From Streptomyces sp. SUK 48 (GTDB lineage Bacteria; Actinomycetota; Actinomycetes; Streptomycetales; Streptomycetaceae), in NCBI RefSeq assembly GCF_009650765.1, contig NZ_CP045740.1:124001-188000 (forward strand): a DNA stretch of 64,000 bases, in the 5' to 3' direction. The position numbers and the translations under genes were made by a program. The notes under the pieces are model-generated. The model did no database searches and was not told where the DNA came from. It saw only the letters and a list, made by a program, of their open reading frames with translations. Position 1 is the first letter of the stretch; every line of letters begins with the position of its first letter. Below are positions 1 through 64,000 of the stretch, piece by piece.

Positions 1-2134
1 CGGTGGCCGCCGCGATGATGACCGGTGTCACGGCGGCCAGGTGCGCGGCGGCCCGCTCGGAGCGGCTGATCGCGTCCTTGCCCCCGGTCACGCCGCCGTA
101 TTCGAGGAGGAAGCAGGCGACGCCCGCCTCGCCGTGGGCGATGCCCTCGTGGAGCGCGGCGCGGCCGGCGGTGTCCGGGCCGGCCGGGGTCAGCCGGGCG
201 GTGCCCGAGGCCAGCATCCGCTCGCAGTCGGCGGCGACGGCGAGGTGCCGGTGTGCGGCCTGCGGGCGACCGGCCCGGTGGGCGTGGCGGGCCAGCAGCA
301 GCCGGCCGAGTCCGGTCCCGGCGGCGCCCGCGATCAGGTCCGCCTCCGGCGGTCCGCCGTCCGGTGCGCGGTCCGGCAGCGCGGGGTGCCCGGGCCGCGC
401 TTCTTCGTACGTCCCCGCCACTTCTGCTGTCAACTGGGCTTGGGCGAGGAAGAGTTCGACGCCCGTGCGCCCCGTGTAGAAGGCGGGTGGGAGGTTCCTG
501 GACTGTTCCGCGGTCCATCGCGCCAGCGCGGTGACGGCCGGACGCACGCGGGGCCGGTGCAGGTGGTGGAGGAGTTCCAGGCCCAGGCCCGAGCTGCCGC
601 CGTAGACGTCGATCGAGGTGGGGACGTTCAGTCGGGCGGCTCGTTCCGGGTCCGCGATCGCGTGCGCTTCATCGACGCAGAACGCGGTCGTGTGCTCGAT
701 GATCTCGTCCAGCAGGTCGTTGTCGATCCGGGGCGGCGGGGGCCGGCGCGTGGCCCCGGCCGTCTCCGCAGTGCCCGTGCGCAGGCGGTCGGCGGTGGCG
801 GTCCGTACGGCAGGGTCGAGGCTCAGGAGACCGGAGATCGACGACCGGATCTCCCGGTGGGCGCGTCCGGGCAGGACCCATGCCAGGCAGGCCAGCGTCC
901 GGTCCCGGTTGACCGCGTGGTCGCTGTCGACGATCACCGGGTCCATGCCGGTGGCGGCGAAGAAGAGGGTCGCGCCGAGGGCGTAGTGGTCGTCGGCCGG
1001 GGTGGCCGGGCCGGTCGTCCGCAGGACCGGCGCGCTGTAACCGGGGGTCGCGCCGCCCGGGCCGGTGCCGTCCCGCTCGCTGATCCCGAAGTCGATCAGG
1101 TGGCAGTGGCCGGGGCCGGCGGCGTCGAGCACGACGTTGTCGGGCTTGAGATCGCGCACCACCACGTTCCGGCCGTGGATCGCGTCCAGGACGCGCAGAA
1201 GCCGGGAGGCAAGGGCGGACAGGCTGCGCTCCGGCCGGGTGCCGTCGTCACGGTACGGGCCGTCGCGCAGCACCTCCCGGCGCAGGTTCCGGTCGCCGCA
1301 GGTGGTCATCACCAGGTACTCGTCCGACTGGTGGGCGAAGTAGTCCAGTGCGCGGGGCACGCCCGCGACGCCGTCGAGGGCGGTGAGGACCGCGTGTTCG
1401 TTGCGCAGCCGGTGGCGGGCGTCCGTGCCGGATTCGTCCTCGCCCACGAAGGCCCTCGCCTGTTTCACCACCACCGGCTGCCCGAGAGCGTGGTCGACCG
1501 CGCGGTAGACGTTGCCCTGGGGCGCGCGCGTGATGCCTGCGGTGACGGTGTAGCGTCCGCCGCCGAAGTGGGGCGCGGACGGCTCGTCGCCGGGTGCGGA
1601 GCCGCTCGCGAAGGGGTCGTCGGCCCAGGGCGGGCACCGGTAGCGGCCGACGGCCAGGCCGTCGAACATCCGGCCGTCCGGACCGGTCATGACGGATTCG
1701 AGCCGCCCGCTCCGGCCGGTCCGGTAGTCGCCGGTGAAGGGGCCGTAGCGGTAGTAGACGGGTGCCCGCGGATCGACCCGCCGGTCGCTGACGACGCGCG
1801 GGCCCTCCCGGTCGCGCAGTACGGCGGCGAGTTCCCGGGCGACGTGGACCACCGTGTCGGCCGGGCAGTAGACGGTGATGGCCTTGCCGACGGCTCCGGC
1901 GCTCACCACCCCGGAGTTGAGGCGGCGCAGGGTCTCGGGATCGCGGGCGAACTTCGCGTGGCAGACGTGCCGGGACAGCACCGGCAGAACGAGCGCGGTC
2001 ACGGTGCCGAGGTCGCCGGGACGCGCCGAGACATGCAGTTTCCAGCCGTGTTCCATCGCCGGCATCCGTGGATCGTTCAGGTACGCCCACGTCTCGTCGG
2101 ACCAGCCGTCGCGGCCGGCGATGGAGACGGCCAC
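1..2134 (-). CDS. Class III/IV-like lanthionine synthetase (LanKC/RamC-like), partial
   Basis: Bifunctional enzyme expected to phosphorylate Ser/Thr of a precursor peptide, eliminate the phosphate and cyclise with cysteine. About 711 residues are visible before the left edge cuts it. Order: N-terminal RamC-like lyase region with the YYRYG motif near residue 135; kinase domain from about residue 200 with a VVVKQAR lysine near 222, VVRDLKPDN near 327 and a DFG near 347; then the start of a LanC-like cyclase domain with HEGIAHGEAG near 660. The LanC zinc ligands, if present, lie outside the window. The GTG start (2132-2134) sits 2 nt after the stop of a 60-codon minus-strand gene, so the two are probably coupled. 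Class III versus IV cannot be settled without the C-terminus. Confidence 0.85.
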   Translation of the reverse strand, partial: MAVSIAGRDGWSDETWAYLNDPRMPAMEHGWKLHVSARPGDLGTVTALVLPVLSRHVCHAKFARDPETLRRLNSGVVSAGAVGKAITVYCPADTVVHVARELAAVLRDREGPRVVSDRRVDPRAPVYYRYGPFTGDYRTGRSGRLESVMTGPDGRMFDGLAVGRYRCPPWADDPFASGSAPGDEPSAPHFGGGRYTVTAGITRAPQGNVYRAVDHALGQPVVVKQARAFVGEDESGTDARHRLRNEHAVLTALDGVAGVPRALDYFAHQSDEYLVMTTCGDRNLRREVLRDGPYRDDGTRPERSLSALASRLLRVLDAIHGRNVVVRDLKPDNVVLDAAGPGHCHLIDFGISERDGTGPGGATPGYSAPVLRTTGPATPADDHYALGATLFFAATGMDPVIVDSDHAVNRDRTLACLAWVLPGRAHREIRSSISGLLSLDPAVRTATADRLRTGTAETAGATRRPPPPRIDNDLLDEIIEHTTAFCVDEAHAIADPERAARLNVPTSIDVYGGSSGLGLELLHHLHRPRVRPAVTALARWTAEQSRNLPPAFYTGRTGVELFLAQAQLTAEVAGTYEEARPGHPALPDRAPDGGPPEADLIAGAAGTGLGRLLLARHAHRAGRPQAAHRHLAVAADCERMLASGTARLTPAGPDTAGRAALHEGIAHGEAGVACFLLEYGGVTGGKDAISRSERAAAHLAAVTPVIIAAAT

Positions 2135-2136
2135 CG

Positions 2137-2319
2137 CTACGAGTTCAGGTCACAGGAGAAGCGGGTGGTGGCGGTCACCCAGGGGTCGGAGAGGCAGGCC
2201 GTGGGCTCGCGGTCGCCACGGTCGTCGTCCTCGAACACGATCGCCTCGTCGTCGATCTCCAGCGGACCCGCGTCGCGGAATCCGTCGGCTTGAAGAAGAT
2301 CCGGCACGGCTACGGGCAT
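2137..2319 (-). CDS. Candidate lanthipeptide precursor peptide (60 aa)
   Basis: Small gene directly upstream of and almost touching the lanthionine synthetase. The start was chosen because GGAGG lies 6 nt before the ATG. The first ~38 residues are acidic and hydrophobic (PDLLQ near residue 6, then EIDDEAIVFEDDD), as in many class III leaders. The last ~20 residues are enriched in the needed residues: Cys42 and Cys56, Ser44, Thr49, Thr51, Thr52, Ser55 and Ser60, ending TTRFSCDLNS. This fits a leader-core layout, but it is not an obvious match to RamS, labyrinthopeptin or venezuelin precursors that I can recall. It could instead be an unrelated small protein; the role is inferred from position and composition. 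Confidence 0.55.
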   Translation of the reverse strand: MPVAVPDLLQADGFRDAGPLEIDDEAIVFEDDDRGDREPTACLSDPWVTATTRFSCDLNS

Positions 2320-2802
2320 GTGACGCCTCCATGGTGTGTCGTGCGCTGAGGGACAGGCAACGGCCGGGACGGGACGCTGGACCCGCCGGGCCGGGACTCG
2401 CCGCACAAAGGTATGGAGGGGCAGACGCGCTGACAAGAGGTCAGATCACCCGGTGGGGCCGGATGGTCCGCCGTCGGCGGGACGGACGCGGGGATACGGA
2501 AGGGGAACGATGGACTCCCCCTTCGCCAAGCACGCGCGCCCGGGTCGTGGTCCCGGCACGCGTGTCATGTCACGGGCCCGGAGAGCCGCCGGCCCGCTCC
2601 GCCGTCGTGGGAGCGGGGACGACGCGGTCGCCGTCCCCGCCAAGTACCGGACTGGACACGTCTCGTTCGGTCCGGAGGTTCAGGCGTGGAACGCGTGCGT
2701 CCGGCGGGCGTGGCGCTTCTTGCGGAACCTCCGGTGGGTCGCGGTGCGGGCGCCGGGGTCGCGCCCGGCGTTCTTTGTTCTGGGCCACGCCGGCCATCGG
2801 GT
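2320..2802. other. Intergenic: promoter side of the lanthipeptide locus
   Basis: No convincing gene. The 2320-2440 end must hold the promoter and ribosome binding site (GGAGG at about 2326-2330) for the minus-strand peptide/synthetase pair. The remainder up to 2802 has weak, arginine-rich open frames typical of GC-rich shadows and no recognised motif. Beyond it lie the crtU hairpins. Confidence 0.5.
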
Positions 2803-2845
2803 GCCGGGGGCGCCATGGCCGTTCCCCGGCCATGGCGCCCCCGGC
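2803..2845 (-). terminator. 18-bp perfect hairpin, distal crtYTU terminator
   Basis: Arms 2803-2820 and 2828-2845 are perfectly complementary over 18 bp with a 7-nt loop. The hairpin is the second of two downstream of the crtU stop codon for minus-strand transcripts. There is no T-run, as is common in Streptomyces. Confidence 0.7.
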
Positions 2846-2871
2846 AGTGGGCCGCTCCCCTGGTCGGCCAT

Positions 2872-2899
2872 GGCGAGCCACGTCCGGCCGTGGCTCGCC
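2872..2899 (-). terminator. 11-bp perfect hairpin, proximal crtYTU terminator
   Basis: Arms 2872-2882 and 2889-2899 pair over 11 bp with a 6-nt loop. The hairpin lies about 43 nt after the crtU stop and about 26 nt before the larger hairpin, forming a tandem terminator. Confidence 0.65.
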
Positions 2900-2941
2900 G
2901 AACCGCTGCGCCGCACGGCCTCCCGGGCCGGAAGGTTTTCT

Positions 2942-4519
2942 TCAGGCCCGCCGTCCACGGGCGGCGGGCGCCGGCGCCCATGCGGCCAGTGCTCGGAGGA
3001 GCGCGTTCCGCCCTCGGTCGGGCACCGTCCACAGTGTCTGGCCCCGCACGCCCCACTGTTCCAGCAGGGCGTTGGCCGCCAGGAAGCCGCTCGTGGCCGC
3101 CCGTTCCATGAGGGCCACGGGCAGCCCGGTGCGGACCAGGTCACCGGCCACGACCACGCGCGGGTGCGGAGTGCGGACGGTGGGCCGGTCGCGGTAGCCG
3201 CCCACCGGGAAGAGGGGGCAGTCCTCGTGCCACTCGTGACGGGCGTCGAGAACGATAGCCGGGCCGGTCTCGGGATAGACGCGGTGCAGTTGGGCGAGGA
3301 GGCGCTTGTGTTCGACGTCCCGGACGGCCCCGGGCGGTACGGCGTAGGCGTGCAGTTCGACGACGGAACCCCCGGTACGCCCACTCCAGCGGGCCGCCTC
3401 CTCCTCGTAGCGTTCCAGCACGCTGATGTTGTCGAGCGTGCCGAAACCGCTGGTGCCGAGGAACGCGGGCCGGTCGGGTGCGACGGGCCGGTCCAGCCAC
3501 AGCCGGCTGACCAGGAAGGGCGGGGCGGTGCGCAGTCGTCCGATCCGCTCGCGCCAGGGCGCGTCCCCCAGTTGGCCGCACCCCTCGACCAGCGAGCGCA
3601 GCCCCGTGCTGTCCAGGGCGAGGACGACGCCGTCGAAGCGGCGCTCGTCCCCGTCGCAGGCGACCACGAGACCGCCGTCCGCGACGGGCGCGATGTGCTG
3701 GACGGACGTACCGGTGCGGACCTCGGCGCGGTGCCGGGTCAGGTAGGCGGCGAGCGGCTCCCACAGGGCGGCCGGGAAGGAGGCCCGGGGCACGTCGAAC
3801 AGCAGCCCTTCGGCGGAACCCAGGAAGTAGATGTGGAACATGAGCGCCATCTCGGCCGCCGACAGTTCCCGTGGATCGGCGAAGAAACTTCGGGAGAACA
3901 CCTCGAAGGCGAGGTGCCGGGCGCTGTCCGGGAAGCGCACCGCGTCCAGGAAGTCATGGGCGCTGGTGTCGTCCAGCCGGTCGTACACCTCGGGCACGCG
4001 TACGTCGAGCAGGGGCAGGGCCGCCAGCGGGTTCATGGCGCGCAGGTCCGTCGGCCGGAAGGAGGGGCTGAGCGCCACGAAGCCCATCGCGCTGAGCGGC
4101 GGGGTGCGCGGGACGTGCCGGAAGCTGTCGCGCAGTCCGTCGGCGTGCAGCAGCGGGTAGTCCGCGAGGGCGGTGAGCCGCTTCAGCGCGGGATCCGTCC
4201 GGCGCAGCAGCCCGCGCAGGTTGTAGTACTGGCGGAAGAAGGCGTGGAAGCCGCGGCTCATGGTCGCCGGGGAGCCGTCGTACAGCCGGGTCGGCCAGCC
4301 GCCGACCCGCCCGCCGAGGTAGGACCGCCTCTCGTACACGGTGACCGCCACCCCGCGCTCGGCGAGCACGGTGGCGGCGGCCAGGCCGGCGATGCCCGCG
4401 CCGACCACCGCCACCGACGGCGGCTCTTCCCGGACCCGGGGGGCGCCGGGCGGGGCCGGCAGAATCCGGGCCCGCCGGTCGCGGCCCCGGCGCGCGACGC
4501 CCTGGCGCGGGGCCCTCAT
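2942..4519 (-). CDS. crtU: CrtU-like carotene desaturase/methyltransferase
   Basis: FAD-dependent enzyme of 525 residues. In actinomycete clusters of this kind CrtU converts the beta-ionone rings of beta-carotene to aromatic phi rings, giving isorenieratene. The dinucleotide-binding signature VVGAGIAGLAAATVLAERG lies near residue 37, followed by YERRSYLGGRVGG; the C-terminus keeps the FAD-contact segment VVVAGDLVRTGLPVALMERA. The ATG (4517-4519) overlaps the stop of the upstream methyltransferase gene as ATGA, so it is the third gene of a crtY-crtT-crtU operon and probably translationally coupled. Two hairpins follow it. Assignment rests on the family signature plus the cluster; squalene-associated FAD oxidases look similar, but the context favours CrtU. 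Confidence 0.88.
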   Translation of the reverse strand: MRAPRQGVARRGRDRRARILPAPPGAPRVREEPPSVAVVGAGIAGLAAATVLAERGVAVTVYERRSYLGGRVGGWPTRLYDGSPATMSRGFHAFFRQYYNLRGLLRRTDPALKRLTALADYPLLHADGLRDSFRHVPRTPPLSAMGFVALSPSFRPTDLRAMNPLAALPLLDVRVPEVYDRLDDTSAHDFLDAVRFPDSARHLAFEVFSRSFFADPRELSAAEMALMFHIYFLGSAEGLLFDVPRASFPAALWEPLAAYLTRHRAEVRTGTSVQHIAPVADGGLVVACDGDERRFDGVVLALDSTGLRSLVEGCGQLGDAPWRERIGRLRTAPPFLVSRLWLDRPVAPDRPAFLGTSGFGTLDNISVLERYEEEAARWSGRTGGSVVELHAYAVPPGAVRDVEHKRLLAQLHRVYPETGPAIVLDARHEWHEDCPLFPVGGYRDRPTVRTPHPRVVVAGDLVRTGLPVALMERAATSGFLAANALLEQWGVRGQTLWTVPDRGRNALLRALAAWAPAPAARGRRA

Positions 4520-5244
4520 CCTCGCGCCCCGTGGCCGTGCGGCCGCCGCGCGACGAAGGTGTGGGCGATGCCCGTCTGCCAGCCCGTCAGCGGCAGCGTG
4601 CGCACCTGGTCGAACCCGGCCGTGCCGAGCCGGTGCGCGAAGCGCTCGGCGGTGTCGAACTCCACGACGCTGCGCCACAGATGGCGGTAGAGCCGCCCGT
4701 CCCCCAGCACGGTGGCCGCGGGCTGTACGACACCCCGGCACACCAGCGTCCACACCGCGCGGTCGACGCGCCGCCCGCTGAGCGTGTACTCGTGCGCGCA
4801 GAGCCGGCCACCGGGGCGCAACAGGCCGCGCACGGCGGCGAGTACGGCGTCGGGATCGGTGACGTTGCGCAGGACGTAGGCGGCGAACACCGCGTCGAAG
4901 GGGCCGCTCACCCCGGCCTCGGCCAGGCGTTCGGCGGGTGCGTGGACGAAGGTCACCCCGTCCGCCCACGGTTTGGCCGCGGCCCGCCCGAGCATGCCGG
5001 CCGAGGCGTCGACGGCCGTGATGTCGGCGGCGGGGAGGACGGAGCGCAGCGCCGCGGTGGACGCCCCGGTGCCGCAGCCGAGGTCGAGCAGGCGCAGCCC
5101 CTGCCCCTGTCCGGGCAGACCGAGCCGGCGCGCCGAGCGGCGCAGGTGGGCGTGGTAGCCGGGGTTGGCGGCCACGAGGGTGTCGTAGCTGCGGGAGGCG
5201 TGGTCGAAGGCGGCGGCGAGGCGTTCGTCGCGCAGCAGCGTCAT
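4516..5244 (-). CDS. crtT: CrtT-like SAM-dependent methyltransferase
   Basis: Class I methyltransferase of 242 residues. Motif I LLDLGCGTGAST lies near residue 45, motif II-like ITAVDASAGML near 75, and FDAVFAAYVLRNVTDPD corresponds to the acidic post-motif; it resembles UbiE/COQ5-type methyltransferases. Streptomyces isorenieratene clusters regularly carry a methyltransferase, named CrtT, between crtY and crtU; its substrate is not firmly established. Start and stop both overlap neighbours by 4 nt (ATGA with crtY upstream and crtU downstream), so it is the middle gene of the crtYTU unit. Confidence 0.85.
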   Translation of the reverse strand: MTLLRDERLAAAFDHASRSYDTLVAANPGYHAHLRRSARRLGLPGQGQGLRLLDLGCGTGASTAALRSVLPAADITAVDASAGMLGRAAAKPWADGVTFVHAPAERLAEAGVSGPFDAVFAAYVLRNVTDPDAVLAAVRGLLRPGGRLCAHEYTLSGRRVDRAVWTLVCRGVVQPAATVLGDGRLYRHLWRSVVEFDTAERFAHRLGTAGFDQVRTLPLTGWQTGIAHTFVARRPHGHGARG

Positions 5245-6512
5245 GGGTTCTCCGTCGGGGGAAGGTGCGGGGGGTGGGGGTCCGGCGGGGTGGCGGGAGG
5301 GGGCGGCGGGCGCGGTGGTGCGGGCAGGTCGAAGGAGCGGCGGGGCAGGTGGGGCAGTTCCAGGGCGGAGCGCAGCATCGGCCCCACGGGGGCGTGCAGG
5401 CCGATGGCCAGATCCTCGTGCAGGCGGGTGTCTCCGTCGAGGAAGCGCAGCAGGCGTGCCATGGGCACGCGGGCGAACAGGCGGCTGAACAGTTCCGGGC
5501 CGTCGGCCCGGCCGCTGTCCAAGGCGCGCAGCAGGACGGCGTCCATGGCCCGGGACCGCGCCGAGTGGGCGGCGGGGGGCAGCGGCCAGTGTCCGCGGCG
5601 CAGTGCGTCGGCGACGGCCCTGGTCTGGCGTTGGAGTCCGGCGAAGGTGTAGCCGGTGGCGGGCCGGGTCGCGCCGCCGGCGGCACCGATGCGGAAGACG
5701 CGGGCCCCGGTCTGCCGGGGTACCGGCGCGTCGGTCATCGGGATGAGGCCGGTCTCGGTGGCCAGGACGAGCCGTTCGCCGAGCCGCAGGACCTCGTCGG
5801 CATAGTGTCCTACGGCAGCCTCGTACCGGTCGGGAGTGAGGGAACGCCTGGAGAACTCGGTGTACTCCACCAGCGCCTCGCACGGGCCGGTCGGCAGGAC
5901 GTAGCCGAAGGACAGGCCGTGCTCCGGTTGCGGGGTGCGGAAGTCCATCAGTTCCACGGCGGACGGATCGAACACGGGCCGGGCGGTGCGCACGAACCAG
6001 CCGTGGAAGTGCTGGAGCAGGGTGGTGCGGGCGGCCGGCAGGCTGCCCGGGGGGCGGGAGTCGAACACGAAGCGGGCGCTCAGCACATGCTCGCGTCCGC
6101 CGGGGTCCCTCAGGTGGACGTGTGCTCCGCCGCGTACGTCCTCCACCGTCTCGACGGTCGCTTCGAGCCGCCGCACGTTGGGGCTGCGGTCCAGGTCCCG
6201 GTGGACGAGGCGCTCGAAGTCGTCGGACCGGATCATGCGGTACCGCAGCGGGGCGATGTCCTCCTCGACCGGGGCGCCGGTGCGCGGGCGCACTCTGAGC
6301 CGCTGCCACTCGGCCCGCACCGCGGCGTCGAACCGCCCGGGCCCGGCCGTCCAGTAGCACCAGGTCCGCGGTGGTGGCCGCAACGGGCCGGGCGGCGCGT
6401 CCACCAGGACGACGGACGGTGTGCGCAGGCCGGGAACGCCTCCGGCGAGCCGGTGGGCCAGCGACAGCCCGGCGGCGCCCGCTCCCACGACGGCCACGTC
6501 GGTGTCCGGCAC
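5241..6512 (-). CDS. crtY: CrtY-type lycopene beta-cyclase
   Basis: Lycopene cyclase of 423 residues making beta-carotene from lycopene. The N-terminal NAD/FAD fold carries VAVVGAGAAGLSLAHRLAGG, and the PRTWCYWT segment near residue 50 and FDSRPPGS near 155 are hallmarks of the CrtY/CrtL family; GAAGGATRPATGYTF near 290 matches the conserved C-terminal cyclase motif. The start is GTG at 6510-6512, preceded by AAGGGAG at good spacing; longer frames upstream have no binding site. It is the first gene of the minus-strand crtYTU operon and is divergent from crtE. The C-terminus is proline-rich (PPRPPPPPATPP), with a probable flexible tail. Confidence 0.9.
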   Translation of the reverse strand: MPDTDVAVVGAGAAGLSLAHRLAGGVPGLRTPSVVLVDAPPGPLRPPPRTWCYWTAGPGRFDAAVRAEWQRLRVRPRTGAPVEEDIAPLRYRMIRSDDFERLVHRDLDRSPNVRRLEATVETVEDVRGGAHVHLRDPGGREHVLSARFVFDSRPPGSLPAARTTLLQHFHGWFVRTARPVFDPSAVELMDFRTPQPEHGLSFGYVLPTGPCEALVEYTEFSRRSLTPDRYEAAVGHYADEVLRLGERLVLATETGLIPMTDAPVPRQTGARVFRIGAAGGATRPATGYTFAGLQRQTRAVADALRRGHWPLPPAAHSARSRAMDAVLLRALDSGRADGPELFSRLFARVPMARLLRFLDGDTRLHEDLAIGLHAPVGPMLRSALELPHLPRRSFDLPAPPRPPPPPATPPDPHPPHLPPTENP

Positions 6513-6844
6513 GGTGTCTCCCTTCCTCGGATTCCTGCCTTCCGTCTCGGCAGCGACGCGCGGTGCCGGTGGTCCATTGCGGCGACGGACCGCGCCGGCG
6601 GTCCGGGGAGCACGGCGGCCCGGTCCGCGAACGCACGGACCCTGTTCTTCCGGATTGTGTACCCCGGCGGATGCAGGACACCGCCCGCGGCGAGCGGCTG
6701 AGCCCGAGTCAGGGCACCGTGGTGCAGGGGGGATCCCGGTGCCGCCGCGATCAGGTGGGGTGTTCGCGCATCCGACCGTGCCGCCCGCACCGAAGCACAC
6801 GGGTGACGGGACCGACGGACGACGACACGACGGAGGGAACCTGG
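6513..6844. promoter_or_regulatory. Divergent crtY / crtE promoter region
   Basis: A 332-bp spacer between the two arms of the carotenoid cluster. It must contain both promoters. Known Streptomyces crt clusters are driven by the ECF factor LitS under LitR control; neither gene lies next to this cluster, and I could not identify a convincing -35/-10 pair by eye. GGAGGG about 8 nt before the crtE ATG is the binding site. Confidence 0.5.
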
Positions 6845-8602
6845 ATGCGTCCCACCCACGCGAAGGACCACCCCGCGACCGCGCCGCCCCGACCGGTGGC
6901 GGCGGTCTCCGGGGCGTCGCTTCCGTGCAGGCCACCGGCCTGCGGCGGCCGGGAGCGGTACGACGAGGAGGCGTACGCCGTGGCAGGCGCGCCGTTCTTC
7001 GCCGGCGCCGCCGAGGTGCGCGAGGCCGATGCCGACGTGCCGGGTGCCGTCGGCCGGACACTCGACGGCGTGCTGGCGGAGCGCCTGCGCCGGGCCCGGT
7101 CGGCCGATCCCCTCTTCGCCGAGGAACTGGCCGAACGGGTGGCGCGCTTCACTCTCAAGGGTGGCAAACGCACACGCGCTCAACTGGTGTGGTGGGCGGT
7201 GCGGGCATGCGCCGGCCGGGACCCGGTGGCCGCGGCGGCCGCCCTGCGCATCGGAAGCGCCCTCGAACTGCTGCAGACGTGCGCGCTCGTCCACGACGAC
7301 GTGATGGACCGGGCGGTAGTCCGGCGCGGCCGGCCCGCGCTGCACGTGGACCTGGCCGGGGGGCACGCCGGGCGGGTGGGTGACGAGCGGGCCGAGCGGT
7401 TCGGGCAGTCGGCGGCGGTCCTCGCCGGGGACCTGGCGCTGGCCTGGGCCGACGACCTGGTCGCGGAGACGCCGCTGCCGTCCCGGACGGCGATGGTGGT
7501 GCGACGGTTGTGGAGCGACATGCGCACGGAGATGGTCGCGGGCCAGTACCTGGATGTGCGGGGCCAGATCGCGGCGGCGTGGTCGCTGCCCCGGGTGCGG
7601 CGGGCGGCCTGCCTGAAGAGCGCCTTGTACTCGGTGGGGCGGCCGCTCGCCCTGGGTGCGGCAGCGGCGGGCGCCGACGACGTGACCGCGCGCCGGCTGG
7701 GGGACGCGGGCCGCTGTGTCGGCATGGCGTTCCAGCTGCGGGACGACGTGGACGACGTCTTCGGCGATCCGCGGGAGACCGGCAAGGCGTGCGGTGGCGA
7801 CATCCGGGAGGGCAAGCCCACCTCTCTTCTCGCGGTCGCCCGCGCGCGGGCCGAGGCGGCGGGTGACGGCGCCGCGCTGGCCGTTCTGGAGCGGTGGCTC
7901 GGCGACCCGGCACTCACCGGCCGCGGCCTTGAGCAGGTACGGGACGTGCTGGTCGGAACGGGCGCGCGCGACGCCGTGGAAAGCAGGATCGACCGGCTCG
8001 CCGCGCGGGGGCTGTGGCACTTCGACCGTGCGGCGCTGGACACGGAGGGCTCCGGTCCGCTGCGCGCCCTGCTGCTCGCGACGGCGGGGGCGCGGCCGGA
8101 CGGCACGGGGGCAGACGGCGCCCGAGCAGATGGGGCGCGGGTCAATGGGGCGCGGACGAACGGGGCTCGGGCAGGTGGGGCGCAGACGAGGGAAGCGCCG
8201 CTGGACGGGGCACGGACGAGCGACGCGCGGGCGGACAGCGCGCGGACAGATGGCGCGCGGACGAACGAGGCGCCGCCGCCGGATTGCGCGGGGACGGACG
8301 AGGCACCGCCGCACGAGGCACGAACGAACGGCACGCAGGTGGACGGCGCTCGGGTGAACGAGGCGCGGGCAGGTGAGGCGCAGACGAACGAAGCGCCGCC
8401 GGACGGGGCACGGACGAACAACGCGCGGTCGGACGGGACTCGGGCAGACGGCACGCGGGCAGACGGCGCGCGGGTCAACGACGCGCGGGCGAACGGGGTC
8501 CGGGCGGACGCGGTGCCGCCGGACGGGGACGCCGTACGCCCGTGGCCCGCGCCCAGCCCGTACGGGCATCCTGTTCGCGGCGGCGCGGGGAGCGGCCGGT
8601 GA
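6845..8602 (+). CDS. crtE: CrtE geranylgeranyl diphosphate synthase with repetitive C-terminal tail
   Basis: Polyprenyl synthase supplying GGPP for phytoene synthesis. The first aspartate-rich motif is DDVMD at residues 151-155 and the second DDVDD at 300-304, with [13 protein letters not shown] before them, all as in type-I prenyl synthases. The enzyme domain ends near residue 410, yet the gene runs to 585 residues. The rest is a low-complexity tail built from five-residue units such as [10 protein letters not shown] and VNGAR, which normal CrtE proteins lack. The start follows GGAGGG; the stop overlaps the crtI GTG (GTGA). The tail is probably disordered, and its function is unknown. Confidence 0.9.
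8085..8525 (+). repeat. Degenerate 15-bp coding repeat (GAR-x-D/N units) in crtE
   Basis: About 440 bp of imperfect 15-nt units of the form gcgcggNNgaYggg, encoding [GA]-AR-[ATV]-[DNG] pentapeptides with interspersed EAPPP and EAPLD variants. The reading frame stays open throughout, so the array evolves as coding sequence. It is direct and in phase, not inverted, with no spacers. Confidence 0.8.
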
Positions 8603-10254
8603 CCCGCGCTCTGCCCGGTCCCACGGACCACGTGGTGGTCGTCGGCGCCGGGCTGGCCGGGCTGTCGGCGGCGTTGCATCTGCTGGGCGCCGGGCGGCGG
8701 GTCACCGTCGTCGAGCGCGAGGAACTGCCGGGAGGCAGAGCCGGGCGCCTCGACCTGGCCGGATACCGGATCGACACCGGGCCCACCGTGCTGACCATGC
8801 CCGAGCTGGCCGACGAGGCGTTCGCCGCCGTCGGCGACAGCCTGCGCGAGCGGGTCGACCTCGTCCCCCTTCATCCCGCCTACCGGGCCTGCTTCGCGGA
8901 CGGCAGCACGCTCGACGTGCACACGGGCGCGGACGCGATGGCCGCCGAGGTGGAGCGGTTCGCCGGGGCCGCCGAGGCGGCGGGGTACCGCCGGCTTCGC
9001 GACTGGCTCCAGCGCCTGTACCGGGTCCAGATGCGACGCTTCATCGACACCAACTTCGACTCGCCCCTGGGTCTGCTCAACGCCGACCTCGCCCGGCTGG
9101 CGGCGCTGGGCGGCTTCGGCCGGCTGGACGCCCGGATCGGCCGCTTCCTGAGCGACGAACGGCTGCGCCGGGTCTTCTCCTTCCAGGCCCTGTACGCGGG
9201 TGTGCCCCCGGCGCGGGCGCTGGCCGCCTACGCGGTCATCTCCTACATGGACACGGTCGCCGGCGTGTACTTCCCCCGGGGCGGCATGCACGCGCTGCCG
9301 CGGGCGATGGCGCAGGCGGCCGCCGAGGCGGGCGCCGAGCTGTGCTTCGGGCAGCGGGTGACCCGGCTGGAGCGGTCGGGCGAACGGGTCACCGCCGTCG
9401 TCACCGACACCGGCCGCATTCCGTGCGACGCGGTCGTCCTCACCCCGGACCTGCCCGTCGCCTACCGTCTGCTCGGCCGCCGGCCGCGCAGACCGCTCGG
9501 GCTGCGGCACTCGCCCTCCGCGGTCGTGCTGCACGCCGGCACGGACCGCACCTGGCCCCAACTCGCCCACCACACCATCTCGTTCGGCGCGGCGTGGCAC
9601 TCCACGTTCGACGAACTCACCCGCTCCGGCGATCTGATGAGCGACCCGTCACTGCTGGTCACCCGCCCCACCGCCACGGACCCCGGCCTCGCGCCGCCGG
9701 GCCGCCATCTGCATTACGTCCTCGCCCCCTGCCCCAACACCGACATCGGCCCGGACGCGGCGGCCTGGTCCGATCTGGGACCGCGCTACCGGGACATCCT
9801 GCTGCGGGAGCTGGAGCGACGCGGGCTGGCCGGGTTCGAAGCCGCCATCGAGGCGGAATGCCTGGTCACCCCGGCCGACTGGCACGCTCTGGGGCACGCG
9901 GCCGGCACCCCTTTCTCCGCCGCCCACACCTTCACGCAGACCGGCCCGTTCCGGCCGCGCAACACGGTGCGCGGCACACAGAACGCGGTCCTGGCCGGCT
10001 GCGGCACCACCCCCGGCGTCGGTGTGCCGACCGTGCTGCTGTCCGGGAAGCTCGCCGCGGCCCGCGTCACGGGCGTCCCACCGCGTCGAGGCACTCGCGC
10101 GCGTCCCCCGGCGGCCCCCGCCCGCGCCGACCGGACGGACGCCCCAGCCCCTACGGCGTCCCCGACGGCGTCCGGGACCCCGGCTGTCGCGGGGCAGCCC
10201 GAAGCGCCGGGGGGCCTCCTGGCCGCCCCCACGAACGAAGGCAGGACGGGATGA
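8599..10254 (+). CDS. crtI: CrtI phytoene desaturase
   Basis: Four-step FAD-dependent phytoene desaturase yielding lycopene. The N-terminal [19 protein letters not shown] dinucleotide fold is followed by [13 protein letters not shown] and the substrate-domain segment [14 protein letters not shown] typical of bacterial CrtI. The C-terminal FAD motif appears as [20 protein letters not shown] near residue 465-485. The GTG start at 8599 overlaps the crtE TGA. The protein is 551 residues, slightly long for the family; the last ~60 residues are Ala/Pro/Arg-rich and not part of the fold. It is followed immediately by crtB with an ATGA overlap. Confidence 0.92.
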
Positions 10255-11273
10255 CCGATCGAGAACTGGCCGCGGCGGGGATCAGCGACCCGGGGCTCCG
10301 CGCGGCCTACCGCCACTGCCGCGCCCTCAACGCCCGGCACGGCAGGACGTACTTCCTCGCCACCCGGCTGCTGCCCGTCGAACGCCGGTCCGCCGTGCAC
10401 GCCCTGTACGGCTTCGCCCGCTGGGCCGATGACATCGTCGACTGCCCCGCCCCCGGGGCCGGAGCCGAGGCGTGCGCGGGGGCGCTGGCGCGGCTCCAGG
10501 CGGAACTGGAGGAGGGGCTGCGACGGGGCGGCAGCGGCGAGCCCGTGGTGCACGCGCTCGCCGACACCGCCCGCCGCTACGGCATCGACCACGCCCATTT
10601 CCGGGACTTCATGACCGCTATGCGCTCCGACCTGGTCGTGACGTCCTACCCCACCTACTCCGATCTGCGCGCGTACACACACGGCTCCGCGGCGGTGATC
10701 GGGCTCGAGATGCTGCCGGTGCTGGGCACGGTGGTGCCACGGGAGGAAGCCGCGCCGTACGCCGCGGCGCTCGGCGTCGCCTTCCAGCTCAGCAACTTCC
10801 TGCGGGACGTCGGCGAGGACCTGGACCGCGGGCGCGTGTACCTGCCCGGCGATCTGCTCGCCGGGCACGGCGTCGACCGGGAACTGCTGGCGTGGAGCCG
10901 CGCGGAGGGGCGCCCGGACCGCCGGATCACCGCCGCGCTCCGGGAGTTCGAGGCGCTGACCCGTGGCGTCTACCGGTCGGCGGTCCCCGGGATCGGGCTG
11001 CTCGACCCGGTGGCACGGCCCTGCATCCGTACGGCCGCCGTCCTGTACGGGGGCATCCTCGACGCCGTGGCCCGCGACGGCTACACCGTGCTGCACCGGC
11101 GGTCGGTGGTGGGGCGGCGGCGCAGAGCGGTGGTCGCCGCGGACGGGCTCGCCCGGGTGGTGACGGCCCGGCTGCGGGCGCGCAGCGGTCCCGTGCGCCG
11201 GCCGGGGGGCGGTGCCCGCCTGCCCGTGGCGGCCCGGGCGACGGCCGTCCGCCCCGCCGGGGAGGCCGCGTGA
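10251..11273 (+). CDS. crtB: CrtB phytoene synthase
   Basis: Condenses two GGPP molecules head-to-head to phytoene. The protein has 340 residues and the trans-isoprenyl diphosphate synthase signatures: [12 protein letters not shown] with the first DDxxD at residues 60-64, [32 protein letters not shown] and the second aspartate motif in [21 protein letters not shown]. The ATG overlaps the crtI stop (ATGA) and the stop overlaps the GTG of the Rieske gene, so crtE-I-B and the Rieske gene form one translationally coupled operon. Confidence 0.92.
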
Positions 11274-12277
11274 AGCGCCGTCACCTGCCGCTGTCGTGGC
11301 GCCGCGACGCCGTGCCGTGGGAACGGCAGCGAGCCACCTGGCGCGAGGCACGGCCCGCGGTGATCGCCGGGGCGTTGAAGCGGGCGGGGGCCCGGCCGTC
11401 CGGGAACTGGTACGTCGTCGGCGCCTCACGTGCCCTGCGCGGGGACGGCAAGCTCGCGCTGAGCGTGGCAGGGCACGAGGTCGTGGTGTGGCGGGGGCCC
11501 GACGGACGCCCCGTCGGCGGTCCCGGGATCTGCCCGCACCTCGGAGCACCGCTGCGGGACAGCCCGGTGCGCTGCGGCAGGCTGGTGTGCCACTGGCACG
11601 GGCTGGCCCTGAACGGGGGCCCGGACGCGGGCTGGTCCCCGCTGCCGGTGCACGACGACGGGGTACTGGTGTGGCTGCGCCTGGACGCGGTGGGCGGCGA
11701 GGAGCCGTGGGACGCGCCGGTCGTTCCGCGCCGTCCCGAGCCCGCGCGCGCCGTCACGGCCGTCTACACGGGCACGGGAGTCTGCGAGCCCGAGGACGTG
11801 GTGGCCAACCGGCTCGACCCGTGGCACGGGGCATGGTTCCATCCCTACGCGTTCGCCGACCTGACGGTGGTGGACGCGCCCGAGGGACCGCTCGGCGCGG
11901 ACGGCGACGGCTCGGACGCCCTGACCGTCGACGTGTCCTTCAAAGCGGCGGGCCGACTGGTCGTGCCGGTCCGCGCCGTCTTCACCGCGCCCGGACCACG
12001 TACGGTCGTCATGCGCATCACACGTGGCGAGGGCGTCGGCTCCGTCGTGGAGACCCATGCCACGCCGCTGGGCCCGGACGAAGCCGGCCGGCCCCGCACC
12101 GCCGTGACCGAGGCGGTGGTCGCCGCGTCGGACCGACCGGGGTTCGCGGCCGCCCGCCGTGCCGCACCGCTGCTGCGTCCCCTGATGCGCGCCGCGGCCG
12201 CGCGGCTGTGGCGTGACGACCTGGCCTACGCGGAGCGCCGCTGGCAGCTGCGCGCCACGGGGCGCTTCCCGGGCTGA
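11270..12277 (+). CDS. Rieske [2Fe-2S] protein at the crtV position of the carotenoid operon
   Basis: A 335-residue protein with an N-terminal Rieske domain: Cys88-Pro-His90 and Cys107-His-Trp-His110 form the C-x-H ... C-x2-H cluster-binding pattern. The rest (residues ~150-335) contains [14 protein letters not shown] and a beta-rich region similar to the catalytic part of Rieske proteins found beside crtB in Streptomyces (DUF5914-type, from memory). It sits where clusters are annotated with crtV, but I see no methylesterase or methyltransferase motif, so I do not use that name. It may oxidise or demethylate the carotenoid end product. GTG start overlapping the crtB stop; last gene of the plus-strand crt arm. 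Confidence 0.8.
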
Positions 12278-12590
12278 ACGGCACGCGGGCCCGGCCGCCT
12301 GGGGACCGGCCGTCGTACCGGCCTCTCTCGCCGCGCGCTCCTCACCGGCCGGCGCGGGTCCGCGGCATGGGAGACGTCCGCTTCGCGGCGGTCCCCGGTG
12401 AGGGGCGCTCGATCGGGGCCGGCGCGTCGTCGGCGAGGACGTCGGGTTCGGGAATCCTTGGCGGGACAGCCGGAGCATCGCGGCGATCCGCCGCTCCACC
12501 GCTTCCGTGACGGCCGGGTCGATCGGGGACTGCCGGGCGGCCTGGGCGGTCCGCCTCGATCGCGCGGCGGTAGCCGTCCGGCACGGTGCG
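12278..12590. other. Intergenic, no gene recognised
   Basis: Between the Rieske gene and an IS remnant. Several Arg/Pro-rich frames are open on the minus strand but none has a binding site or recognisable domain. In known clusters litR/litS would be expected about here; they are absent. Confidence 0.4.
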
Positions 12591-12700
12591 GCGTGTCACG
12601 GGCGCGGCGGGCGACGCGGCGCTCACGAAGCCACTTCCGCAGGTGGTCGTCGCCGTAGCCCTTGTCCGCATGAAGCCTGGCCGGGCGCCGCCGATGTGAT
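12591..12700 (-). pseudogene. IS5-type transposase remnant
   Basis: A short minus-strand stretch translates to RLHADKGYGDDHLRKWLRER, closely resembling the conserved DDE-domain segment (ADKGYD..HLRxWLRxR) of IS5-family transposases. Neither the upstream catalytic part nor the downstream IARRG..RHRWVVERT block can be read in one frame, and no terminal inverted repeats are evident. It is a decayed fragment. Confidence 0.6.
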
Positions 12701-12805
12701 CCCGGCTCGCCCCGAGCACCGGGGCTCTCGAGGAGCACCCGGTGCAGTCGGGCCCGCACCCGCGCCCGTGGTCGCCCATCCACCCTCGGGTTCGGACCGG
12801 GTACG

Positions 12806-13252
12806 TCAGTGCTTGAGGGTGAAGGTCGTGGCCTTGGGCTCGAAGGTCGTGCCATGGTCCTTCGCGGTCGCGAGCGCGGACACGTACCAGGTGCCCTCGG
12901 GCAGCGCGGCGGATTCCCGGGCCGAGCTCTTCGCGGTGTAGGTGCAGACGGAGGTCGTCGTCGAAGTCGCCTTGCACGTGGCGCCCTCGACGGCCTTCAT
13001 CTCGTCGGCCGTGGGCGCGAGACCCGAACTCGCAGGCCAGGCCAGCACCTTCAGGCCCTTGACTCCAGAGCTGTCGGCGACAGTGGCCGTGAAGGTGAGC
13101 GAGGCCCCGGCGGTCGAAGTGGTGTAGCGGGCGGCAGCCTTGGAGATCGTCGGCTTGGCAGGCGCCGCGGCGTCGGCCGAGGTGGCGAACGCGACGGCGC
13201 CGGCGACGGCGGCGGCTCCGACGAGCGACGAGACGACGAGGCGCTTGGACAT
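12806..13252 (-). CDS. Secreted DUF5707-like protein
   Basis: A 148-residue protein starting MSKRLVVSSLVGAAAVAGAV with a clear Sec signal peptide ending near ADA-AAPA (residue ~28). The mature part is a single small beta-rich domain: TFTATVADSSGVKGLKVLAW, two cysteines (CKATSTTTSVC) likely disulfide-bonded, and WYVSALATAKD near the end. I recall this as the Streptomyces DUF5707 family; function unknown. The ATG is preceded by GGGAG at 13 nt. No obvious partner genes nearby. Confidence 0.7.
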   Translation of the reverse strand: MSKRLVVSSLVGAAAVAGAVAFATSADAAAPAKPTISKAAARYTTSTAGASLTFTATVADSSGVKGLKVLAWPASSGLAPTADEMKAVEGATCKATSTTTSVCTYTAKSSARESAALPEGTWYVSALATAKDHGTTFEPKATTFTLKH

Positions 13253-13379
13253 GGGGTGTCTCCCTGGGTAGCTGCTGCTGGTTCCGTCCGCCGGGCACGC
13301 TGTTCGCCGCGACGTCATGGGACCAGCGTGCGTCGGCGGGCCTTTGCTCGACATGAGTACGGCTACTCAACTGGCCTAC

Positions 13380-13874
13380 TCAGACGTCGTTTTCTCCCGT
13401 TGTCTCATCACGGAACGCGGAGTCGCGGGCCGTGGTGGGCCGGGCGGTGTGGCCGGGGTGTCCCCGGGTGCGCCGCTGCTCCTTCAGCTCCGCCTCGTAC
13501 AGATGGTCCCTGCCCGCGACCAGCTCCCGGCGCGCCTGGGCCTCCATCTCCTTGAACGGCGCGTAGTAGGCGGCGTTGTACGCCTCGACGATCTGGAACG
13601 TCCAGTGGCCCGGAATCACGTTGCGGCCCAGGATCTCCCGCTGCACCCGGTCCGCCCATCCGCCGTGGCCGGCCTCGCGCAGCAGCGCCACAGCGCGGTC
13701 CAGCGCGAAGTCGGCTCCTCCGGTCAGCTGGTGGAAGGCGTAGAGGTGACCGCGGGCGCGTTCGGTCGTCTCCAACGCCTCCGACAACGCCCCGAGGGCC
13801 TGCACGAGGGTGTCCGACACGCCCGGCGGGCGCAGGTGCGCGCCGTCCGGGCCGTCGGCAGGGTGAGTGCTCAT
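13380..13874 (-). CDS. Conserved hypothetical protein
   Basis: A 164-residue soluble protein starting at ATG 13872-13874 with GAGAGG about 8 nt upstream. It is mostly helical by composition (VSDTLVQALGALSEALETTERARGHL, broken up) with WTFQIVEAYNAAYYAPF in the middle and a charged tail. No recognised motif, signal peptide or membrane segment. Good third-position GC bias supports coding. Confidence 0.6.
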   Translation of the reverse strand: MSTHPADGPDGAHLRPPGVSDTLVQALGALSEALETTERARGHLYAFHQLTGGADFALDRAVALLREAGHGGWADRVQREILGRNVIPGHWTFQIVEAYNAAYYAPFKEMEAQARRELVAGRDHLYEAELKEQRRTRGHPGHTARPTTARDSAFRDETTGENDV

Positions 13875-14053
13875 GCACCGACCCTCTCCCCCGCTCGACG
13901 GGCCGCGCACCAGCGTCGGCTTGCCGGGCCTCCGCGTCCACCCGCCTGGCGGACACGTCCCGGTCGCGGCGGGGACGGGGCGACCGGCCGACGCATGCTA
14001 TAGCTCTGGTCAAAGCTGCACAGGGCGGTTCCCCGCGATGCCACGATCGGCCG

Positions 14054-14710
14054 ATGTCTGCAGAGATAACAGATTCTTCGAATGCCCCGATCAAGGTCAG
14101 AGCCGACAACAGGGTCTACAAAGCACCCCTGTTGGGCGGGGCGTTGCCCATCGGCCTCGGGACGATACGGCTCGGGCTCCGGCTGGCCAACGGACGCGGC
14201 AGTTCGCCGGGGGCCGGCTGGCCGGGCTTGATCGTCGCCGTACTCGCGGTCGTCGTTCCCCTGGTGTGGTTCGCCGGAGGGCTGGCGCTGCGCCGGGTGA
14301 AAGCCGGCATCGCCCTGGAAGACGGTGTGCTGAGGGTCCACGACCGCTGGGGGCGGCTCGTCCTGCTCACCCTGGAGTCCGACGTCACCGGTTTGCACCA
14401 CGTCCGGATACCCGTGGACGGCCACAAGGACCGCCTGGTGCTCACCTCGGTGGACGACACGCCCTTGGTCCTCGACACCCGCTTGTGGGAAGAAGAGCCT
14501 CTGCGGCGCCTGCTGGGCCGGTTGACCGCCCCGCCGGCCGAGGCACCGGTCAGGCAGCAGGGAATGCTGACCTGGCCCCAGTTCCGCACCCGCTTTCCCG
14601 GCGCCAAGGTGCCGTGGCGTCAGGTGCACTTCGGGTGGTTCACCACGCTGGTGGTGATCCTCGCCATCGCCTATATCGCCTTCTTCGTGAACCTGTCCTA
14701 CTTCGTCTGA
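14054..14710 (+). CDS. Integral membrane protein with PH-like central domain
   Basis: A 218-residue protein. Two adjacent hydrophobic segments near residues 26-45 and 58-78 (LIVAVLAVVVPLVWFAGGLAL), then a ~110-residue soluble beta-rich part (VLRVHDRWGRLVLLTLESDV) that resembles bacterial PH-like domains, then a final membrane segment (WFTTLVVILAIAYIAFFV) at the C-terminus. The function is unknown; it stands alone. Confidence 0.65.
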   Translation: MSAEITDSSNAPIKVRADNRVYKAPLLGGALPIGLGTIRLGLRLANGRGSSPGAGWPGLIVAVLAVVVPLVWFAGGLALRRVKAGIALEDGVLRVHDRWGRLVLLTLESDVTGLHHVRIPVDGHKDRLVLTSVDDTPLVLDTRLWEEEPLRRLLGRLTAPPAEAPVRQQGMLTWPQFRTRFPGAKVPWRQVHFGWFTTLVVILAIAYIAFFVNLSYFV

Positions 14711-14817
14711 CCCGGCAGGCGTCAGGCGGTGGGCTCGAAAGGCCGGTCGAGCGCGGGCAGTTCGGGCCACTGCTGCCGCCGGCGGGCGGCGAGATCCTCG
14801 TACGGGCCGGACCGTCA

Positions 14818-15215
14818 TCATTCGCGGTCGCGCAGGAAGGCGGGAATGTCGTCGCGGGCCGGGTAGTTCGGCAGGGGCACCGCCGGTTTGCCCTGAAGGA
14901 AGGCGGTGATGACGGCGACGGCTCGGTCGTCGTTGTCGTCGAGGCCCTTCCACATGTGGTGTCCGACTCCGGGCAGGCACTGCGTGCGCCGGATGGCGGG
15001 GTCGTCGGCGAGGACGGTGGTCTCCCATCGGCGGACCTGGGAGGAGCACTCGGCGATCATCAGCATCGCGGGGGTCCGGAAGCGCCGCAGCCGGGGGGCG
15101 ATGGAGGGCGAGTCCTCGACCGTCCGCCGGACGCGGAGGCCGGCGGCGGGGCTGAAGGAGAAGTTCCGCGCGGTGCCCTCGGCGGGGATACGGTGCGCGT
15201 CGCGCGCGCAGTAGG
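14818..15215 (-). pseudogene. 5'-truncated alpha/beta hydrolase fragment
   Basis: The C-terminal ~125 residues of an alpha/beta hydrolase: FSFSPAAGLRVRRTVEDSP, MLMIAECSSQVRRWETTVL, and LPGVGHHMWKGLDDN with the catalytic-His-like GHH, ending AFLRDRE. The nucleophile elbow and the first half of the fold are missing; above about 15215 the frame becomes arginine-rich and runs antisense into the next gene. It looks like a truncation at a rearrangement junction. Confidence 0.5.
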
Positions 15216-15266
15216 GACTTCTCGAGGTCGCGGGCGCTGAGCCGCTCCAACGGTTCGAGCATCGAC

Positions 15267-15700
15267 GTGCGGAAGATCGCGGAGTTGTGCGCCGTCCGCC
15301 GCGAGATCGAAGCCGTCGAACCGCCGCGACTCCCGTCCGCGGACGAGATGGTGGGCATCCATCCCCTGGCACTGAAGCGGCCACACCGGTGGGAGGCGGC
15401 GATCGCCGCGATGATCTACGCCGCCAGCGGGCAGGTCGCCCTGCGGGAGGAGATCATCAAGGGGCGGGAGCTGCTGGACCGGCTGCCGAAGCCCGATCGG
15501 AGCGCGCTCACCGTGTCCCGCGTGCTGGCACTGGTCCCCGCGATGATCGCCGGCTTCCGCTTCAGCCGGCAGGGCGAGGCGTTCAACCCGGGGGCGAACC
15601 GCTATCGGGAGGGCGCGCGTTTCCTGTCGGTGCTACTGGAGGAGCTGCCTGCCCTGGAGGTGGAGATCGGACTGGGCGCACCGGGCCGGTGTGAGCAACC
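15267..15700 (+). pseudogene. 5' part of a frame-broken hypothetical gene
   Basis: About 140 residues of plausible protein (starting GTG; ALKRPHRWEAAIAAMIYAAS, SRVLALVPAMIAGFRF, ARFLSVLLEELPALEVEIG), after which this frame degenerates into low-quality sequence while the neighbouring frame becomes coding at 15691. It is either a separate gene without its own stop or, more likely, the N-terminal half of one gene split by a frameshift near 15690. Coding-like sequence also extends upstream of the GTG (SRSNGSSID), suggesting the true start is lost or further up. Confidence 0.45.
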
Positions 15701-16485
15701 CGCTGATGCCGGAACACGTCAGCTCGACGGGCGCGCACCGCATGGTCGCGTTCGTGGCCGCGCTGCTGGACAACTCGCGGGCCGGGCGGCGCACCGTCAG
15801 CGTCTCCCAGCAGACGGCGACCGACCGCGCGGCGGGCACGGTCGACTCCCTCGTCTTCCGGCACTACGCGCTCGAAGGAAAGCTGGAACACCTCCTGCGC
15901 GCCGTCGACCAGCACGCGGACGACATACGGGTGGTGCTGGCGTGGCACGACACCGTCTCGGCGACGCGTTTCGGGTTCACCCCGCTCGATCCGTTCAGCG
16001 AGCTGGTGGAGCGGGACATGGAGGAGGTGTTCGGACCCGACTGGACCGGCGCGCCCACCGATCCGCGATGGAGCGGCGGGGGGACGCTGGACTCGGCCGT
16101 CGAGGAGGCGAAGGGGAAGATGGCGCGGTTCATGCGGGAGGCGCCGCTGGACCTCGACCGGCTGCTCAGGCTGCACAAGGACTCCGAGACTCCGAGTGAG
16201 CGAGGTGTGTCGGCGCTCCACTGGTTCGACCGGCACCAGCGGCGACCGCTCGACGTCCGGGCCCGTTACGACGTCGCCTTCCACCACCGCCTGGCCCTGA
16301 CCACGCTGGAGAAGGACGGCGTGGGGATCGGCATGGAACGGGGATGGGACGCGTACCAGTGGCCGGCCTGGAGCGCCGCGTACGGCTCCGCCCGAGCGGG
16401 GGTGCCGCTGCTGTACGCCAGAAGCTCGACCGAGCCCGCGAGCCAGGTCTCGCTGCGGAGCTTCAATCTCCGGCAGTTCTGGTGA
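15691..16485 (+). CDS. Hypothetical protein (possibly the C-terminal part of a split gene)
   Basis: 264 residues from a GTG start. Soluble, mostly helical: HRMVAFVAALLDNSRAG, FRHYALEGKLEHLLRAVDQH, IRVVLAWHDTVSATRFGF, then YDVAFHHRLALTTLEKDG and a tryptophan-rich stretch WDAYQWPAWSAAYG. I recognise no family. The start has no good ribosome binding site, which with the coding-like upstream frame suggests it was once the second half of a longer protein. Confidence 0.5.
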   Translation: MSNPLMPEHVSSTGAHRMVAFVAALLDNSRAGRRTVSVSQQTATDRAAGTVDSLVFRHYALEGKLEHLLRAVDQHADDIRVVLAWHDTVSATRFGFTPLDPFSELVERDMEEVFGPDWTGAPTDPRWSGGGTLDSAVEEAKGKMARFMREAPLDLDRLLRLHKDSETPSERGVSALHWFDRHQRRPLDVRARYDVAFHHRLALTTLEKDGVGIGMERGWDAYQWPAWSAAYGSARAGVPLLYARSSTEPASQVSLRSFNLRQFW

Positions 16486-16593
16486 GAACCAACCCGTCGT
16501 GCTTCGTCGGTCGGATTCCGGGTCTGGTGGATCTCCCTGCCCGTAGGGCATCTGAGCCCGCAGGGCATGTGCTCCGAGGGACCGGTCGACCCC

Positions 16594-17163
16594 CTACATG
16601 CCGGTGCGTCGCGCGAGGCCGTTCAGGAGGAGGGCGAGGCCCGCCTCGAACGCCGACTCGTGATCGATCACCGGCATGTCAGCGGGCCGCTCCGCGCCGT
16701 CGCCGGGGCCCGTGTCCGCCTGCTCTTCCAGGACGCTGCCGACGGTGAAGCGGCTGGCGGCCAGCATCGCCATCTGGGCGTCCCGCTCGGGCACGCCGGA
16801 GGCGACGAGGAAGTCCATCTTGCGGCGGAGCCGGGCGAGGTCGCCGCCGGGGGTGCTGCCCGCGTGGAGCCGTGCGCCGTCCCGGCGCATCAGCAGGGTG
16901 CGCCGGAAACTGCGCGTGTTGTCCGCGAACCAGTCCCGCCAGTCGTCGCCGGGTGTCGGCAGGGGCGCGGTCGCATGGGGTTCCATCGCCGCTTCCGCCA
17001 TGGCGGCGAGGAGGTCCTTCTTGGTGTGGAAGTACCAGTAGAGCGACGGCTGTTCCACGTTCAGCCGCTTCGCCAGCCGTCTCGTGCTCACGGCGTCCAG
17101 CCCGACCTCGTCGAGCAGGCCGAGGGCCTCGGTGACGACAACTTCGCGGTTCATCTTGGTCAC
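16594..17163 (-). CDS. TetR-family repressor (tetracycline-repressor type)
   Basis: 189 residues from GTG 17163 (ATG 17154 also possible). The N-terminal HTH runs EALGLLDEVGLDAVSTRRLAKRL followed by VEQPSLYWYFHTKKDLLAA, the form seen in true TetR proteins; the C-terminal ligand domain has the TetR_C-like FTVGSVLEEQ segment. The gene is divergent from an FAD monooxygenase with 63 bp between them, and that gap holds two palindromes nearly identical in core to tet operators. It most likely represses itself and the monooxygenase; the inducer is unknown. Confidence 0.85.
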   Translation of the reverse strand: MTKMNREVVVTEALGLLDEVGLDAVSTRRLAKRLNVEQPSLYWYFHTKKDLLAAMAEAAMEPHATAPLPTPGDDWRDWFADNTRSFRRTLLMRRDGARLHAGSTPGGDLARLRRKMDFLVASGVPERDAQMAMLAASRFTVGSVLEEQADTGPGDGAERPADMPVIDHESAFEAGLALLLNGLARRTGM

Positions 17164-17170
17164 GTTGACA

Positions 17171-17187
17171 ATCTATCGCTGATAGAT
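17171..17187. promoter_or_regulatory. tetO-like operator 1
   Basis: Perfect palindrome atctatc-gct-gatagat (7-bp arms). Its core ctatcNNtgatag-type sequence is that of classical tet operators. It lies 8 bp from the tetR start. Confidence 0.75.
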
Positions 17188-17200
17188 GACGCTGGGAAGG

Positions 17201-17219
17201 AATCTTTCACCGATAGATT
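17201..17219. promoter_or_regulatory. tetO-like operator 2
   Basis: Arms aatctttc and gatagatt around acc, 8 bp each with a single mismatch. Its centre is 31 bp from the first operator, close to the spacing of the paired operators in classical tet control regions. It lies immediately upstream of the monooxygenase start. Confidence 0.65.
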
Positions 17220-17226
17220 TGGGGGG

Positions 17227-18483
17227 ATGGGCATGGCGGAGGGATCGGGCGGGCGGCCCTTACGGGTGCTCGTCGCCGGTGGCGGAATCGCGGGGCAGGC
17301 CCTGGCTTTCTGGCTCGCCCGGGGCGGCCACCGGGTGACCGTCGTCGAACGCTTTCCGGCGCTGCGGGCCGCCGGGGCCCAGGTCGATCTGCGCGGCCAG
17401 GGCATCGAGGCCGTCGAGCGCATGGGGCTGCTCGACGCCGTCCGGGGCAGGCTCGTGGACGAGGCGGGCGTCGCCCTGGTCGACGCCCGCGGCAGGGCCA
17501 GGGCGACGATCATGGCCAACACCTCGGGGAAGGGCCGGCAGACCCTCACCTCCGAGTACGAGATCATGCGCGGGGACCTGGTGCGCATCCTGCACGATGC
17601 GACGAGGAAGGATGCCGAGTACGTCTTCGGCAAGAGCGTGGACGGCTTCGCACAGGACGAACACCGGGTCGTCGCGCACTTCTCCGACGGCACCCGCGGC
17701 GAGTACGACCTCCTGGTCGGCGCCGACGGGCAGGGCTCGCGCATCCGGCGGGCGATCCTCCCGGACGGCTTCGACCCGTACTGGCGCGTCGGCATCCACA
17801 TGGCCTACTGGTTCGTCCCGCGCATCGCCTCCGACAGCACCATCCGGGACACCTACATGGTCCCGGGCGGCCGCCAGATCATGCGCCGCAGCCACAACCC
17901 GGCCGAGACCCAGGTGTACTTCGTCCTACGGGAGGAATCCGAGGACGCCTCGGCGATCCACCGCGCGCCCGTCGAGCACCAGCAGGAGTTCTGGGCGAGC
18001 AGGTTCCACGATGCCGGATGGCAGACCGAACGCTTCGTCGAGGGCATGAGGTCCAGCCCGTTCTTCTACTCCCAGGAGATCGTCCAGGTCCGCACCGACA
18101 CCTGGTCCAGGGGCCATGTGGTCCTGGCCGGTGACGCCGCCCACTGCGCCTCCCCCTACAGCGGCATGGGCATCTCCGGCGGCCTGGTGGGCGCCCACGT
18201 CCTGGCCGGCGAGATCAACCGCCACCCCGCCGACCTGCCGACCGCCCTGGCCAACTACGAGAGCATGCTGCGGCCCTTCGTCGACACGATCCAGAGCCAG
18301 GTCAAACCGCGCCTGCTACGCCTGGCCATGCCGATGACCCGGCGGGCGATCGGCGCCTTCCAGGCCACCACCGCACTGGCCTGCCGCCTGCACCTCCCCG
18401 ACCTCGCCGCGCGCCTCTCGAAGGAGGACCGCGGAGGCACCTGGCAACTCCCCGAGAACCCGGCACCGCTCAGCACCGTGTGA
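17227..18483 (+). CDS. FAD-dependent monooxygenase (aromatic hydroxylase / TetX-like fold)
   Basis: 418 residues (ATG 17227; ATG 17233 has better spacing to the G-run at 17221). Group A flavin monooxygenase: N-terminal GGGIAGQALAFWLARGGHRV, the central YDLLVGADGQGSRIRR (DG motif), and GHVVLAGDAAHCASPYSGMG with the GD FAD-ribityl motif. Substrates of the family are aromatic or polycyclic compounds, and TetX relatives inactivate tetracyclines. Pairing with a tetracycline-type repressor and operators suggests drug modification or late-stage polyketide oxidation; this is inference. Convergent with the PAS-LuxR gene downstream. Confidence 0.85.
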   Translation: MGMAEGSGGRPLRVLVAGGGIAGQALAFWLARGGHRVTVVERFPALRAAGAQVDLRGQGIEAVERMGLLDAVRGRLVDEAGVALVDARGRARATIMANTSGKGRQTLTSEYEIMRGDLVRILHDATRKDAEYVFGKSVDGFAQDEHRVVAHFSDGTRGEYDLLVGADGQGSRIRRAILPDGFDPYWRVGIHMAYWFVPRIASDSTIRDTYMVPGGRQIMRRSHNPAETQVYFVLREESEDASAIHRAPVEHQQEFWASRFHDAGWQTERFVEGMRSSPFFYSQEIVQVRTDTWSRGHVVLAGDAAHCASPYSGMGISGGLVGAHVLAGEINRHPADLPTALANYESMLRPFVDTIQSQVKPRLLRLAMPMTRRAIGAFQATTALACRLHLPDLAARLSKEDRGGTWQLPENPAPLSTV

Positions 18484-18638
18484 GAGTGACCGTGCAGTTC
18501 GTACGGACGGTCATCGCAGGCGCCCTCGACCGGGCGGCCCGTTTCAGGCGTCGAGCCGTTCCGACCGGACCGGCAACCGCCCGGTCGGCGCGTGAGGACC
18601 CGGCGCACACCTTCGTGCCCCGCACCTCGCGAGGGTCG

Positions 18639-19679
18639 TCACACCGGGCTGGAGGGGTGGGCCGCCGTGGGTGAGCGGGGTGGCCAGGTGCGGGGCGAGA
18701 GGATGCCGAGGACGTAGGCGCGGGCGACCAGCGCGGGGCGCGTCGGCGCTTCGAGGAGGACGCGGAGCCGGCTCAGGTGATAGTCCAGGGTCTGCCGCGA
18801 CAGGTGCAGTTCCTCGGCGATGTCCGCGTTGCTGCGGCCCGCCGCGAGCAGGGCGACTATGCGGACCTGCGCGGCGGTCAGGGTGGGCTGGGTCAGCTGG
18901 CGTCGGCCCAGGTGGGTGGCTACGGCCCACACACCGGTGACGCCCGGCGCCGCCGAGCCGACGGTGGTCAGCCGGATGCGGGCCCGGCGCTGCCAGCCCT
19001 CCCCGTCGACGAGCACCGCCGAGGCGCGGGCGCTTCTGCGCCGGCCGGTTATCAGGTCGTCCCAGACGCGTGACAGGGCGCTGCGCTCGGGTGTGTCGGC
19101 GAGCAGGGACGCGGCGTGCAGACCGGTCAGATCGGAGAGGCGCAGGCGCAGGATCTCGGCCGTGGCGGTGCCTGCCTCGCTCACTCGTCCGTCCGGGGCC
19201 AGCCGGACGCAGGCCAGTCCGCTGTGGTCGCGCAGCGCGCGTAAGTCCGCCTCGGCCCGGTGGCGTTGGTCCAGCGCCCGGACGTAGTCGGTGACGTCGA
19301 CGTAGATACCGGCGACGCAGCGTTCGTCACCCCAGCGGACGGGAAACCGGTAGCCCGCCGCGTGTGCGGAGGAGCCGTCGGGGCGGCGGTAGGTGAGCGC
19401 GTGCCGCAGGGGCTTGCTGTCGGTCAGGACCTGTCGGTCCATGGCGAGGAACCGGCTGGCGTTGGCGGGTTCGTCGAGGTCGGACAGGTGGCGGCCGATC
19501 ACCGCGTCGCGGGTCGTCCCGTACAGGTGGGCGTAGGCGTGGTTGGCCCACACATAGCGTCCGGCGCCGTCGCGCATGAAGGCGGCGGCCGGGGTGAGTT
19601 CGGCGAGGGCTCCGAACGGGTTCCGGCCGGGCGGGCCGGGCGTTTCGTCCAGGCGTGTCGTGCGTTCCGTCTCGTCCAC
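18639..19679 (-). CDS. PAS-domain LuxR-family transcriptional regulator
   Basis: 346 residues from GTG 19677-19679, chosen for AAGGAG 6 nt upstream. Two PAS-like repeats (FMRDGAGRYVWANHAYAHLYG near residue 35 and a second around 155-260) precede a C-terminal LuxR HTH: LTAAQVRIVALLAAGRSN, ADIAEELHLSRQTLDYHL. The PAS domains should sense a small ligand, redox state or light. It is divergent from the ATP-grasp operon and is its most likely regulator. A tight repeat element lies in its leader. Confidence 0.8.
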   Translation of the reverse strand: MDETERTTRLDETPGPPGRNPFGALAELTPAAAFMRDGAGRYVWANHAYAHLYGTTRDAVIGRHLSDLDEPANASRFLAMDRQVLTDSKPLRHALTYRRPDGSSAHAAGYRFPVRWGDERCVAGIYVDVTDYVRALDQRHRAEADLRALRDHSGLACVRLAPDGRVSEAGTATAEILRLRLSDLTGLHAASLLADTPERSALSRVWDDLITGRRRSARASAVLVDGEGWQRRARIRLTTVGSAAPGVTGVWAVATHLGRRQLTQPTLTAAQVRIVALLAAGRSNADIAEELHLSRQTLDYHLSRLRVLLEAPTRPALVARAYVLGILSPRTWPPRSPTAAHPSSPV

Positions 19680-19698
19680 AGCCCACTCCTTCAATACT

Positions 19699-19729
19699 GC
19701 ACGATATGACGTTGGGTGACGTCTCGTGC
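19699..19729. promoter_or_regulatory. Nested repeat element in the luxR / ATP-grasp intergenic region
   Basis: Inverted arms gcacga (19699-19704) and tcgtgc (19724-19729) enclose two direct tgacgt copies (19707, 19717) exactly 10 bp apart; gacgt and acgtc also form an inner inverted pair. The only structured element in the 298-bp gap, 20-50 bp upstream of the LuxR start; candidate operator. Confidence 0.45.
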
Positions 19730-19977
19730 GTAAGCCGTAGCACTCCGGGAACACGGGAGGACCGGGCGCTCTCAGGGCCTGCACCATCTGGGCGCTAGCG
19801 CATCACGACACCTTCACAGGGCGCCAAACACCCAGCGAGATAAGGCATTTGCCTGAATGGATCGCGTCATGCGGCCGCTGGGAGGTGAGTTCGGACTGGT
19901 TCGCTTGAAGGAGGAGAACCGGCGGGCGTGAGTGCTCCCGACATCAGACGCCGCGACATCGAAGGAGATGGGTCTAC

Positions 19978-21351
19978 GTGAGCCAGGTGCTGTACGTGCA
20001 TGCCAAGGGCGGACCCCCGGTGGGTCATGCCCTGACGCGGGTGGCCGGGAGGGCCGCGGTGCACCTGCTGGCGCTCAGCGAGCTGCCCGCGGAGGTGGCG
20101 GACGACGCGGCACGGCTGTGCGCCTCGGTGGTGACGCCTCCCCGGGCGGAGCACCGGGACCTCGTGGAGCTGATCGCCGCTCGCGCCCGCGCGGTGGGGG
20201 CGGACGCCGTCCTCACCTTCTCGGAGTACGCGGTGGTCGCGGTGGCCGAGGCGTGCCGGCGGCTCGGCCTGCGGGGTGCCGGCGGAGCCGCCGCCCTCGC
20301 CCGCGACAAGCGGCTGATGCGCGCCACATGGGAGCGTCGCGGCGTTCCGCAGCCCCGTTTCCGCGCCGTCGCGACGCTCCCCGAGCTGGAGCGGGCGATC
20401 ACCCGATTGTCATGCCCATTGTTACTTAAGGCGGCGTGGAGCGCGGGTTCGACCGCTCACCAGATCATCGACGAGCCCGGCCAGGCGCGGCACGCCTGGC
20501 GCCGCTCGCGCGAGGTCATGGCGGAGTCGGCACAGCTCGGCTTCGCCGAGATGCATGTGCCGGGCGCGTCGGAGGACTTCATCGTCGAGGAGATCGTCAC
20601 CGGACGGGCCGAGGAGTGGTTCGACGGCCCCGGCTGGGGTGACTACGTGAGCGTCGAGGGCGTCGTCGTCGACGGCGATTTCCGGCCGGTGTGCCTGAGC
20701 GGACGCATGCCGACCGTGTGGCCGTTCACCGAGCGCGCCGGTATCACCCCGGCCGCCGTCGAGAGCGGGGCCCAGCACAGGATCGTGGAGCTGGCCCGGC
20801 AGGCCGTGGACGCGCTGGGACTGGAGAACTGCGGTACCCACACGGAGATCAAGCTCGGCGCGGGCGGCCGGATGTGGGTCATCGAGACGGCCGCCCGGTT
20901 CGGGGGCGCGATGACCGTGCCGCAGATCGAGGACGTCTTCGGCCTCGACCTGGTCGGCATGTTCACCGATCAGCTGCTCGGCCGCTCCCCCGCCTGGCCC
21001 GCGCGGACGCTGACGCCCGCGGACGCCGACGGCGCGGCGGGCTCCCTGGTGGTGCTCGCGGTCGACGGCGAAGGCGCACCGTGGCCGCGGCGCCATCTGT
21101 GGGACTCCTCGACGGTGATCCGCAAGGCGCCGGTCGGCGCCGGCGGCACGCTGTCCGTGGTCCGGGAGAGTTCCCTCCCGGACGGCTCGCCGGTCCCCGT
21201 CTACGACCCCGCGGGCGGCGCCAACACCATGGCGGGGCTGTGTCTGCTGTCGGCCGACCGGCCGCAGTCCGTCGTACGCGACTTCACCGCCCTGGTGGAC
21301 GCGCTGCCGGACATCCTGCCCCTGGACGCCGTCGAGGAGGCGCGCGCATGA
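19978..21351 (+). CDS. ATP-grasp ligase
   Basis: 457-residue ATP-grasp enzyme, expected to form an amide or related bond through an acyl-phosphate. Pre-ATP-grasp Rossmann part (residues 1-105), then LARDKRLMRATWERRGVPQP, the ATP lysine region PLLLKAAWSAGSTAH, VEEIVTGRAEEW, and the metal-binding HTEIKLGAGGRMWVIETAAR near residue 285-305. GTG start with AAGGAG upstream. Codon 149 is TTA (20422-20424), so translation should depend on the bldA tRNA. The stop overlaps the next gene (ATGA), and the MFS gene follows likewise: a three-gene biosynthesis/export unit. Substrates unknown. Confidence 0.82.
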   Translation: MSQVLYVHAKGGPPVGHALTRVAGRAAVHLLALSELPAEVADDAARLCASVVTPPRAEHRDLVELIAARARAVGADAVLTFSEYAVVAVAEACRRLGLRGAGGAAALARDKRLMRATWERRGVPQPRFRAVATLPELERAITRLSCPLLLKAAWSAGSTAHQIIDEPGQARHAWRRSREVMAESAQLGFAEMHVPGASEDFIVEEIVTGRAEEWFDGPGWGDYVSVEGVVVDGDFRPVCLSGRMPTVWPFTERAGITPAAVESGAQHRIVELARQAVDALGLENCGTHTEIKLGAGGRMWVIETAARFGGAMTVPQIEDVFGLDLVGMFTDQLLGRSPAWPARTLTPADADGAAGSLVVLAVDGEGAPWPRRHLWDSSTVIRKAPVGAGGTLSVVRESSLPDGSPVPVYDPAGGANTMAGLCLLSADRPQSVVRDFTALVDALPDILPLDAVEEARA

Positions 21352-23360
21352 CGCCCGCACCGGAGGAGGCCCGCGCCGCCGACGCGGCGGGCGACCGTAC
21401 CGTGGTCGGCGTCAACCTGTCGCTGCCGCTGTTCCGCACGCTGTCCGGCGTGCTGGCAGGACACCCGTACCTCAAGGTCGTGGTGGACCGGACCGAGGAC
21501 ACCTGGCATCTGCTCGACACCCGGGTGCACCCCTTCCATGTCGACTACATCGCCACGCGCGTCCTCGGCATGACGCCCCGCCAACTCGACGCGGAACTGG
21601 ACGCGTTCAACGCCTCGGTGTACATGGCGCCCGACCGCCGCTTCCTGCTGGGCATCCTCTCGTTGCACAGCGACGAGGACGCCGACGGCGCCGAACGGCC
21701 CTTCCTCGTCCTGGAGACGACGGAGGCGGACACCATGCACGGCGCCCTGCTCCAGGAGTTCTACGACTACGTCCGCCACCGCGTCGACGGGCGCCTCCCG
21801 TTGCTGCTGAAGCCGGCGAACCACGGCCAGGAGCATGAACTGGCCCTGGTCGGCGACGCCCGCGTCCCGCGCATCCTGAGCCAGGAGCTGTTCGGCAGCC
21901 GCACCCGGACCTGCCTCAACCCGGGCGTGGCGGTGGGACGTCTGCGGTACTTCCGCGATCCGCAGGAGTACCGCGCCCACGCCGCGGACCTCGGCTGGGC
22001 GGACATCGTCGCCATGGCGGGCCTGCCCGACGACGTGCCCCGGGTGGCCGGGTTCATCAACACCCGCCCCACGACACCGCTTTCGCACACCAACGTGCTG
22101 GCCTCGGGCTGGGGTATCCCGAACGCGATCGTCCGCGACCTGGACGCCCTCGTCGAGCGGCACGGCCTGGACGACGCCTGGGTCCGCTACCGGGTCCAGG
22201 AGGACGCCGTCACCCTGGAACCGCTCTCCTGCGCCCCGGCGTTGGAGCGGCCGGTCTGGGACACCCAGCGCATCCAGATCGGCGCGCCGCTCATCGAGGA
22301 CGCGCCGATCCTGGATCTGCACCGGCTGCGGCTCGACGACCGGGACAGCTACGGCACGAAGGCCGCCCACCTCGGCGAACTGCACCATGTGCTGGACAGC
22401 CGTACCGCGGACCTGACCGCCTTCTACGCCCGCCCGCGCCCGCCGCGGCCGGATCTGCTCGCCCATCTCGGCGCGCGGCTCGGTGAGCCGGAAGCGCCCC
22501 TGGAGCGGCTCCGGTCCTCGGCCGCCGAACGCGTGGCCCGGACGGTCCGGGCGCCGCGGGGCGTGGCGCTGCCGTTCCATCTGCACCATCTCTACCTGAC
22601 CTCGTCGCCGGCGCTCCAACAGGGCATCGGCAAGCTGAAGATGGCGCTCGAGCTCGACGCGCTCGACATGATCGACTCGCTCTCGCTGGGTCTCCAGCAC
22701 CTGATGCGGAGCACGCCGATGCCCGAGGAGGTGGCACGGGCCATCACCGGAGCCGTGCCGCGGCTGCTGGCCGACGGCCGGCGTCTGGTGGTGCGTTCCT
22801 CGTCCAACGCCGAGGATCTGCCGGGGTTCTCGGCAGCGGGCATCTACGACTCGGTGACGACCGTGCGCGGCACGGATCAGCTGATGGACGCCGTCGTCCA
22901 TGTGTGGGCGTCGCTGCTGTCGCCGCGGAGCGTGCGGATGCGGCACCAGGTCGGCATCTCGCTGGACGACACCTACATGGGGGTGATCGTCCAGGAGTAC
23001 ACGCCGGCCGACCTCGGGGGCGTGCTGGTCACCTGCAACCCGACGCGCCGGGAGGACTTCCGGAACACGTACCTCAACTGCACGGCCGGTTCGCCCGAGC
23101 GCGTGGTGGACGGCACGGTCCTGCCCCACCAGTACCTGTACAACACGGTCGAGGGCGGCGGCCGTACGGTGGCCGTCGGATCCTCGGGCACGGACCTGCC
23201 TGCGGACACGAGGGGCGCGCTGGCCGGGCTGGCCCTGGCCGGACGCCTGCTGCAGTCCCACTTCAGCGAGGACGACCCGGACGACGCCCTGGACATCGAG
23301 TGGCTGATGACCGACGAGGGGGCGTTCCAGCTGGTCCAGGTCCGCCCGTACGCCCGGTGA
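21348..23360 (+). CDS. PEP-synthase-like phosphotransferase with permuted domain order
   Basis: 670 residues. The C-terminal third is a PEP synthase/PPDK nucleotide-binding domain: RRLVVRSSSNAEDLPGFSAA near 485, VRMRHQVGISLDD, and DPDDALDIEWLM at the end. A phosphohistidine swivel-like segment, TRPTTPLSHTNVLASGWGIP with His247, comes before it. In PEP synthase, PPDK and rifampin phosphotransferase the nucleotide-binding domain precedes the swivel domain, so the order here is reversed. The first ~200 residues match nothing I recognise. It probably relays phosphate from ATP through His247 to a substrate made or used by the neighbouring ATP-grasp ligase. Confidence 0.75.
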   Translation: MTPAPEEARAADAAGDRTVVGVNLSLPLFRTLSGVLAGHPYLKVVVDRTEDTWHLLDTRVHPFHVDYIATRVLGMTPRQLDAELDAFNASVYMAPDRRFLLGILSLHSDEDADGAERPFLVLETTEADTMHGALLQEFYDYVRHRVDGRLPLLLKPANHGQEHELALVGDARVPRILSQELFGSRTRTCLNPGVAVGRLRYFRDPQEYRAHAADLGWADIVAMAGLPDDVPRVAGFINTRPTTPLSHTNVLASGWGIPNAIVRDLDALVERHGLDDAWVRYRVQEDAVTLEPLSCAPALERPVWDTQRIQIGAPLIEDAPILDLHRLRLDDRDSYGTKAAHLGELHHVLDSRTADLTAFYARPRPPRPDLLAHLGARLGEPEAPLERLRSSAAERVARTVRAPRGVALPFHLHHLYLTSSPALQQGIGKLKMALELDALDMIDSLSLGLQHLMRSTPMPEEVARAITGAVPRLLADGRRLVVRSSSNAEDLPGFSAAGIYDSVTTVRGTDQLMDAVVHVWASLLSPRSVRMRHQVGISLDDTYMGVIVQEYTPADLGGVLVTCNPTRREDFRNTYLNCTAGSPERVVDGTVLPHQYLYNTVEGGGRTVAVGSSGTDLPADTRGALAGLALAGRLLQSHFSEDDPDDALDIEWLMTDEGAFQLVQVRPYAR

Positions 23361-24730
23361 GGCGCCGTACGCCCGCTCTGTGGCGCGGCGCTCCGCGGGC
23401 GGACCTGACCCCGGCGGCCCGCCGGGTGATCCGCCTCAACAACGGGTTCCAGCTGCTGTTCAACCTGCTGTGGTGGATGCCCGTCTTCTACGCCTACCAG
23501 CGGGACGCGGGCCTGTCCGACGGCCAGATCTTCGGCATCCAGAGCATCTACTACATCGCCTTCTGCCTCTTCGAGATCCCCACCGGGCTCGTCGCCGACC
23601 GCATCGGCGCGCGCAACTGCCTGTGGGCGGGCGCGGTGGTCATGACGGCGGCGAATCTGATGCCGGTGTTCTCCCCCTCGTACACGGGCTTCCTGATCCA
23701 CTTCCTGGCCATCGCCGCGGGGCGCTCCCTGACCTCGGGCGCGGCTAGCGCCTGCCTCTACGACGGGCTGCGCGCGGAAGCGGCGGACGCCCACTACCTC
23801 CGCGCGGAGGGTACGGCGCGGGCCCTGGGCCTGGCGGCCAAGGTCGTCTGCTGGCCGCTGGTGGGACCGCTGATGGTGCTGGCGCCGCAGACTCCGTACG
23901 TGCTGAGCGCGGCGAGCGCGGCGGGCTCGCTCGGCTGCGCCCTCGCCCTGCCACGGCTCGCTCCAGGCGGCGCGCGCGGGGCGGCACGCTCCCCCGGACG
24001 GCGCGCGGCCTCGCCGCTGCGCGACACCGGCGCCGCGCTGCGGGCCCTTCGGTCGTCGCCGTGGCTCGCCCTGCTCATGGTCCAGGGCGTGGCGGTCTTC
24101 ACACTGTCGCGGATCTGCCAGGTCAACCTCTTCCAACCGATGCTGCTGGACCACGGCATCGGCGAGAGCGCCACCGGCAGTGTGCTCGCGGCGATGACGG
24201 TCGCCGAGGCGGTCGCGTCCGCGCGGCCCCAGTGGCTGGGGTCCCGGCTGTCGCCCACGGCCTGGGTGTCCTTGCTGAGTGTCGCGCTCGCGGCCACGCT
24301 GGCGGGCACCACCGCCGGCGGCCCGTGGACGGTGGCCGCGCTGCTCTGCGTGTTCGCCGCGATCACCGGCCTCTGCTATCCGGTACAGCGCAAACTCATC
24401 AACGACGCGATCCCGAAGGGCGCTCCGCGTGCCACCCTGCTGTCGGTGGAGAGCATCGTGGACCGCGGTGTGTGCGCCCTGGCCGCGGTGGCCGCGGGCG
24501 CCTATCTGGCGGCGGGCCGGCTCGATGCCCTGCTGTGGCAGTCGGCCGCCGTCACCTGTGTGCTGATCCCGGCCCTTCATCTGGCGCTGCGCCGCGCGAA
24601 CCGGGCGGCGCGGACGCGGGGCGCGGGTACGGCACCCGGTGCGGGCCCGGCATCCGGGCGGGCGGGGGCTCTCCCGGTCGAGGAACCCGTCGCACTGCCC
24701 GTCGACGAGGGAGCCGCGCCGAGGCCCTGA
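23357..24730 (+). CDS. MFS transporter
   Basis: 457 residues, GTG start overlapping the upstream stop. About 10-12 hydrophobic segments: FQLLFNLLWWMPVFYAY, IYYIAFCLFEIPTGLVADRIG (the MFS motif A-like loop after TM2), LIHFLAIAAGRSLTSGAA, and later helices through VTCVLIPALHLAL. The last ~50 residues are a soluble Ala/Gly/Pro tail. As third gene of the ATP-grasp operon it likely exports the product or takes up its precursor. Confidence 0.8.
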   Translation: MRRRTPALWRGAPRADLTPAARRVIRLNNGFQLLFNLLWWMPVFYAYQRDAGLSDGQIFGIQSIYYIAFCLFEIPTGLVADRIGARNCLWAGAVVMTAANLMPVFSPSYTGFLIHFLAIAAGRSLTSGAASACLYDGLRAEAADAHYLRAEGTARALGLAAKVVCWPLVGPLMVLAPQTPYVLSAASAAGSLGCALALPRLAPGGARGAARSPGRRAASPLRDTGAALRALRSSPWLALLMVQGVAVFTLSRICQVNLFQPMLLDHGIGESATGSVLAAMTVAEAVASARPQWLGSRLSPTAWVSLLSVALAATLAGTTAGGPWTVAALLCVFAAITGLCYPVQRKLINDAIPKGAPRATLLSVESIVDRGVCALAAVAAGAYLAAGRLDALLWQSAAVTCVLIPALHLALRRANRAARTRGAGTAPGAGPASGRAGALPVEEPVALPVDEGAAPRP

Positions 24731-25136
24731 CCGGAGGCGGGGCCGATCGGGAGCACGCCGGACGGCCGGCCCCGCCGACGCGCCGGGCGTGGGCCGGTGT
24801 TCGCGCGGCCGCGCCCGGCGTTCACCGCGCGAGGGCGGTGCGCGCGCTTGCCCGGCAGTTCGCGCGGTCTACACATGCGGAACAGGCTGTGCGTCGCCTG
24901 TGAAGGAGGCGTGGGGTTGTTGTCGTTTGTGACCCAGGTGCATAGCGCGAGCGGCCGTTGCTGGGGTTTTCTCTGGGTGTCACTGCCAACCACCCACACA
25001 GTGAAGGGATTTGAGAGGCAGTGGACTTTTGCCCAGCATTGGCATGCCCCTGACATTCAGGGTGTGCCCTTCATGTGGCTCACACCGGCCGGCCCCACAC
25101 CGACCGGGAAATCCCCCCACGGAAAGAGAAGCCCGC
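24731..25136. promoter_or_regulatory. Leader/promoter region of the M4 protease gene
   Basis: 406 bp without a gene. Two small inverted repeats stand out: tcactg-N13-cagtga (24980-25004) and ccctga-cat-tcaggg (25048-25062). The region is lower in GC than its surroundings, consistent with a promoter. No further motif recognised. Confidence 0.4.
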
Positions 25137-26780
25137 ATGACCCACGGCAGCATACGTCGCCAGCGCACGACCCTCGCCGCGGCCACCGCGGTGGCCGCCG
25201 CGGCCGCCCTGTTGAGCACCTCGCTCACCGCCTCGGCCGCCACCCGGCCCACCGCCGACGCCGCCCGCCCGGCCGGTGCGCCCGCCGCCCTGTCGGCCGC
25301 CGCCCGCACCGGTCTCATCCGGCACGCGCAGGCCGGGCTCGCCCAGACCGCCAAGTCCCTCGGCCTGGGCAGCGAGGAGAAGCTGGTCTTCAAGGACGTC
25401 GTCAAGGACGCGGACGGCACCGTCCACACCCGGTACGAGCGCACCTACGCGGGCCTCCCGGTGCTCGGCGGCGACCTGATCGTGCACACCGCCAAGTCCG
25501 GCGGCACGGAGGGCGTGACCAGAGCGTCGAAGGCCACGCTGAAGCTCGCCTCGCTCACCCCGCGGATCGCCCCGGCCACGGCGCGCAAGCAGGCCCTGGG
25601 CCTGGCGAAGAAGGACCGTTCGGCGAAGCCCGCCGTCGACCGGGCTCCGCGCAAGGTCGTCTGGGCGGCGGCCGGCAAGCCCGTCCTCGCCTACGAGACG
25701 GTGATCGGCGGCTTCCAGGACGACGGCACGCCGAACCAGCTGCACGTCATCACCGACGCCGCCACCGGCAAGAAGCTCTTCCAGTACCAGGGCATCGAGA
25801 CCGGCGTCGGCAACACCCAGTACAGCGGCAAGGTCGACCTGACCACGGCGCAGTCGGGCTCGTCGTACACCCTCACCGACGACTCCCGCGGCGGCCACAA
25901 GACGTACAACCTGGACCACCAGCAGGACGGCACCGGCACGTTGCTCTCCCAGGACAACGACACCTGGGGCGACGGCACGACGTCGAACGCCGCGACCGCC
26001 GCGGCCGACGCCGCCTACGGCGCGCAGGAGACCTGGGACTTCTACAAGAACACGTTCGGGCGCAGCGGCATCAAGAACGACGGTGTCGGCGCGTACTCCC
26101 GTGTCCACTACGGCGACTCGTACGTGAACGCGTTCTGGGACGACAGCTGCTTCTGCATGACGTACGGCGACGGTACGGGGAACAACGACCCGCTGACCGC
26201 GCTGGACGTCGCCGGCCACGAGATGAGCCACGGTGTCACCTCCAACACGGCGGGCCTCGAGTACTCGGGCGAGTCGGGCGGCCTGAACGAGGCGACCTCC
26301 GACATCTTCGGCACGGGCGTGGAGTTCTACGCGAACAACAGCTCGGACCCCGGTGACTACCTCATCGGCGAGAAGATCAACATCAACGGCGACGGCAAGC
26401 CGCTGCGCTACATGGACAAGCCCAGCAAGGACGGCGGTTCCGCCGACTACTGGTCCTCGTCCGTCGGCGACCAGGACGTCCACTACTCCTCCGGCGTCGC
26501 CAACCACTTCTTCTACCTGCTGTCCGAGGGCAGCGGCGCGAAGACCGTGAACGGGGTCGACTACGACTCGCCGACCAAGGACGGCTCGACGGTCACCGGT
26601 ATCGGCCGGGACAAGGCCCTCCAGATCTGGTACAAGGCGCTGACGTCGTACTTCACGTCGACCACCAACTACGCCGACGCCCGCAAGGGCACGCTGTCCG
26701 CGGCGACCGACCTGTACGGCGCCGACAGCGCCGAGTACAAGGCCGTCGAGGCGGCCTGGACCGGGGTCGACGTGCACTGA
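25137..26780 (+). CDS. Secreted M4 (thermolysin-like) metalloprotease
   Basis: 547-residue zinc endopeptidase precursor. Signal peptide to about residue 35 (LSTSLTASA-A), FTP/PepSY-type propeptide (VHTRYERTYAGLPVLGGDL) to about 225, then the catalytic domain. The zinc motif is His361-Glu-Met-Ser-His365, with the third ligand in GGLNEATSDIFG about 20 residues later; the C-terminal domain carries DVHYSSGVANHFFYLL with the conserved catalytic His. Length fits Streptomyces neutral proteases. Transcribed alone; a 15-bp hairpin follows the stop. Confidence 0.93.
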   Translation: MTHGSIRRQRTTLAAATAVAAAAALLSTSLTASAATRPTADAARPAGAPAALSAAARTGLIRHAQAGLAQTAKSLGLGSEEKLVFKDVVKDADGTVHTRYERTYAGLPVLGGDLIVHTAKSGGTEGVTRASKATLKLASLTPRIAPATARKQALGLAKKDRSAKPAVDRAPRKVVWAAAGKPVLAYETVIGGFQDDGTPNQLHVITDAATGKKLFQYQGIETGVGNTQYSGKVDLTTAQSGSSYTLTDDSRGGHKTYNLDHQQDGTGTLLSQDNDTWGDGTTSNAATAAADAAYGAQETWDFYKNTFGRSGIKNDGVGAYSRVHYGDSYVNAFWDDSCFCMTYGDGTGNNDPLTALDVAGHEMSHGVTSNTAGLEYSGESGGLNEATSDIFGTGVEFYANNSSDPGDYLIGEKININGDGKPLRYMDKPSKDGGSADYWSSSVGDQDVHYSSGVANHFFYLLSEGSGAKTVNGVDYDSPTKDGSTVTGIGRDKALQIWYKALTSYFTSTTNYADARKGTLSAATDLYGADSAEYKAVEAAWTGVDVH

Positions 26781-26805
26781 GCCGTCCCGCTCCCGCTCGC
26801 ACGAC

Positions 26806-26838
26806 GGTGGCACCCGGGCCTGTGGCCCGGGTGCCACC
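26806..26838 (+). terminator. 15-bp hairpin after the M4 protease gene
   Basis: Arms 26806-26820 and 26824-26838 are perfectly complementary, loop of 3 nt, 26 nt after the stop codon. Confidence 0.8.
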
Positions 26839-27308
26839 CGCGTTTCCACCGCCCCGGCCGTCCGTCGACCGACGAACGCTGAAACGCCCGGGGCGGGACG
26901 GCCGCAGGGTCGGACCGTCGGCTTCGGCGAGAATCACGACGCTCTCAGACCCCGCGCACCGCACGTCGGCGTACCAGGTCGGCCACGCCTTGGCCACGTC
27001 CGGCGTGGCGGGTTCGGTCGCGGACGCGGCACGTGCGGGAACCGGCCGAGTGCCGCACCGGCGTCGGCTCGGCGGCGGCATCGATTTCCGCCCGACTGCC
27101 CGGGTGTGCACGGCGAGCACCGACTGTACGGCGCCTGCCGGGCAGTCAGCCTCGGCTGCGGCCGGTTCGCCAGCGCCCAGCGGGATACGGGCGGAGGGCT
27201 CTTATCGTTGGCCCCGCGCGGCGCGCCGCGGCACGGGGCTTCGGTCGCGGGCGCGGCGGAGCCGTCGCGCGCCCCCCACCCCGCCGAACCAGGCTTCCGG
27301 AGGTCCTC
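26839..27308. other. Intergenic, no gene recognised
   Basis: 470 bp between the protease terminator and the TetR stop. Frames open here have no binding site, no domain and poor codon bias. Confidence 0.4.
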
Positions 27309-27902
27309 TCACGGGGTGCCGCGCAGGCCGGTCAGCAGGATCTCCAGGGCCAGTTCGGTGGCTTCCCCGACCGGTGTCCCGTCCAGCAGATCGCCGACGG
27401 CGAGCACGGCCAGGCCGTGGACGGTGGAGAAGGCGACCTGGGCGAGGCGCACCGCGTCGCCGGAACGGACGGCGCCGGTCCGCTGGGCCTCGGCGATCAG
27501 CCCGGCCGCGATCTCCAGGCTGCGGTGCCCGAGCACCCGGATCTCGGCGTCCGGCTCCTTCTCGTGCTTGACGGTGAACATCAGCTCCAGCAGGGCGGGC
27601 CGCTCGGTCGCGAACCCCACGTAGGCGCGCCCCAGCGACGCCATCCGCTGCTCGACGGGGCCGGGGCCTTCGCCCGCCGCCTCCATGCGCCGGTTCAGGT
27701 CGGTGAAACCGTCGACCACGAGCGCGTCCAGCACGGCCTGCCGGTCGCGGAAATGACGGGTCGGGGCGGCGTGGCTCACGCCGAGGTCCCGGGCCAGCCC
27801 CCGCAGGGACAACCCGACGGCGCCGCTCTCGGCCAGCACTTCCTCCGCCCGCTCCAGCAGAGCGGCTCGCAGATTGCCGTGGTGGTAAGAGCCCTCGGCC
27901 AT
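27309..27902 (-). CDS. TetR/AcrR-family repressor
   Basis: 197 residues. HTH at the N-terminus: YHHGNLRAALLERAEEVLAE, then LSLRGLARDLGVSHAAPTRHF; the C-terminal domain ends AVGDLLDGTPVGEATELAL. Divergent from an SDR gene with 121 bp between them, so it most likely controls that enzyme. A ttgt-N9-acaa imperfect palindrome lies 16-32 bp upstream of its start. Confidence 0.85.
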   Translation of the reverse strand: MAEGSYHHGNLRAALLERAEEVLAESGAVGLSLRGLARDLGVSHAAPTRHFRDRQAVLDALVVDGFTDLNRRMEAAGEGPGPVEQRMASLGRAYVGFATERPALLELMFTVKHEKEPDAEIRVLGHRSLEIAAGLIAEAQRTGAVRSGDAVRLAQVAFSTVHGLAVLAVGDLLDGTPVGEATELALEILLTGLRGTP

Positions 27903-27917
27903 GCTTCTCTCCCGATG

Positions 27918-27934
27918 TTGTCAGTTGACTACAA
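27918..27934. promoter_or_regulatory. Candidate TetR operator
   Basis: ttgtcagttgactacaa: outer ttgt/acaa arms with an inner gtca-gt-tgac pair slightly off-centre. Located between the TetR and SDR genes. The symmetry is imperfect, so this is tentative. Confidence 0.35.
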
Positions 27935-28023
27935 TGATGGCACGTGCCTACATTGGCGGGGCCGGCCCACCCCGAACGACCGGCCGACCGACCGACCGAC
28001 CGACGGAAGCGGAGCCACCTCCC

Positions 28024-28815
28024 ATGCCCACCATGTCCTATCAGGGGACCACCGCCCTGATCACCGGCGCCAGTTCCGGCCTGGGCGAGGAGTTCGCCCG
28101 GCAGTGGGCCGAGCGCGGCGCCGACGTCGTGCTCGTCGCCCGCCGCCTCGACCGGTTGGAGACCCTCGCCGCCGAGCTGGAGCGACGGCACTCCGTCTCC
28201 GCCACGCCGATAGCCGTGGACCTCGCCGAGCCGGGCGCCGGCATCGCGCTGCGCGAGGAACTCGCCGCGCGCGGCAGGTCCGTGCAGACCCTGATCAACA
28301 ACGCCGGATTCGGCAGCCACGGCACCTTCGCGGAGCAGGACCCGGAGCAGATCGCCCGCATGGTCCGGCTCAACGTCGGGGCGGTCGCCGAGCTGAGCCG
28401 GGCCTTCCTTCCGCAGCTGGCCGCCGACGGCCGCGGCGCCCTGGTCAACGTCGCCAGCACGGCGGCCTACCAGCCCACCCCGGCCATGGCCGTGTACGGC
28501 GCCACCAAGGCATTCGTCCTCAGCCTGACCGAGGCGCTCGCCCACGAGAACCGCGACCGCGCGCTGCGGGTGCTGGCGGTGTCCCCCGGACCGGTCGCCA
28601 CGGAGTTCTTCGACGTCGTCGGGAGCCGGAAGGCGGTCGTCGGCCGGATGGCCACGGCCGCCGACGTGGTGGCGGCGACCCGGCACGCCCTGGAGGGCCG
28701 CCGCACCCCGGCCAGCGTCATCGCCGGGCTCGGCAACCGCGTGTCGGCCACGGCGGCCCGGCTCGCCCCGCGCCGCATCGCCCTGGCCGCGGCCGGCCGG
28801 GCCCTGGGGGCGTGA
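28024..28815 (+). CDS. Short-chain dehydrogenase/reductase
   Basis: 263-residue classical SDR. NAD(P)-binding TGASSGLGEEFA near residue 14, NNAGFG near 90, active-site Ser in VNVASTAAYQPTP and YGATK (Tyr-x3-Lys) near 157-161, then SPGPVATEF. The closest groups are DltE/SadH-type oxidoreductases of unknown substrate. The leader contains five tandem ccga units (27983-28005). Probably regulated by the divergent TetR gene. Confidence 0.88.
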   Translation: MPTMSYQGTTALITGASSGLGEEFARQWAERGADVVLVARRLDRLETLAAELERRHSVSATPIAVDLAEPGAGIALREELAARGRSVQTLINNAGFGSHGTFAEQDPEQIARMVRLNVGAVAELSRAFLPQLAADGRGALVNVASTAAYQPTPAMAVYGATKAFVLSLTEALAHENRDRALRVLAVSPGPVATEFFDVVGSRKAVVGRMATAADVVAATRHALEGRRTPASVIAGLGNRVSATAARLAPRRIALAAAGRALGA

Positions 28816-28978
28816 CCGGGTAGGTCGCGGCCCACGCGATGACCACAAGGGGTTCGTCCACGAACCGTCGCCCCTGATCTGGACATCGGGTCGTCCTCGA
28901 CCTGGACATCGATTCGAGCGGGACGGAAACCGAGGGCCGCGGCAGTGGACCGGCCCGCCATGAACAAAGGAGCAGACG

Positions 28979-29590
28979 ATGCCGAGCACGTGGGTGAACA
29001 GGTTCCGACCGGTGGCCGTCGCGGCGATCGCCGCCGTCCGCAGACCACTGGAAGTGGCGGACCCGTTCGCCGACGTCCAGGCCGCGACCCGGCGGCACCG
29101 GCGCGCCCACCATTGCGGGGCGTTCGCCTACGGGGAGGGGTCGTTGCCCGCCGCGATCGTGGCGGCGGTCGGCGCCCGGCGGATCGTGGAGGTCGGTACG
29201 GCACTGGGTTACACGGCGCTCTCGATGGCCCACGCGGCACCGGGCGCGCGCGTGGAGACCATCGACATGGACCCGATCCACGTCCGCCTGGCCCGGGAGC
29301 AGATCGCCGCGCACCGGATGGACGACCGCATCGACGTCCTGCCGGGCAACGCCGAGACGGTCCTCGGGGCTCTGGACGGCGGCTCCTACGACGTGGCGTT
29401 CTTCGACGGATTCACGCCGACCGGCGACGTCGTCCGAGAACTCCACCGCCTGCTGCGGATCGGCGGGACACTGATCGCCGGCAACCTGATCCTGGGCCCG
29501 GACCAGGCGGTCACCTCCCATCTTGGCGACACGTCCCGCTGGCAGACGCACTCCTTCGGCGAGACGGCGTTGTGCGTGAAACTCGCCTGA
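28979..29590 (+). CDS. O-methyltransferase (class I, family 3 type)
   Basis: 203 residues. SAM site VEVGTALGYTALSMAHAAPG near residue 64, acidic DMDPIHVRLAREQI near 98, and DVAFFDGFTPTGDVV around 140 where family 3 enzymes place the metal-binding aspartate. Short N-terminal basic segment. Similar proteins methylate catechol-type hydroxyls, but substrate is unknown. It stands alone between the SDR and two small membrane proteins. Confidence 0.75.
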   Translation: MPSTWVNRFRPVAVAAIAAVRRPLEVADPFADVQAATRRHRRAHHCGAFAYGEGSLPAAIVAAVGARRIVEVGTALGYTALSMAHAAPGARVETIDMDPIHVRLAREQIAAHRMDDRIDVLPGNAETVLGALDGGSYDVAFFDGFTPTGDVVRELHRLLRIGGTLIAGNLILGPDQAVTSHLGDTSRWQTHSFGETALCVKLA

Positions 29591-29757
29591 GCCACGGCTC
29601 ACCGGCGCCACCCCGACCACGCGCCGGTCGGCCCGGCGACGGGGTCGAGGCCGCTGAGCCGACCGGCCGGTGTCATTGCGTGAGGACGTGAGCCACAGGG
29701 TGGGGCGGGTGGTCCTCCGGCCGGCCTCGGAACGTTCTGGGGTCCGAGGTCGCCCCG

Positions 29758-29925
29758 TCACCTTCTGCGGGGCCAGCCGCTGCCGATCCCCGCGACGTGC
29801 AGGGCCAGTGCGGTCAGCCCCAGAAGCATGATGTTGACGGACGAGAACGTGTGATTGGTGCTGATCTCGGCCGCGTTGATGAGGAACGACACGAAGAACA
29901 GCACTGCCGCGACGATGCCAAGCAT
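29758..29925 (-). CDS. Small membrane protein (55 aa)
   Basis: 55 residues starting MLGIVAAVLFFVSFLINAA, with a second hydrophobic stretch (VNIMLLGLTALALHVAGI) and an RRR end: two membrane spans, no known motif. GAGAGGGG lies upstream of the ATG. Small proteins of this shape are common in Streptomyces. Confidence 0.6.
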   Translation of the reverse strand: MLGIVAAVLFFVSFLINAAEISTNHTFSSVNIMLLGLTALALHVAGIGSGWPRRR

Positions 29926-30060
29926 GACGAGCCCCTCTCGATAGGAAGTGAAACCCGTATGCCCGGCCGACGCCCTCACAGACCTGGGCGGCCCCGCCGA
30001 AGCCATATGGGCCCGCCCGGCAGCACCCTGGCCGCTCCCTCATGGCGAAGTGACGGGGGC

Positions 30061-30354
30061 TCAGGCGTGGACGTGACGGGAGTTCGCCGTCCCGTGCGGG
30101 GCGGCGTGATGTGCGGGCCGGCCCGTCGCGGGAACGGCGAGACGCCGCAGGGACAGGCCCGCGGTGACGAGGAGAGCGGTGAAGACGCCCAGGAGAAGGA
30201 CGGACACCCACATCTGCCGGCTCCCGGGCGCTTGCCAGCCGGACCACGCCGTGGCCCCCGCCCACAGCAGGACACCCGCGGCGTAGAAGGAACGGACACG
30301 GTGCAACTGCCGCACAGCCCGCAGGAATTCGATACGTTCGATCTTCGGTGCCAT
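30061..30354 (-). CDS. Small membrane protein (97 aa)
   Basis: 97 residues from ATG 30354 (ATG 30387 would add 11 residues). A basic N-terminal helix (KIERIEFLRAVRQLHRVRSF) is followed by two membrane segments (YAAGVLLWAGATAW and WVSVLLLGVFTALLVTAGLSL) and a His-rich tail. Same strand as the 55-residue membrane protein; function unknown. Confidence 0.5.
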   Translation of the reverse strand: MAPKIERIEFLRAVRQLHRVRSFYAAGVLLWAGATAWSGWQAPGSRQMWVSVLLLGVFTALLVTAGLSLRRLAVPATGRPAHHAAPHGTANSRHVHA

Positions 30355-30960
30355 GCCGAGCCGTGTACCCCGATATGCGACGAGCATCAGCGCTGACCAG
30401 CACCTGCTCGTTCTGCGCCGTCTCTAAGGGCCGGTGGGGTGCCGGCTACCGGTCAGGTCGAGGGCGTGCTGGGCGAGCCATTGGTCGTGGACGGCACGGG
30501 GTGGCCGCAGCAGGGAGCGCCGGAGCAGTGTCTCGCTCCGTGCCAGGCGCTTGCGCGTCGACTCCTCGATCCTGTGGTGTGGTGGTCCGTGCGGGGTGGG
30601 GTGTCCGGCGGTGCCGCAGTGCACAGCGAACCGGGACGGCGCGAATGGGGGGCCGTTGGCGTACGGGCGTTTCCACCGGTCGGCCAGACAGCCCCACTCC
30701 AGGCCACCCATCCGGCCGTGCACCGCCCCTTCTGCCCTTTACGCCATTCGCCCCATACGGGTACGGCGGCCGAGCGGCACGTCACCGCCCATCGTCCGGG
30801 GTCGGCGGAACGAGCTACGGGGCGGCTCCGCCGCTGAACGGCCCGGATGGGTGTCATCCGAGCGGCGCACTGCATCAGCCCGCCCTCTTGGTGGTAGGTC
30901 TGACCGGTGCCGGGCGCGAGCGCGACCTCCCGGTCACTCAGGCCCCGATCAGGAGTGAGA
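30355..30960. other. Intergenic; possible decayed minus-strand reading frame
   Basis: About 600 bp. A minus-strand frame at 30424-30700 reads like protein in part (IEESTRKRLARSETLLRRSL, VHDQWLAQHALDL) but has no start signal or recognisable family. It may be a gene remnant. Nothing else stands out. Confidence 0.3.
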
Positions 30961-31497
30961 ATGTCCCCAAACCAGGCGTCCTCGGCGTCAAGCGGTATCC
31001 GACGGCCTCCGCTGCGGGAACGGTGGCGCCGGGCACTGGACGATCACACCGTGCCCACCCAGCGCTCGCTCATGGCCGCCTGGCTCGGCTTCGGCTGCAC
31101 CTTCGGCGCGGCACGGCTGATCACTCACGGCATCCGGGGCGGCTGGCTGCCCTGGGGGAACATCTCCGCCGGCCAGACCCACCTGCACCACTACAACTTC
31201 GGTATCGCCACGCTCGCGGGCGTCGGACTGGTGGCGGTCCGTGGCGACGAGACCTATGTCGGCCACCCCGGGATCGGTGCCCTGTACGGTGCGGGTACGG
31301 CGTTGATCGCCGACGAGTTCGCCCTGCTTCTCGACCTCAAGGACGTGTACTGGGCCAGGCAGGGACGCATCAGCGTGGACGTCTCCCTGGGCATCCTCAG
31401 CGCGATGGGTCTCTATCTGACCGCCATCCCGTTCTGGCACGAGATCACCAAGGTCACCCGCGACCATCTCCAGGGGAGCGCGGCGGGCGCGGTGTGA
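30961..31497 (+). CDS. Integral membrane protein
   Basis: 178 residues with about four hydrophobic segments: SLMAAWLGFGCTFGAARLI, FGIATLAGVGLVAV, IGALYGAGTALIADEFALLL and SLGILSAMGLYLTAIPFW. Conserved-looking polar residues sit next to them (GQTHLHHYNFG, ADEFALLLDLKDVYW), suggesting metal or quinone contact. I recall similar uncharacterised Streptomyces membrane proteins. Transcribed alone. Confidence 0.65.
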   Translation: MSPNQASSASSGIRRPPLRERWRRALDDHTVPTQRSLMAAWLGFGCTFGAARLITHGIRGGWLPWGNISAGQTHLHHYNFGIATLAGVGLVAVRGDETYVGHPGIGALYGAGTALIADEFALLLDLKDVYWARQGRISVDVSLGILSAMGLYLTAIPFWHEITKVTRDHLQGSAAGAV

Positions 31498-31897
31498 GCG
31501 CCGTGAACCGGCCCCGGTGAAACCCGGCCGAGGCACGTTGGCCGATGCCTACGCGTCCCGGTCCTTCACACGGGACAGCAGCCTCGGACATATAAACCGC
31601 CCGGACAACCCGCTCCAGATCAGCGAACCGATGCTCACGATGGTCGACGGAAATCCTGACGGCACCACCACGGACCATCCGCGAGCGCCTCAGCTGGGAG
31701 ATGGTCAAGGAGACAGGTCGCAGCCGAGCCGCCATGGCTCCGGCGGCCGGGGTGCGGCCGATCGTGCCGACGGGGCGTGCGGAACTGGTCGAGCAGTGCG
31801 TGGCCGTACAGGGTGGACGCTGTCCATCTGGTCGTCCGACACAACGGCGCAACCGCCGGAACCGGCCCGACTGTCCGGCTCATCTCGTCCGTCCGGT
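31498..31897. other. Intergenic, no gene recognised
   Basis: 400 bp between the membrane protein and the HxlR stop. A short plus-strand frame around 31700 lacks binding site and codon bias. Probably non-coding. Confidence 0.4.
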
Positions 31898-32341
31898 CTA
31901 TCCGGTCGCTTCTGTGATGACGCCACGGCCGGAGGGCGAATGGAGTTGTGCGCGAGCCGAGCCACCGCAATGCGCGCACACCACCGCCGCCTCGAAGCGG
32001 TGCCCGCAGGCGTGCTGGAAGCGCATCGGCGGGTCCTCGGCATTCAGATGCCGATCACCCCACGCCATCAACGTCAGCAACACGTCGTTGAGTTCCGCGC
32101 CCGCCTCGGTCAGGTGGTACTCGTAACGCGGAGGATGCGCGCTGTACAGCTCACGGCGCACGATTCCCGTGGCCTCCAACTTGCGCAACCGAGTGGTCAG
32201 AATGTCCCTCGGTGCCCCCGTGTTCGCCGCGATCCCCCCGAACCGGCGCACACCATGACTGAGTTCACGCACGACAAGAAGAGCCCAGCGCTCCCCCACA
32301 AGGCTCAAAGTGTCCGTTATAGAGCATTCCCGAGGCGACAT
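31898..32341 (-). CDS. HxlR-family transcriptional regulator
   Basis: 147 residues. Winged-helix HxlR core: CSITDTLSLVGERWALLVVR, LSHGVRRFGGIAANTGAPRD, ILTTRLRKLEATGIVRREL, then YHLTEAGAELNDVLLTLMAWG. A C-terminal HACGH...CAHCGG segment could bind zinc, seen in some HxlR proteins. These regulators usually sense electrophiles or quinones through an N-terminal Cys (here Cys6). No divergent oxidoreductase; the neighbour is a GNAT gene. Confidence 0.85.
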   Translation of the reverse strand: MSPRECSITDTLSLVGERWALLVVRELSHGVRRFGGIAANTGAPRDILTTRLRKLEATGIVRRELYSAHPPRYEYHLTEAGAELNDVLLTLMAWGDRHLNAEDPPMRFQHACGHRFEAAVVCAHCGGSARAQLHSPSGRGVITEATG

Positions 32342-32490
32342 GCCTGCGAGAATATCCCGGAGCTCGAATCAAAGATGTGCAGGGGATGAGCTCGAAGGAT
32401 CATCGGCGTACTCGCCCGCTCGGCGCGCGTCATGCGTCCGGCGCCGTATCCGGTCTACCCGCCCGGCCGGTCGGCCGGAGAAGGCGAAGC

Positions 32491-33387
32491 ATGCGCACGG
32501 ACGACTGGCACCACACCCACGACGTCGACGATTTCCTTGCCCACGCCCGTACGTTCCTGCACGCACAACCCGTCCGGCACATCGTGACCCTGTCCATGCT
32601 CCAGAGACTCCAGGAGCAGGAGGCAGGCACGGACCGCACGCAAACCGCCACGTCCAGAACGTACGCCCCCGTCTTCGGCTGGGCAGAGCAGGACGGCGAG
32701 GTCCGTGGGACCTTCTACCACCTGCCCTCCGGCGGCATCGGGCTCACTCCCCTCTCCCCCGCGCAGGCCGACGCCCTCGCCGTCCGGCTGGCCGGACTCG
32801 GATATTCGCTGCCGTACGTCAGCGCCGACCACGACACCGCGACCGCGTTCGCGAAGGCGTGGCGGCGGCACGCCGGAGTGGGAGCGGCGGTGCGGGTGCG
32901 GCTGTGCCTGTACCGGCTCGGAGAGCCGACCCCGCCGCAGCCGGTTCCGGCGGGGCAGGGGCGACTCGTCGGCGAGGGCGATCGGGAGCAACTGATGGGA
33001 TGGTGCCGGGAGTTCGCGGCCGATGTCGAGGAGGACGTGACCATCGACGCCGGTACGTGGACGGGCACGCGGTTCGCCCGCAAGCGGTACACGTTCTGGG
33101 AGTTGCCCGACGGCGTGCCGGTCTCCATGGCGGGGGTGAATCCGATGCTGGCCGGGGTGGCCCAGGTGGATCCCGTCTACACCCCGGCCCGCTTCCGGGG
33201 ACGCGGCTACGCGGCGGCGGTGACGGTGGCGGTCAGCCGGGCGGCGCTGGCCGCGGGCGCGGAGAGTGTCGTCCTGTTCACGAACGCGGCCAATGCGACG
33301 AGTAACGCCCTTTATCAGCGCCTCGGGTATGTCCGGGTGGCCGAATGGGCGGTGTACGACTTCGCAGAGCCTCAGCCCCAGCTGTAG
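32491..33387 (+). CDS. GNAT-family N-acetyltransferase
   Basis: 298 residues from ATG 32491, preceded by GGAGAAGG; a longer N-terminal extension from 32377 is open but arginine-rich and unlikely. The C-terminal GNAT core shows acetyl-CoA motif A in VDPVYTPARFRGRGYAAAV and motif B in TNAANATSNALYQRLGYVRV. The first ~180 residues are a second, degenerate GNAT-like half. Substrate unknown; the architecture matches many actinomycete two-domain acetyltransferases. Confidence 0.8.
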   Translation: MRTDDWHHTHDVDDFLAHARTFLHAQPVRHIVTLSMLQRLQEQEAGTDRTQTATSRTYAPVFGWAEQDGEVRGTFYHLPSGGIGLTPLSPAQADALAVRLAGLGYSLPYVSADHDTATAFAKAWRRHAGVGAAVRVRLCLYRLGEPTPPQPVPAGQGRLVGEGDREQLMGWCREFAADVEEDVTIDAGTWTGTRFARKRYTFWELPDGVPVSMAGVNPMLAGVAQVDPVYTPARFRGRGYAAAVTVAVSRAALAAGAESVVLFTNAANATSNALYQRLGYVRVAEWAVYDFAEPQPQL

Positions 33388-33578
33388 GCGTAGGCGGGCG
33401 GGACACGGAGCGAGGCGCGGCGTTTGGGCCACTCCCCTGTTGCCTGTCCGCCCTGAGACGACGGTGGCCGGTGACGGCCGGTTCCGGGATTGCGCTGTGC
33501 CAGGCTCCCGGCAACTATTCCCGACTGAACCGTGGCCGTGCGACGAGCGCGGCACCTGACCTCTCGACAGCCTCGTCA

Positions 33579-33600
33579 CCTGACCTGACCTGACCTGACC
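33579..33600 (+). repeat. Tandem cctga repeat upstream of the cysteine-repeat protein gene
   Basis: Four direct copies of cctga/c in the 5' leader, about 25-45 bp before the ATG at 33626. Pure 5-nt periodicity. Confidence 0.75.
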
Positions 33601-33625
33601 GGGCCTGAACGAAAGCGAGTCGTAC

Positions 33626-34426
33626 ATGACCTCCCCGAGACCCCTCAGCTCCGCCACCGCATGGCTGGTGCGCCTGTTATCCGCGCTCACCCTGGTCGCG
33701 GGCGGTGTCGTCTTCTTCTCCGGCACAGCCGAGGCCGCGACCATATGCGGCAACGTCTCGGTGCCGCCGGGCTACGTGATCACCTCGGAGTCGCTCACCG
33801 GAAGCTGTACCGGCGGCTACCTGACCGAGACCATCCAGCCGCCGTCCAACGGACTCGCCGTCTGCCTGAACGGCCCGATCCCGACCGGCTACGCGGTCAC
33901 GTCGATCTACAGCACCAACAACTGCAGCCAGTACCAGACCGGTCGGATCAACACCGTCACCAACGGGATGCGGATCTGCGGGAATTCCAACGGATCGCTG
34001 CCGAGCGGCTACGTGATCACCAGTGAGGGACCGGACAGTACGTGCTCGCAGTGGTACGGCGAGACGGTCAACGTCGCGAGCAACGGCATTGCGGTGTGCG
34101 GCAATTCACCGATCCCCGCCGCCTACGTGATCACCTCCAGCTACCAGAACGCGGCCTGCGGCATCTACCTCGGCGCCCGGCTCAACACCGCCTCCGACGG
34201 CATGACGTTCTGCGGCAATTCACCGATCCCGGCCAATTACGTGATCACCGCGAACTTCCAGCTCAGCAGCTGCGGCCAGTACCTGGGCGGTCGCCTGAAC
34301 GTGGCCTACAACGGCATCATCGCCTGCGCCGACTCCCCCACCCCGCCCGGATACTGGGTCTCCGCCAACGGCATCCAGTCCTCCGCGTGCAGCCCCTACC
34401 TGGCGGAACGCCTGAACAACAGCTGA
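33626..34426 (+). CDS. Secreted protein of six cysteine-bearing repeats
   Basis: 266 residues. Signal peptide to about residue 38 (LTLVAGGVVFFSGTAEA-A). The mature part is six consecutive ~37-residue repeats of the type [IVF]CGN-S-xIPxxYVITS-x6-C-xx-YxGxRLNxAxNG, two cysteines each, so probably one disulfide per repeat. Polar, glycine- and asparagine-rich, no catalytic motif. It may be a surface or matrix protein; I do not recognise the family. Codon 18 is TTA (33677-33679), pointing to bldA-dependent, late developmental expression. Confidence 0.8.
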   Translation: MTSPRPLSSATAWLVRLLSALTLVAGGVVFFSGTAEAATICGNVSVPPGYVITSESLTGSCTGGYLTETIQPPSNGLAVCLNGPIPTGYAVTSIYSTNNCSQYQTGRINTVTNGMRICGNSNGSLPSGYVITSEGPDSTCSQWYGETVNVASNGIAVCGNSPIPAAYVITSSYQNAACGIYLGARLNTASDGMTFCGNSPIPANYVITANFQLSSCGQYLGGRLNVAYNGIIACADSPTPPGYWVSANGIQSSACSPYLAERLNNS

Positions 34427-34564
34427 TCCCGGCATCTCCGGTGAGCGGGCCGGGGCGCGGTGGCGTGACCTCGGTCTGGCGCTCGCCTCGGTCGGCGGAC
34501 ATCCTCCGGAGCCGTAGCCCGGGAGGGCACTGACCATTCTCCCCGCCGGGCCCACACTGGTGGC

Positions 34565-35026
34565 ATGCATCTGCGCATCGAAGGTCACACCCTCCCCGGC
34601 CGGGACTGCGGCGCCGGCCCCGGGTTTCCGGGGGTCAGCGGGATCGAGGTCGGGGTCCAGCGCAAGGACCGGCCCGCCGAGCTGCTCGATCCGCGGCCGG
34701 GCGACGCGTCGTCGGCGACCTGGACGCTCTCCTGCTCGTTCGCCGCCGACGGCGCACTGCGTGGTCCGTACGTGCAGAACCGGCTCGGCGGGCGCTTCGT
34801 GTACCTCTCCTGGCTCGGCAGACAGCCCGGCGAGGAGGCGTCGCGGATGTTCCGGCGCGCCAAGCTGATGCTCGCCGACGTTGCGCCGCGGGTGCTCGCC
34901 GAGGCCCGGCTGAGCGGCGTACTGGTGGGTCGGCTCGCCCTCACCGACGCCCAGGGCCTTCCGCTGTGCGGGCGGGTACTGCCCCCGGCGATCATCTGGA
35001 GCGCCGACGAGCCGTCGGACGCCTGA
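34565..35026 (+). CDS. DUF5990-like protein
   Basis: 153 residues starting MHLRIEGHTLPGRDCG, with IEVGVQRKDRPAELLDP, YVQNRLGGRFVYLSWLG and RAKLMLADVAPRVLAEA. I recall this pattern as DUF5990, an uncharacterised actinomycete family. Soluble, single domain, no signal peptide. Function unknown. Confidence 0.65.
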   Translation: MHLRIEGHTLPGRDCGAGPGFPGVSGIEVGVQRKDRPAELLDPRPGDASSATWTLSCSFAADGALRGPYVQNRLGGRFVYLSWLGRQPGEEASRMFRRAKLMLADVAPRVLAEARLSGVLVGRLALTDAQGLPLCGRVLPPAIIWSADEPSDA

Positions 35027-35160
35027 GCCTACGGCTTCCCCCGGTGACGGCGACCGCACGGGCGCCAGGGCCGGCCCTTGCACCGCTCGGCGACGGCGGT
35101 GTCGTCGAGGAGTAAGCCCGCCACAACGGCCGCGCCGACTTCCGGATGAGCCGCGGAGCT

Positions 35161-35853
35161 TCAGGCCGCCGCCGCGGGCTCGTTCAGACGGGTGGCCGCG
35201 GTCTTCCAGGCGGCGGTGACGGCGAGGTGGGCCTGCGTGGTGGCCGCCTGTCCGTCTCCGTCGAGCCGCAGTGGCCGTCCGACGTGGAGGTGGAGGCGGG
35301 GGCGCCGCAGCGGGGCGGTCGCGAGGCCCGCGAGCTGCTTCACGGCCGAGCCGGAGGTGACACGGCGTGCACCGGCCTGGCCGACCGGGATCACGGGCGC
35401 GCCGGTGCGGTACGCGAGCCGGGCGAGGCCCCGGCGGAAGGTGCCCGGCGCGGCTTCCGTCGCGTCCTTGCGGTCGGGCAGGCCGCCCTCGGCGTAGATG
35501 AGGATGTGCCGGCCCTGTTCCAGCGCCTCCTGGGCGAGGGCGATCGCCTGGGGCGCGCGGGGATCACCGCGGTGGACGGGGATGTGGCCCTCGCGGGCGA
35601 GGGCGCGGCCGAGCAGCGGCACGCGCCACAGGCCGGCGGTCGCCATGATGACGGGCCGGGCGCCGAGGCGGTGCAGTGCGGCCAGGACGATCGCCGGGTC
35701 CGCGAGCGAGGTGTGGTTGGCCGCGATGATCCCGGCCGGGGGGAGGTCGACGTCTTCGTCGGTGGTGATCGTCAGCCGTCCGACGGCGGGGATCAGGTGA
35801 TCGGCGAGGCGGCTGAGCATCAGGTTCTCCGGTTCGCTCGGGAAGAATCCCAT
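35161..35853 (-). CDS. 1-acyl-glycerol-3-phosphate acyltransferase (PlsC-like)
   Basis: 230 residues. Acyltransferase block I is IIAANHTSLADPAIV (HxxxxD: His-Thr-Ser-Leu-Ala-Asp), block II around GHIPVHRGDPRAP and block III LIYAEGGLPDR, matching the PlsC/LPLAT fold. It should acylate lysophosphatidate or a related glycerolipid at the membrane. Starts at ATG 35853; ATG 35820, eleven codons on, is an alternative. Confidence 0.82.
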   Translation of the reverse strand: MGFFPSEPENLMLSRLADHLIPAVGRLTITTDEDVDLPPAGIIAANHTSLADPAIVLAALHRLGARPVIMATAGLWRVPLLGRALAREGHIPVHRGDPRAPQAIALAQEALEQGRHILIYAEGGLPDRKDATEAAPGTFRRGLARLAYRTGAPVIPVGQAGARRVTSGSAVKQLAGLATAPLRRPRLHLHVGRPLRLDGDGQAATTQAHLAVTAAWKTAATRLNEPAAAA

Positions 35854-36022
35854 CGTCGCCGATGGAGCCGTGAGCGCGCCTGAGTGTCTGTACTCATCTC
35901 TCAGCCAAGGGGGATGAGCAGATCGGTGATCGGTACCCTGCCGAGCGGTTCGCCGGAAGCGCCCGCGTGCCGTGTGAGAAACACCGTCACGGCGCTCGGC
36001 CCGCGGATCTCGACGGCGGCTC

Positions 36023-36062
36023 CGGGCGGGACACGCGACCGTGCCGTCGCGTGTCCCGCCCG
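36023..36062 (-). terminator. 17-bp hairpin downstream of the tRNA gene
   Basis: Arms 36023-36039 and 36046-36062 are perfectly complementary over 17 bp with a 6-nt loop. It lies 16 nt beyond the 3' end of the minus-strand tRNA gene. Confidence 0.75.
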
Positions 36063-36078
36063 TACACGGGCCTCAAGG

Positions 36079-36173
36079 CGGAGAGGGCAGGATTTGAACC
36101 TGCGTGGGCCCCGAAGGGCCCGACCTCGAGACGAGCTCGGCGGTCCCCGATAAGCCGCTCCGGGCACCTCTCC
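36079..36173 (-). tRNA. Atypical class II (serine-like) tRNA gene
   Basis: On the minus strand GGAGAGG pairs with CCTCTCC (7-bp acceptor), followed by discriminator G; T-arm GCAGG-TTCAAAT-CCTGC; a long variable arm with GGGCCC-TTCG-GGGCCC; and a D-arm CCCG...CGGG containing GAGCGGC. These fit tRNA-Ser. The anticodon arm is abnormal: 22 nt lie where 17 are expected, and the folds give either a 5-nt loop on CGAG/CTCG or a 7-nt loop with tandem G-A mismatches (CGT at anticodon positions). No CCA is encoded. It may be a degenerate or specialised tRNA. Confidence 0.6.
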
Positions 36174-36273
36174 CTGTTCCCGGCCCCGGTGGTTCCCGGT
36201 GCCGTTCACAGGAAGAAGACTGGCAGGGACCGCTGACGCCCGGCTGACGCGGGCGCGCCGTCCCCGCCCTCGG

Positions 36274-38790
36274 CTACGCCGCGCGCAGGTCGATGACCGT
36301 GCGCAGCTTCCCGCTGGTCGCGGTGCGCTCGAACGCCTCCCTCGGCACGGTCTCCGCGGTGAGGGCCAGCAGGCCCTCCGCCTCGGCGGAGGCCAGCTCC
36401 GGCACCTCCGCCGCCAGAGCGCGGTGCGCGGCCCCGGGGTCGCCGGCGTACTGCTCGTCCAGGCGGATCGTCAGTTCCTCCCGGCCGGCGCCGGAGCGGA
36501 CCACGAGCTGCACCTCGCCGTGGTAGGCGAGCCGCTCCTGCGCGGCGGCGACGACGCGCCGGTAGTTGACGAAGTAGGTGCCGACGCGCACGACGTCGCC
36601 GTAGCGGCCGAGCAGTTCCAGCCGGGGTACATGGCTGCCACAGGCGCACGGGCCCTCGACGGCGCGCCCCAGGTCACCTATCTCGTAGCGCTCCAGCCGC
36701 TGGCCCGCGCGGGCCCGGGAGGTGAACACCAGCCGTCCGGGCTCGCCGGGTGTAACCGGCCGGTCGTCCCCCGGGTCGAGGATCTCCAGGGTGTGCAGGT
36801 CGGTCAGTACGTGGTGGACCGAGCCGTCGGAGGAGGCGCACTGGTAGCCGAGCGGCCCGAGGTCGGTGCTGCCGTACGCGGCGGACCGGATCACCTCGAC
36901 GCCGAACTCCTCCATGAGGACGCGGCGTTGCTCGCCGGTGAAGTGCTCGCCGCCGTAGAACACCGTCCGGATGCCGCCGTACGCGCGCAGCCGGTCGGCC
37001 TCGGCGTGGAACAGCTGCCACAGGTAGGAGGGCATGCCGAACACGGTGTCGGCCCGGTGGGTGACCAGTGCCTCGGCGACGGTGGCGTGGTCGGGTCCGG
37101 CGGCCATCGGCAGCTGGGTGGCGTTCAGCCGTTCCAGGATGGAGAAGAAGCTGATGAAACTCCCGTACATCCCGCCGCAGTAGAACAGGTTGGCCGCGCG
37201 GTCCCGCGCCGGGTCGAAGCCGGCGGCGAGCAGCCCGTCGGCCGCGGCGCGCATCTGGTTGTCGTAGTCGTCGACGGTGAACACCGACAGCGCGGGCGCG
37301 CCGGTGGAACCGCCGCTGCGGAAGTACAGGTGGGCGTGGCGCGCGTCCAGGGAGGCCAGCGCGCGCTGCACGCCCTCCTTGCCGAGCAGCGGCGCGTCCG
37401 GGACCGGGGGCAGGACGGGGGCGGACACCAGGTCGTCCAGGCAGGCCACCGGCCCGAACTCCGCGTCCGCCGTCCGCACGCTCACCCGGCGGCTGTAGCG
37501 CTGGAGCGCGTAGACGCCGTCGTGCGGCTCGCCCTCGTAGCCGTCCAGCATGGAGCCGACCGGGGTGATCCGGGTGACGCCCGCGGCGAACAGGGCGCGC
37601 GACAGCGCGGCCACGTCCGCCCGGCCGCCGCCGACCGCCGCGGTCTGCAGGTAGCGGCGCATGGGCCGCAGCGTCCCGGTGACCAGGTGCCGGGGCAGCG
37701 GCTTGACCCAGACGCTGCGGTGCAGCGGGGAGGCCGCGAGCGCGGGGCGGGTGTCCGCCAGCACCCGCCAGGAGCCGTCGTCACCGGTGAACACCCGGGT
37801 GAGGCCCAAGTGCTGTTCGATCCGGGCGAGTTGCTGGACGGTGGTGATCTCCGCCTGCTCGGCCGGTCCGGGCCGGGGCGCGGGACGGGCGCCGGACACC
37901 TTCGCGAGCCGCTCGGCGAACCGGCCGGCGAACGCGAAGACCTCCTCGGTGTCCTCGGTGTCGAGATAGACCACCTGCGGGCTGGAGCATGCCTGCTGCT
38001 CGAACCGGCAGACGTCCTCGGCCAGCGCGTCCAGCAGGCCGTCCGCGTCCGCCGCCTCCCGGGTCAGGTAGGCGAAGGAGATCCGGTGCCCCCATGCGAC
38101 GACGCGGCAGCCGGGCGGCGCCAGTTCACGCACCGCGCTCTCCGCCTCCTCACCGCCCCAGACCGCGATGGCGTCGGCCTGTCCGCACAGAGCTTCCAGC
38201 CAGTCGCGGCGCGAGGAGGGGAAGCGCAGGGCGATCACCCGCTCGGCGATCAGTCCGCTCGGGTCGGCCGCCGCGAGCGCGGCGAGCAGGTCGAGGGCGA
38301 GCGGCGTGTCCGAGCCGCTCGTCTTCAGGACGTTGACGTTGCCCGCGAGCAGGCCCTCCACGACGCTCAGCGGGGCGACCGCGGCCGCGTTGCCGGGCGC
38401 GATGTGCACCAGGAGTCCCACCGGCGCCCAGGACTCGAACACCGTCTCGCGGCCGTCCGGCCGGGTCAGCCGCTCCGGACGCAGACCGCCCAGTTCCCGG
38501 CGCAGCTTGCGCTCCAGTGCCTGCCGGGTGAGCGCGCCCGCCAGCTCGGCCAGGGTGGAGGCGGCTTCGGCGGCGGGAAGGTGGGCGGCCAGCCGGGTGT
38601 GGAGGGCGGAGCGGGGGTCGGCCAGGTCCGCGCCGACCGCGGCGCAGGCGCCGAGGACGACATCGGTGGGCAGCGGGCGCTCCAGGACGCGGGCGGCCGT
38701 CTCCGGCAGGTCGGCCATCCGCCGTCCTGCCTCGGCGTCGTCGACGAACTCGCCCTGCCAGAAGTGGAGTACGGGTACGGAAGCGGTCAC
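36274..38790 (-). CDS. LuxC-like acyl reductase fused to a PaaK-like adenylating domain
   Basis: 838 residues, GTG start overlapping the upstream stop (GTGA). Residues ~1-400 form a LuxC-type NADPH acyl-CoA/acyl-enzyme reductase: PVGLLVHIAPGNAAAV, LLAGNVNVLKTSGSD, and the catalytic cysteine Cys268 in EQQACSSPQVVYLD. Residues ~430-838 are a phenylacetyl-CoA-ligase-like AMP-binding domain: YFRSGGSTGAPALSVF (P-loop), FYCGGMYGSFISFF, AAYGSTDLGPLGYQC, and ATSGKLRTVIDLR with a terminal lysine. Separate genes are normal in lux systems, so the fusion is notable. Last gene of a five-gene coupled operon. Likely reduces an activated acid to an aldehyde. Confidence 0.82.
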   Translation of the reverse strand: MTASVPVLHFWQGEFVDDAEAGRRMADLPETAARVLERPLPTDVVLGACAAVGADLADPRSALHTRLAAHLPAAEAASTLAELAGALTRQALERKLRRELGGLRPERLTRPDGRETVFESWAPVGLLVHIAPGNAAAVAPLSVVEGLLAGNVNVLKTSGSDTPLALDLLAALAAADPSGLIAERVIALRFPSSRRDWLEALCGQADAIAVWGGEEAESAVRELAPPGCRVVAWGHRISFAYLTREAADADGLLDALAEDVCRFEQQACSSPQVVYLDTEDTEEVFAFAGRFAERLAKVSGARPAPRPGPAEQAEITTVQQLARIEQHLGLTRVFTGDDGSWRVLADTRPALAASPLHRSVWVKPLPRHLVTGTLRPMRRYLQTAAVGGGRADVAALSRALFAAGVTRITPVGSMLDGYEGEPHDGVYALQRYSRRVSVRTADAEFGPVACLDDLVSAPVLPPVPDAPLLGKEGVQRALASLDARHAHLYFRSGGSTGAPALSVFTVDDYDNQMRAAADGLLAAGFDPARDRAANLFYCGGMYGSFISFFSILERLNATQLPMAAGPDHATVAEALVTHRADTVFGMPSYLWQLFHAEADRLRAYGGIRTVFYGGEHFTGEQRRVLMEEFGVEVIRSAAYGSTDLGPLGYQCASSDGSVHHVLTDLHTLEILDPGDDRPVTPGEPGRLVFTSRARAGQRLERYEIGDLGRAVEGPCACGSHVPRLELLGRYGDVVRVGTYFVNYRRVVAAAQERLAYHGEVQLVVRSGAGREELTIRLDEQYAGDPGAAHRALAAEVPELASAEAEGLLALTAETVPREAFERTATSGKLRTVIDLRAA

Positions 38791-39953
38791 GACATTCCCT
38801 TCATCATTTCGGCGGCGGCCACCGCGCAGCTGCGGTTGCGGCTCACCCCGGCACGGCCGAGCACGGTGAACCAGTCGGTGGACAGCGGGCAGGGGCACTC
38901 CTCGCCCGGGTGCAGCGAGGCGAGGTCGCCCATGACGACGCTGTGTGCCGGTACGGAGGTGATGTACGGGCTGACCAGGTGCAGGAAGCCGGGCTCGCCG
39001 TACGCCAGCGGGCGCAGCGTCCTCGGGTCGCGGACCGCGGCGCGCGACCACACGGGGACGTGCAGCCGGTGGTGCGCGCACTCGACGTACGGCACGCAGT
39101 GCTCGACGGACCCGAAGGTGTCGCGGACGGACTCGGCCGGGATACCGAGGCGTTCGGTGACCGCGGCGCGGAGCTCGTCCTTGCCGATCTGCCGGTCGGC
39201 GTGGCCCTTCCAGCCGCCGCCGAGCACCACCAGCGACCCTTCGGGCAGCCGCAAAGGGGCCATGCCCGTCGACCTCATCCGCTCCAGGGTGAAGTACAGG
39301 AAGGCCGGGAAGCCGAGGATGCGCACCGGCGCGTCCTCGTCGGCGTAGCGCTGGAGCGCGGCGATGCAGCCGTGCACGTCGAACTCGTGGCCGGAGCCGG
39401 TGTGCCGCAGCGCGTGCGTGGTGTGCCGGGCCGGGGCGAAGTCGCACAGGTAGTTGTCGGTGAACGAGGTGCCCAGCTTCAGCGACGGCGCGGGCTCGTA
39501 GCTGTAGAGCAGGTAGTTGACCGGCCGGTCGGGGGTGATCCAGCCGTAGTGGTCGAAGATCCGGGCCACCATGCGCTGGGCCGAGCGGATCGTCCAGCGG
39601 TCGAAGAACATCTGGGACTTCTGGCCGGTGGTGCCCGAGGACGTCAGATGCAGGAACACCTCGTCGCGGGGGACGGAGAGCGCCTCGTGGCGCTTGAAGA
39701 ACGCGGCCGGCACCAGCGGGGTGCGCACGCCGTCGCCGACGGTGGGCGCCGGGATCTCGGCCTGGTCCTGGAGCAGGGCGGCGAGGAACGGGGACCGTTC
39801 GGCGTGCCAGGCGTTGGCCTCGGCCATGGCGGCGGCGAACAGCCCGTCGGCCTCGGCGCCGGTCGCGTACGGGTCGGCCAGGTCGCACAGGCGCTGCACC
39901 TGGCCGAGCGCCGCCGGGTCGGGGACCTCGACGGGAGCGAGATGGGGGTTCAT
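38787..39953 (-). CDS. LuxE-like acyl-protein synthetase
   Basis: 388 residues. LuxE family signatures: VFLHLTSSGTTGQKSQMFFD (AMP-binding P-loop), NYLLYSYEPAPSLKLGTSF, VRILGFPAFLYFTLERM and LVVLGGGWKGHADRQI, with SVRDTFGSVEHCVPYVECAH near the C-terminus. In bioluminescent bacteria LuxE activates a fatty acid as acyl-AMP and hands it to LuxC via a cysteine thioester; here it precedes the LuxC-like gene with a 4-nt overlap, so the same hand-over is likely. There is no luciferase gene in the window. Confidence 0.82.
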   Translation of the reverse strand: MNPHLAPVEVPDPAALGQVQRLCDLADPYATGAEADGLFAAAMAEANAWHAERSPFLAALLQDQAEIPAPTVGDGVRTPLVPAAFFKRHEALSVPRDEVFLHLTSSGTTGQKSQMFFDRWTIRSAQRMVARIFDHYGWITPDRPVNYLLYSYEPAPSLKLGTSFTDNYLCDFAPARHTTHALRHTGSGHEFDVHGCIAALQRYADEDAPVRILGFPAFLYFTLERMRSTGMAPLRLPEGSLVVLGGGWKGHADRQIGKDELRAAVTERLGIPAESVRDTFGSVEHCVPYVECAHHRLHVPVWSRAAVRDPRTLRPLAYGEPGFLHLVSPYITSVPAHSVVMGDLASLHPGEECPCPLSTDWFTVLGRAGVSRNRSCAVAAAEMMKGMS

Positions 39954-41089
39954 CGGGACACCTCGTGAAGGGGCAGGTAGGTGGAGGCCCAGGCGCTCAG
40001 ATAGGCGCCGAGGTAGGGCTGGAGCAGCGGGCTCACGGCCGTCGTACGGAAGTCGATCTGCCGGCTGGTGCGGGAGAGCACCACGTAGTCGTGCAGCCGG
40101 TCGCCGACGCGCCGCATCGCCGGGTAGACCGCGCTCGGTACGAACCCGGAGGCCAGGAAGATCTCCAGGGCCTCGGTGTCGGCCAGCGGCAGCAGGGTCT
40201 CGGCGTAGTCGGCGCCGGCCCGGGTGACCGTGGTCATCAGCGCCTCCAGGGCGCCGGTCAGCGCCGCGGGGCGCGGGTGTACGGCCACGAGCGCGCAGCT
40301 GCCCGCCACCGGGTCGAGGTCGGCGTACGCCTCGAAGCCGCCGTCGGCCGCGACCAGCAGCGCGTTGGGGGTGTGCAGGGGGAAGAAGCGGTCGGCGGCG
40401 CGGGGGAAGCGTTCGAGGAAGCGGCGGCGTACGAAGGCCGGTGCGGGAATCAGTTCGATCGGCTCGGCCCCGGGGTCCCGGCGCGGCGCGCTTTCGAGGG
40501 CGACGGCCCGGGCCGTGCCGGCGCAGTCGATGCCGATGCCCGCGGACGCGGCGGCCAGCAGCCCCGTGAGCCGCTCGGGTACGCGGTCCACGGGGGCCCG
40601 GCGCTCCAGCACGCCGTCGGCGTAGCGGGCGAAGAGCCCGAGGCTCTCGCAGCCGTCGACCTCGACGGCGTTGGGCAGCAGGCCGAGGGGCCGGAAGCCG
40701 TTGCGTACGACGACGTGCTGGGGGCCCTCGGTGACGACGCGCACGGTGGCGTAGAGCGAGTCGGGAATGCCGGTGGCGAGGGCCGCCTCGCAGACCGCGC
40801 CGGTCAGCCGGGAGGCCAGTCCGCCGCCGCGGTGCCCGGGGTGGACGGCGAGCCCGAGGAGCTTGCCGACGCGGCTGCCCGCGTCGGTCTGCACGACGGC
40901 GGAGCCGACCAGGTCCCCGCGGGCCGTACGGGCGGTGAGCCAGTGCGCGGAGCCGTCGGTGATCATCCGGCGCATCACGGCCGGGTCGCTGCCGAGCGGC
41001 ACCGGGTAGCCGTGCCCGTACACCTCGAAGTACAACTGCCGCAGTTCGGCGATGTCCTGGACCGCCGCCGGGGCGAGGACGACGGTCAT
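39950..41089 (-). CDS. GNAT-fold acyltransferase
   Basis: 379 residues. The N-terminal GNAT core has motif A LLGLAVHPGHRGGGLASRL near residue 80; a second half (about 230-379) looks like another, degenerate GNAT unit (RAGADYAETLLPLAD). Both flanks overlap by ATGA. In an operon that activates and reduces acids it could N-acylate an amine or amino acid intermediate, but no carrier protein or amine-forming enzyme is next to it. Substrate unknown. Confidence 0.72.
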   Translation of the reverse strand: MTVVLAPAAVQDIAELRQLYFEVYGHGYPVPLGSDPAVMRRMITDGSAHWLTARTARGDLVGSAVVQTDAGSRVGKLLGLAVHPGHRGGGLASRLTGAVCEAALATGIPDSLYATVRVVTEGPQHVVVRNGFRPLGLLPNAVEVDGCESLGLFARYADGVLERRAPVDRVPERLTGLLAAASAGIGIDCAGTARAVALESAPRRDPGAEPIELIPAPAFVRRRFLERFPRAADRFFPLHTPNALLVAADGGFEAYADLDPVAGSCALVAVHPRPAALTGALEALMTTVTRAGADYAETLLPLADTEALEIFLASGFVPSAVYPAMRRVGDRLHDYVVLSRTSRQIDFRTTAVSPLLQPYLGAYLSAWASTYLPLHEVSR

Positions 41090-42504
41090 GACGTCTCTCC
41101 CGCCGGGGTGAGGTGCGCCGTCGCCGCGTCGCCCGGGGAGGTGCGCGGCGCGTCGGGCCGCGCGCGGCCGGCCAGCCACCACAGCGCGAGCGCGACCGGG
41201 ACCAGTCCGGCGCCCTGGACGAGGCAGAGCGCACGCGCGCCCAGGTGGTCGCCGAGCGCGCCGAAGAGGAGGGAGGACAGCGGGAAGGTGGCGCCGAGGA
41301 GGGCCTGCATGACCGCGAAGAAGCCGGGCTTGTCGGCCGTGGGCACGAGCCGCTGGAACAGCGCCACGAAGCGGACGCCGATCACGCCGACGCACCAGCC
41401 GGCGACGGCCAGCGCGCCCATCGCCGTCGCGTGCCCGGCCCACAGGCCCGGCAGCCCGAGCGCCACGGCCATCACGGCCAGGCAGGCGCTGCCGACGGCG
41501 ACCGGCCGCCCGGGTACGCGTGCCCCGGTGAAGGAGCCGACGAGGGTGCCCGCGCCGAGCGCGGCCTCCAGGGTGGCGACGGTCGACCCGGTGGAGTGCA
41601 GCACCCCTCGGGTGTACAGCGGCATGACGACGTAGACGGCGGTGGTGAACAGGTTGGCGGCGGCGAAGCAGAGCAGCACGCGGCGGATGAACGGGAGCCC
41701 GGCCAGGACCTGGCGCAGTGTCCGGGGGGCGGGGGGCGGCGTGTCGTGCCCCGGGTCCGTGGCCGTGGAGCGGTCCCGCGCGTCCTGCGGCGCGTCGGAC
41801 GCGCCGGTCACGGCGGTTACGGCGGTTACGGCGATCGCGTCGGTAACGGCGGGCATGTCGGCCACGACGGTCGCGTGGGTCGCTTCGGTCGCGTGGCGGA
41901 ATCGGGCCGAGGCGACCAGCAGGGCGGCGAGCAGGTAGGCGCTGCCGCAGACGGCCACGACCACCGGGAGGCCGCCCGCGTCGACCAGGAGCGGCCCGAG
42001 CAGGCCGCCGCCGAGTCCGGCCAGCGACTGGGTGGACAGTTCGAAGCCGGTGGCGGTCTCGATGTCCGCGTCCTCGACCAGTTCGGGCACCGACGTCGTG
42101 AGACACGGGTCGAACACCGCCTGGCAGGCCGCGAGTGCCAGGCCCACCGCGTACACCGCGGCCATGGGCAGGTCACCGGCGTACGCCCAGAGCGCCGCCG
42201 GTATCGCGACGGCGCCCGCCGCGGCCGCGGCGACGGCCAGCACCGCGCGGTGCGCGTACCGCGCGACGACGCGGGCGACCACGGGGGCGAGCGCGACCGC
42301 GGGGAGGGTGCTCACCATCAGGAACAGGCCCGACTCCAGACCGCGCCGCGTGCCCCCGGCGAAGCCGACGAGCCACCAGACCGCGCCCACCTGGAACATC
42401 CGGCCTGCGGCCTGGGTGAGGAGCTGAGCGGTCCACACCCGTCCGAAGGAGGGGTTGCGCAGCACCAGCGGCAGGCGCCGGCCTCGCGGTACGGCCGCGC
42501 TCAT
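41086..42504 (-). CDS. MFS exporter
   Basis: 472 residues, about 12 hydrophobic segments (FQVGAVWWLVGFAGG, LFLMVSTLPAVALAPVVARVV, AVYAVGLALAACQAVF, LLCFAAANLFTTAVYVVM). It resembles the MFS_3 efflux group. The cytoplasmic loop between helices 6 and 7 contains a repetitive AVTAVTAVTG segment and an Asp/Pro-rich stretch. Sits inside the coupled operon (ATGA at both ends), as expected for export of its product. Confidence 0.8.
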   Translation of the reverse strand: MSAAVPRGRRLPLVLRNPSFGRVWTAQLLTQAAGRMFQVGAVWWLVGFAGGTRRGLESGLFLMVSTLPAVALAPVVARVVARYAHRAVLAVAAAAAGAVAIPAALWAYAGDLPMAAVYAVGLALAACQAVFDPCLTTSVPELVEDADIETATGFELSTQSLAGLGGGLLGPLLVDAGGLPVVVAVCGSAYLLAALLVASARFRHATEATHATVVADMPAVTDAIAVTAVTAVTGASDAPQDARDRSTATDPGHDTPPPAPRTLRQVLAGLPFIRRVLLCFAAANLFTTAVYVVMPLYTRGVLHSTGSTVATLEAALGAGTLVGSFTGARVPGRPVAVGSACLAVMAVALGLPGLWAGHATAMGALAVAGWCVGVIGVRFVALFQRLVPTADKPGFFAVMQALLGATFPLSSLLFGALGDHLGARALCLVQGAGLVPVALALWWLAGRARPDAPRTSPGDAATAHLTPAGETS

Positions 42505-43763
42505 GAATGCGGCCGTTCGTCGACGACCCGGACCAGTTTGCCGGAGCGGGAGTTGACGGCGAGGTCCTGGTGCCGCGCCCACTCGACGGTGAGCGGGTTC
42601 ACGTGTCCGGCGTCCGCCGCGCCGGTGTAGGCCGGCCGCTCGGCGAGGACGGCCGCGGCCACGGCGGCTCCCAACGCGCCGTGCCGGTCGGCGGGTTCGG
42701 CGGTGGCGAGGCGCAGCACCAGGCCGTCGCGGCCGTCCCGGCGGCGGATCACGAGCTGGAGCCCGGTGATCTCGTCCGCCGTGTCGGCGCCGCGCACGAT
42801 GTCGTGCACGTCCTCGGTGTAGAGGGAGACGGGGCCGACCCGTACGCCCTCCTCGGCACGGCCGAGGATGCGGAAGACGCCCGCGTCCCGGTCCACCCAC
42901 TCCGCGCGGTCGCCGGCCGGATAGCGCAGCACCGGCATCAGTCGCCGGCGCAGGTCCGTGACGACGAGCCGGCCCGGGACGCCGGTGCCCTCGACGGGCA
43001 CGTCGGCCTCGTCGTCGAGGATCTCCACGGCCGTGTGCGGGACGAACGCGCGGTGCACCCGCGGGTCGCCGCCGGGTACGGCCTCGCCGAGGAGGCCCGC
43101 GTCCACGCTCGCATAGCCCAGCGAGCGGGCCTCGGCGTTCGGGAACGCCTTGCCGAGCAGCGGGAGTTGGTCACCGAAGAGGCACTCCCCGCCGAAGAAG
43201 AGGAGCTCGACGTCGGGCAGGGTCCGGCCGGCCGCGGTGAGGCGTTCGGCGAGCGCGCACAGGGTGGTCGGGGTGCCTGCGACCACCTCGACGCGGAACT
43301 CCTCCAGGGTGGCCGCGGTGGATTCCCACGGCGTCGCGCCGCCCAGCGGCAGCCGTACGTTGGCCACCGGGGAGCGGTGCAGTGAATCGAGTATGAAGCT
43401 GAAACTCGCGTACAGGTCTCCGGCGTAGAACAGATCGGCCACTCGATGGCCGGGCCGCAGACCGGCGTTGACAAGTCCGGCACCAAAAGCGGAGGTGAAT
43501 TCCCGCCATTCGGTGCGTGTATAGAAGGAGAACTTCGGGGATCCCGTGGTTCCGCCACTGCGAAAGACGACCGCTTCTTGCAGCGGGGCCGTCAGCAGCC
43601 TGTTGTCGCGGGGCGAGTTGGCCCGCCAGAATTCCGTCTGGGGCACGACCGGCAGGTCCGTGAGCTCGGTGACCTGATCCGGGAGGTGCGAGTAAAGCTG
43701 CCTGTAGAACGGTGAGTTGAGGCGCGCGAAGCGTACCAGCTCCGCTAATGATTGAACGGGCAT
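42501..43763 (-). CDS. Stand-alone PaaK-like acyl-adenylating enzyme, first gene of the Lux-like operon
   Basis: 420 residues from ATG 43763, chosen for AGGA 6 nt upstream and because it matches the family N-terminus (LVRFARLNSPFYRQLYSHLP). P-loop FRSGGTTGSPKFSFYTR near residue 85, LFYAGDLYASFSFI, ELLFFGGECLFGDQLP, and a C-terminal lysine in NSRSGKLVRVVDERP. This is the phenylacetate-CoA ligase/CapK fold. Codon 6 is TTA (43746-43748), so the whole coupled operon is probably bldA-dependent. The first ~150 bp are less GC-rich than the rest. It activates a carboxylic acid; which one is unknown. Confidence 0.8.
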   Translation of the reverse strand: MPVQSLAELVRFARLNSPFYRQLYSHLPDQVTELTDLPVVPQTEFWRANSPRDNRLLTAPLQEAVVFRSGGTTGSPKFSFYTRTEWREFTSAFGAGLVNAGLRPGHRVADLFYAGDLYASFSFILDSLHRSPVANVRLPLGGATPWESTAATLEEFRVEVVAGTPTTLCALAERLTAAGRTLPDVELLFFGGECLFGDQLPLLGKAFPNAEARSLGYASVDAGLLGEAVPGGDPRVHRAFVPHTAVEILDDEADVPVEGTGVPGRLVVTDLRRRLMPVLRYPAGDRAEWVDRDAGVFRILGRAEEGVRVGPVSLYTEDVHDIVRGADTADEITGLQLVIRRRDGRDGLVLRLATAEPADRHGALGAAVAAAVLAERPAYTGAADAGHVNPLTVEWARHQDLAVNSRSGKLVRVVDERPHS

Positions 43764-44360
43764 CAATTCCTGCTCGAAGTGGGGTGACCGTCGGCGACCC
43801 ATGGGCACGACGGGAGTACAGGGGAATTGGTCGACCCCGGAGGCCAGGCCGGAGGACCGTTTCATCAACCAGTACGACGGATCGTATCTCACCATTCGGA
43901 ACGGCCTTGCATCGGCTTGCCTTTCAGGCAAGGGGCATGGTGCGGGCCGGACGAATCACGGTTTCCCATGGTTCCCGGCGGAGCGGAGACAGTGGTCACA
44001 TGTCGCCCTGTTTCCATAAGGAATGGTTGACCGCGCTGAAAGGACCCCTTGCATGCGGGGCGGGGCCGCTGGACGGCACTGCGGTCGGCGAGGGTCTGGC
44101 CGTGGCGAGAGGGGCCAGAGGGTCCGGGACGGCGGACCGAAGTGCGCCACGTACCCTTTGCGAATCTTTGAACTCGTCACCGGGGAGCAGCGGTTGGAGG
44201 CGGGAGAGATCGGGGCCTCGGAGGGCCGGCCGCTCGCACACATGAGCCTATTGGGGGGTGTGTGGTCCGCGACCTACAGTGGCCGGTGGTCCGCCGCCGC
44301 TGTGCGGGGCGGCCGCCGGGAGGGGTCCGCGGTTCGGTTCGGTGCCGAGGGAGGCCGTTC
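43764..44360. promoter_or_regulatory. Divergent region between the Lux-like operon and the EF-hand gene
   Basis: 597 bp, lower in GC than the flanks near 43764-44010. A perfect hairpin/operator cttgcct-ttc-aggcaag lies at 43916-43932. Promoters for both directions should be here. GGGAGG at 44349-44354 serves the EF-hand gene. No pathway-specific regulator gene sits at this end. Confidence 0.45.
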
Positions 44361-44900
44361 ATGGCCAGCGAGTTTCAGGAGCGCAAGCTCAGGGGGATGT
44401 TCGCCGCGTTCGACGCCGACGGGGACGGCTGTCTGCGCGAGGAGGACTTCAGGGCACTGGTCGCCCGCTGGAGCAGGCTGCCCGCGGTGGGCCCGGGGAC
44501 GGAACTGCGCGCGCGGGTCGAGACCCTGCTGATGGGGTGGTGGTCGGCCCTGCGCGAGGCCGGAGGCGCCCGGGGAAGCGGGACGGTCGATCTGCGCGAA
44601 CTGCTCACGGTGGTCGACGGGCTGCCCGCGATGGCGGCGGAGGTCACCGCCACGGCGAACACGGTCTTCGACGCCGTGGACGCCGACGGGGACGGCCGCA
44701 TCAGCCCGGAGGAGCACCGGCGACTCGTGGAGACCTGGAACGGGCGGCCGGTGGACCTGACGGGCGTCTTCGAACTGCTCGACCGAAACGGCGACGGCCA
44801 TCTCGACCGCCCGGAATTCGCGCTCCTGTGGCGCCAGTTCTGGACGAGCGACGACCCCACGGAACCGGGGAACTGGCTCTGCGGGAGGTTGGCCGTCTGA
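44361..44900 (+). CDS. EF-hand calcium-binding protein
   Basis: 179 residues. Three canonical EF loops: DADGDGCLREED (near 19), DADGDGRISPEE (near 111) and DRNGDGHLDRPE (near 145), each with acidic residues at positions 1, 3, 5 and 12; a fourth region (GSGTVDLRELL near 74) is degenerate. This is the calerythrin/calmodulin-like layout of Streptomyces calcium-binding proteins. ATG preceded by GGGAGG at 6 nt. It is divergent from the Lux-like operon; no link is proven. Confidence 0.9.
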   Translation: MASEFQERKLRGMFAAFDADGDGCLREEDFRALVARWSRLPAVGPGTELRARVETLLMGWWSALREAGGARGSGTVDLRELLTVVDGLPAMAAEVTATANTVFDAVDADGDGRISPEEHRRLVETWNGRPVDLTGVFELLDRNGDGHLDRPEFALLWRQFWTSDDPTEPGNWLCGRLAV

Positions 44901-44907
44901 CGGCCGC

Positions 44908-45480
44908 CTACGGAGTCGGGGGTGGCGCGCCGCGCGCCGATCGCACAAGGCGTCCGGCACCCTTGCCGGATCGCGCGGCCACCGAGGTGGCCGGCGATGC
45001 CGTCGTCGCCGCGCACATGGGGCGCGTCCTGGAACCACCGCCGCCACAGGCCGCCCTCCTGGAGGAAGCAGTCGGCCCGGCCGCCGTGCAGGACGGAGTC
45101 GGTGTACACGAGGGCGACGCGGCGAGCAGATCGGCGTCCCGTACGGTGCCGAAGCTCGCCGGCGCCACGCAGTAGGCCCCACCCGCGCAGCAGACCTCGC
45201 TCTCCAGCAGCAGCGCGCCCAGTCGCTCGCGGAAGTGGTCGCGCCGCGAGACCGCGGCGAACCATGCCGCGGTGCGCCGCTCCCGCCGGCTGCCTTCGAA
45301 GAGGGCGGTGAGCTCGGCGTCGGAAACGGCCTTCGCGTCAGCGGCCAGGGCGTGCACGAACGGCTCGTACTTCTCGCGCGGCATACGAAGTACCGCTCCG
45401 CCGAGCTTCATAGAGCGCCGCGCGGGGGCGCAGTATCGCCGGAACAGGTCCTGCATCTGCGGGTCGTGGCGGATCACCAC
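44908..45480 (-). pseudogene. DUF6000-like protein, frameshifted
   Basis: From GTG 45480 the frame reads well for about 120 residues (QMQDLFRRYCAPARRSMKLG, REKYEPFVHALAADAKAV, DHFRERLGALLLESEVCCAG, YCVAPASFGTVRDADLLAA) and then turns to low-quality Ser/Pro/Thr sequence. Another frame takes up coding-like sequence (VALVYTDSVLHGGRADCFLQ, EGGLWRRWFQDAP) at about 45120. A frameshift plus a probable internal deletion fits. DUF6000 is from memory. Confidence 0.45.
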
Positions 45481-45674
45481 CCCGTTGTACAAGTGCGTAC
45501 TGCGTATGCGGCTGCGGCTGCGGCTGGGGCACACCCGGGCATCCGATGGGCTCGGGTTGCCGGGGCACGGATCGTACGACGCCCGGCCACCGGCCCACCG
45601 CCGCACCACGGCCATCAGGGCACCGCCGTCGCTCATCTCGGCCTCCCCTCCCCCACCGGCGTGCTCCCTCTCGA

Positions 45675-46381
45675 TCAGCTCTTCGGGGCGGTGGCGCTGC
45701 CGGGAGCCGGGTTCAGGCGGAGCCACGCCGTCAAAGCGGCCTGGAGCTCGACGACCTCCCCGTGCGAGAGTGCCTCGCCTCCAGCCCCTACCTGAAGGCG
45801 TACGGCGTCGGCGGTGACCCGCCAGCCGATCGACCGGCGTCTCGGCGAGGTGATGGCGGAGCCGTGGGCGAGAGCGCGCGATGCCGCCTCGGCCCGGGAG
45901 GGACCACGGGAAGCAGTCGTCGGCGTCTGTCCGGCGCGGATGAGGCGTTTGGGGCGTGTCGGCAGGCCGATGGCTACGTAGAAGTCGCGCAGCGCCACGT
46001 CGAGGTCCCGGGGAGCGGACGGCGCGAGGCCGAGGAACTCCTCCAGCAGCTCCGGGTGTGTGGCGGGGGGCGTTCGGGCCCGTAAGGATGCTCGTGCAGT
46101 GGGTGCTCGGTGACCTCCAGCCGCACGCAGGCGGGGGCGACCAGCACACGGCCGTAACCCTTCTCGCTCAACTCCGCGTGGATCTCGCGGAGCCTGGCGG
46201 CTTGCCGCGGCACTGGGTGGGGATCCCCGATGGCGGGCACGGAGGGCTTTCTGGTCGGCTTGAGAGCCTCGCCCATCGGGCCATTGCAGCGGTGCAGAAC
46301 ACCACCCTGCGTCAGCACGACCGTCACCTGACGGCCCCGCGTGTCGGACCCGAGCCGGAACCCCACGACGGTCGTCGGCAC
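45675..46381 (-). pseudogene. Conserved hypothetical protein split by a frameshift
   Basis: N-terminal ~100 residues from GTG 46381 (GGAGGG upstream): VVGFRLGSDTRGRQVTVVLT, HPVPRQAARLREIHAELSEK, RVLVAPACVRLEVTEHPLHE. At about 46075 the coding frame changes, and the C-terminal ~135 residues (HPELLEEFLGLAPSAPRDLD, IGWRVTADAVRLQVGAGGEA, VVELQAALTAWLRLNP) lie in another frame that stops at 45675. One indel would rejoin them. Function unknown. Confidence 0.55.
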
Positions 46382-46463
46382 TCACCCTCCCTGCGGCTGT
46401 CGGCCACCGTAGCGGGAACCGGGATGGCGGGTGGGAGAGTTGCCCAGGGTCAGGTGCCGGCGC

Positions 46464-47048
46464 TCAACGCGGGCTGCGCCGACTCCGGTAGGCCGCGACG
46501 CTGGCCCGGTGTGCGCAGGTTCGGGTGCAGTACTGCTTCGAGCCGTTGCGCGAGAGGTCCACGAAAGTGGCCCGGCAGGTCGGCCCGGCGCATACGCCGA
46601 GACGGGCGGGACCGAGCGTGGCGATCACGGAGGCCAGTGCGCTGAGCGTAGCCGCGGCGAGGTGTGCCGAGCAGCGGTCGGTGTCGGAGGTCACCTCGGT
46701 CCACCAGCGGTCGTCCTCGTGGCGCAGTACCGGGGTGGCGCGGCTGCGACGCAGACCGTCGTTGATCAGAGCCGCGGCTTCGACCGCGTCCGCGTTCGCC
46801 CGTTCGAGCACCTGACGCACCGTCTGACGCAGCGCGCGGACTTCCGCCAGGTCGGCACGGGTGAGATGCCGCGGACCGGCCCCTTGGTTCGCGGCCGAGC
46901 TCGGAGGCTCGACCCCGGGATGGTCGTCAAGGAAGGCCCGGAGCTGCTCCACGGTCTCGAGCGCGTCCTCTCCCTTGATCGGCATCAAGGTGTTGGCCAG
47001 GTCGACGGCCGCCTGGACCACCCATGGGCTGTAACACGCATCCTGCAT
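46464..47048 (-). CDS. CGNR zinc-finger transcriptional regulator
   Basis: 194 residues from ATG 47048 (GAGGAG 10 nt upstream). An ABATE-like ligand domain (DLANTLMPIKGEDALETVEQ; RADLAEVRALRQTVRQVL) precedes the C-terminal CGNR-type zinc finger: LGVCAGPTCRATFVDLSRNG, SKQYCTRTCAHRASVAAYRS with four cysteines. Divergent from an MFS exporter and an epoxide hydrolase 52 bp away; likely their local repressor. Confidence 0.85.
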   Translation of the reverse strand: MQDACYSPWVVQAAVDLANTLMPIKGEDALETVEQLRAFLDDHPGVEPPSSAANQGAGPRHLTRADLAEVRALRQTVRQVLERANADAVEAAALINDGLRRSRATPVLRHEDDRWWTEVTSDTDRCSAHLAAATLSALASVIATLGPARLGVCAGPTCRATFVDLSRNGSKQYCTRTCAHRASVAAYRSRRSPR

Positions 47049-47088
47049 TTGACGTATCTCCTCACTGCTCCATAATGTTACACGCAAA
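47033..47088. promoter_or_regulatory. Direct repeat between CGNR and MFS genes
   Basis: tgtaacacgca and tgttacacgca, differing at one base, about 43 bp apart in the same orientation and flanking the CGNR start. Candidate binding sites for the CGNR regulator. Confidence 0.35.
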
Positions 47089-47099
47089 GGAGATCTAGC

Positions 47100-48581
47100 A
47101 TGTCACGCCATACTCGGCAGAGGACGACGCCGCAGACGATCCCGTCTGGAAGGGCCCCGGCTCCGGAGCGAGCCGACGCCCCGGACGGGCGTCGGCTGGG
47201 GCTGACCTTGGGGATGCTGGTGCTGCCGATGTACGTGGCACTGGGAGCGCCGTCGGTGGCCCTGCCGGCCATCGGCCGCGCACTCGCGGTGCCGTTCGGG
47301 GCCACCGCATGGATTCTCGCCGCGTGGTCGCTGACCTCCGCGCTCGCGATGCCGGTCGCGGGTCGGCTGCTGGTCCGCTGGAGCCCCTTCCAGGTTCTCG
47401 TCGCCGGAGTCGTGGCGCTCGCCGCGGGCTCCGCGCTCGCCGGAGCCGGGCCGACGCTGTCCGTCGTGATCGTCGGCCGGCTGATCGGCGGCGCCGGGGC
47501 GGGCGCGACCGTGATCGCCGTCTTTGCCGCGGCCACCGCCCTTCCCGGGCGGCAACGGATCCGCGCCCTGGGAATCATCGCGGCCGCCGGCGCGACGGCG
47601 TCGGGGTGCGGGACGTTGCTGGGCGGGGCGGTGACCGCATGGCTCGGGTGGCGTGCCGTGCTCGCGATCCCGGTCCTCGCGCTGCCCCTCCTGCTGGCCG
47701 CATTGCCGAGCAAGCGCGCGCTGACGCGGAGCGGCAGCGGCAGCGGCAGCGGCAGCGGCAGCGGCAGCGGCAGCGGCGAGCGAAACGGCTCGACCGGGCG
47801 ACTCGATGTCGTCGGCGCGGCCGTGCTGTCGGTACTCGCCGGCTCCTTGATCACGTTGCTACAGGCACACTCGGTCGGCCTGCCCGCTCCGGTCACGCTC
47901 GTCGTGGCCGCCGCCGGGGTGCTCGCCGCCGGGGGATTGTGGTGGCGCGTGCGCAGCACGCCCGAGGGGTTCGTGCCCCGGCGGGTGATCGCGGCCCCCG
48001 GCTTCCTGGCGGCCGGGCTCATCGGCGGGACCGTCTTCGCCGGCTACTACGGGGTGCTGTTCCGCGCCCCGTCCCTGATCGAGCAGGTCACGGGCGGTGG
48101 CCCCCTGAAAGCCGGCGTGCTCTTGGTTCCGGCCGCCGCCTGCTCGGTGCTGGCCGGGCGGCTGGTCGGCGCCGTGACCGACCGGTTCACCGCCTGGCAG
48201 GTGTCGGCCGGACTCGCGGCACTCACCGTCGTCGGCGTGCTCGTGGTCGCGGTCTTCACCGGGCCGACCCTGATTGTCGTCGGCACGGCGTTGACCGTGT
48301 GCGGGTTCGCGGGCGCCCAAGCCGTACTGGTGAGCCTCGCGCCGGACCTGGTCGCCGCGGACGACCGCGACACCGCACAGGGCCTGCTCAACTTCATGAA
48401 CGCCCTGGGTGGGGGGATCGGTCCGGCCGCTGTCGCGGGTCTGTCCGGCATCGTGCCGGCACCGGTGGCCCTCGCTGTACTCGCGGCACTCCCCCTGGCC
48501 GGAGTCGTGCTCAGCCTGACCCAACGCCCTACCGCCAATCGCCGCCCCCGACCCGACGCCACGCGTGGGAGCCCGCGATGA
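47100..48581 (+). CDS. MFS drug-efflux transporter with Ser-Gly linker
   Basis: 493 residues; about 14 hydrophobic segments (LGMLVLPMYVALGAPSVALP; VIVGRLIGGAGAGATVIAVF; LLVPAAACSVLAGRLVGAV), DHA2-like. Between the two transmembrane halves is an uninterrupted Ser-Gly tract (residues ~211-226) encoded by a run of aagcggc-like agcggc hexamers at 47729-47777. Start ATG with AAAGGAG 7 nt upstream. Divergent from the CGNR regulator; followed closely by an epoxide hydrolase, suggesting a detoxification unit. Confidence 0.85.
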   Translation: MSRHTRQRTTPQTIPSGRAPAPERADAPDGRRLGLTLGMLVLPMYVALGAPSVALPAIGRALAVPFGATAWILAAWSLTSALAMPVAGRLLVRWSPFQVLVAGVVALAAGSALAGAGPTLSVVIVGRLIGGAGAGATVIAVFAAATALPGRQRIRALGIIAAAGATASGCGTLLGGAVTAWLGWRAVLAIPVLALPLLLAALPSKRALTRSGSGSGSGSGSGSGSGERNGSTGRLDVVGAAVLSVLAGSLITLLQAHSVGLPAPVTLVVAAAGVLAAGGLWWRVRSTPEGFVPRRVIAAPGFLAAGLIGGTVFAGYYGVLFRAPSLIEQVTGGGPLKAGVLLVPAAACSVLAGRLVGAVTDRFTAWQVSAGLAALTVVGVLVVAVFTGPTLIVVGTALTVCGFAGAQAVLVSLAPDLVAADDRDTAQGLLNFMNALGGGIGPAAVAGLSGIVPAPVALAVLAALPLAGVVLSLTQRPTANRRPRPDATRGSPR

Positions 48582-48633
48582 CGGCCCACCTGCATCTGAT
48601 CCGATGACACCTGGACCAGTAAGGAGCCTTGCC

Positions 48634-49755
48634 ATGTCCGCCGAGCCATTCGAGGTCAGCATCACCGAAGCCGAGATCGCGGACCTGCGTGAGCGATTGC
48701 GCCGGACACGATGGCCCGAGCGCGAGCCGGTGGACGACTGGTCCCAGGGTTTGCCACTGGCGTATGCGCGGGAGCTTTGCCGCAGTTGGGCCGAGGAGTA
48801 CGACTTCGGGTTCGCCGAGCGGCTGAACGCGTTCCCGCAGTACCGCGACACGATCGACGGACTGGGCATCCACTTCCTGCACGTCCGCTCGCCGGAGCCG
48901 GACGCGTTCCCGCTCGTGCTCACGCACGGATGGCCGGGTTCGGTGCTCGAGTTCCTGAAGGTTCTCGGCCCGCTCACCGACCCCCGCGCGCACGGCGGTG
49001 ACCCGGCGGACGCGTTCCACGTGGTCGCGCCGTCGTTGCCCGGGTACGGCTGGAGCGACAAGCCGTCGACGACCGGGTGGGGCGTCACTCGTACCGCGCG
49101 CGCCTGGGACACGTTGATGGTCTCGCTGGGTTATGAACGGTACGGCGCGCAGGGCGGTGACTGGGGTTCGGCGGTGTCCGGGGCGCTGGGCGAGGTGGCG
49201 CCCGAGCGGGTCGCCGGAGTGCACCTGAACCTGGGATCCGTGGCGGCGGGCACGTTCGACGACCCGACGCCCGCGGAGCTGGCCAATCTCGAGGCCGAGA
49301 AGGAGATGCGGCGCACCGGCCGGGGGTACTCGGCGATCCAGGCGACCCGGCCGCAGACGCTCGGCTACGGCCTCACCGACTCCCCGGCGGGGCAGGCCGC
49401 CTGGATCGCCGAGAAGTTCTGGGCGTGGACGGACAACGACGGCCATCCCGAGGACGCGTTGTCTCGGCAGACGATCCTCGACGAGATCTCGGTCTATTGG
49501 TTCACCGCGTCGGCCACGTCGTCGGCGCGCCTGTACTGGGAGAGCTTCGCCAACTTCCGGGACAAGGTGACCGCGCCGTCCGGGCTCTCGGTCTACCCGC
49601 GCGACATCACCCGCCCGTCGAGGCGGGAGGCCGAGCGGCGGTTCACCGACCTGCGCTGGTTCGAGGAGCTGCCGCATGGTGGACACTTCGCCGCGCTGGA
49701 GCAGCCGGAGTCGCTGGTCGAGCAGGTGCGCGGGTTCTTCCGCCTGCTTCGCTGA
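48634..49755 (+). CDS. Epoxide hydrolase (alpha/beta fold)
   Basis: 373 residues from ATG 48634 with AAGGAG 8 nt upstream. An N-terminal EHN lid region (EIADLRERLRRTRWPEREPV; DDWSQGLPLAYARELC) precedes the hydrolase fold: oxyanion LTHGWPGSVLEF, nucleophile Asp in AQGGDWGSAVSG, and the catalytic His in LPHGGHFAALEQPE. It hydrolyses epoxides to diols. Probably cotranscribed with the upstream MFS gene (52 bp gap) and followed by a hairpin. Confidence 0.9.
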   Translation: MSAEPFEVSITEAEIADLRERLRRTRWPEREPVDDWSQGLPLAYARELCRSWAEEYDFGFAERLNAFPQYRDTIDGLGIHFLHVRSPEPDAFPLVLTHGWPGSVLEFLKVLGPLTDPRAHGGDPADAFHVVAPSLPGYGWSDKPSTTGWGVTRTARAWDTLMVSLGYERYGAQGGDWGSAVSGALGEVAPERVAGVHLNLGSVAAGTFDDPTPAELANLEAEKEMRRTGRGYSAIQATRPQTLGYGLTDSPAGQAAWIAEKFWAWTDNDGHPEDALSRQTILDEISVYWFTASATSSARLYWESFANFRDKVTAPSGLSVYPRDITRPSRREAERRFTDLRWFEELPHGGHFAALEQPESLVEQVRGFFRLLR

Positions 49756-49764
49756 CTGTCCGTG

Positions 49765-49797
49765 CCACCCCCTGGGAAGCCCGCGCCCAGGGGGTGG
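49765..49797 (+). terminator. 12-bp hairpin after the epoxide hydrolase gene
   Basis: Arms 49765-49776 and 49786-49797, perfect over 12 bp with a 9-nt loop, 10 nt after the stop. Confidence 0.75.
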
Positions 49798-49976
49798 TCC
49801 TGTCCGGCCCGACGGCGTACGAATTCGCTTCGAGGTTCCTCTTGGAGACGTCAGCCGCTTCGAGTCCCCGGGCGCGGAGGCGGGGCCGCCCATTCGGCAC
49901 GTCGACGTGACGGCCTGCGCTCGCCCCCCCTCGACAGCACCCCGTCCGAGACCGGCGGTCTTCGGCCCCGCATCCG

Positions 49977-50701
<725 letters not shown>

Positions 50702-50756
50702 GCCGACGAATATGCCGCTGCCGCGGTCGGACACCAACACCGTCCCGGTGGCACGG

Positions 50757-50775
50757 CGATACCTGGAAGGTATCG
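50757..50775. promoter_or_regulatory. LysR-type T-N11-A operator
   Basis: cgatacc-tggaa-ggtatcg: 7-bp perfect arms containing T50760-N11-A50772, the classical LysR box. It sits 31 bp before the LysR start and 56 bp before the SDR start. Confidence 0.7.
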
Positions 50776-50805
50776 ATCGTTCGACATCGCGGCTAGCGTG
50801 TAGCC

Positions 50806-51714
50806 ATGGAAACGCGCGAACTGCGGTACTTCGTCGCCGTCGCCGAGGAACTGCACTTCGGCAGAGCCGCCGAGCGTCTGGAGATGACCCAGCCGCCCCT
50901 CTCCCGGGCGATCGCCCAGCTCGAACAGCGCCTGGGCACCCCTCTTCTGAGGCGCACCAGCCGCCAGGTCACGCTCACCCGAGCCGGAGCCGTGCTCCTG
51001 GCGGAGGCTCGGGCGATTCTGAGCGCGGTGACCGCGGCCGAGCGGCGCACCCGCCAGGCGGCGACGGCACGTCCCCCTCTCGTCCTGGCGTTGAAGTCCG
51101 GCACCGCCGGCGAACTGCTGACGAAAGTGCTCGACGCGTACGCCGCGGAACCCGGTGCCGCCACGGTCGATCTGCTGCTCTGCGAGGCGCACCAACACCA
51201 GCGACTGCTGGCGGACGGCCACGCCGACGTGGCACTGCTGCACCTGCCCTTCGACTCGGCGTCCGGGCTCGACACCGAGAATCTGTACACCGAAGGGCAG
51301 GTCGTGATCCTGCCGGCCTCGCACCCACTCGCCGGCCGTCAGCATGTCGGCATGACCGAGGTCACCTCGGTGCGACAGCCCCCGATGGCTCGCTGGCCCG
51401 GCCCCGACGGCAGCTACCCGGACGGGGCAGGAGCAGAGGTACGGAACCTCACACAGCTCTTCCAGCTGATCGCACTCGGCCGCACCACCGCGGTCATTCC
51501 CGCATCGGCCTGCACCGATCTACGCCGGGACCTCGTCGCCGTGCCGGTTCTGGACGCTCCGCCCGTGACGACAGCGATCGCGTGGAACCCGGACACCCGC
51601 CTCCGCACAGTCGCCGACCTGGTCCGCGTCGCCACGCGCCTCTACAACCCCGCAGGCTTCTTCCCTGCCCCTTCTCATCAACCGGACGCCCCCGGGATAC
51701 CCGCGGTCCGCTGA
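50806..51714 (+). CDS. LysR-family regulator
   Basis: 302 residues. N-terminal HTH METRELRYFVAVAEELHFGR; AAERLEMTQPPLSRAIAQLE; then the effector domain (LVLALKSGTAGELLTKVLDA; VVILPASHPLAGR). Divergent from the frameshifted SDR gene, with a perfect T-N11-A palindrome between them. Its regulated partner appears to be inactive. Confidence 0.9.
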   Translation: METRELRYFVAVAEELHFGRAAERLEMTQPPLSRAIAQLEQRLGTPLLRRTSRQVTLTRAGAVLLAEARAILSAVTAAERRTRQAATARPPLVLALKSGTAGELLTKVLDAYAAEPGAATVDLLLCEAHQHQRLLADGHADVALLHLPFDSASGLDTENLYTEGQVVILPASHPLAGRQHVGMTEVTSVRQPPMARWPGPDGSYPDGAGAEVRNLTQLFQLIALGRTTAVIPASACTDLRRDLVAVPVLDAPPVTTAIAWNPDTRLRTVADLVRVATRLYNPAGFFPAPSHQPDAPGIPAVR

Positions 51715-51929
51715 AGGCGCCCCGGCGGTCGGCAGCGGAACTCGGTGCCGCCCCTGTCGCAGGAGGATCAGTGCCGCGGGACCCGCAGGCTCCCGGACCG
51801 CGCGGTGTCTCCCGGGGCGAGTCAGCAACCGGCGGAGAACTCCTCGAGCGGATCGGCGAGTGCCTGGTCCGGGTGATGGAATTCGCCGTTGGCATCCTCG
51901 GATCGGGCCTGCACGGTGGTGACGGCCCT

Positions 51930-52188
51930 CGGGCGCCAGCGTGAGTTCGGGGCGCTCTTCCGGCGGGGCCAGGGCTGGGGGTACGGCGGTCAGGTCGATC
52001 GCGATCGTGCCGAGCCGTGGAATGTTCCCGGCCGCTATGGCTGGGTCGGTGGCTCCGGGACCACGGCGCACATGGTCCCTGCCACCGGCACCGTCGCCGT
52101 TCTGCTCACCCAGGTGATGCTGACCGGCCCGAGTCCGATGCCGCCGCTCCTGGAGGAGTTCTGGCGGATCGCCGCCCTCACCGGGTGA
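51930..52188 (+). pseudogene. C-terminal fragment of a beta-lactamase-family serine hydrolase
   Basis: About 75 residues at the end of a plus-strand frame read GWGYGGQVDRDRAEPWNVPG, RYGWVGGSGTTAHMVPATGT, VAVLLTQVMLTG, which is the last strand/helix part of class C beta-lactamase-like hydrolases (GWVGGxGTTAHxxP = HxG region). The catalytic SxxK part is absent. 51715-51930 shows nothing recognisable. Confidence 0.6.
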
Positions 52189-52199
52189 TGCCGGTCCAG

Positions 52200-52600
52200 G
52201 TCTGTCGGTCGTTGGCCCGGTTGTGCCGTTGGCCGATGTCCCGGTGGGCGCGGTCCGAGCCGTTGCTCGCCGTTGCTTTCGGACCGCGTGCGGCGGGGTT
52301 GTCTGCGGCCGGCTTGCGGACGTGGGCCGTCATTGGTGCTCGGGAGCGGGTGTTCACCGCCTTGGTGGCCCGGGCAGGCGCGGACGAGGACGTGCTTCGG
52401 CCGGGTCGTCTCGGCCGGCTCGACGATCGTGTGGGCTACCGGCGCGGTCACCGTTTTCCATGGGCCGTGGCGTTCGGGCAGGTCATGCCGGGAGGTTCCG
52501 GTCCGGATCTCGCAGGCCGTGCGGTTGATGGCTGCCGGTCCCTTGTCCGCGGCCGGGCTGTCGAGGTCCGCGGTACCGGGGGACATGTGATGTCCGCTTC
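52200..52600. pseudogene. Scrambled IS5-type transposase remnants
   Basis: Plus strand: ARERVFTALVARAGADED then, after a frame change, VVSAGSTIVWATGAV, corresponding to WERVFTALVAQADADED...VVSVDSTIVRAHQH of IS5-type transposases. Minus strand (52440-52540): INRTACEIRTGTSRHDLPER, HGPWKTV, corresponding to a part that should lie upstream in the same orientation. So a piece has been inverted and the gene is decayed. No terminal repeats seen. Confidence 0.6.
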
Positions 52601-52802
52601 TGGTGGGTGAGTTCGTGGCGGTGTATCGCCCCCGCGTGATCCCCCCCCCCGGGGGGCTTCGTCGTGTTCCGGGGTGGATCGGCCCGGCGTTGGTGGCGGC
52701 GACAACCGGTGGGACGTGGCTTTGGCGCGCACGACGAGGACGGTGCCGATGAGGTCCCCGTACGTTGTGCCGACCAGGCGCGAACGAAGGGTGGGTCCCA
52801 GG

Positions 52803-54305
52803 ATGGCCGAACTGATCCCGGTGGAAGTCACACGGCCGGCGCCCGGGGCGGGCAGACGCACGCTCGGTGTGCTGCCCCTGGTCGGAATCTTCTTCTTCAC
52901 GGTCTCCGGAGGCCCCTTCGGGCTCGAAGCCTCACTCTCCAGCGCCGGTCCGGGCATGACCCTGCTGATGATCGTCCTGGTGCCGGTGGTCTTCGGCGTG
53001 CCGAACGCGCTGGTGGCGGCGGAGCTGAGTGCCGCGATACCGGTCGACGGCGGCTACTACTACTGGACGAAGATCGCGCTCGGCAGAGGTGCGGCATTCG
53101 TGTTCGGGGTCTGGAATTCGATCGGGTCGGTGCTGAACCTCGCCCTCTACCCGATCCTGCTGGTCGACTACCTGGCCACCTGGGTCCCGGAGATCGCCCG
53201 CGGGAAGGGGCTGGTGATCGTGGACCTGTTCCACGGCGGTTTCGTCGTGGACCTGCACTGGATCGTCACCGTCGCCCTCATCGCCCCGATGGCGTACCTG
53301 AACTACCGCGGTTCCCAGGCGGTCAGCGAGTACTCGGTCGGGATGATGCTGCTGATCCTCGCGCCGTTCGCGGTACTGACGGTCCTCGGTATCCGGCACG
53401 GGATCGACAACGGGATCAATGTGCTCTCGCCCTTCATGGTGCCGGGGCAGAGCGTCCATTCGTCGGTGGCCGGGGCGCTCAGCGTCATCGTGTGGCTGTA
53501 TCTCGGTTTCGACGGCCCGAGCACCGTGCTGGGCGAGGTCGCCGACGCGCACCGGACCTATACCCGGGCCCTGCTCGTCTCGGTTCCGCTGATCATCACC
53601 GCCTACCTGCTGCCCACCATCGCCGCCATCGGCAGCGGGCTGCACCGGGGTGCGCCCGCCGACTGGGTCCAGGGCGACTTCATCGTGGTCGGCGACGCTC
53701 TGGGCGGCGTCTGGCTGAAGGTGCTGCTCTCCCTGGGGTCGGCGCTCTCGCTGGTGGGGCTGTTCATGGCGATCCTGCTGACGAGCACCCGGGTTCCGCG
53801 GGCGCTCGCCGCGGACGCGTATCTGCCGCGCTGGATGGCCAGGGACAGCAGACGGTTCAACACGCCGGTGGGTGCGCTGCTGGCGAGCACCGCCGTCGTC
53901 GTCGTGCTCTCTGCCGTCGACTTCAGCTCGATCCTGCGGGCCACGGTGCTGCTCACCCTGGCCTCGATCCTGCTGGAGTTCGTGGCCTTCCTCGTCCTGC
54001 GCTGGAGGTATCCGCAGATGCTCCGGCCGGTCCGGGTCCCCGGCGGACGGTCCGGCGCGGTCCTGGTGGTCCTGCTGCCCACGGCGATGATCGTGTACCT
54101 GGCGTGGAGTACGGCGGTCGACGAGCCCGCGATGTTCGGCATGAGCCTCGCGGTGGCGCTGCTGGCCGTGCTGCTCTATCCGCTGTGCCGGCGGTTCGTC
54201 AAGGGCGGGCGGCCGGACGCGGAGTTCGACTCCTCGCGGGTCGAACTGGGTCCGGACCGGTTCGCGGGATTCGGTTCGCGGAAGGCGGGCGTCCGATGGA
54301 GGTGA
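52803..54305 (+). CDS. APC-family amino acid permease
   Basis: 500 residues, about 12 membrane segments. N-terminal APC signature LGVLPLVGIFFFTVSGGPFG, then PVVFGVPNALVAAELSAAIP, DGGYYYWTKIALGRGAAFVF. Start ATG 52803; ATG 52749 would add 18 residues and has a slightly better binding site. It overlaps the next gene by 10 nt. Imports amino acids or amines, fitting the peptidase and PLP enzyme beside it. Confidence 0.85.
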   Translation: MAELIPVEVTRPAPGAGRRTLGVLPLVGIFFFTVSGGPFGLEASLSSAGPGMTLLMIVLVPVVFGVPNALVAAELSAAIPVDGGYYYWTKIALGRGAAFVFGVWNSIGSVLNLALYPILLVDYLATWVPEIARGKGLVIVDLFHGGFVVDLHWIVTVALIAPMAYLNYRGSQAVSEYSVGMMLLILAPFAVLTVLGIRHGIDNGINVLSPFMVPGQSVHSSVAGALSVIVWLYLGFDGPSTVLGEVADAHRTYTRALLVSVPLIITAYLLPTIAAIGSGLHRGAPADWVQGDFIVVGDALGGVWLKVLLSLGSALSLVGLFMAILLTSTRVPRALAADAYLPRWMARDSRRFNTPVGALLASTAVVVVLSAVDFSSILRATVLLTLASILLEFVAFLVLRWRYPQMLRPVRVPGGRSGAVLVVLLPTAMIVYLAWSTAVDEPAMFGMSLAVALLAVLLYPLCRRFVKGGRPDAEFDSSRVELGPDRFAGFGSRKAGVRWR

Positions 54306-55912
54306 ATCGGGTGCTTACCGGGCTTGCGGAGCGGTTGCGGACCTGGTGGCCGGTGCCGGGGATCGCGATCAGCGTTGTCGACGAAAGCGGCGAGTCCGCG
54401 TTCGTCACCGCGGGATTCGCGAACGCGGAGTCCGGTGCGCCGCTCTCCCGTCGCACCCGGTTCGAGATCGGTTCCATCAGCAAGACCTTCACCGCCTTCC
54501 TGCTCGGCATACTGGCGGAGGAAGGGAAGGTGGACCTCGACGCGGCGGTCGCCGACCACCTGCCCTGGTTCGCCCCGAACGGCGGCTCCCGCGCGATCAC
54601 CGTCCGGCACCTTTTGCGGCACACCTCCGGCCTGGTGGCCGGGGCCGACGCGCTGCCCGATGCCGCCGCACGCGGCTACGCGCTGCGCGAGGCGAGGACC
54701 TGGGCCGAACCGGGTGAGCTGTTCCACTACTCCAACGAGGGCTACAACCTGCTGGGGCTGATCGTCGAGCAGGTGACGGGTGAATCGCTGGCGGACGCCA
54801 TGGCCGGACGGCTGCTGCGGCCCCTGGGCATGCGCGACTCGGCGGCGCGGATCACTCACGAGGACATCGCCCATCTCGCCACCGGGTACCGGTTCCTGCG
54901 CGACGACCGCCCGCCGCTGCCGTCGGCCCCGCTCGCGCCGGCCGGCTTCTTCGAGTATTCGTCGGCCGACGGGAACGTGCTGGCGACCGCTTCCGACCTG
55001 GGGCTGTTCGCCCGCATGCTGCTGGGCCGGGGCACCCTGGACGGCGCCAGGATCATCGGACCGGAGCATTTCCGGCAGATCGTCACGGTGCCCGCCGATG
55101 CGGTCGATTCCAGTTACGTGCTCGGCGTGGACGTGGAGGTGATCGACGGCCACACCTGGCTGACGCACGCCGGCGGGATGGTGGGATACCGCTCGTACCT
55201 CGCCGTCGACACCGACGGCGGGCACGGTGTCGCCGTGCTGACCAACGCGCCCGGCGAGTGCCAGATCATCGACCGCTTCGCCCGCCATGTGCTCGCCGTC
55301 GTCCAGGGAGCCCCCGCGGATCCGGCGCTGTTCGACCCGGAGCGGATCCCGGACGCCCGGCGCTACGTCGGGACCCACGGAACGGCGCCGCGTCAGGTCC
55401 GTGTCGAGGCCGCGGGGGACGGCCGTCTCTCGTTCACCTCGGACGGGGTGAGCGGCAGGCTGTACGACGCGGGGGACGGGCGGCTGGTGTGCGATCACCC
55501 GGGGTGGTCCGCCTACCACCACTCTCTGGACGGACGCTGGCTCTACGGACCCGAGTCTCTGGGTCCCGGCCCCTGCGCGCCGGCCGCTCCCCCGCACCCG
55601 CTCGTGGGTCGCTACCGGAGCTACACCCCCTGGTATCCCGGCTTCAGCATCGTGCAGCGGGCGGGACGGCTGCACATGATCGCCGCGACCGGCGTGGAAG
55701 CGCCCTGCGACGAACCGGAACTGGTGCCGCTCGACGACGGGACGTTCCGCGTCGGAGCCGACCCCCGGCTGCCGGAGCGCCTGACGTCCGGGCCCGCCCC
55801 GGACGGCGCGGTGCTCTGGGTCGACCTGGACGGGTGCCGCTACACGCGCTCGTTCCGGGATCAGCCGGAGCCCCGGGAAGCGCCCGTCCGCAGTTCACGC
55901 ACCCGAAGCTGA
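54296..55912 (+). CDS. Serine beta-lactamase-like hydrolase (possible D-aminopeptidase/esterase)
   Basis: 538 residues. Class C beta-lactamase/penicillin-binding fold: FEIGSISKTFTAFLLG (SxxK nucleophile, Ser62 region), FHYSNEGYNLLG (YxN), and LTHAGGMVGYRSYLAV (HxG in place of KTG). A C-terminal ~200-residue beta-barrel-like region follows (RYVGTHGTAPRQV; VGRYRSYTPWYPGFSI), as in D-aminopeptidase/EstB-type enzymes. No signal peptide, so likely cytosolic. Its 3' end overlaps the convergent PucR gene by 52 bp. Confidence 0.8.
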   Translation: MEVNRVLTGLAERLRTWWPVPGIAISVVDESGESAFVTAGFANAESGAPLSRRTRFEIGSISKTFTAFLLGILAEEGKVDLDAAVADHLPWFAPNGGSRAITVRHLLRHTSGLVAGADALPDAAARGYALREARTWAEPGELFHYSNEGYNLLGLIVEQVTGESLADAMAGRLLRPLGMRDSAARITHEDIAHLATGYRFLRDDRPPLPSAPLAPAGFFEYSSADGNVLATASDLGLFARMLLGRGTLDGARIIGPEHFRQIVTVPADAVDSSYVLGVDVEVIDGHTWLTHAGGMVGYRSYLAVDTDGGHGVAVLTNAPGECQIIDRFARHVLAVVQGAPADPALFDPERIPDARRYVGTHGTAPRQVRVEAAGDGRLSFTSDGVSGRLYDAGDGRLVCDHPGWSAYHHSLDGRWLYGPESLGPGPCAPAAPPHPLVGRYRSYTPWYPGFSIVQRAGRLHMIAATGVEAPCDEPELVPLDDGTFRVGADPRLPERLTSGPAPDGAVLWVDLDGCRYTRSFRDQPEPREAPVRSSRTRS

Positions 55913-57477
55913 AGGTGCGCGAGCAGCATGGCGTCGGCATCGGCGAAGTCCAGCCCGGAGATCTCGCGGATACGGCGCAGCCGGTAGCGCATGGTGTTGG
56001 GGTGGATGTGCAGGGCCTTTGCCGCGGTGTCGGTGGCGCCCGCGGCGGCGAGATAGGCGGCCAGGGTCGCCGCCAGCGGGCCGTCCTGGCCCTCTTCCTG
56101 GCGCAGCCGGTGCAGCGCGCCGCCGGCGTCCGGCAGGCCGAGCGCCTCGGTCGCGTCGGCGAGGTGCAGCAGCAGCACCGCCAGCGCCATGTCCTGCACG
56201 GTGCGCACGGCCGGTCCGCGGACGGCCGGGTGCCGCAGGGCCCGCAACGCGGCGTCCGCCTGCGCCCGCACGTCGGCGATCCGGCGCATCGATTCGGCCG
56301 GGCCGCCGACGGCGACCACGTACTCACCGGCCAGTGGGGTCCGCGTGAGGAAGTCGCGGGCCAGGGCGACGGCCGACTCCAGCGGCGTGGCGTGTTCCGC
56401 GGGCCAGGCGGCCAGTACGTACACCCCTCCGGTGCCCGTCACCAGGACTGAACGAGGGTGTACGGCCGCAAGGAAGTACTCCAGGGTGTCCGCGAACCGG
56501 CGCAGCCCGGCGGCGTCCGGCGCGTCGGGGCCGGTGCTCCCGGCCAGCCGCGGGGCCGCGGCCAGGACGCAGACCGGGCCGGAGCCCAGTTGCAGCCGGC
56601 TCGCCTCCACCGGGTCCACCGACCCGCCGAGTACGGCGGCGGCCAGCTCGCCGCGCTGGCGGCGGGCGTAGCTGGTCTCCGTGCGCAGGCCGACCAGTTG
56701 CAGCGCGACCACGGGCGCGAATTCGCGCAGCCGGGCTGTGGCCGCCTCGTCGAGCGGCCCGGTGACGGCGGCCCAGATGTAGCCGAGGACATCGGAACCA
56801 GCCCGGACGGCGATGGCCACCCTCGCCAGCTGATCGGCCCCGGTCGCTTCCATGTAGACCGGTTCGGTGCTGGCATGGAGCCGTTCGAATTCTTGGCGCT
56901 CGCGCTGTTCGGCGAGCGTCCGCCGGTGCACGGCCCGTCCCAGGATGGTCTCGATCCGCTCGGAGTCGGTCCGGTCCTGCCCCTGCGACCAGGCGACCAG
57001 CGCGGAGGAGCGGTCCTCGATGGTGACCGGGGCGCCGACGGCCTCGTAGACCGCGTTCGCCAGGGCGAACAGCTCCGCGCCGCTGCCGGCCGAGCGCACG
57101 CGCGTCCTCGCGTACTCGAGCAGCTGCTCACGGACTGTCGTCGCCACATGCATCCAGGACGCGTCCGCGTTGACCTCGATGATCGCCGGCCCGTCGTCGG
57201 CCGAGGGCGGCACCGGGGCCTTCACCGCCAGCACCTTGGCGCCGGCCTGCCGCATGGCCGCGGTCAGCTCGCGCAGCTCGGCCTGCGTGGTCACGCCGAC
57301 CCCCAGCACCACGCACCCGGGTCCGAGCCGTGCCGGCGCGCCCGGGGCGTGGATGACGATGTCGGTGAGCGGCCCGCCGCTGCCGGTCCCCTCCTGGACC
57401 AGGCGCAGCAGCGCGGGCCCGATGTTGTCCACGAGCTGACGGACGGGCAGGTGCTCCCGAGCGCCGGACTCCCGCAT
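55861..57477 (-). CDS. PucR-family transcriptional regulator
   Basis: 538 residues. N-terminal PucR ligand region (LPVRQLVDNIGPALLRLVQE), a GGDEF-like degenerate middle segment, and the C-terminal PucR HTH: ATDTAAKALHIHPNTMRYRL, RRIREISGLDFADADAMLL. Such regulators respond to purine or amino acid breakdown products. It is divergent from the decarboxylase gene (139 bp gap) and convergent with the permease/hydrolase pair. Confidence 0.85.
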   Translation of the reverse strand: MRESGAREHLPVRQLVDNIGPALLRLVQEGTGSGGPLTDIVIHAPGAPARLGPGCVVLGVGVTTQAELRELTAAMRQAGAKVLAVKAPVPPSADDGPAIIEVNADASWMHVATTVREQLLEYARTRVRSAGSGAELFALANAVYEAVGAPVTIEDRSSALVAWSQGQDRTDSERIETILGRAVHRRTLAEQRERQEFERLHASTEPVYMEATGADQLARVAIAVRAGSDVLGYIWAAVTGPLDEAATARLREFAPVVALQLVGLRTETSYARRQRGELAAAVLGGSVDPVEASRLQLGSGPVCVLAAAPRLAGSTGPDAPDAAGLRRFADTLEYFLAAVHPRSVLVTGTGGVYVLAAWPAEHATPLESAVALARDFLTRTPLAGEYVVAVGGPAESMRRIADVRAQADAALRALRHPAVRGPAVRTVQDMALAVLLLHLADATEALGLPDAGGALHRLRQEEGQDGPLAATLAAYLAAAGATDTAAKALHIHPNTMRYRLRRIREISGLDFADADAMLLAHLQLRVRELRTGASRGSG

Positions 57478-57615
57478 GGTGCACTCCCGGCTCGAAGGAC
57501 TGTTGTGGGCGTCAAGTCTGGGAGACCCGTATTGACGATGTCAACGATGATCCTGAGTGACCGCAGCGGGAGCATGGCAGGAGAACGCGACGGATCAGAG
57601 GCACGAGGAGCGCGG

Positions 57616-58902
57616 GTGGCAACGACGCAGACGCACGAAAGCCGGGAACTGCTGGGGCTGTTCCCGCCCGGGACCACCCGGGACGGGAGCGGCGGGCTGG
57701 TGATCGGCGGCGTACCGGCGGCGGAACTCGCCGAGTCCTACGGCACTCCCGCGCTGGTCCTCGACGAGGCGTCGGTCCGCGCCCGCGCCCGCCGGTACGC
57801 CGACGGGCTGGCCGCCCGTTGGCCGAACTCGCGCGTCGCGTTCGCGTCCAAGGCATTCCCCTGCACGGCCGTCGTACGCCTGCTCGCGCAGGAGGGTCTC
57901 GGCATCGACGTGGCCGGCGGCGGCGAGCTGACCCTCGCCCTCGCGGCGGGGGCGGACCCGGCCGGCCTGGTCGTCCACGGCAACGCCAAGACCGAGGAGG
58001 AACTGCGCCTCGCCGTCGGGGCCGGCGCCGGGACGATCGTCGTCGACAACTTCGACGACATCGACCGGCTGGAGAAGATTCTCGCCGACGCCGCGGCGGA
58101 GCAGGCGGTACTGGTCCGGGTCACCCCCGGCATCCGCCCCGACACCCACGCGGCCGTGTCCACCGGCCAGAACGGCTCCAAGTTCGGTCTGCCCCTGCCG
58201 CAGGCTCGGGCGGCGATCGCGCGGCTGCGCGGCAGCGACCGGCTGCGGCTGGACGGCATCCACGTACACGTCGGGTCGCAGATCCTGGACCTCGCGCCCT
58301 TCGCGCAGGCCGTCGAGGCGGTCGCGGAGCTCGGCGAGTTCGCCGTCTACGACCTGGGGGGTGGCCTCGGCTCCCGCTACACCTACGCCGACCGGCCGCC
58401 CACGGTGGAGGCGTACCTGGACGCCGTCACCGACGTCGCCCGACGCCTGCTGCCCGCCCACGCCCGCCTCCTCATCGAGCCGGGCCGCTCGATGGTCGCC
58501 GAGTCCGGCGTCTCGCTGTACCGGGTCGTCTCCGTCAAGCGCGGCGGCGGCCACACCTTCGTCGCCGTCGACGGCGGCATGGGCGACAACCTCGAAGTCT
58601 CCCTGTATCAGCAGCGTTTCGAGGCCGCCGTCGCCGGCCGCCCGACCGGCGACGGCGAGCTGTGCCGTCTGGTGGGCCGGCACTGCGAGTCCGGCGACAT
58701 CCTCAGCGCCGGTGTCCCGCTGGCGGATCCGCACGTCGGGGACCTGATCGCGGTGCCGGTGACCGGTGCCTACACCTATGCGCTGAGCAACAACTACAAC
58801 GGTGCGCGCCGCCCGCCGGTGGTCTTCGTCCGCGACGGCGCGCACCGCGCCGTGGTACGCCGCGAGACCTACGCCGACCTGACGCGCCGGGATCTTCCGT
58901 AG
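57616..58902 (+). CDS. Diaminopimelate decarboxylase-like PLP enzyme
   Basis: 428 residues from GTG 57616 (GAGGAG 5 nt upstream); an in-frame ATG at 57538 would add 26 weak residues. Fold III (alanine racemase-like) decarboxylase: PLP lysine Lys79 in VAFASKAFPC, HVHVGSQILDL, YDLGGGLGSRYTYAD, LLIEPGRSMVAESG, and the partner-subunit cysteine in GRHCESGDI. LysA-type enzymes make lysine from meso-DAP. As it lies in a peptide/amino acid catabolic context, it is probably a paralogue, not the housekeeping lysA. Confidence 0.85.
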   Translation: MATTQTHESRELLGLFPPGTTRDGSGGLVIGGVPAAELAESYGTPALVLDEASVRARARRYADGLAARWPNSRVAFASKAFPCTAVVRLLAQEGLGIDVAGGGELTLALAAGADPAGLVVHGNAKTEEELRLAVGAGAGTIVVDNFDDIDRLEKILADAAAEQAVLVRVTPGIRPDTHAAVSTGQNGSKFGLPLPQARAAIARLRGSDRLRLDGIHVHVGSQILDLAPFAQAVEAVAELGEFAVYDLGGGLGSRYTYADRPPTVEAYLDAVTDVARRLLPAHARLLIEPGRSMVAESGVSLYRVVSVKRGGGHTFVAVDGGMGDNLEVSLYQQRFEAAVAGRPTGDGELCRLVGRHCESGDILSAGVPLADPHVGDLIAVPVTGAYTYALSNNYNGARRPPVVFVRDGAHRAVVRRETYADLTRRDLP

Positions 58903-59288
58903 CGGCGCGGGGCGGCGAGCGGCTGGTGGCGGCCGCGGGTGGGGCCGGCGCCGGCCTGTACGGTCCACAGCCCCCGTCAGCCGAAAAATCTGCGGTGCCA
59001 TGTGCCCACGGACCAGCGCCGTCCGTCACTCACGCGTACCCCCCGGAGCAGTCCCATTCCGAGGAACCGTCACACTGACTGATCACAGGTTGGTCATCGC
59101 ACCGGGAGCCAGGTGGCGTCGCGATCACGGCTCAAGGCCCTTTACCGTTCCCAGGCAAAGACCATGCATGATCATGACAGATCTTGTGTAGTTTCTGTGC
59201 CGAGCTTGATCGCTTCTCCGCTCTCCGTGGCAACCGGGCCTCCCCCACCCCACTGCCCGCGAACCAAAGGACGCCCGCCAGGTGTTGA
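58903..59288. other. Intergenic, no gene recognised
   Basis: 386 bp after the decarboxylase gene. The part near 59050-59200 is lower in GC and may hold a promoter, but no gene or clear motif is visible. Confidence 0.4.
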
Positions 59289-59465
59289 GACCGCCGACAG
59301 GTACCGGACGCACACCCCTGGGCGTCCGACACCACCCGCGGCAACGCCGTGTCTCTCGACGGCACCACCGACAAAGGCTTCCAGCTGTACGACTCCTCCG
59401 GAGCCCTGCCCCCGGCGGGCGCCGCCTCCAGCTGCGACCTACCGAAGGTGCCCCAGCTCGACTGA
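59289..59465 (+). pseudogene. C-terminal fragment of a secreted-protein-like gene
   Basis: A 58-codon open stretch reads SDTTRGNAVSLDGTTDKGFQ, LYDSSGALPPAGAASSCDLP, KVPQLD and stop. It has good amino acid composition and one cysteine but no start codon or binding site, so it looks like the last piece of a lost gene. 59466-59693 is otherwise empty except for the promoter of the next gene. Confidence 0.4.
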
Positions 59466-59693
59466 CACCGGGCCGTCACTCCGCGCCGCCGCCCGCACCC
59501 GGATCCCGGCTCCGGCCCTCCGGCAGACCGTACTCACGAGCTCGCGCCGCACAGCGCGTCGCGACGGTCGACGGGGGCACCTGAGCCGGCGTCCGACCTC
59601 CGCGCGAGCCCGCCAAGGCGCGCGACGCGGCCCACACCTTCCGTTCGGCCTCGACCCTCTCGCCCGCATCCCACCTCCTCACTGGAAACCCAC

Positions 59694-61352
59694 ATGAGAC
59701 GCAGCACCCTCCTGGCCGCGGCCACGGCGACCGCCCTGTCCGCATCCCTGTTCTGGGCAACCTCCCCGGCACGGGCGGACGGCACCACGGGCGGGCCGGC
59801 CCTGTCCGACGCCACCGACTGGTCCGAGCCGGGCCTGCTCTTCGTCACGGCGCACTCCGACAGCCCGCTCACCCGCGTCACGGCCCACTTCTATCCCCTG
59901 AGCGCACCGGACGGGGCCCCGGAGGCCGGATCGACGGCGGACTTCACCCAGTACTCGGGGCAGGACGCCCGCTCCGGCGTCTGGCGGGCGCCGGTGCACC
60001 TCGCCGAACTCGGCGACTACCGGGTGACCGTCGATCTGCAGGACGCCTCCGGCGCCACCGTCACCGGAGCCCTCTCGCCGCACACCCTGCACTACCAGAC
60101 CGTCCTCACGGTCACCAACCTCACCACCACCCCGGACGTGCCGGACTTCCTCCACCAGGACGTCTCCGTCGGCGGCACCGTCGTCGCCCGTGACCCCCGC
60201 GACCCCGGCACCCCGGCTCCCGCCGTCGGCGTCGCCGTCGCCGTCGACGCCGGGCGCGTCCACACGCGCGCGACCACCGGCGCCGACGGCCGTTTCACCG
60301 CCGCCTTCGTCCCCTCCGAGCCGTCCTTCCAGCTGTACACCACGCCCGAAGCCTCCAGCGGCTACCCGGGGGCGATCTCCCCGCCGGCGTACCCCAAGAG
60401 CATGCACACCGCACAGGCACCGGTCCGCTTCTCGGCCAGCACGCACACCCTGAACCTGCGACAGGGCACGACGGGGACCGTCACCGGCCACGCGGAGATC
60501 CAGACCGCCTCGGGCTGGCAGCCGCTGCCCCACACCTCGATCACCGTCCAGGACAACACGGTCGTGGCCGGGCAGACGACCACCGACGCGCGGGGTGACT
60601 ACACCCTGCGCGTCTCCTCGGACAACGCCGCCCCGGACGCCGAACTCATCGCGGGGACCGGCGGGATGCTCTTCCAGCAGACCGCCGCCGAGCCCTTCAG
60701 CCTCCACGTCGCCTACACCACTCACACCTCCCTGAGCGCGTTCCTCGACGACGACGGGTCTCTGACGGCCCGCGGCGACGTGTATTTCGAAGACAGCCGC
60801 GCCCATTGGCCCGCCAAGCCCACCGTCACCCTTCAGTACTCCAAGGACGGCAAGACCGGCTGGAAGGACGCCGCAACCGTGACGGTTCCGATCCGTCACA
60901 ACAAACCACTGATCCAGGAGACGTTCGCCCGCACCCTCACCAAGCCGGACACCGACGCCTACTGGCGCGCCCGCTTCGACGGCGACCCCGACCTGGGAAC
61001 CAGCACCACCAAGCCGGTGCACCTCTACCGCTACGCCACCCGCATCACCGGCTTCCACGCCTCCCCCGACCCGGTCCGCAAGGGACAGCCGATCAGCTTC
61101 GCGGGCACCCTCCAGTACAAGAAGGGCACCGCCTGGAAGCCGCTCCCCGGCGGCTCGCCCACCCTCTACTTCAAGCCGCGCGGCTCCACCACTTACCGCT
61201 ACGTCTGCGAGCTGGGCAGCGCCGGCAACGGCCACCTCGTAGGCATGGTGACCGCCAAGCAGGACGGCACCTGGGCCATCGCCCTCAGCCGCCAGACCGG
61301 AGACCACTACCTCGCGAGCACCAGGGTCACCGACTACGTCGACGTCCGCTGA
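59694..61352 (+). CDS. Secreted multi-domain beta-sandwich protein
   Basis: 552 residues. Signal peptide to about residue 28 (ATSPARA-D). The mature part looks like consecutive Ig/CNA-B-like domains: DLQDASGATVTGALSPH, two carboxypeptidase-regulatory-like modules (VHTRATTGADGRFTAAF and VVAGQTTTDARGDYTLRV), and a C-terminal YVCELGSAGNGHLVGMV part. No catalytic site. It resembles Streptomyces extracellular structural or adhesive proteins; function unknown. Confidence 0.75.
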   Translation: MRRSTLLAAATATALSASLFWATSPARADGTTGGPALSDATDWSEPGLLFVTAHSDSPLTRVTAHFYPLSAPDGAPEAGSTADFTQYSGQDARSGVWRAPVHLAELGDYRVTVDLQDASGATVTGALSPHTLHYQTVLTVTNLTTTPDVPDFLHQDVSVGGTVVARDPRDPGTPAPAVGVAVAVDAGRVHTRATTGADGRFTAAFVPSEPSFQLYTTPEASSGYPGAISPPAYPKSMHTAQAPVRFSASTHTLNLRQGTTGTVTGHAEIQTASGWQPLPHTSITVQDNTVVAGQTTTDARGDYTLRVSSDNAAPDAELIAGTGGMLFQQTAAEPFSLHVAYTTHTSLSAFLDDDGSLTARGDVYFEDSRAHWPAKPTVTLQYSKDGKTGWKDAATVTVPIRHNKPLIQETFARTLTKPDTDAYWRARFDGDPDLGTSTTKPVHLYRYATRITGFHASPDPVRKGQPISFAGTLQYKKGTAWKPLPGGSPTLYFKPRGSTTYRYVCELGSAGNGHLVGMVTAKQDGTWAIALSRQTGDHYLASTRVTDYVDVR

Positions 61353-61931
61353 TCCGCATCACCACCGCGGCCTACCCGGTCAGTCCGCGCGGCTCGTCGC
61401 CGTACGTCAGCGGGCCGGCTCGGGGATCACCGATCCGCTCGTGGCGAATCCACGACGTCGCCTCGGGGGTTCGGTCGTAGGAGCAGGGGCAGACAGTCTG
61501 GCGGTGAGGCCGTAGTCCGTCGTCTCCCGTGCGCAACGCGGATACGGCGGACTCCTGGAGGTGAGCGAAGAACGCCCGTCTCATCCTGCGGCATCCCGGG
61601 CGGGCGGGTCACCGTGCCGCCCCGGCGCCGACGAGGTACCGGTCGAGCCGGCGCGGGCGAAAGGCGGACAGCGTGGGCGCCTCCGGTGCGGGGCGCAGCG
61701 GACTGCCCACGCCGCCAGCACCATCCCCGCGGACGCGGGGAGCGGCCGACCGCGCCATGCCGAGGCGCCCCGGAGGGCCTTGGGCGCCGGTCGACCGGCT
61801 ACCGATTCCGGGCCCCGCAGCCCGGCCGTCGCCCCCGCGGGCGGGCCATGACCGTGGGACCTCGAAGCCGCAGAGCGCCGGACACGCGCTTCGGCGGAGG
61901 AAGCGGAGCGGTGCCGCGTGGGCGGGACGGG
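61353..61931. other. Intergenic, no gene recognised
   Basis: 579 bp. Frames are open on both strands, but only with Arg/Pro/Gly-rich sequence, without binding sites or domains. No clear hairpin. Confidence 0.4.
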
Positions 61932-62273
61932 TCAGGTGAGTCGCCGTCCCATCTTTGCCGACTGCCGGTTGTGTCCCTTCGTGTCCCACCACTCTTCCAG
62001 ATGGGCGTGGACGAGGTGCACGAGTTGCAGCAGCCGGTCGGGAGGGGGCGCGGGTGAGGCGAGCACATCCGCCCAGGACCTGTCCTCCCAGAGGAGGGTG
62101 ACGACCCAACGCTCGTCCGGGTTGTCTTGGCAGCGCACCGTCAGCCAGTACCTCAACGTCGCGCTGCGGTCCGGATGGTACTCGACCGTCATTCTGATGA
62201 CCTCGAACCGGAGTCCGTCAGCGGTGACGTACGAACGGCTCAAAGCCTGCTCGGCTGGTGTCTGTTCCTCCAT
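61932..62273 (-). CDS. Small hypothetical protein (113 aa)
   Basis: 113 residues from ATG 62273 with AAAGGGGGG upstream. Core: LRFEVIRMTVEYHPDRSATL, RYWLTVRCQDNPDERWVVTL, LLQLVHLVHAHLEEWWDTKG. Soluble alpha/beta, no recognised family. Codon bias supports coding. Confidence 0.6.
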   Translation of the reverse strand: MEEQTPAEQALSRSYVTADGLRFEVIRMTVEYHPDRSATLRYWLTVRCQDNPDERWVVTLLWEDRSWADVLASPAPPPDRLLQLVHLVHAHLEEWWDTKGHNRQSAKMGRRLT

Positions 62274-62426
62274 GGGTATCCCCCCTTTCACCTCGGCCCG
62301 CACCCCCACACCGTGTTCAGCAGCGAGCAGCGCCGACGGAGCAAGTCGATCACCGCTACAGCTCTGGCACATTCAGCCCGTCCAAGGCATGGGCGTCGTG
62401 TGCCACCCCCCGCTGGGGTTCGGCGA

Positions 62427-63425
62427 TCACGAGGCCACCGTCAGCACGATCTTGCCTTGGATGTGTCCCTGCGCGGCTCGTGTGTGTGCGCGGCCGGCCT
62501 CGGGCAGTGGGTAGGTGCTGTCGACCCCGACCTGGAGTTTGCCCTCGTTGAACAGGCTTCCGATCTCGGCGAGTTGGAGGCCGTTGGAACGTACCTGAAT
62601 GTTCGAGACGGTGATGCCCAGACGTGCCGTCTCTTCCGGGTCGTACTGGGCGAAGAACACCGGAAGCATGGTGCCGCCGCGCTTGAGCACGGTCAGGAAG
62701 CCTGAGCTGGCAGGGCCGCCGACGGCGTCGACCACCAGGTCGACGCCGCTGACCACGTCCGCGGCCCGCGTCGTGGTGTAGTCGATGAACTCATCGGCGC
62801 CGAGCCTGCGCAGGAACTGCTCGTGCCGGCTCGAGGCCACCGCGATGACGTGTGCGCCCTTCCATTTCGCCAGTTGCACCGCGAAGTGGCCCACTCCACC
62901 GGCGGCGCCATTGACCAGCACGGTCATCCCCGGCGTGATCGGCACCGGCTGGTGCACCTGGCCGGTGAAAGGAGACGGTAGGTCGTGGCCGAGATCGATG
63001 AGGTACTGCCACGCAGTCAGCACGGCCATCGGCGCACCAGCCGCCTGCACGTGGTCGATACCGGTCGGCTTGTGCGCCAGGTCAGAGGCCGGCGCGGCCA
63101 CGTACTCGGCGTACGTCCGGCCGTCGAATCCGGGGAACCGCAGCATGCCGAAGACCTCGTCACCGACGGCAAAACCCTGTACGTCCGGAGCGACCGCCTC
63201 GACCACGCCCGACATGTCCGTTCCGGGGATAAGGGGAAACTCCAGCGCCGGCCTCAGCTCGGCCGGCATGACTTTCATCCCCTCGCGCAGGTACCAGTCC
63301 GGAGGGTTGATGCCCGCCGCGTGCACCCGGACGAGCACCTCACCCGAGCCGATCTCAGGAACCGGCACCTCGTCGTACCGCAGAACTTCCGGGCCGCCCG
63401 CTTCGTGGAACTGGATCGCCTTCAT
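62427..63425 (-). CDS. NADP-dependent MDR oxidoreductase (quinone-reductase-like)
   Basis: 332 residues from ATG 63425 (GTG 63428 adjacent). GroES-like N-terminus (MKAIQFHEAGGPEVLRYDEV; VLVRVHAAGINPPDWYLR), cofactor fold LVNGAAGGVGHFAVQLAKWK near residue 165, and FIDYTTTRAADVVSGVDLVV. The zinc ligands of alcohol dehydrogenases are absent, so it belongs with zinc-independent quinone oxidoreductases. Divergent from a LysR gene 122 bp away that probably controls it. Confidence 0.87.
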   Translation of the reverse strand: MKAIQFHEAGGPEVLRYDEVPVPEIGSGEVLVRVHAAGINPPDWYLREGMKVMPAELRPALEFPLIPGTDMSGVVEAVAPDVQGFAVGDEVFGMLRFPGFDGRTYAEYVAAPASDLAHKPTGIDHVQAAGAPMAVLTAWQYLIDLGHDLPSPFTGQVHQPVPITPGMTVLVNGAAGGVGHFAVQLAKWKGAHVIAVASSRHEQFLRRLGADEFIDYTTTRAADVVSGVDLVVDAVGGPASSGFLTVLKRGGTMLPVFFAQYDPEETARLGITVSNIQVRSNGLQLAEIGSLFNEGKLQVGVDSTYPLPEAGRAHTRAAQGHIQGKIVLTVAS

Positions 63426-63495
63426 CACGCCTGTCGCTTTCTCGGGGAAACGTTGCTCCTTCAGTCAAAGTCAGGGGCGGCATGTCCGTCCAAGA

Positions 63496-63511
63496 CCGGT
63501 TCGGCAACCGG
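63496..63511. promoter_or_regulatory. Inverted repeat in the MDR/LysR intergenic region
   Basis: ccggtt-cggc-aaccgg, 6-bp perfect arms, midway between the two divergent starts. Candidate LysR site, though it lacks a clean T-N11-A spacing. Confidence 0.4.
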
Positions 63512-63547
63512 ACCATTCCGAAACGGCATGACGCCTACCATGCACGA

Positions 63548-64000
63548 GTGAACGATCTCGGACAGGACCTGGAACTGCGGCTCGTGCGCTACTTCACCGT
63601 GGTGGCGGCGCACCAGCACTTCGGCCGGGCAGCCGCCGACCTGCACGTGGCCCAGCCGGCGCTGAGCCGTCAGATCCAACGGCTCGAGAAATATCTCGGC
63701 GCACGACTGCTGGACCGCACTCCCCAGGGCACCCGGCTCACTCCGGCCGGCCGGACGTTCCTCCCCCGGGCCCGGGACCTGCTGCAGGCCGCCCGCCAGG
63801 CCGAGCTGGCCGTGCGTGAACAGGCCCAGACCGAACGGATCGCCATCGGCTACGTCGAAGACCTGGTGATCACTGCCGCCGTGCGCGAACTGCGCCGCCG
63901 TCACCCCGACGCCGAGATCGCCACCCGGCATCTGAGCTGCAAGGACGTCGGGGCACTGTCCGACAAGCGCGTCGACGTGCTGATCGCGCGGGCCCCGCTG
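63548..64000 (+). CDS. LysR-family regulator, partial (cut by the right edge)
   Basis: 151 codons visible from GTG 63548. N-terminal HTH: LRLVRYFTVVAAHQHFGRAA; ADLHVAQPALSRQIQRLEKY; then the start of the effector domain (ERIAIGYVEDLVITAAV; VDVLIARAPL). Divergent from the MDR oxidoreductase gene, the usual arrangement for a LysR regulator and its target. The C-terminal half is outside the window. Confidence 0.9.
   Translation, partial: MNDLGQDLELRLVRYFTVVAAHQHFGRAAADLHVAQPALSRQIQRLEKYLGARLLDRTPQGTRLTPAGRTFLPRARDLLQAARQAELAVREQAQTERIAIGYVEDLVITAAVRELRRRHPDAEIATRHLSCKDVGALSDKRVDVLIARAPL

Follow-up and report, generated by a model that had tools for sequence, protein, structure and literature searches.

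The operon and its surroundings

The window analysed here, a 64,000-nucleotide stretch of the Streptomyces sp. SUK 48 genome (NZ_CP045740.1, positions 124,001 to 188,000), carries a 7.5-kb operon of five genes on the minus strand (Table 1). An ORF check returned the PaaK-like, MFS, GNAT, LuxE and LuxC-PaaK genes at the positions and on the strand that an earlier note, made from the sequence by eye, had given them, and the 4-nt overlap that it described at every junction is present at four of four (ATGA, ATGA, ATGA, and GTGA).

Table 1. Genes of the operon, in order of transcription; positions are those of the window
Gene	Position	Strand	Length (aa)	ORF check
PaaK-like ligase	42501-43763	minus	420	confirmed
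MFS	41086-42504	minus	472	confirmed
GNAT	39950-41089	minus	379	confirmed
LuxE	38787-39953	minus	388	confirmed
LuxC-PaaK fusion	36274-38790	minus	838	confirmed

Genome-wide family searches agree with the earlier note that luciferase, carrier protein, and NRPS are lacking in the window: the luciferase family (PF00296) has 31 places in the genome, the carrier-protein domain (PF00550) 106, and the condensation domain (PF00668) 69, with none of any of the three in the window.

Domains and residues

The Pfam assignments are LuxC (298 bits) and AMP-binding (38.5 bits) for the two halves of the fusion, LuxE (99.9 bits), Acetyltransf_1 for the GNAT protein (37.7 bits), and MFS_1 (78.8 bits). The free PaaK scores 24 bits against AMP-binding, which is below the cut-off of 29.9, and is placed near PaaK by NCBIfam (below cut-offs too) and by its solved-structure matches. 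For LuxE, and likewise for the LuxC half, the only solved-structure match is to chains of the LuxC-LuxE entry 7xc6.

Residues expected of these families are well kept. Cys268 of the LuxC half, whose loss among homologues the earlier note had named as counter-evidence, is present in 44 of 44 other loci. The same holds for the AMP-binding loop residues sampled in the fusion, for Cys376 and four AMP-binding loop residues of LuxE, and for the C-terminal lysine of the free PaaK (Lys409). The C-terminal lysine of the fusion, Lys828, is kept in all 43 loci covered, with one more locus lacking coverage. At each of the loop positions 70-74 of the free PaaK the residue is conserved in 42 to 44 of the 44 loci, two of the five being changed in the same two loci (L061 and L062).

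In its structure model (mean pLDDT 84) the GNAT protein appears to consist of two GNAT-like domains, an architecture absent from the earlier description. The first row returned by Foldseek is a tandem GNAT from clavulanic acid biosynthesis (TM-score 0.37), and the matches from a second structural search were to GNAT proteins in general and lay mostly on the first domain.

Conservation among actinomycetes

LuxE matches were found in 74 of 394 Streptomycetaceae genomes. The earlier note had proposed looking for the same gene order in other actinomycetes, and all 17 of the gene-called five-gene relatives fetched, drawn from 22 other full-length loci, have the identical genes in the identical order between differing flanks. 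Their internal stop codons take the ATGA or GTGA form in 68 of 68 cases, and because both order and overlaps are kept to this extent, the arrangement is not a chance one. A further 20 loci were drawn from 78 LuxE places, a few of the other 58 being in genomes drawn before. The four enzymes occur together in both sets (17/17 and 20/20), even where the orientation is changed and no such MFS gene was seen, so that LuxE is accompanied by a GNAT and a free PaaK at 37 of 37 fetched loci; the MFS gene itself is in the operon at all 17 of the first set and at 11 of the 20.

Five loci were set aside from this co-occurrence count. Four (L039, L040, L046, and L047) hold only a LuxE-LuxC pair, and the fifth (L038) is a second, divergent copy in its genome. 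We rejected L038 as a natural PaaK-free variant: its contig of 10.9 kb ends there, and for that reason the absence of PaaK proves nothing. A tRNA adjoining the operon gave no lead to an integration site either: of 19 other loci, 18 lack a tRNA in the stretch and one has a tRNA-Pro.

The match to leupABCD

Passages in three papers identify leupABCD as the leupeptin cluster of Klebsiella michiganensis and Xenorhabdus (PMC8283571, PMC11480411, PMC11212599), and one of them attributes the leupeptin of Xenorhabdus bovienii to separate AMP-dependent ligases and a reductase (PMC11212599). We located the K. michiganensis cluster in DSM 25444 by means of a published leupA primer, which leads to a row of MFS, LuxE, LuxC-PaaK, PaaK, and GNAT genes; the letters A to D were assigned here from gene order and primer position. 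From the start of leupA to the end of leupD this row measures 5837 bp, against the 5831 bp stated in a published passage for strain CAV1374.

The SUK 48 LuxE is 53.6% identical to LeupA (E about 1e-125), the fusion is 42.6% identical to LeupB over residues 91-836, and the free PaaK is 37% identical to LeupC (E 9e-76), scoring 247 bits against LeupC versus 92 bits against the ligase half of LeupB. The GNAT protein belongs to the same Pfam family as LeupD, and its profile match to gammaproteobacterial LeupD-type proteins (E 7.7e-11) covers only residues 4-186 of the window protein. Tblastn gave no match between the MFS gene beside leupA in K. michiganensis and that of the operon. All four enzymes are kept in two further relatives of the order and on one Salmonella plasmid, and a second plasmid has LuxE, the fusion, and PaaK.

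On these similarities LuxE would correspond to LeupA, the fusion to LeupB, the free PaaK to LeupC, and the first GNAT domain to LeupD. The operon thus has what marks a leup-type cluster, namely LuxE, the LuxC-PaaK fusion, a separate PaaK, and a GNAT (in its first domain), the four kept together. In trees of LuxE and LuxC the two gammaproteobacterial rows group together, as do three stand-alone pairs; the five-gene rows of Streptomyces do not form a firm single group, and the deep branches are long and unresolved, so the pairing with leupABCD rests on architecture and similarity. The earlier note knew of no described product for this combination of genes, a claim of novelty that falls with the match to a characterised cluster whose product is leupeptin. 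The operon is the Streptomyces counterpart of leupABCD and not a new kind of pathway.

A proposed route to leupeptin

Leupeptin is a common laboratory protease inhibitor. To judge from homology, the five genes are very probably the leupeptin genes of Streptomyces, and a leupeptin-family product is to be expected in SUK 48. We hold with considerable confidence that the product of the operon, made by a carrier-free route and then exported, is an N-acylated tripeptide aldehyde of this family (Ac-Leu-Leu-argininal and congeners).

By analogy with the known chemistry of these enzyme families, the GNAT protein, a proposed acetyl-CoA:leucine N-acetyltransferase, would acetylate leucine with acetyl-CoA; any role of its second domain in the pathway is putative. 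Two peptide bonds would then be made through acyl-adenylates by the free PaaK and the fused PaaK domain, the free enzyme forming one of them. LuxE would adenylate the finished peptide acid, carry the acyl group on Cys376, and hand it to Cys268 of LuxC, where reduction by NADPH would give the aldehyde, and the MFS protein would export it.

This scheme bears out the outline drawn in the earlier note, with acid activation, a single LuxC-type reduction to an aldehyde, acylation by the GNAT enzyme, joining, and export, all without a carrier protein. The three activating domains are more plausibly two ligases for peptide bonds and one activation for reduction than enzymes for two or three different acids; all three would act on one growing N-acyl peptide. 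The count agrees: two peptide bonds and the reduction of one acid match the three ATP-using domains in number.

Reported producers and alternative readings

Knowledge of leupeptin in actinomycetes goes back to 1969. Published passages report leupeptin molecules and acetylleucylleucine from S. cattleya DSM 46488, by MS, and from S. griseochromogenes DSM 40499 (PMC12235219). The megaplasmid of S. cattleya DSM 46488 carries all five genes in the same order (69-81% identical), and a protein listed for the species S. griseochromogenes is the LuxC-PaaK fusion at 84%. The S. cattleya leupeptins might nevertheless come from another locus.

A leupeptin-like pathway using other residues, whose main product would be a different N-acyl dipeptide or tripeptide aldehyde (for example one with a lysinal, a valine, or an aromatic residue), is improbable. 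It would suit the modest identity of PaaK and the fusion to the gammaproteobacterial enzymes (37-43%), and the producers are reported to yield Val, lysinal, propionyl, and homoleucine congeners (PMC12235219). However, leupeptin itself is reported, in that same source, from the strain with the 69-81% identical operon, and conservation is highest (54%) in LuxE, the enzyme that would handle the acid at the C-terminus.

It is very unlikely that Streptomyces leupeptin is made by NRPSs, as printed, and that the operon makes something unrelated. Passages list leupeptin among NRPS-made Streptomyces peptides (PMC10548850) and tie the leupeptins of Streptomyces LN699 to the antipain NRPS (PMC11212599), and SUK 48 has its 69 condensation-domain places elsewhere in the genome; yet the operon matches a non-NRPS gammaproteobacterial cluster and is present in a strain reported to make leupeptins. 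Some strains may use one route and others the other.

A lux-like pathway to a fatty or other non-peptide aldehyde, which the heading of the earlier note, the LuxE and LuxC families, and the 7xc6 matches might suggest, was rejected as the least probable of all, given that LuxE is 23.5% identical to the LuxE of a gene set carried by an E. coli K-12 plasmid (called lux-type from reading its three genes) versus 54% to LeupA, that GNAT and free PaaK are its constant partners, and that the window has no luciferase-family place.

Possible mobility and meaning

More tentatively, and with some doubt, we suggest that this Streptomyces leupeptin locus is a compact island moving between chromosomes and plasmids, and that its LuxE-LuxC pair is part of a wider carrier-free peptide-acid reductase module, also recruited in a YcaO/MbnB-type RiPP-like island on an S. 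europaeiscabiei plasmid and in a second, stand-alone pair in the SUK 48 genome. Such movement, if real, would explain the conjugal transfer of leupeptin production that was reportedly described in 1978.

We recognised no description of a LuxE/PaaK-type leupeptin cluster in Streptomyces in the literature searched; Li et al. 2020, said to be the primary paper on leupABCD, may mention homologues. As passages in two papers credit Streptomyces leupeptin to NRPSs (PMC10548850, PMC11212599), the operon looks unassigned in print. It supplies a defined set of carrier-free genes open to deletion or transfer, connects the leupeptin of actinomycetes with that of proteobacteria, and allows genome mining to pick up likely producers that would escape a search based on NRPSs.

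Comparison with known systems

The lux operon shares two enzyme families with the operon, and the catalytic cysteines of its LuxC and LuxE align with those found here; the operon differs in its fused PaaK, its GNAT and free PaaK partners, and a window without a luciferase-family place. The antipain-type clusters of Streptomyces, in the passages describing them (PMC11212599), likewise yield peptide aldehyde protease inhibitors but are NRPS-made, whereas the window has neither condensation nor carrier-domain places. The livipeptin locus of S. lividans 66 is also small and predicted to make an N-acyl Leu-argininal, but is described (PMC10548850) as a tRNA-utilising enzyme with a C-minus NRPS rather than LuxE, LuxC, and PaaK.

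From leupABCD the operon differs in gene order (PaaK-MFS-GNAT-LuxE-fusion here, LuxE-fusion-PaaK-GNAT there), in the second half of its GNAT, which has no match in LeupD, and in its exporter. The two have in common LuxE, the LuxC-PaaK fusion, the PaaK ligase, and the GNAT, in a row free of carrier proteins, and in K. michiganensis an MFS gene is adjacent as well.

Gene order and active sites

The window corresponds to G000:C1:124001-188000 of the strain's own genome (8.34 Mb, single contig). The earlier note had read a row of five overlapping genes from the sequence, and this is confirmed: there are five ORFs, and 4/4 junctions are 4-nt ATGA/GTGA overlaps. Pfam and NCBIfam indicate a PaaK-like ligase, an MFS transporter, a GNAT, a LuxE, and a LuxC-PaaK fusion. 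A tRNA is absent from the drawn stretch in 18 of 19 other loci.

Coordinates of the operon, its neighbors, and a second LuxE-LuxC pair in the same genome
Feature	Location	Strand	Remark
Five-gene operon	window 36274-43763	minus	
tRNA-Leu (gag)	window 36077-36173	minus	~100 bases downstream of operon
Small EF-hand-repeat protein	window 44361-44900	plus	divergent from operon
Second LuxE-LuxC pair	L040:8743-11339 (G000:C1 ~298242-300838)		stand-alone

Cys268 (LuxC) and Cys376 (LuxE) align with the catalytic cysteines of lux-type proteins and are conserved in 44/44 loci. Also conserved are the ligase-loop positions tested in the fusion and in LuxE (44/44), the C-terminal lysine of the fusion (43/43 covered loci), and Lys409 of the free PaaK (44/44), in whose loop two residues differ in 2/44 loci, L061 and L062. 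The roles given to these motifs are those usual in their families.

The predicted structure of the GNAT (mean pLDDT 84) has a second half that is likewise GNAT-like in appearance. The first Foldseek row is a clavulanic acid pathway protein with two GNAT domains in tandem, at a TM-score of 0.37 and an rmsd of 13; thus, the individual domains match, but the way they are arranged does not.

Conservation and distribution

A full-length fusion protein is found in 23/199 same-genus genomes, own included, at 62-100% identity (counted from match rows); one of these carriers, G168, has an extra copy that is 53% identical. Among named proteins (best 120 of 954), the fusions of Streptomyces sp. CL12 and S. 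malaysiense come closest at 97% identity, followed by S. murinus and S. griseofuscus at 96%. We drew loci from 17 of the 22 other carriers, as 20-kb stretches or less at contig ends. The PaaK-MFS-GNAT-LuxE-fusion order is kept in 17/17, and 68/68 internal stop codons have the ATGA/GTGA form. Only one rough gene call outside the operon in these loci matches any protein of the window, and the match covers 36% of its length.

At family level, the LuxE of L038, the second, divergent copy in G168, was searched against 394 genomes (E 1e-80) and matched in 74, own included, from 6/17 genera. Twenty of the 78 LuxE places were drawn, chosen by eye for spread. The window's five-gene order recurs in 11/20; the other nine have GNAT-LuxE-fusion with a PaaK gene nearby (on the opposite strand in 7/9), and no match to the window-type MFS among the genes shown. 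The fusion was located by tblastn in L081, and as two tblastn pieces in L080. Thus, the four enzymes stay together across these loci, and what varies is the exporter.

The gene set is rare outside the family. At E 1e-40, LuxE is found in 3/396 phylum genomes (two Streptomyces, including our own, and a third in which it is only 32% identical) and in 1/369 class relatives of Klebsiella michiganensis; at E 1e-60, it is present in 3/345 order relatives. The latter two counts include K. michiganensis itself. Relatives of LeupA, the LuxE of the leupeptin cluster leupABCD (best 120 of 1744), include proteins of Xenorhabdus bovienii, Photorhabdus, Yersinia, and Pseudomonas. Complete copies are plasmid-borne in Streptomyces sp. 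NBC_00158, Streptomyces sp. BHT-5-2, and S. cattleya. In addition, Salmonella enterica plasmids CP053580.1 (L044) and CP054717.1 (L063), typed as conjugative (IncFIB/IncFII), carry leupABC-like genes, with a GNAT also annotated on CP054717.1.

LuxE-LuxC pairs also occur on their own. The second pair in our genome is 51-54% identical to the window's, with no GNAT or PaaK beside it. A comparable pair (L039) lies near PKS/NRPS genes. On S. europaeiscabiei plasmid NZ_CP109155.1, the pair adjoins genes for a YcaO-nitroreductase, an enzyme of MbnB/TglH/ChrH type, and a protein with a metallo-beta-lactamase fold, so that the island is RiPP-like but includes a pair for carboxylate reduction. Chloroflexota plasmid CP069395.1, from a distant phylum, has a pair whose LuxE is 36% identical, with no annotated ligase or GNAT beside it.

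Reported producers and proposed pathway

Leupeptins and congeners are reported from S. cattleya DSM 46488 and S. griseochromogenes DSM 40499, both of which also yielded acetylleucylleucine, called the precursor; the gene-cluster passages of that article name none for leupeptin (PMC12235219). On pSCAT, the megaplasmid record of S. cattleya NRRL 8057 (= DSM 46488), all five genes follow the same order, with identities of 69-81% to their window counterparts, and the window fusion has an 84% identical match in a protein labelled S. griseochromogenes. Leupeptins were detected by MS in isolates named S. cattleya and S. albospinus (PMC5511137). Other listed producers are S. roseus, S. exfoliatus, S. 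griseus, and S. lavendulae, and the same article cites a 1978 paper which, by its title, reports that leupeptin production in S. roseus MA839-A1 is transferred conjugally (PMC8546846). Our LuxE list includes a protein labelled S. lavendulae (species name alone, not strain). Passages of PMC10548850 and PMC11212599 attribute Streptomyces leupeptin to NRPSs, and both mention the gammaproteobacterial work of 2020.

Making Ac-Leu-Leu-argininal takes an acetylation, the formation of two peptide bonds, and the reduction of an acid. For this the operon has a single GNAT protein, a pair of PaaK ligase domains, LuxE with LuxC, and an exporter, so that every gene would be used. Assigning each ligase to its bond, and accounting for the length of the GNAT, is inference. 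Early S. roseus enzymology reportedly found acetyl-leucine synthesis, ATP-dependent peptide synthesis, and ATP- and NADPH-dependent acid reduction, which would fit this pathway. Much less probably, the same enzymes make a peptide aldehyde of other residues as their main product; a congener mixture would satisfy both explanations alike, so the two overlap. The earlier reading of the chemistry, in which acids are activated, one is reduced to an aldehyde, and this is joined or acylated, is judged right in outline. The interest of the operon is that it puts forward a likely locus for Streptomyces leupeptin.

Comparison with the leupABCD cluster

The gene combination resembles that of the leupeptin pathway that works without NRPSs. 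In K. michiganensis CAV1374, leupABCD is described with an adjoining transporter, and a leupA primer is printed (PMC8283571). An exact scan of genome contigs with this primer matched one record, K. michiganensis DSM 25444 (L049), where it falls within the LuxE gene. The gene row there is MFS, LuxE (378 aa), LuxC-PaaK (802 aa), PaaK (446 aa), and GNAT (305 aa), to which we assigned the letters A-D from primer position and gene order. It measures 5837 bp from leupA start to leupD end, versus the 5831 bp given for CAV1374 (PMC8283571). LuxE, fusion, PaaK, and GNAT are also kept in L061 and L062, from further order relatives.

Identity to the K. michiganensis proteins is highest for the window LuxE (53.6% with LeupA), lower for the fusion (42.6% with LeupB), and 37% for the free PaaK with LeupC (bit score 247, vs 92 with the ligase half of LeupB). 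Profiles of the window-type and LeupD-type GNAT families match (E 7.7e-11, first domain only), and the window MFS gave no tblastn match to that of K. michiganensis. The suggestion that this combination was undescribed is therefore not borne out, since the gene set matches the leup cluster: the operon is a member of the leup kind with a different gene order.
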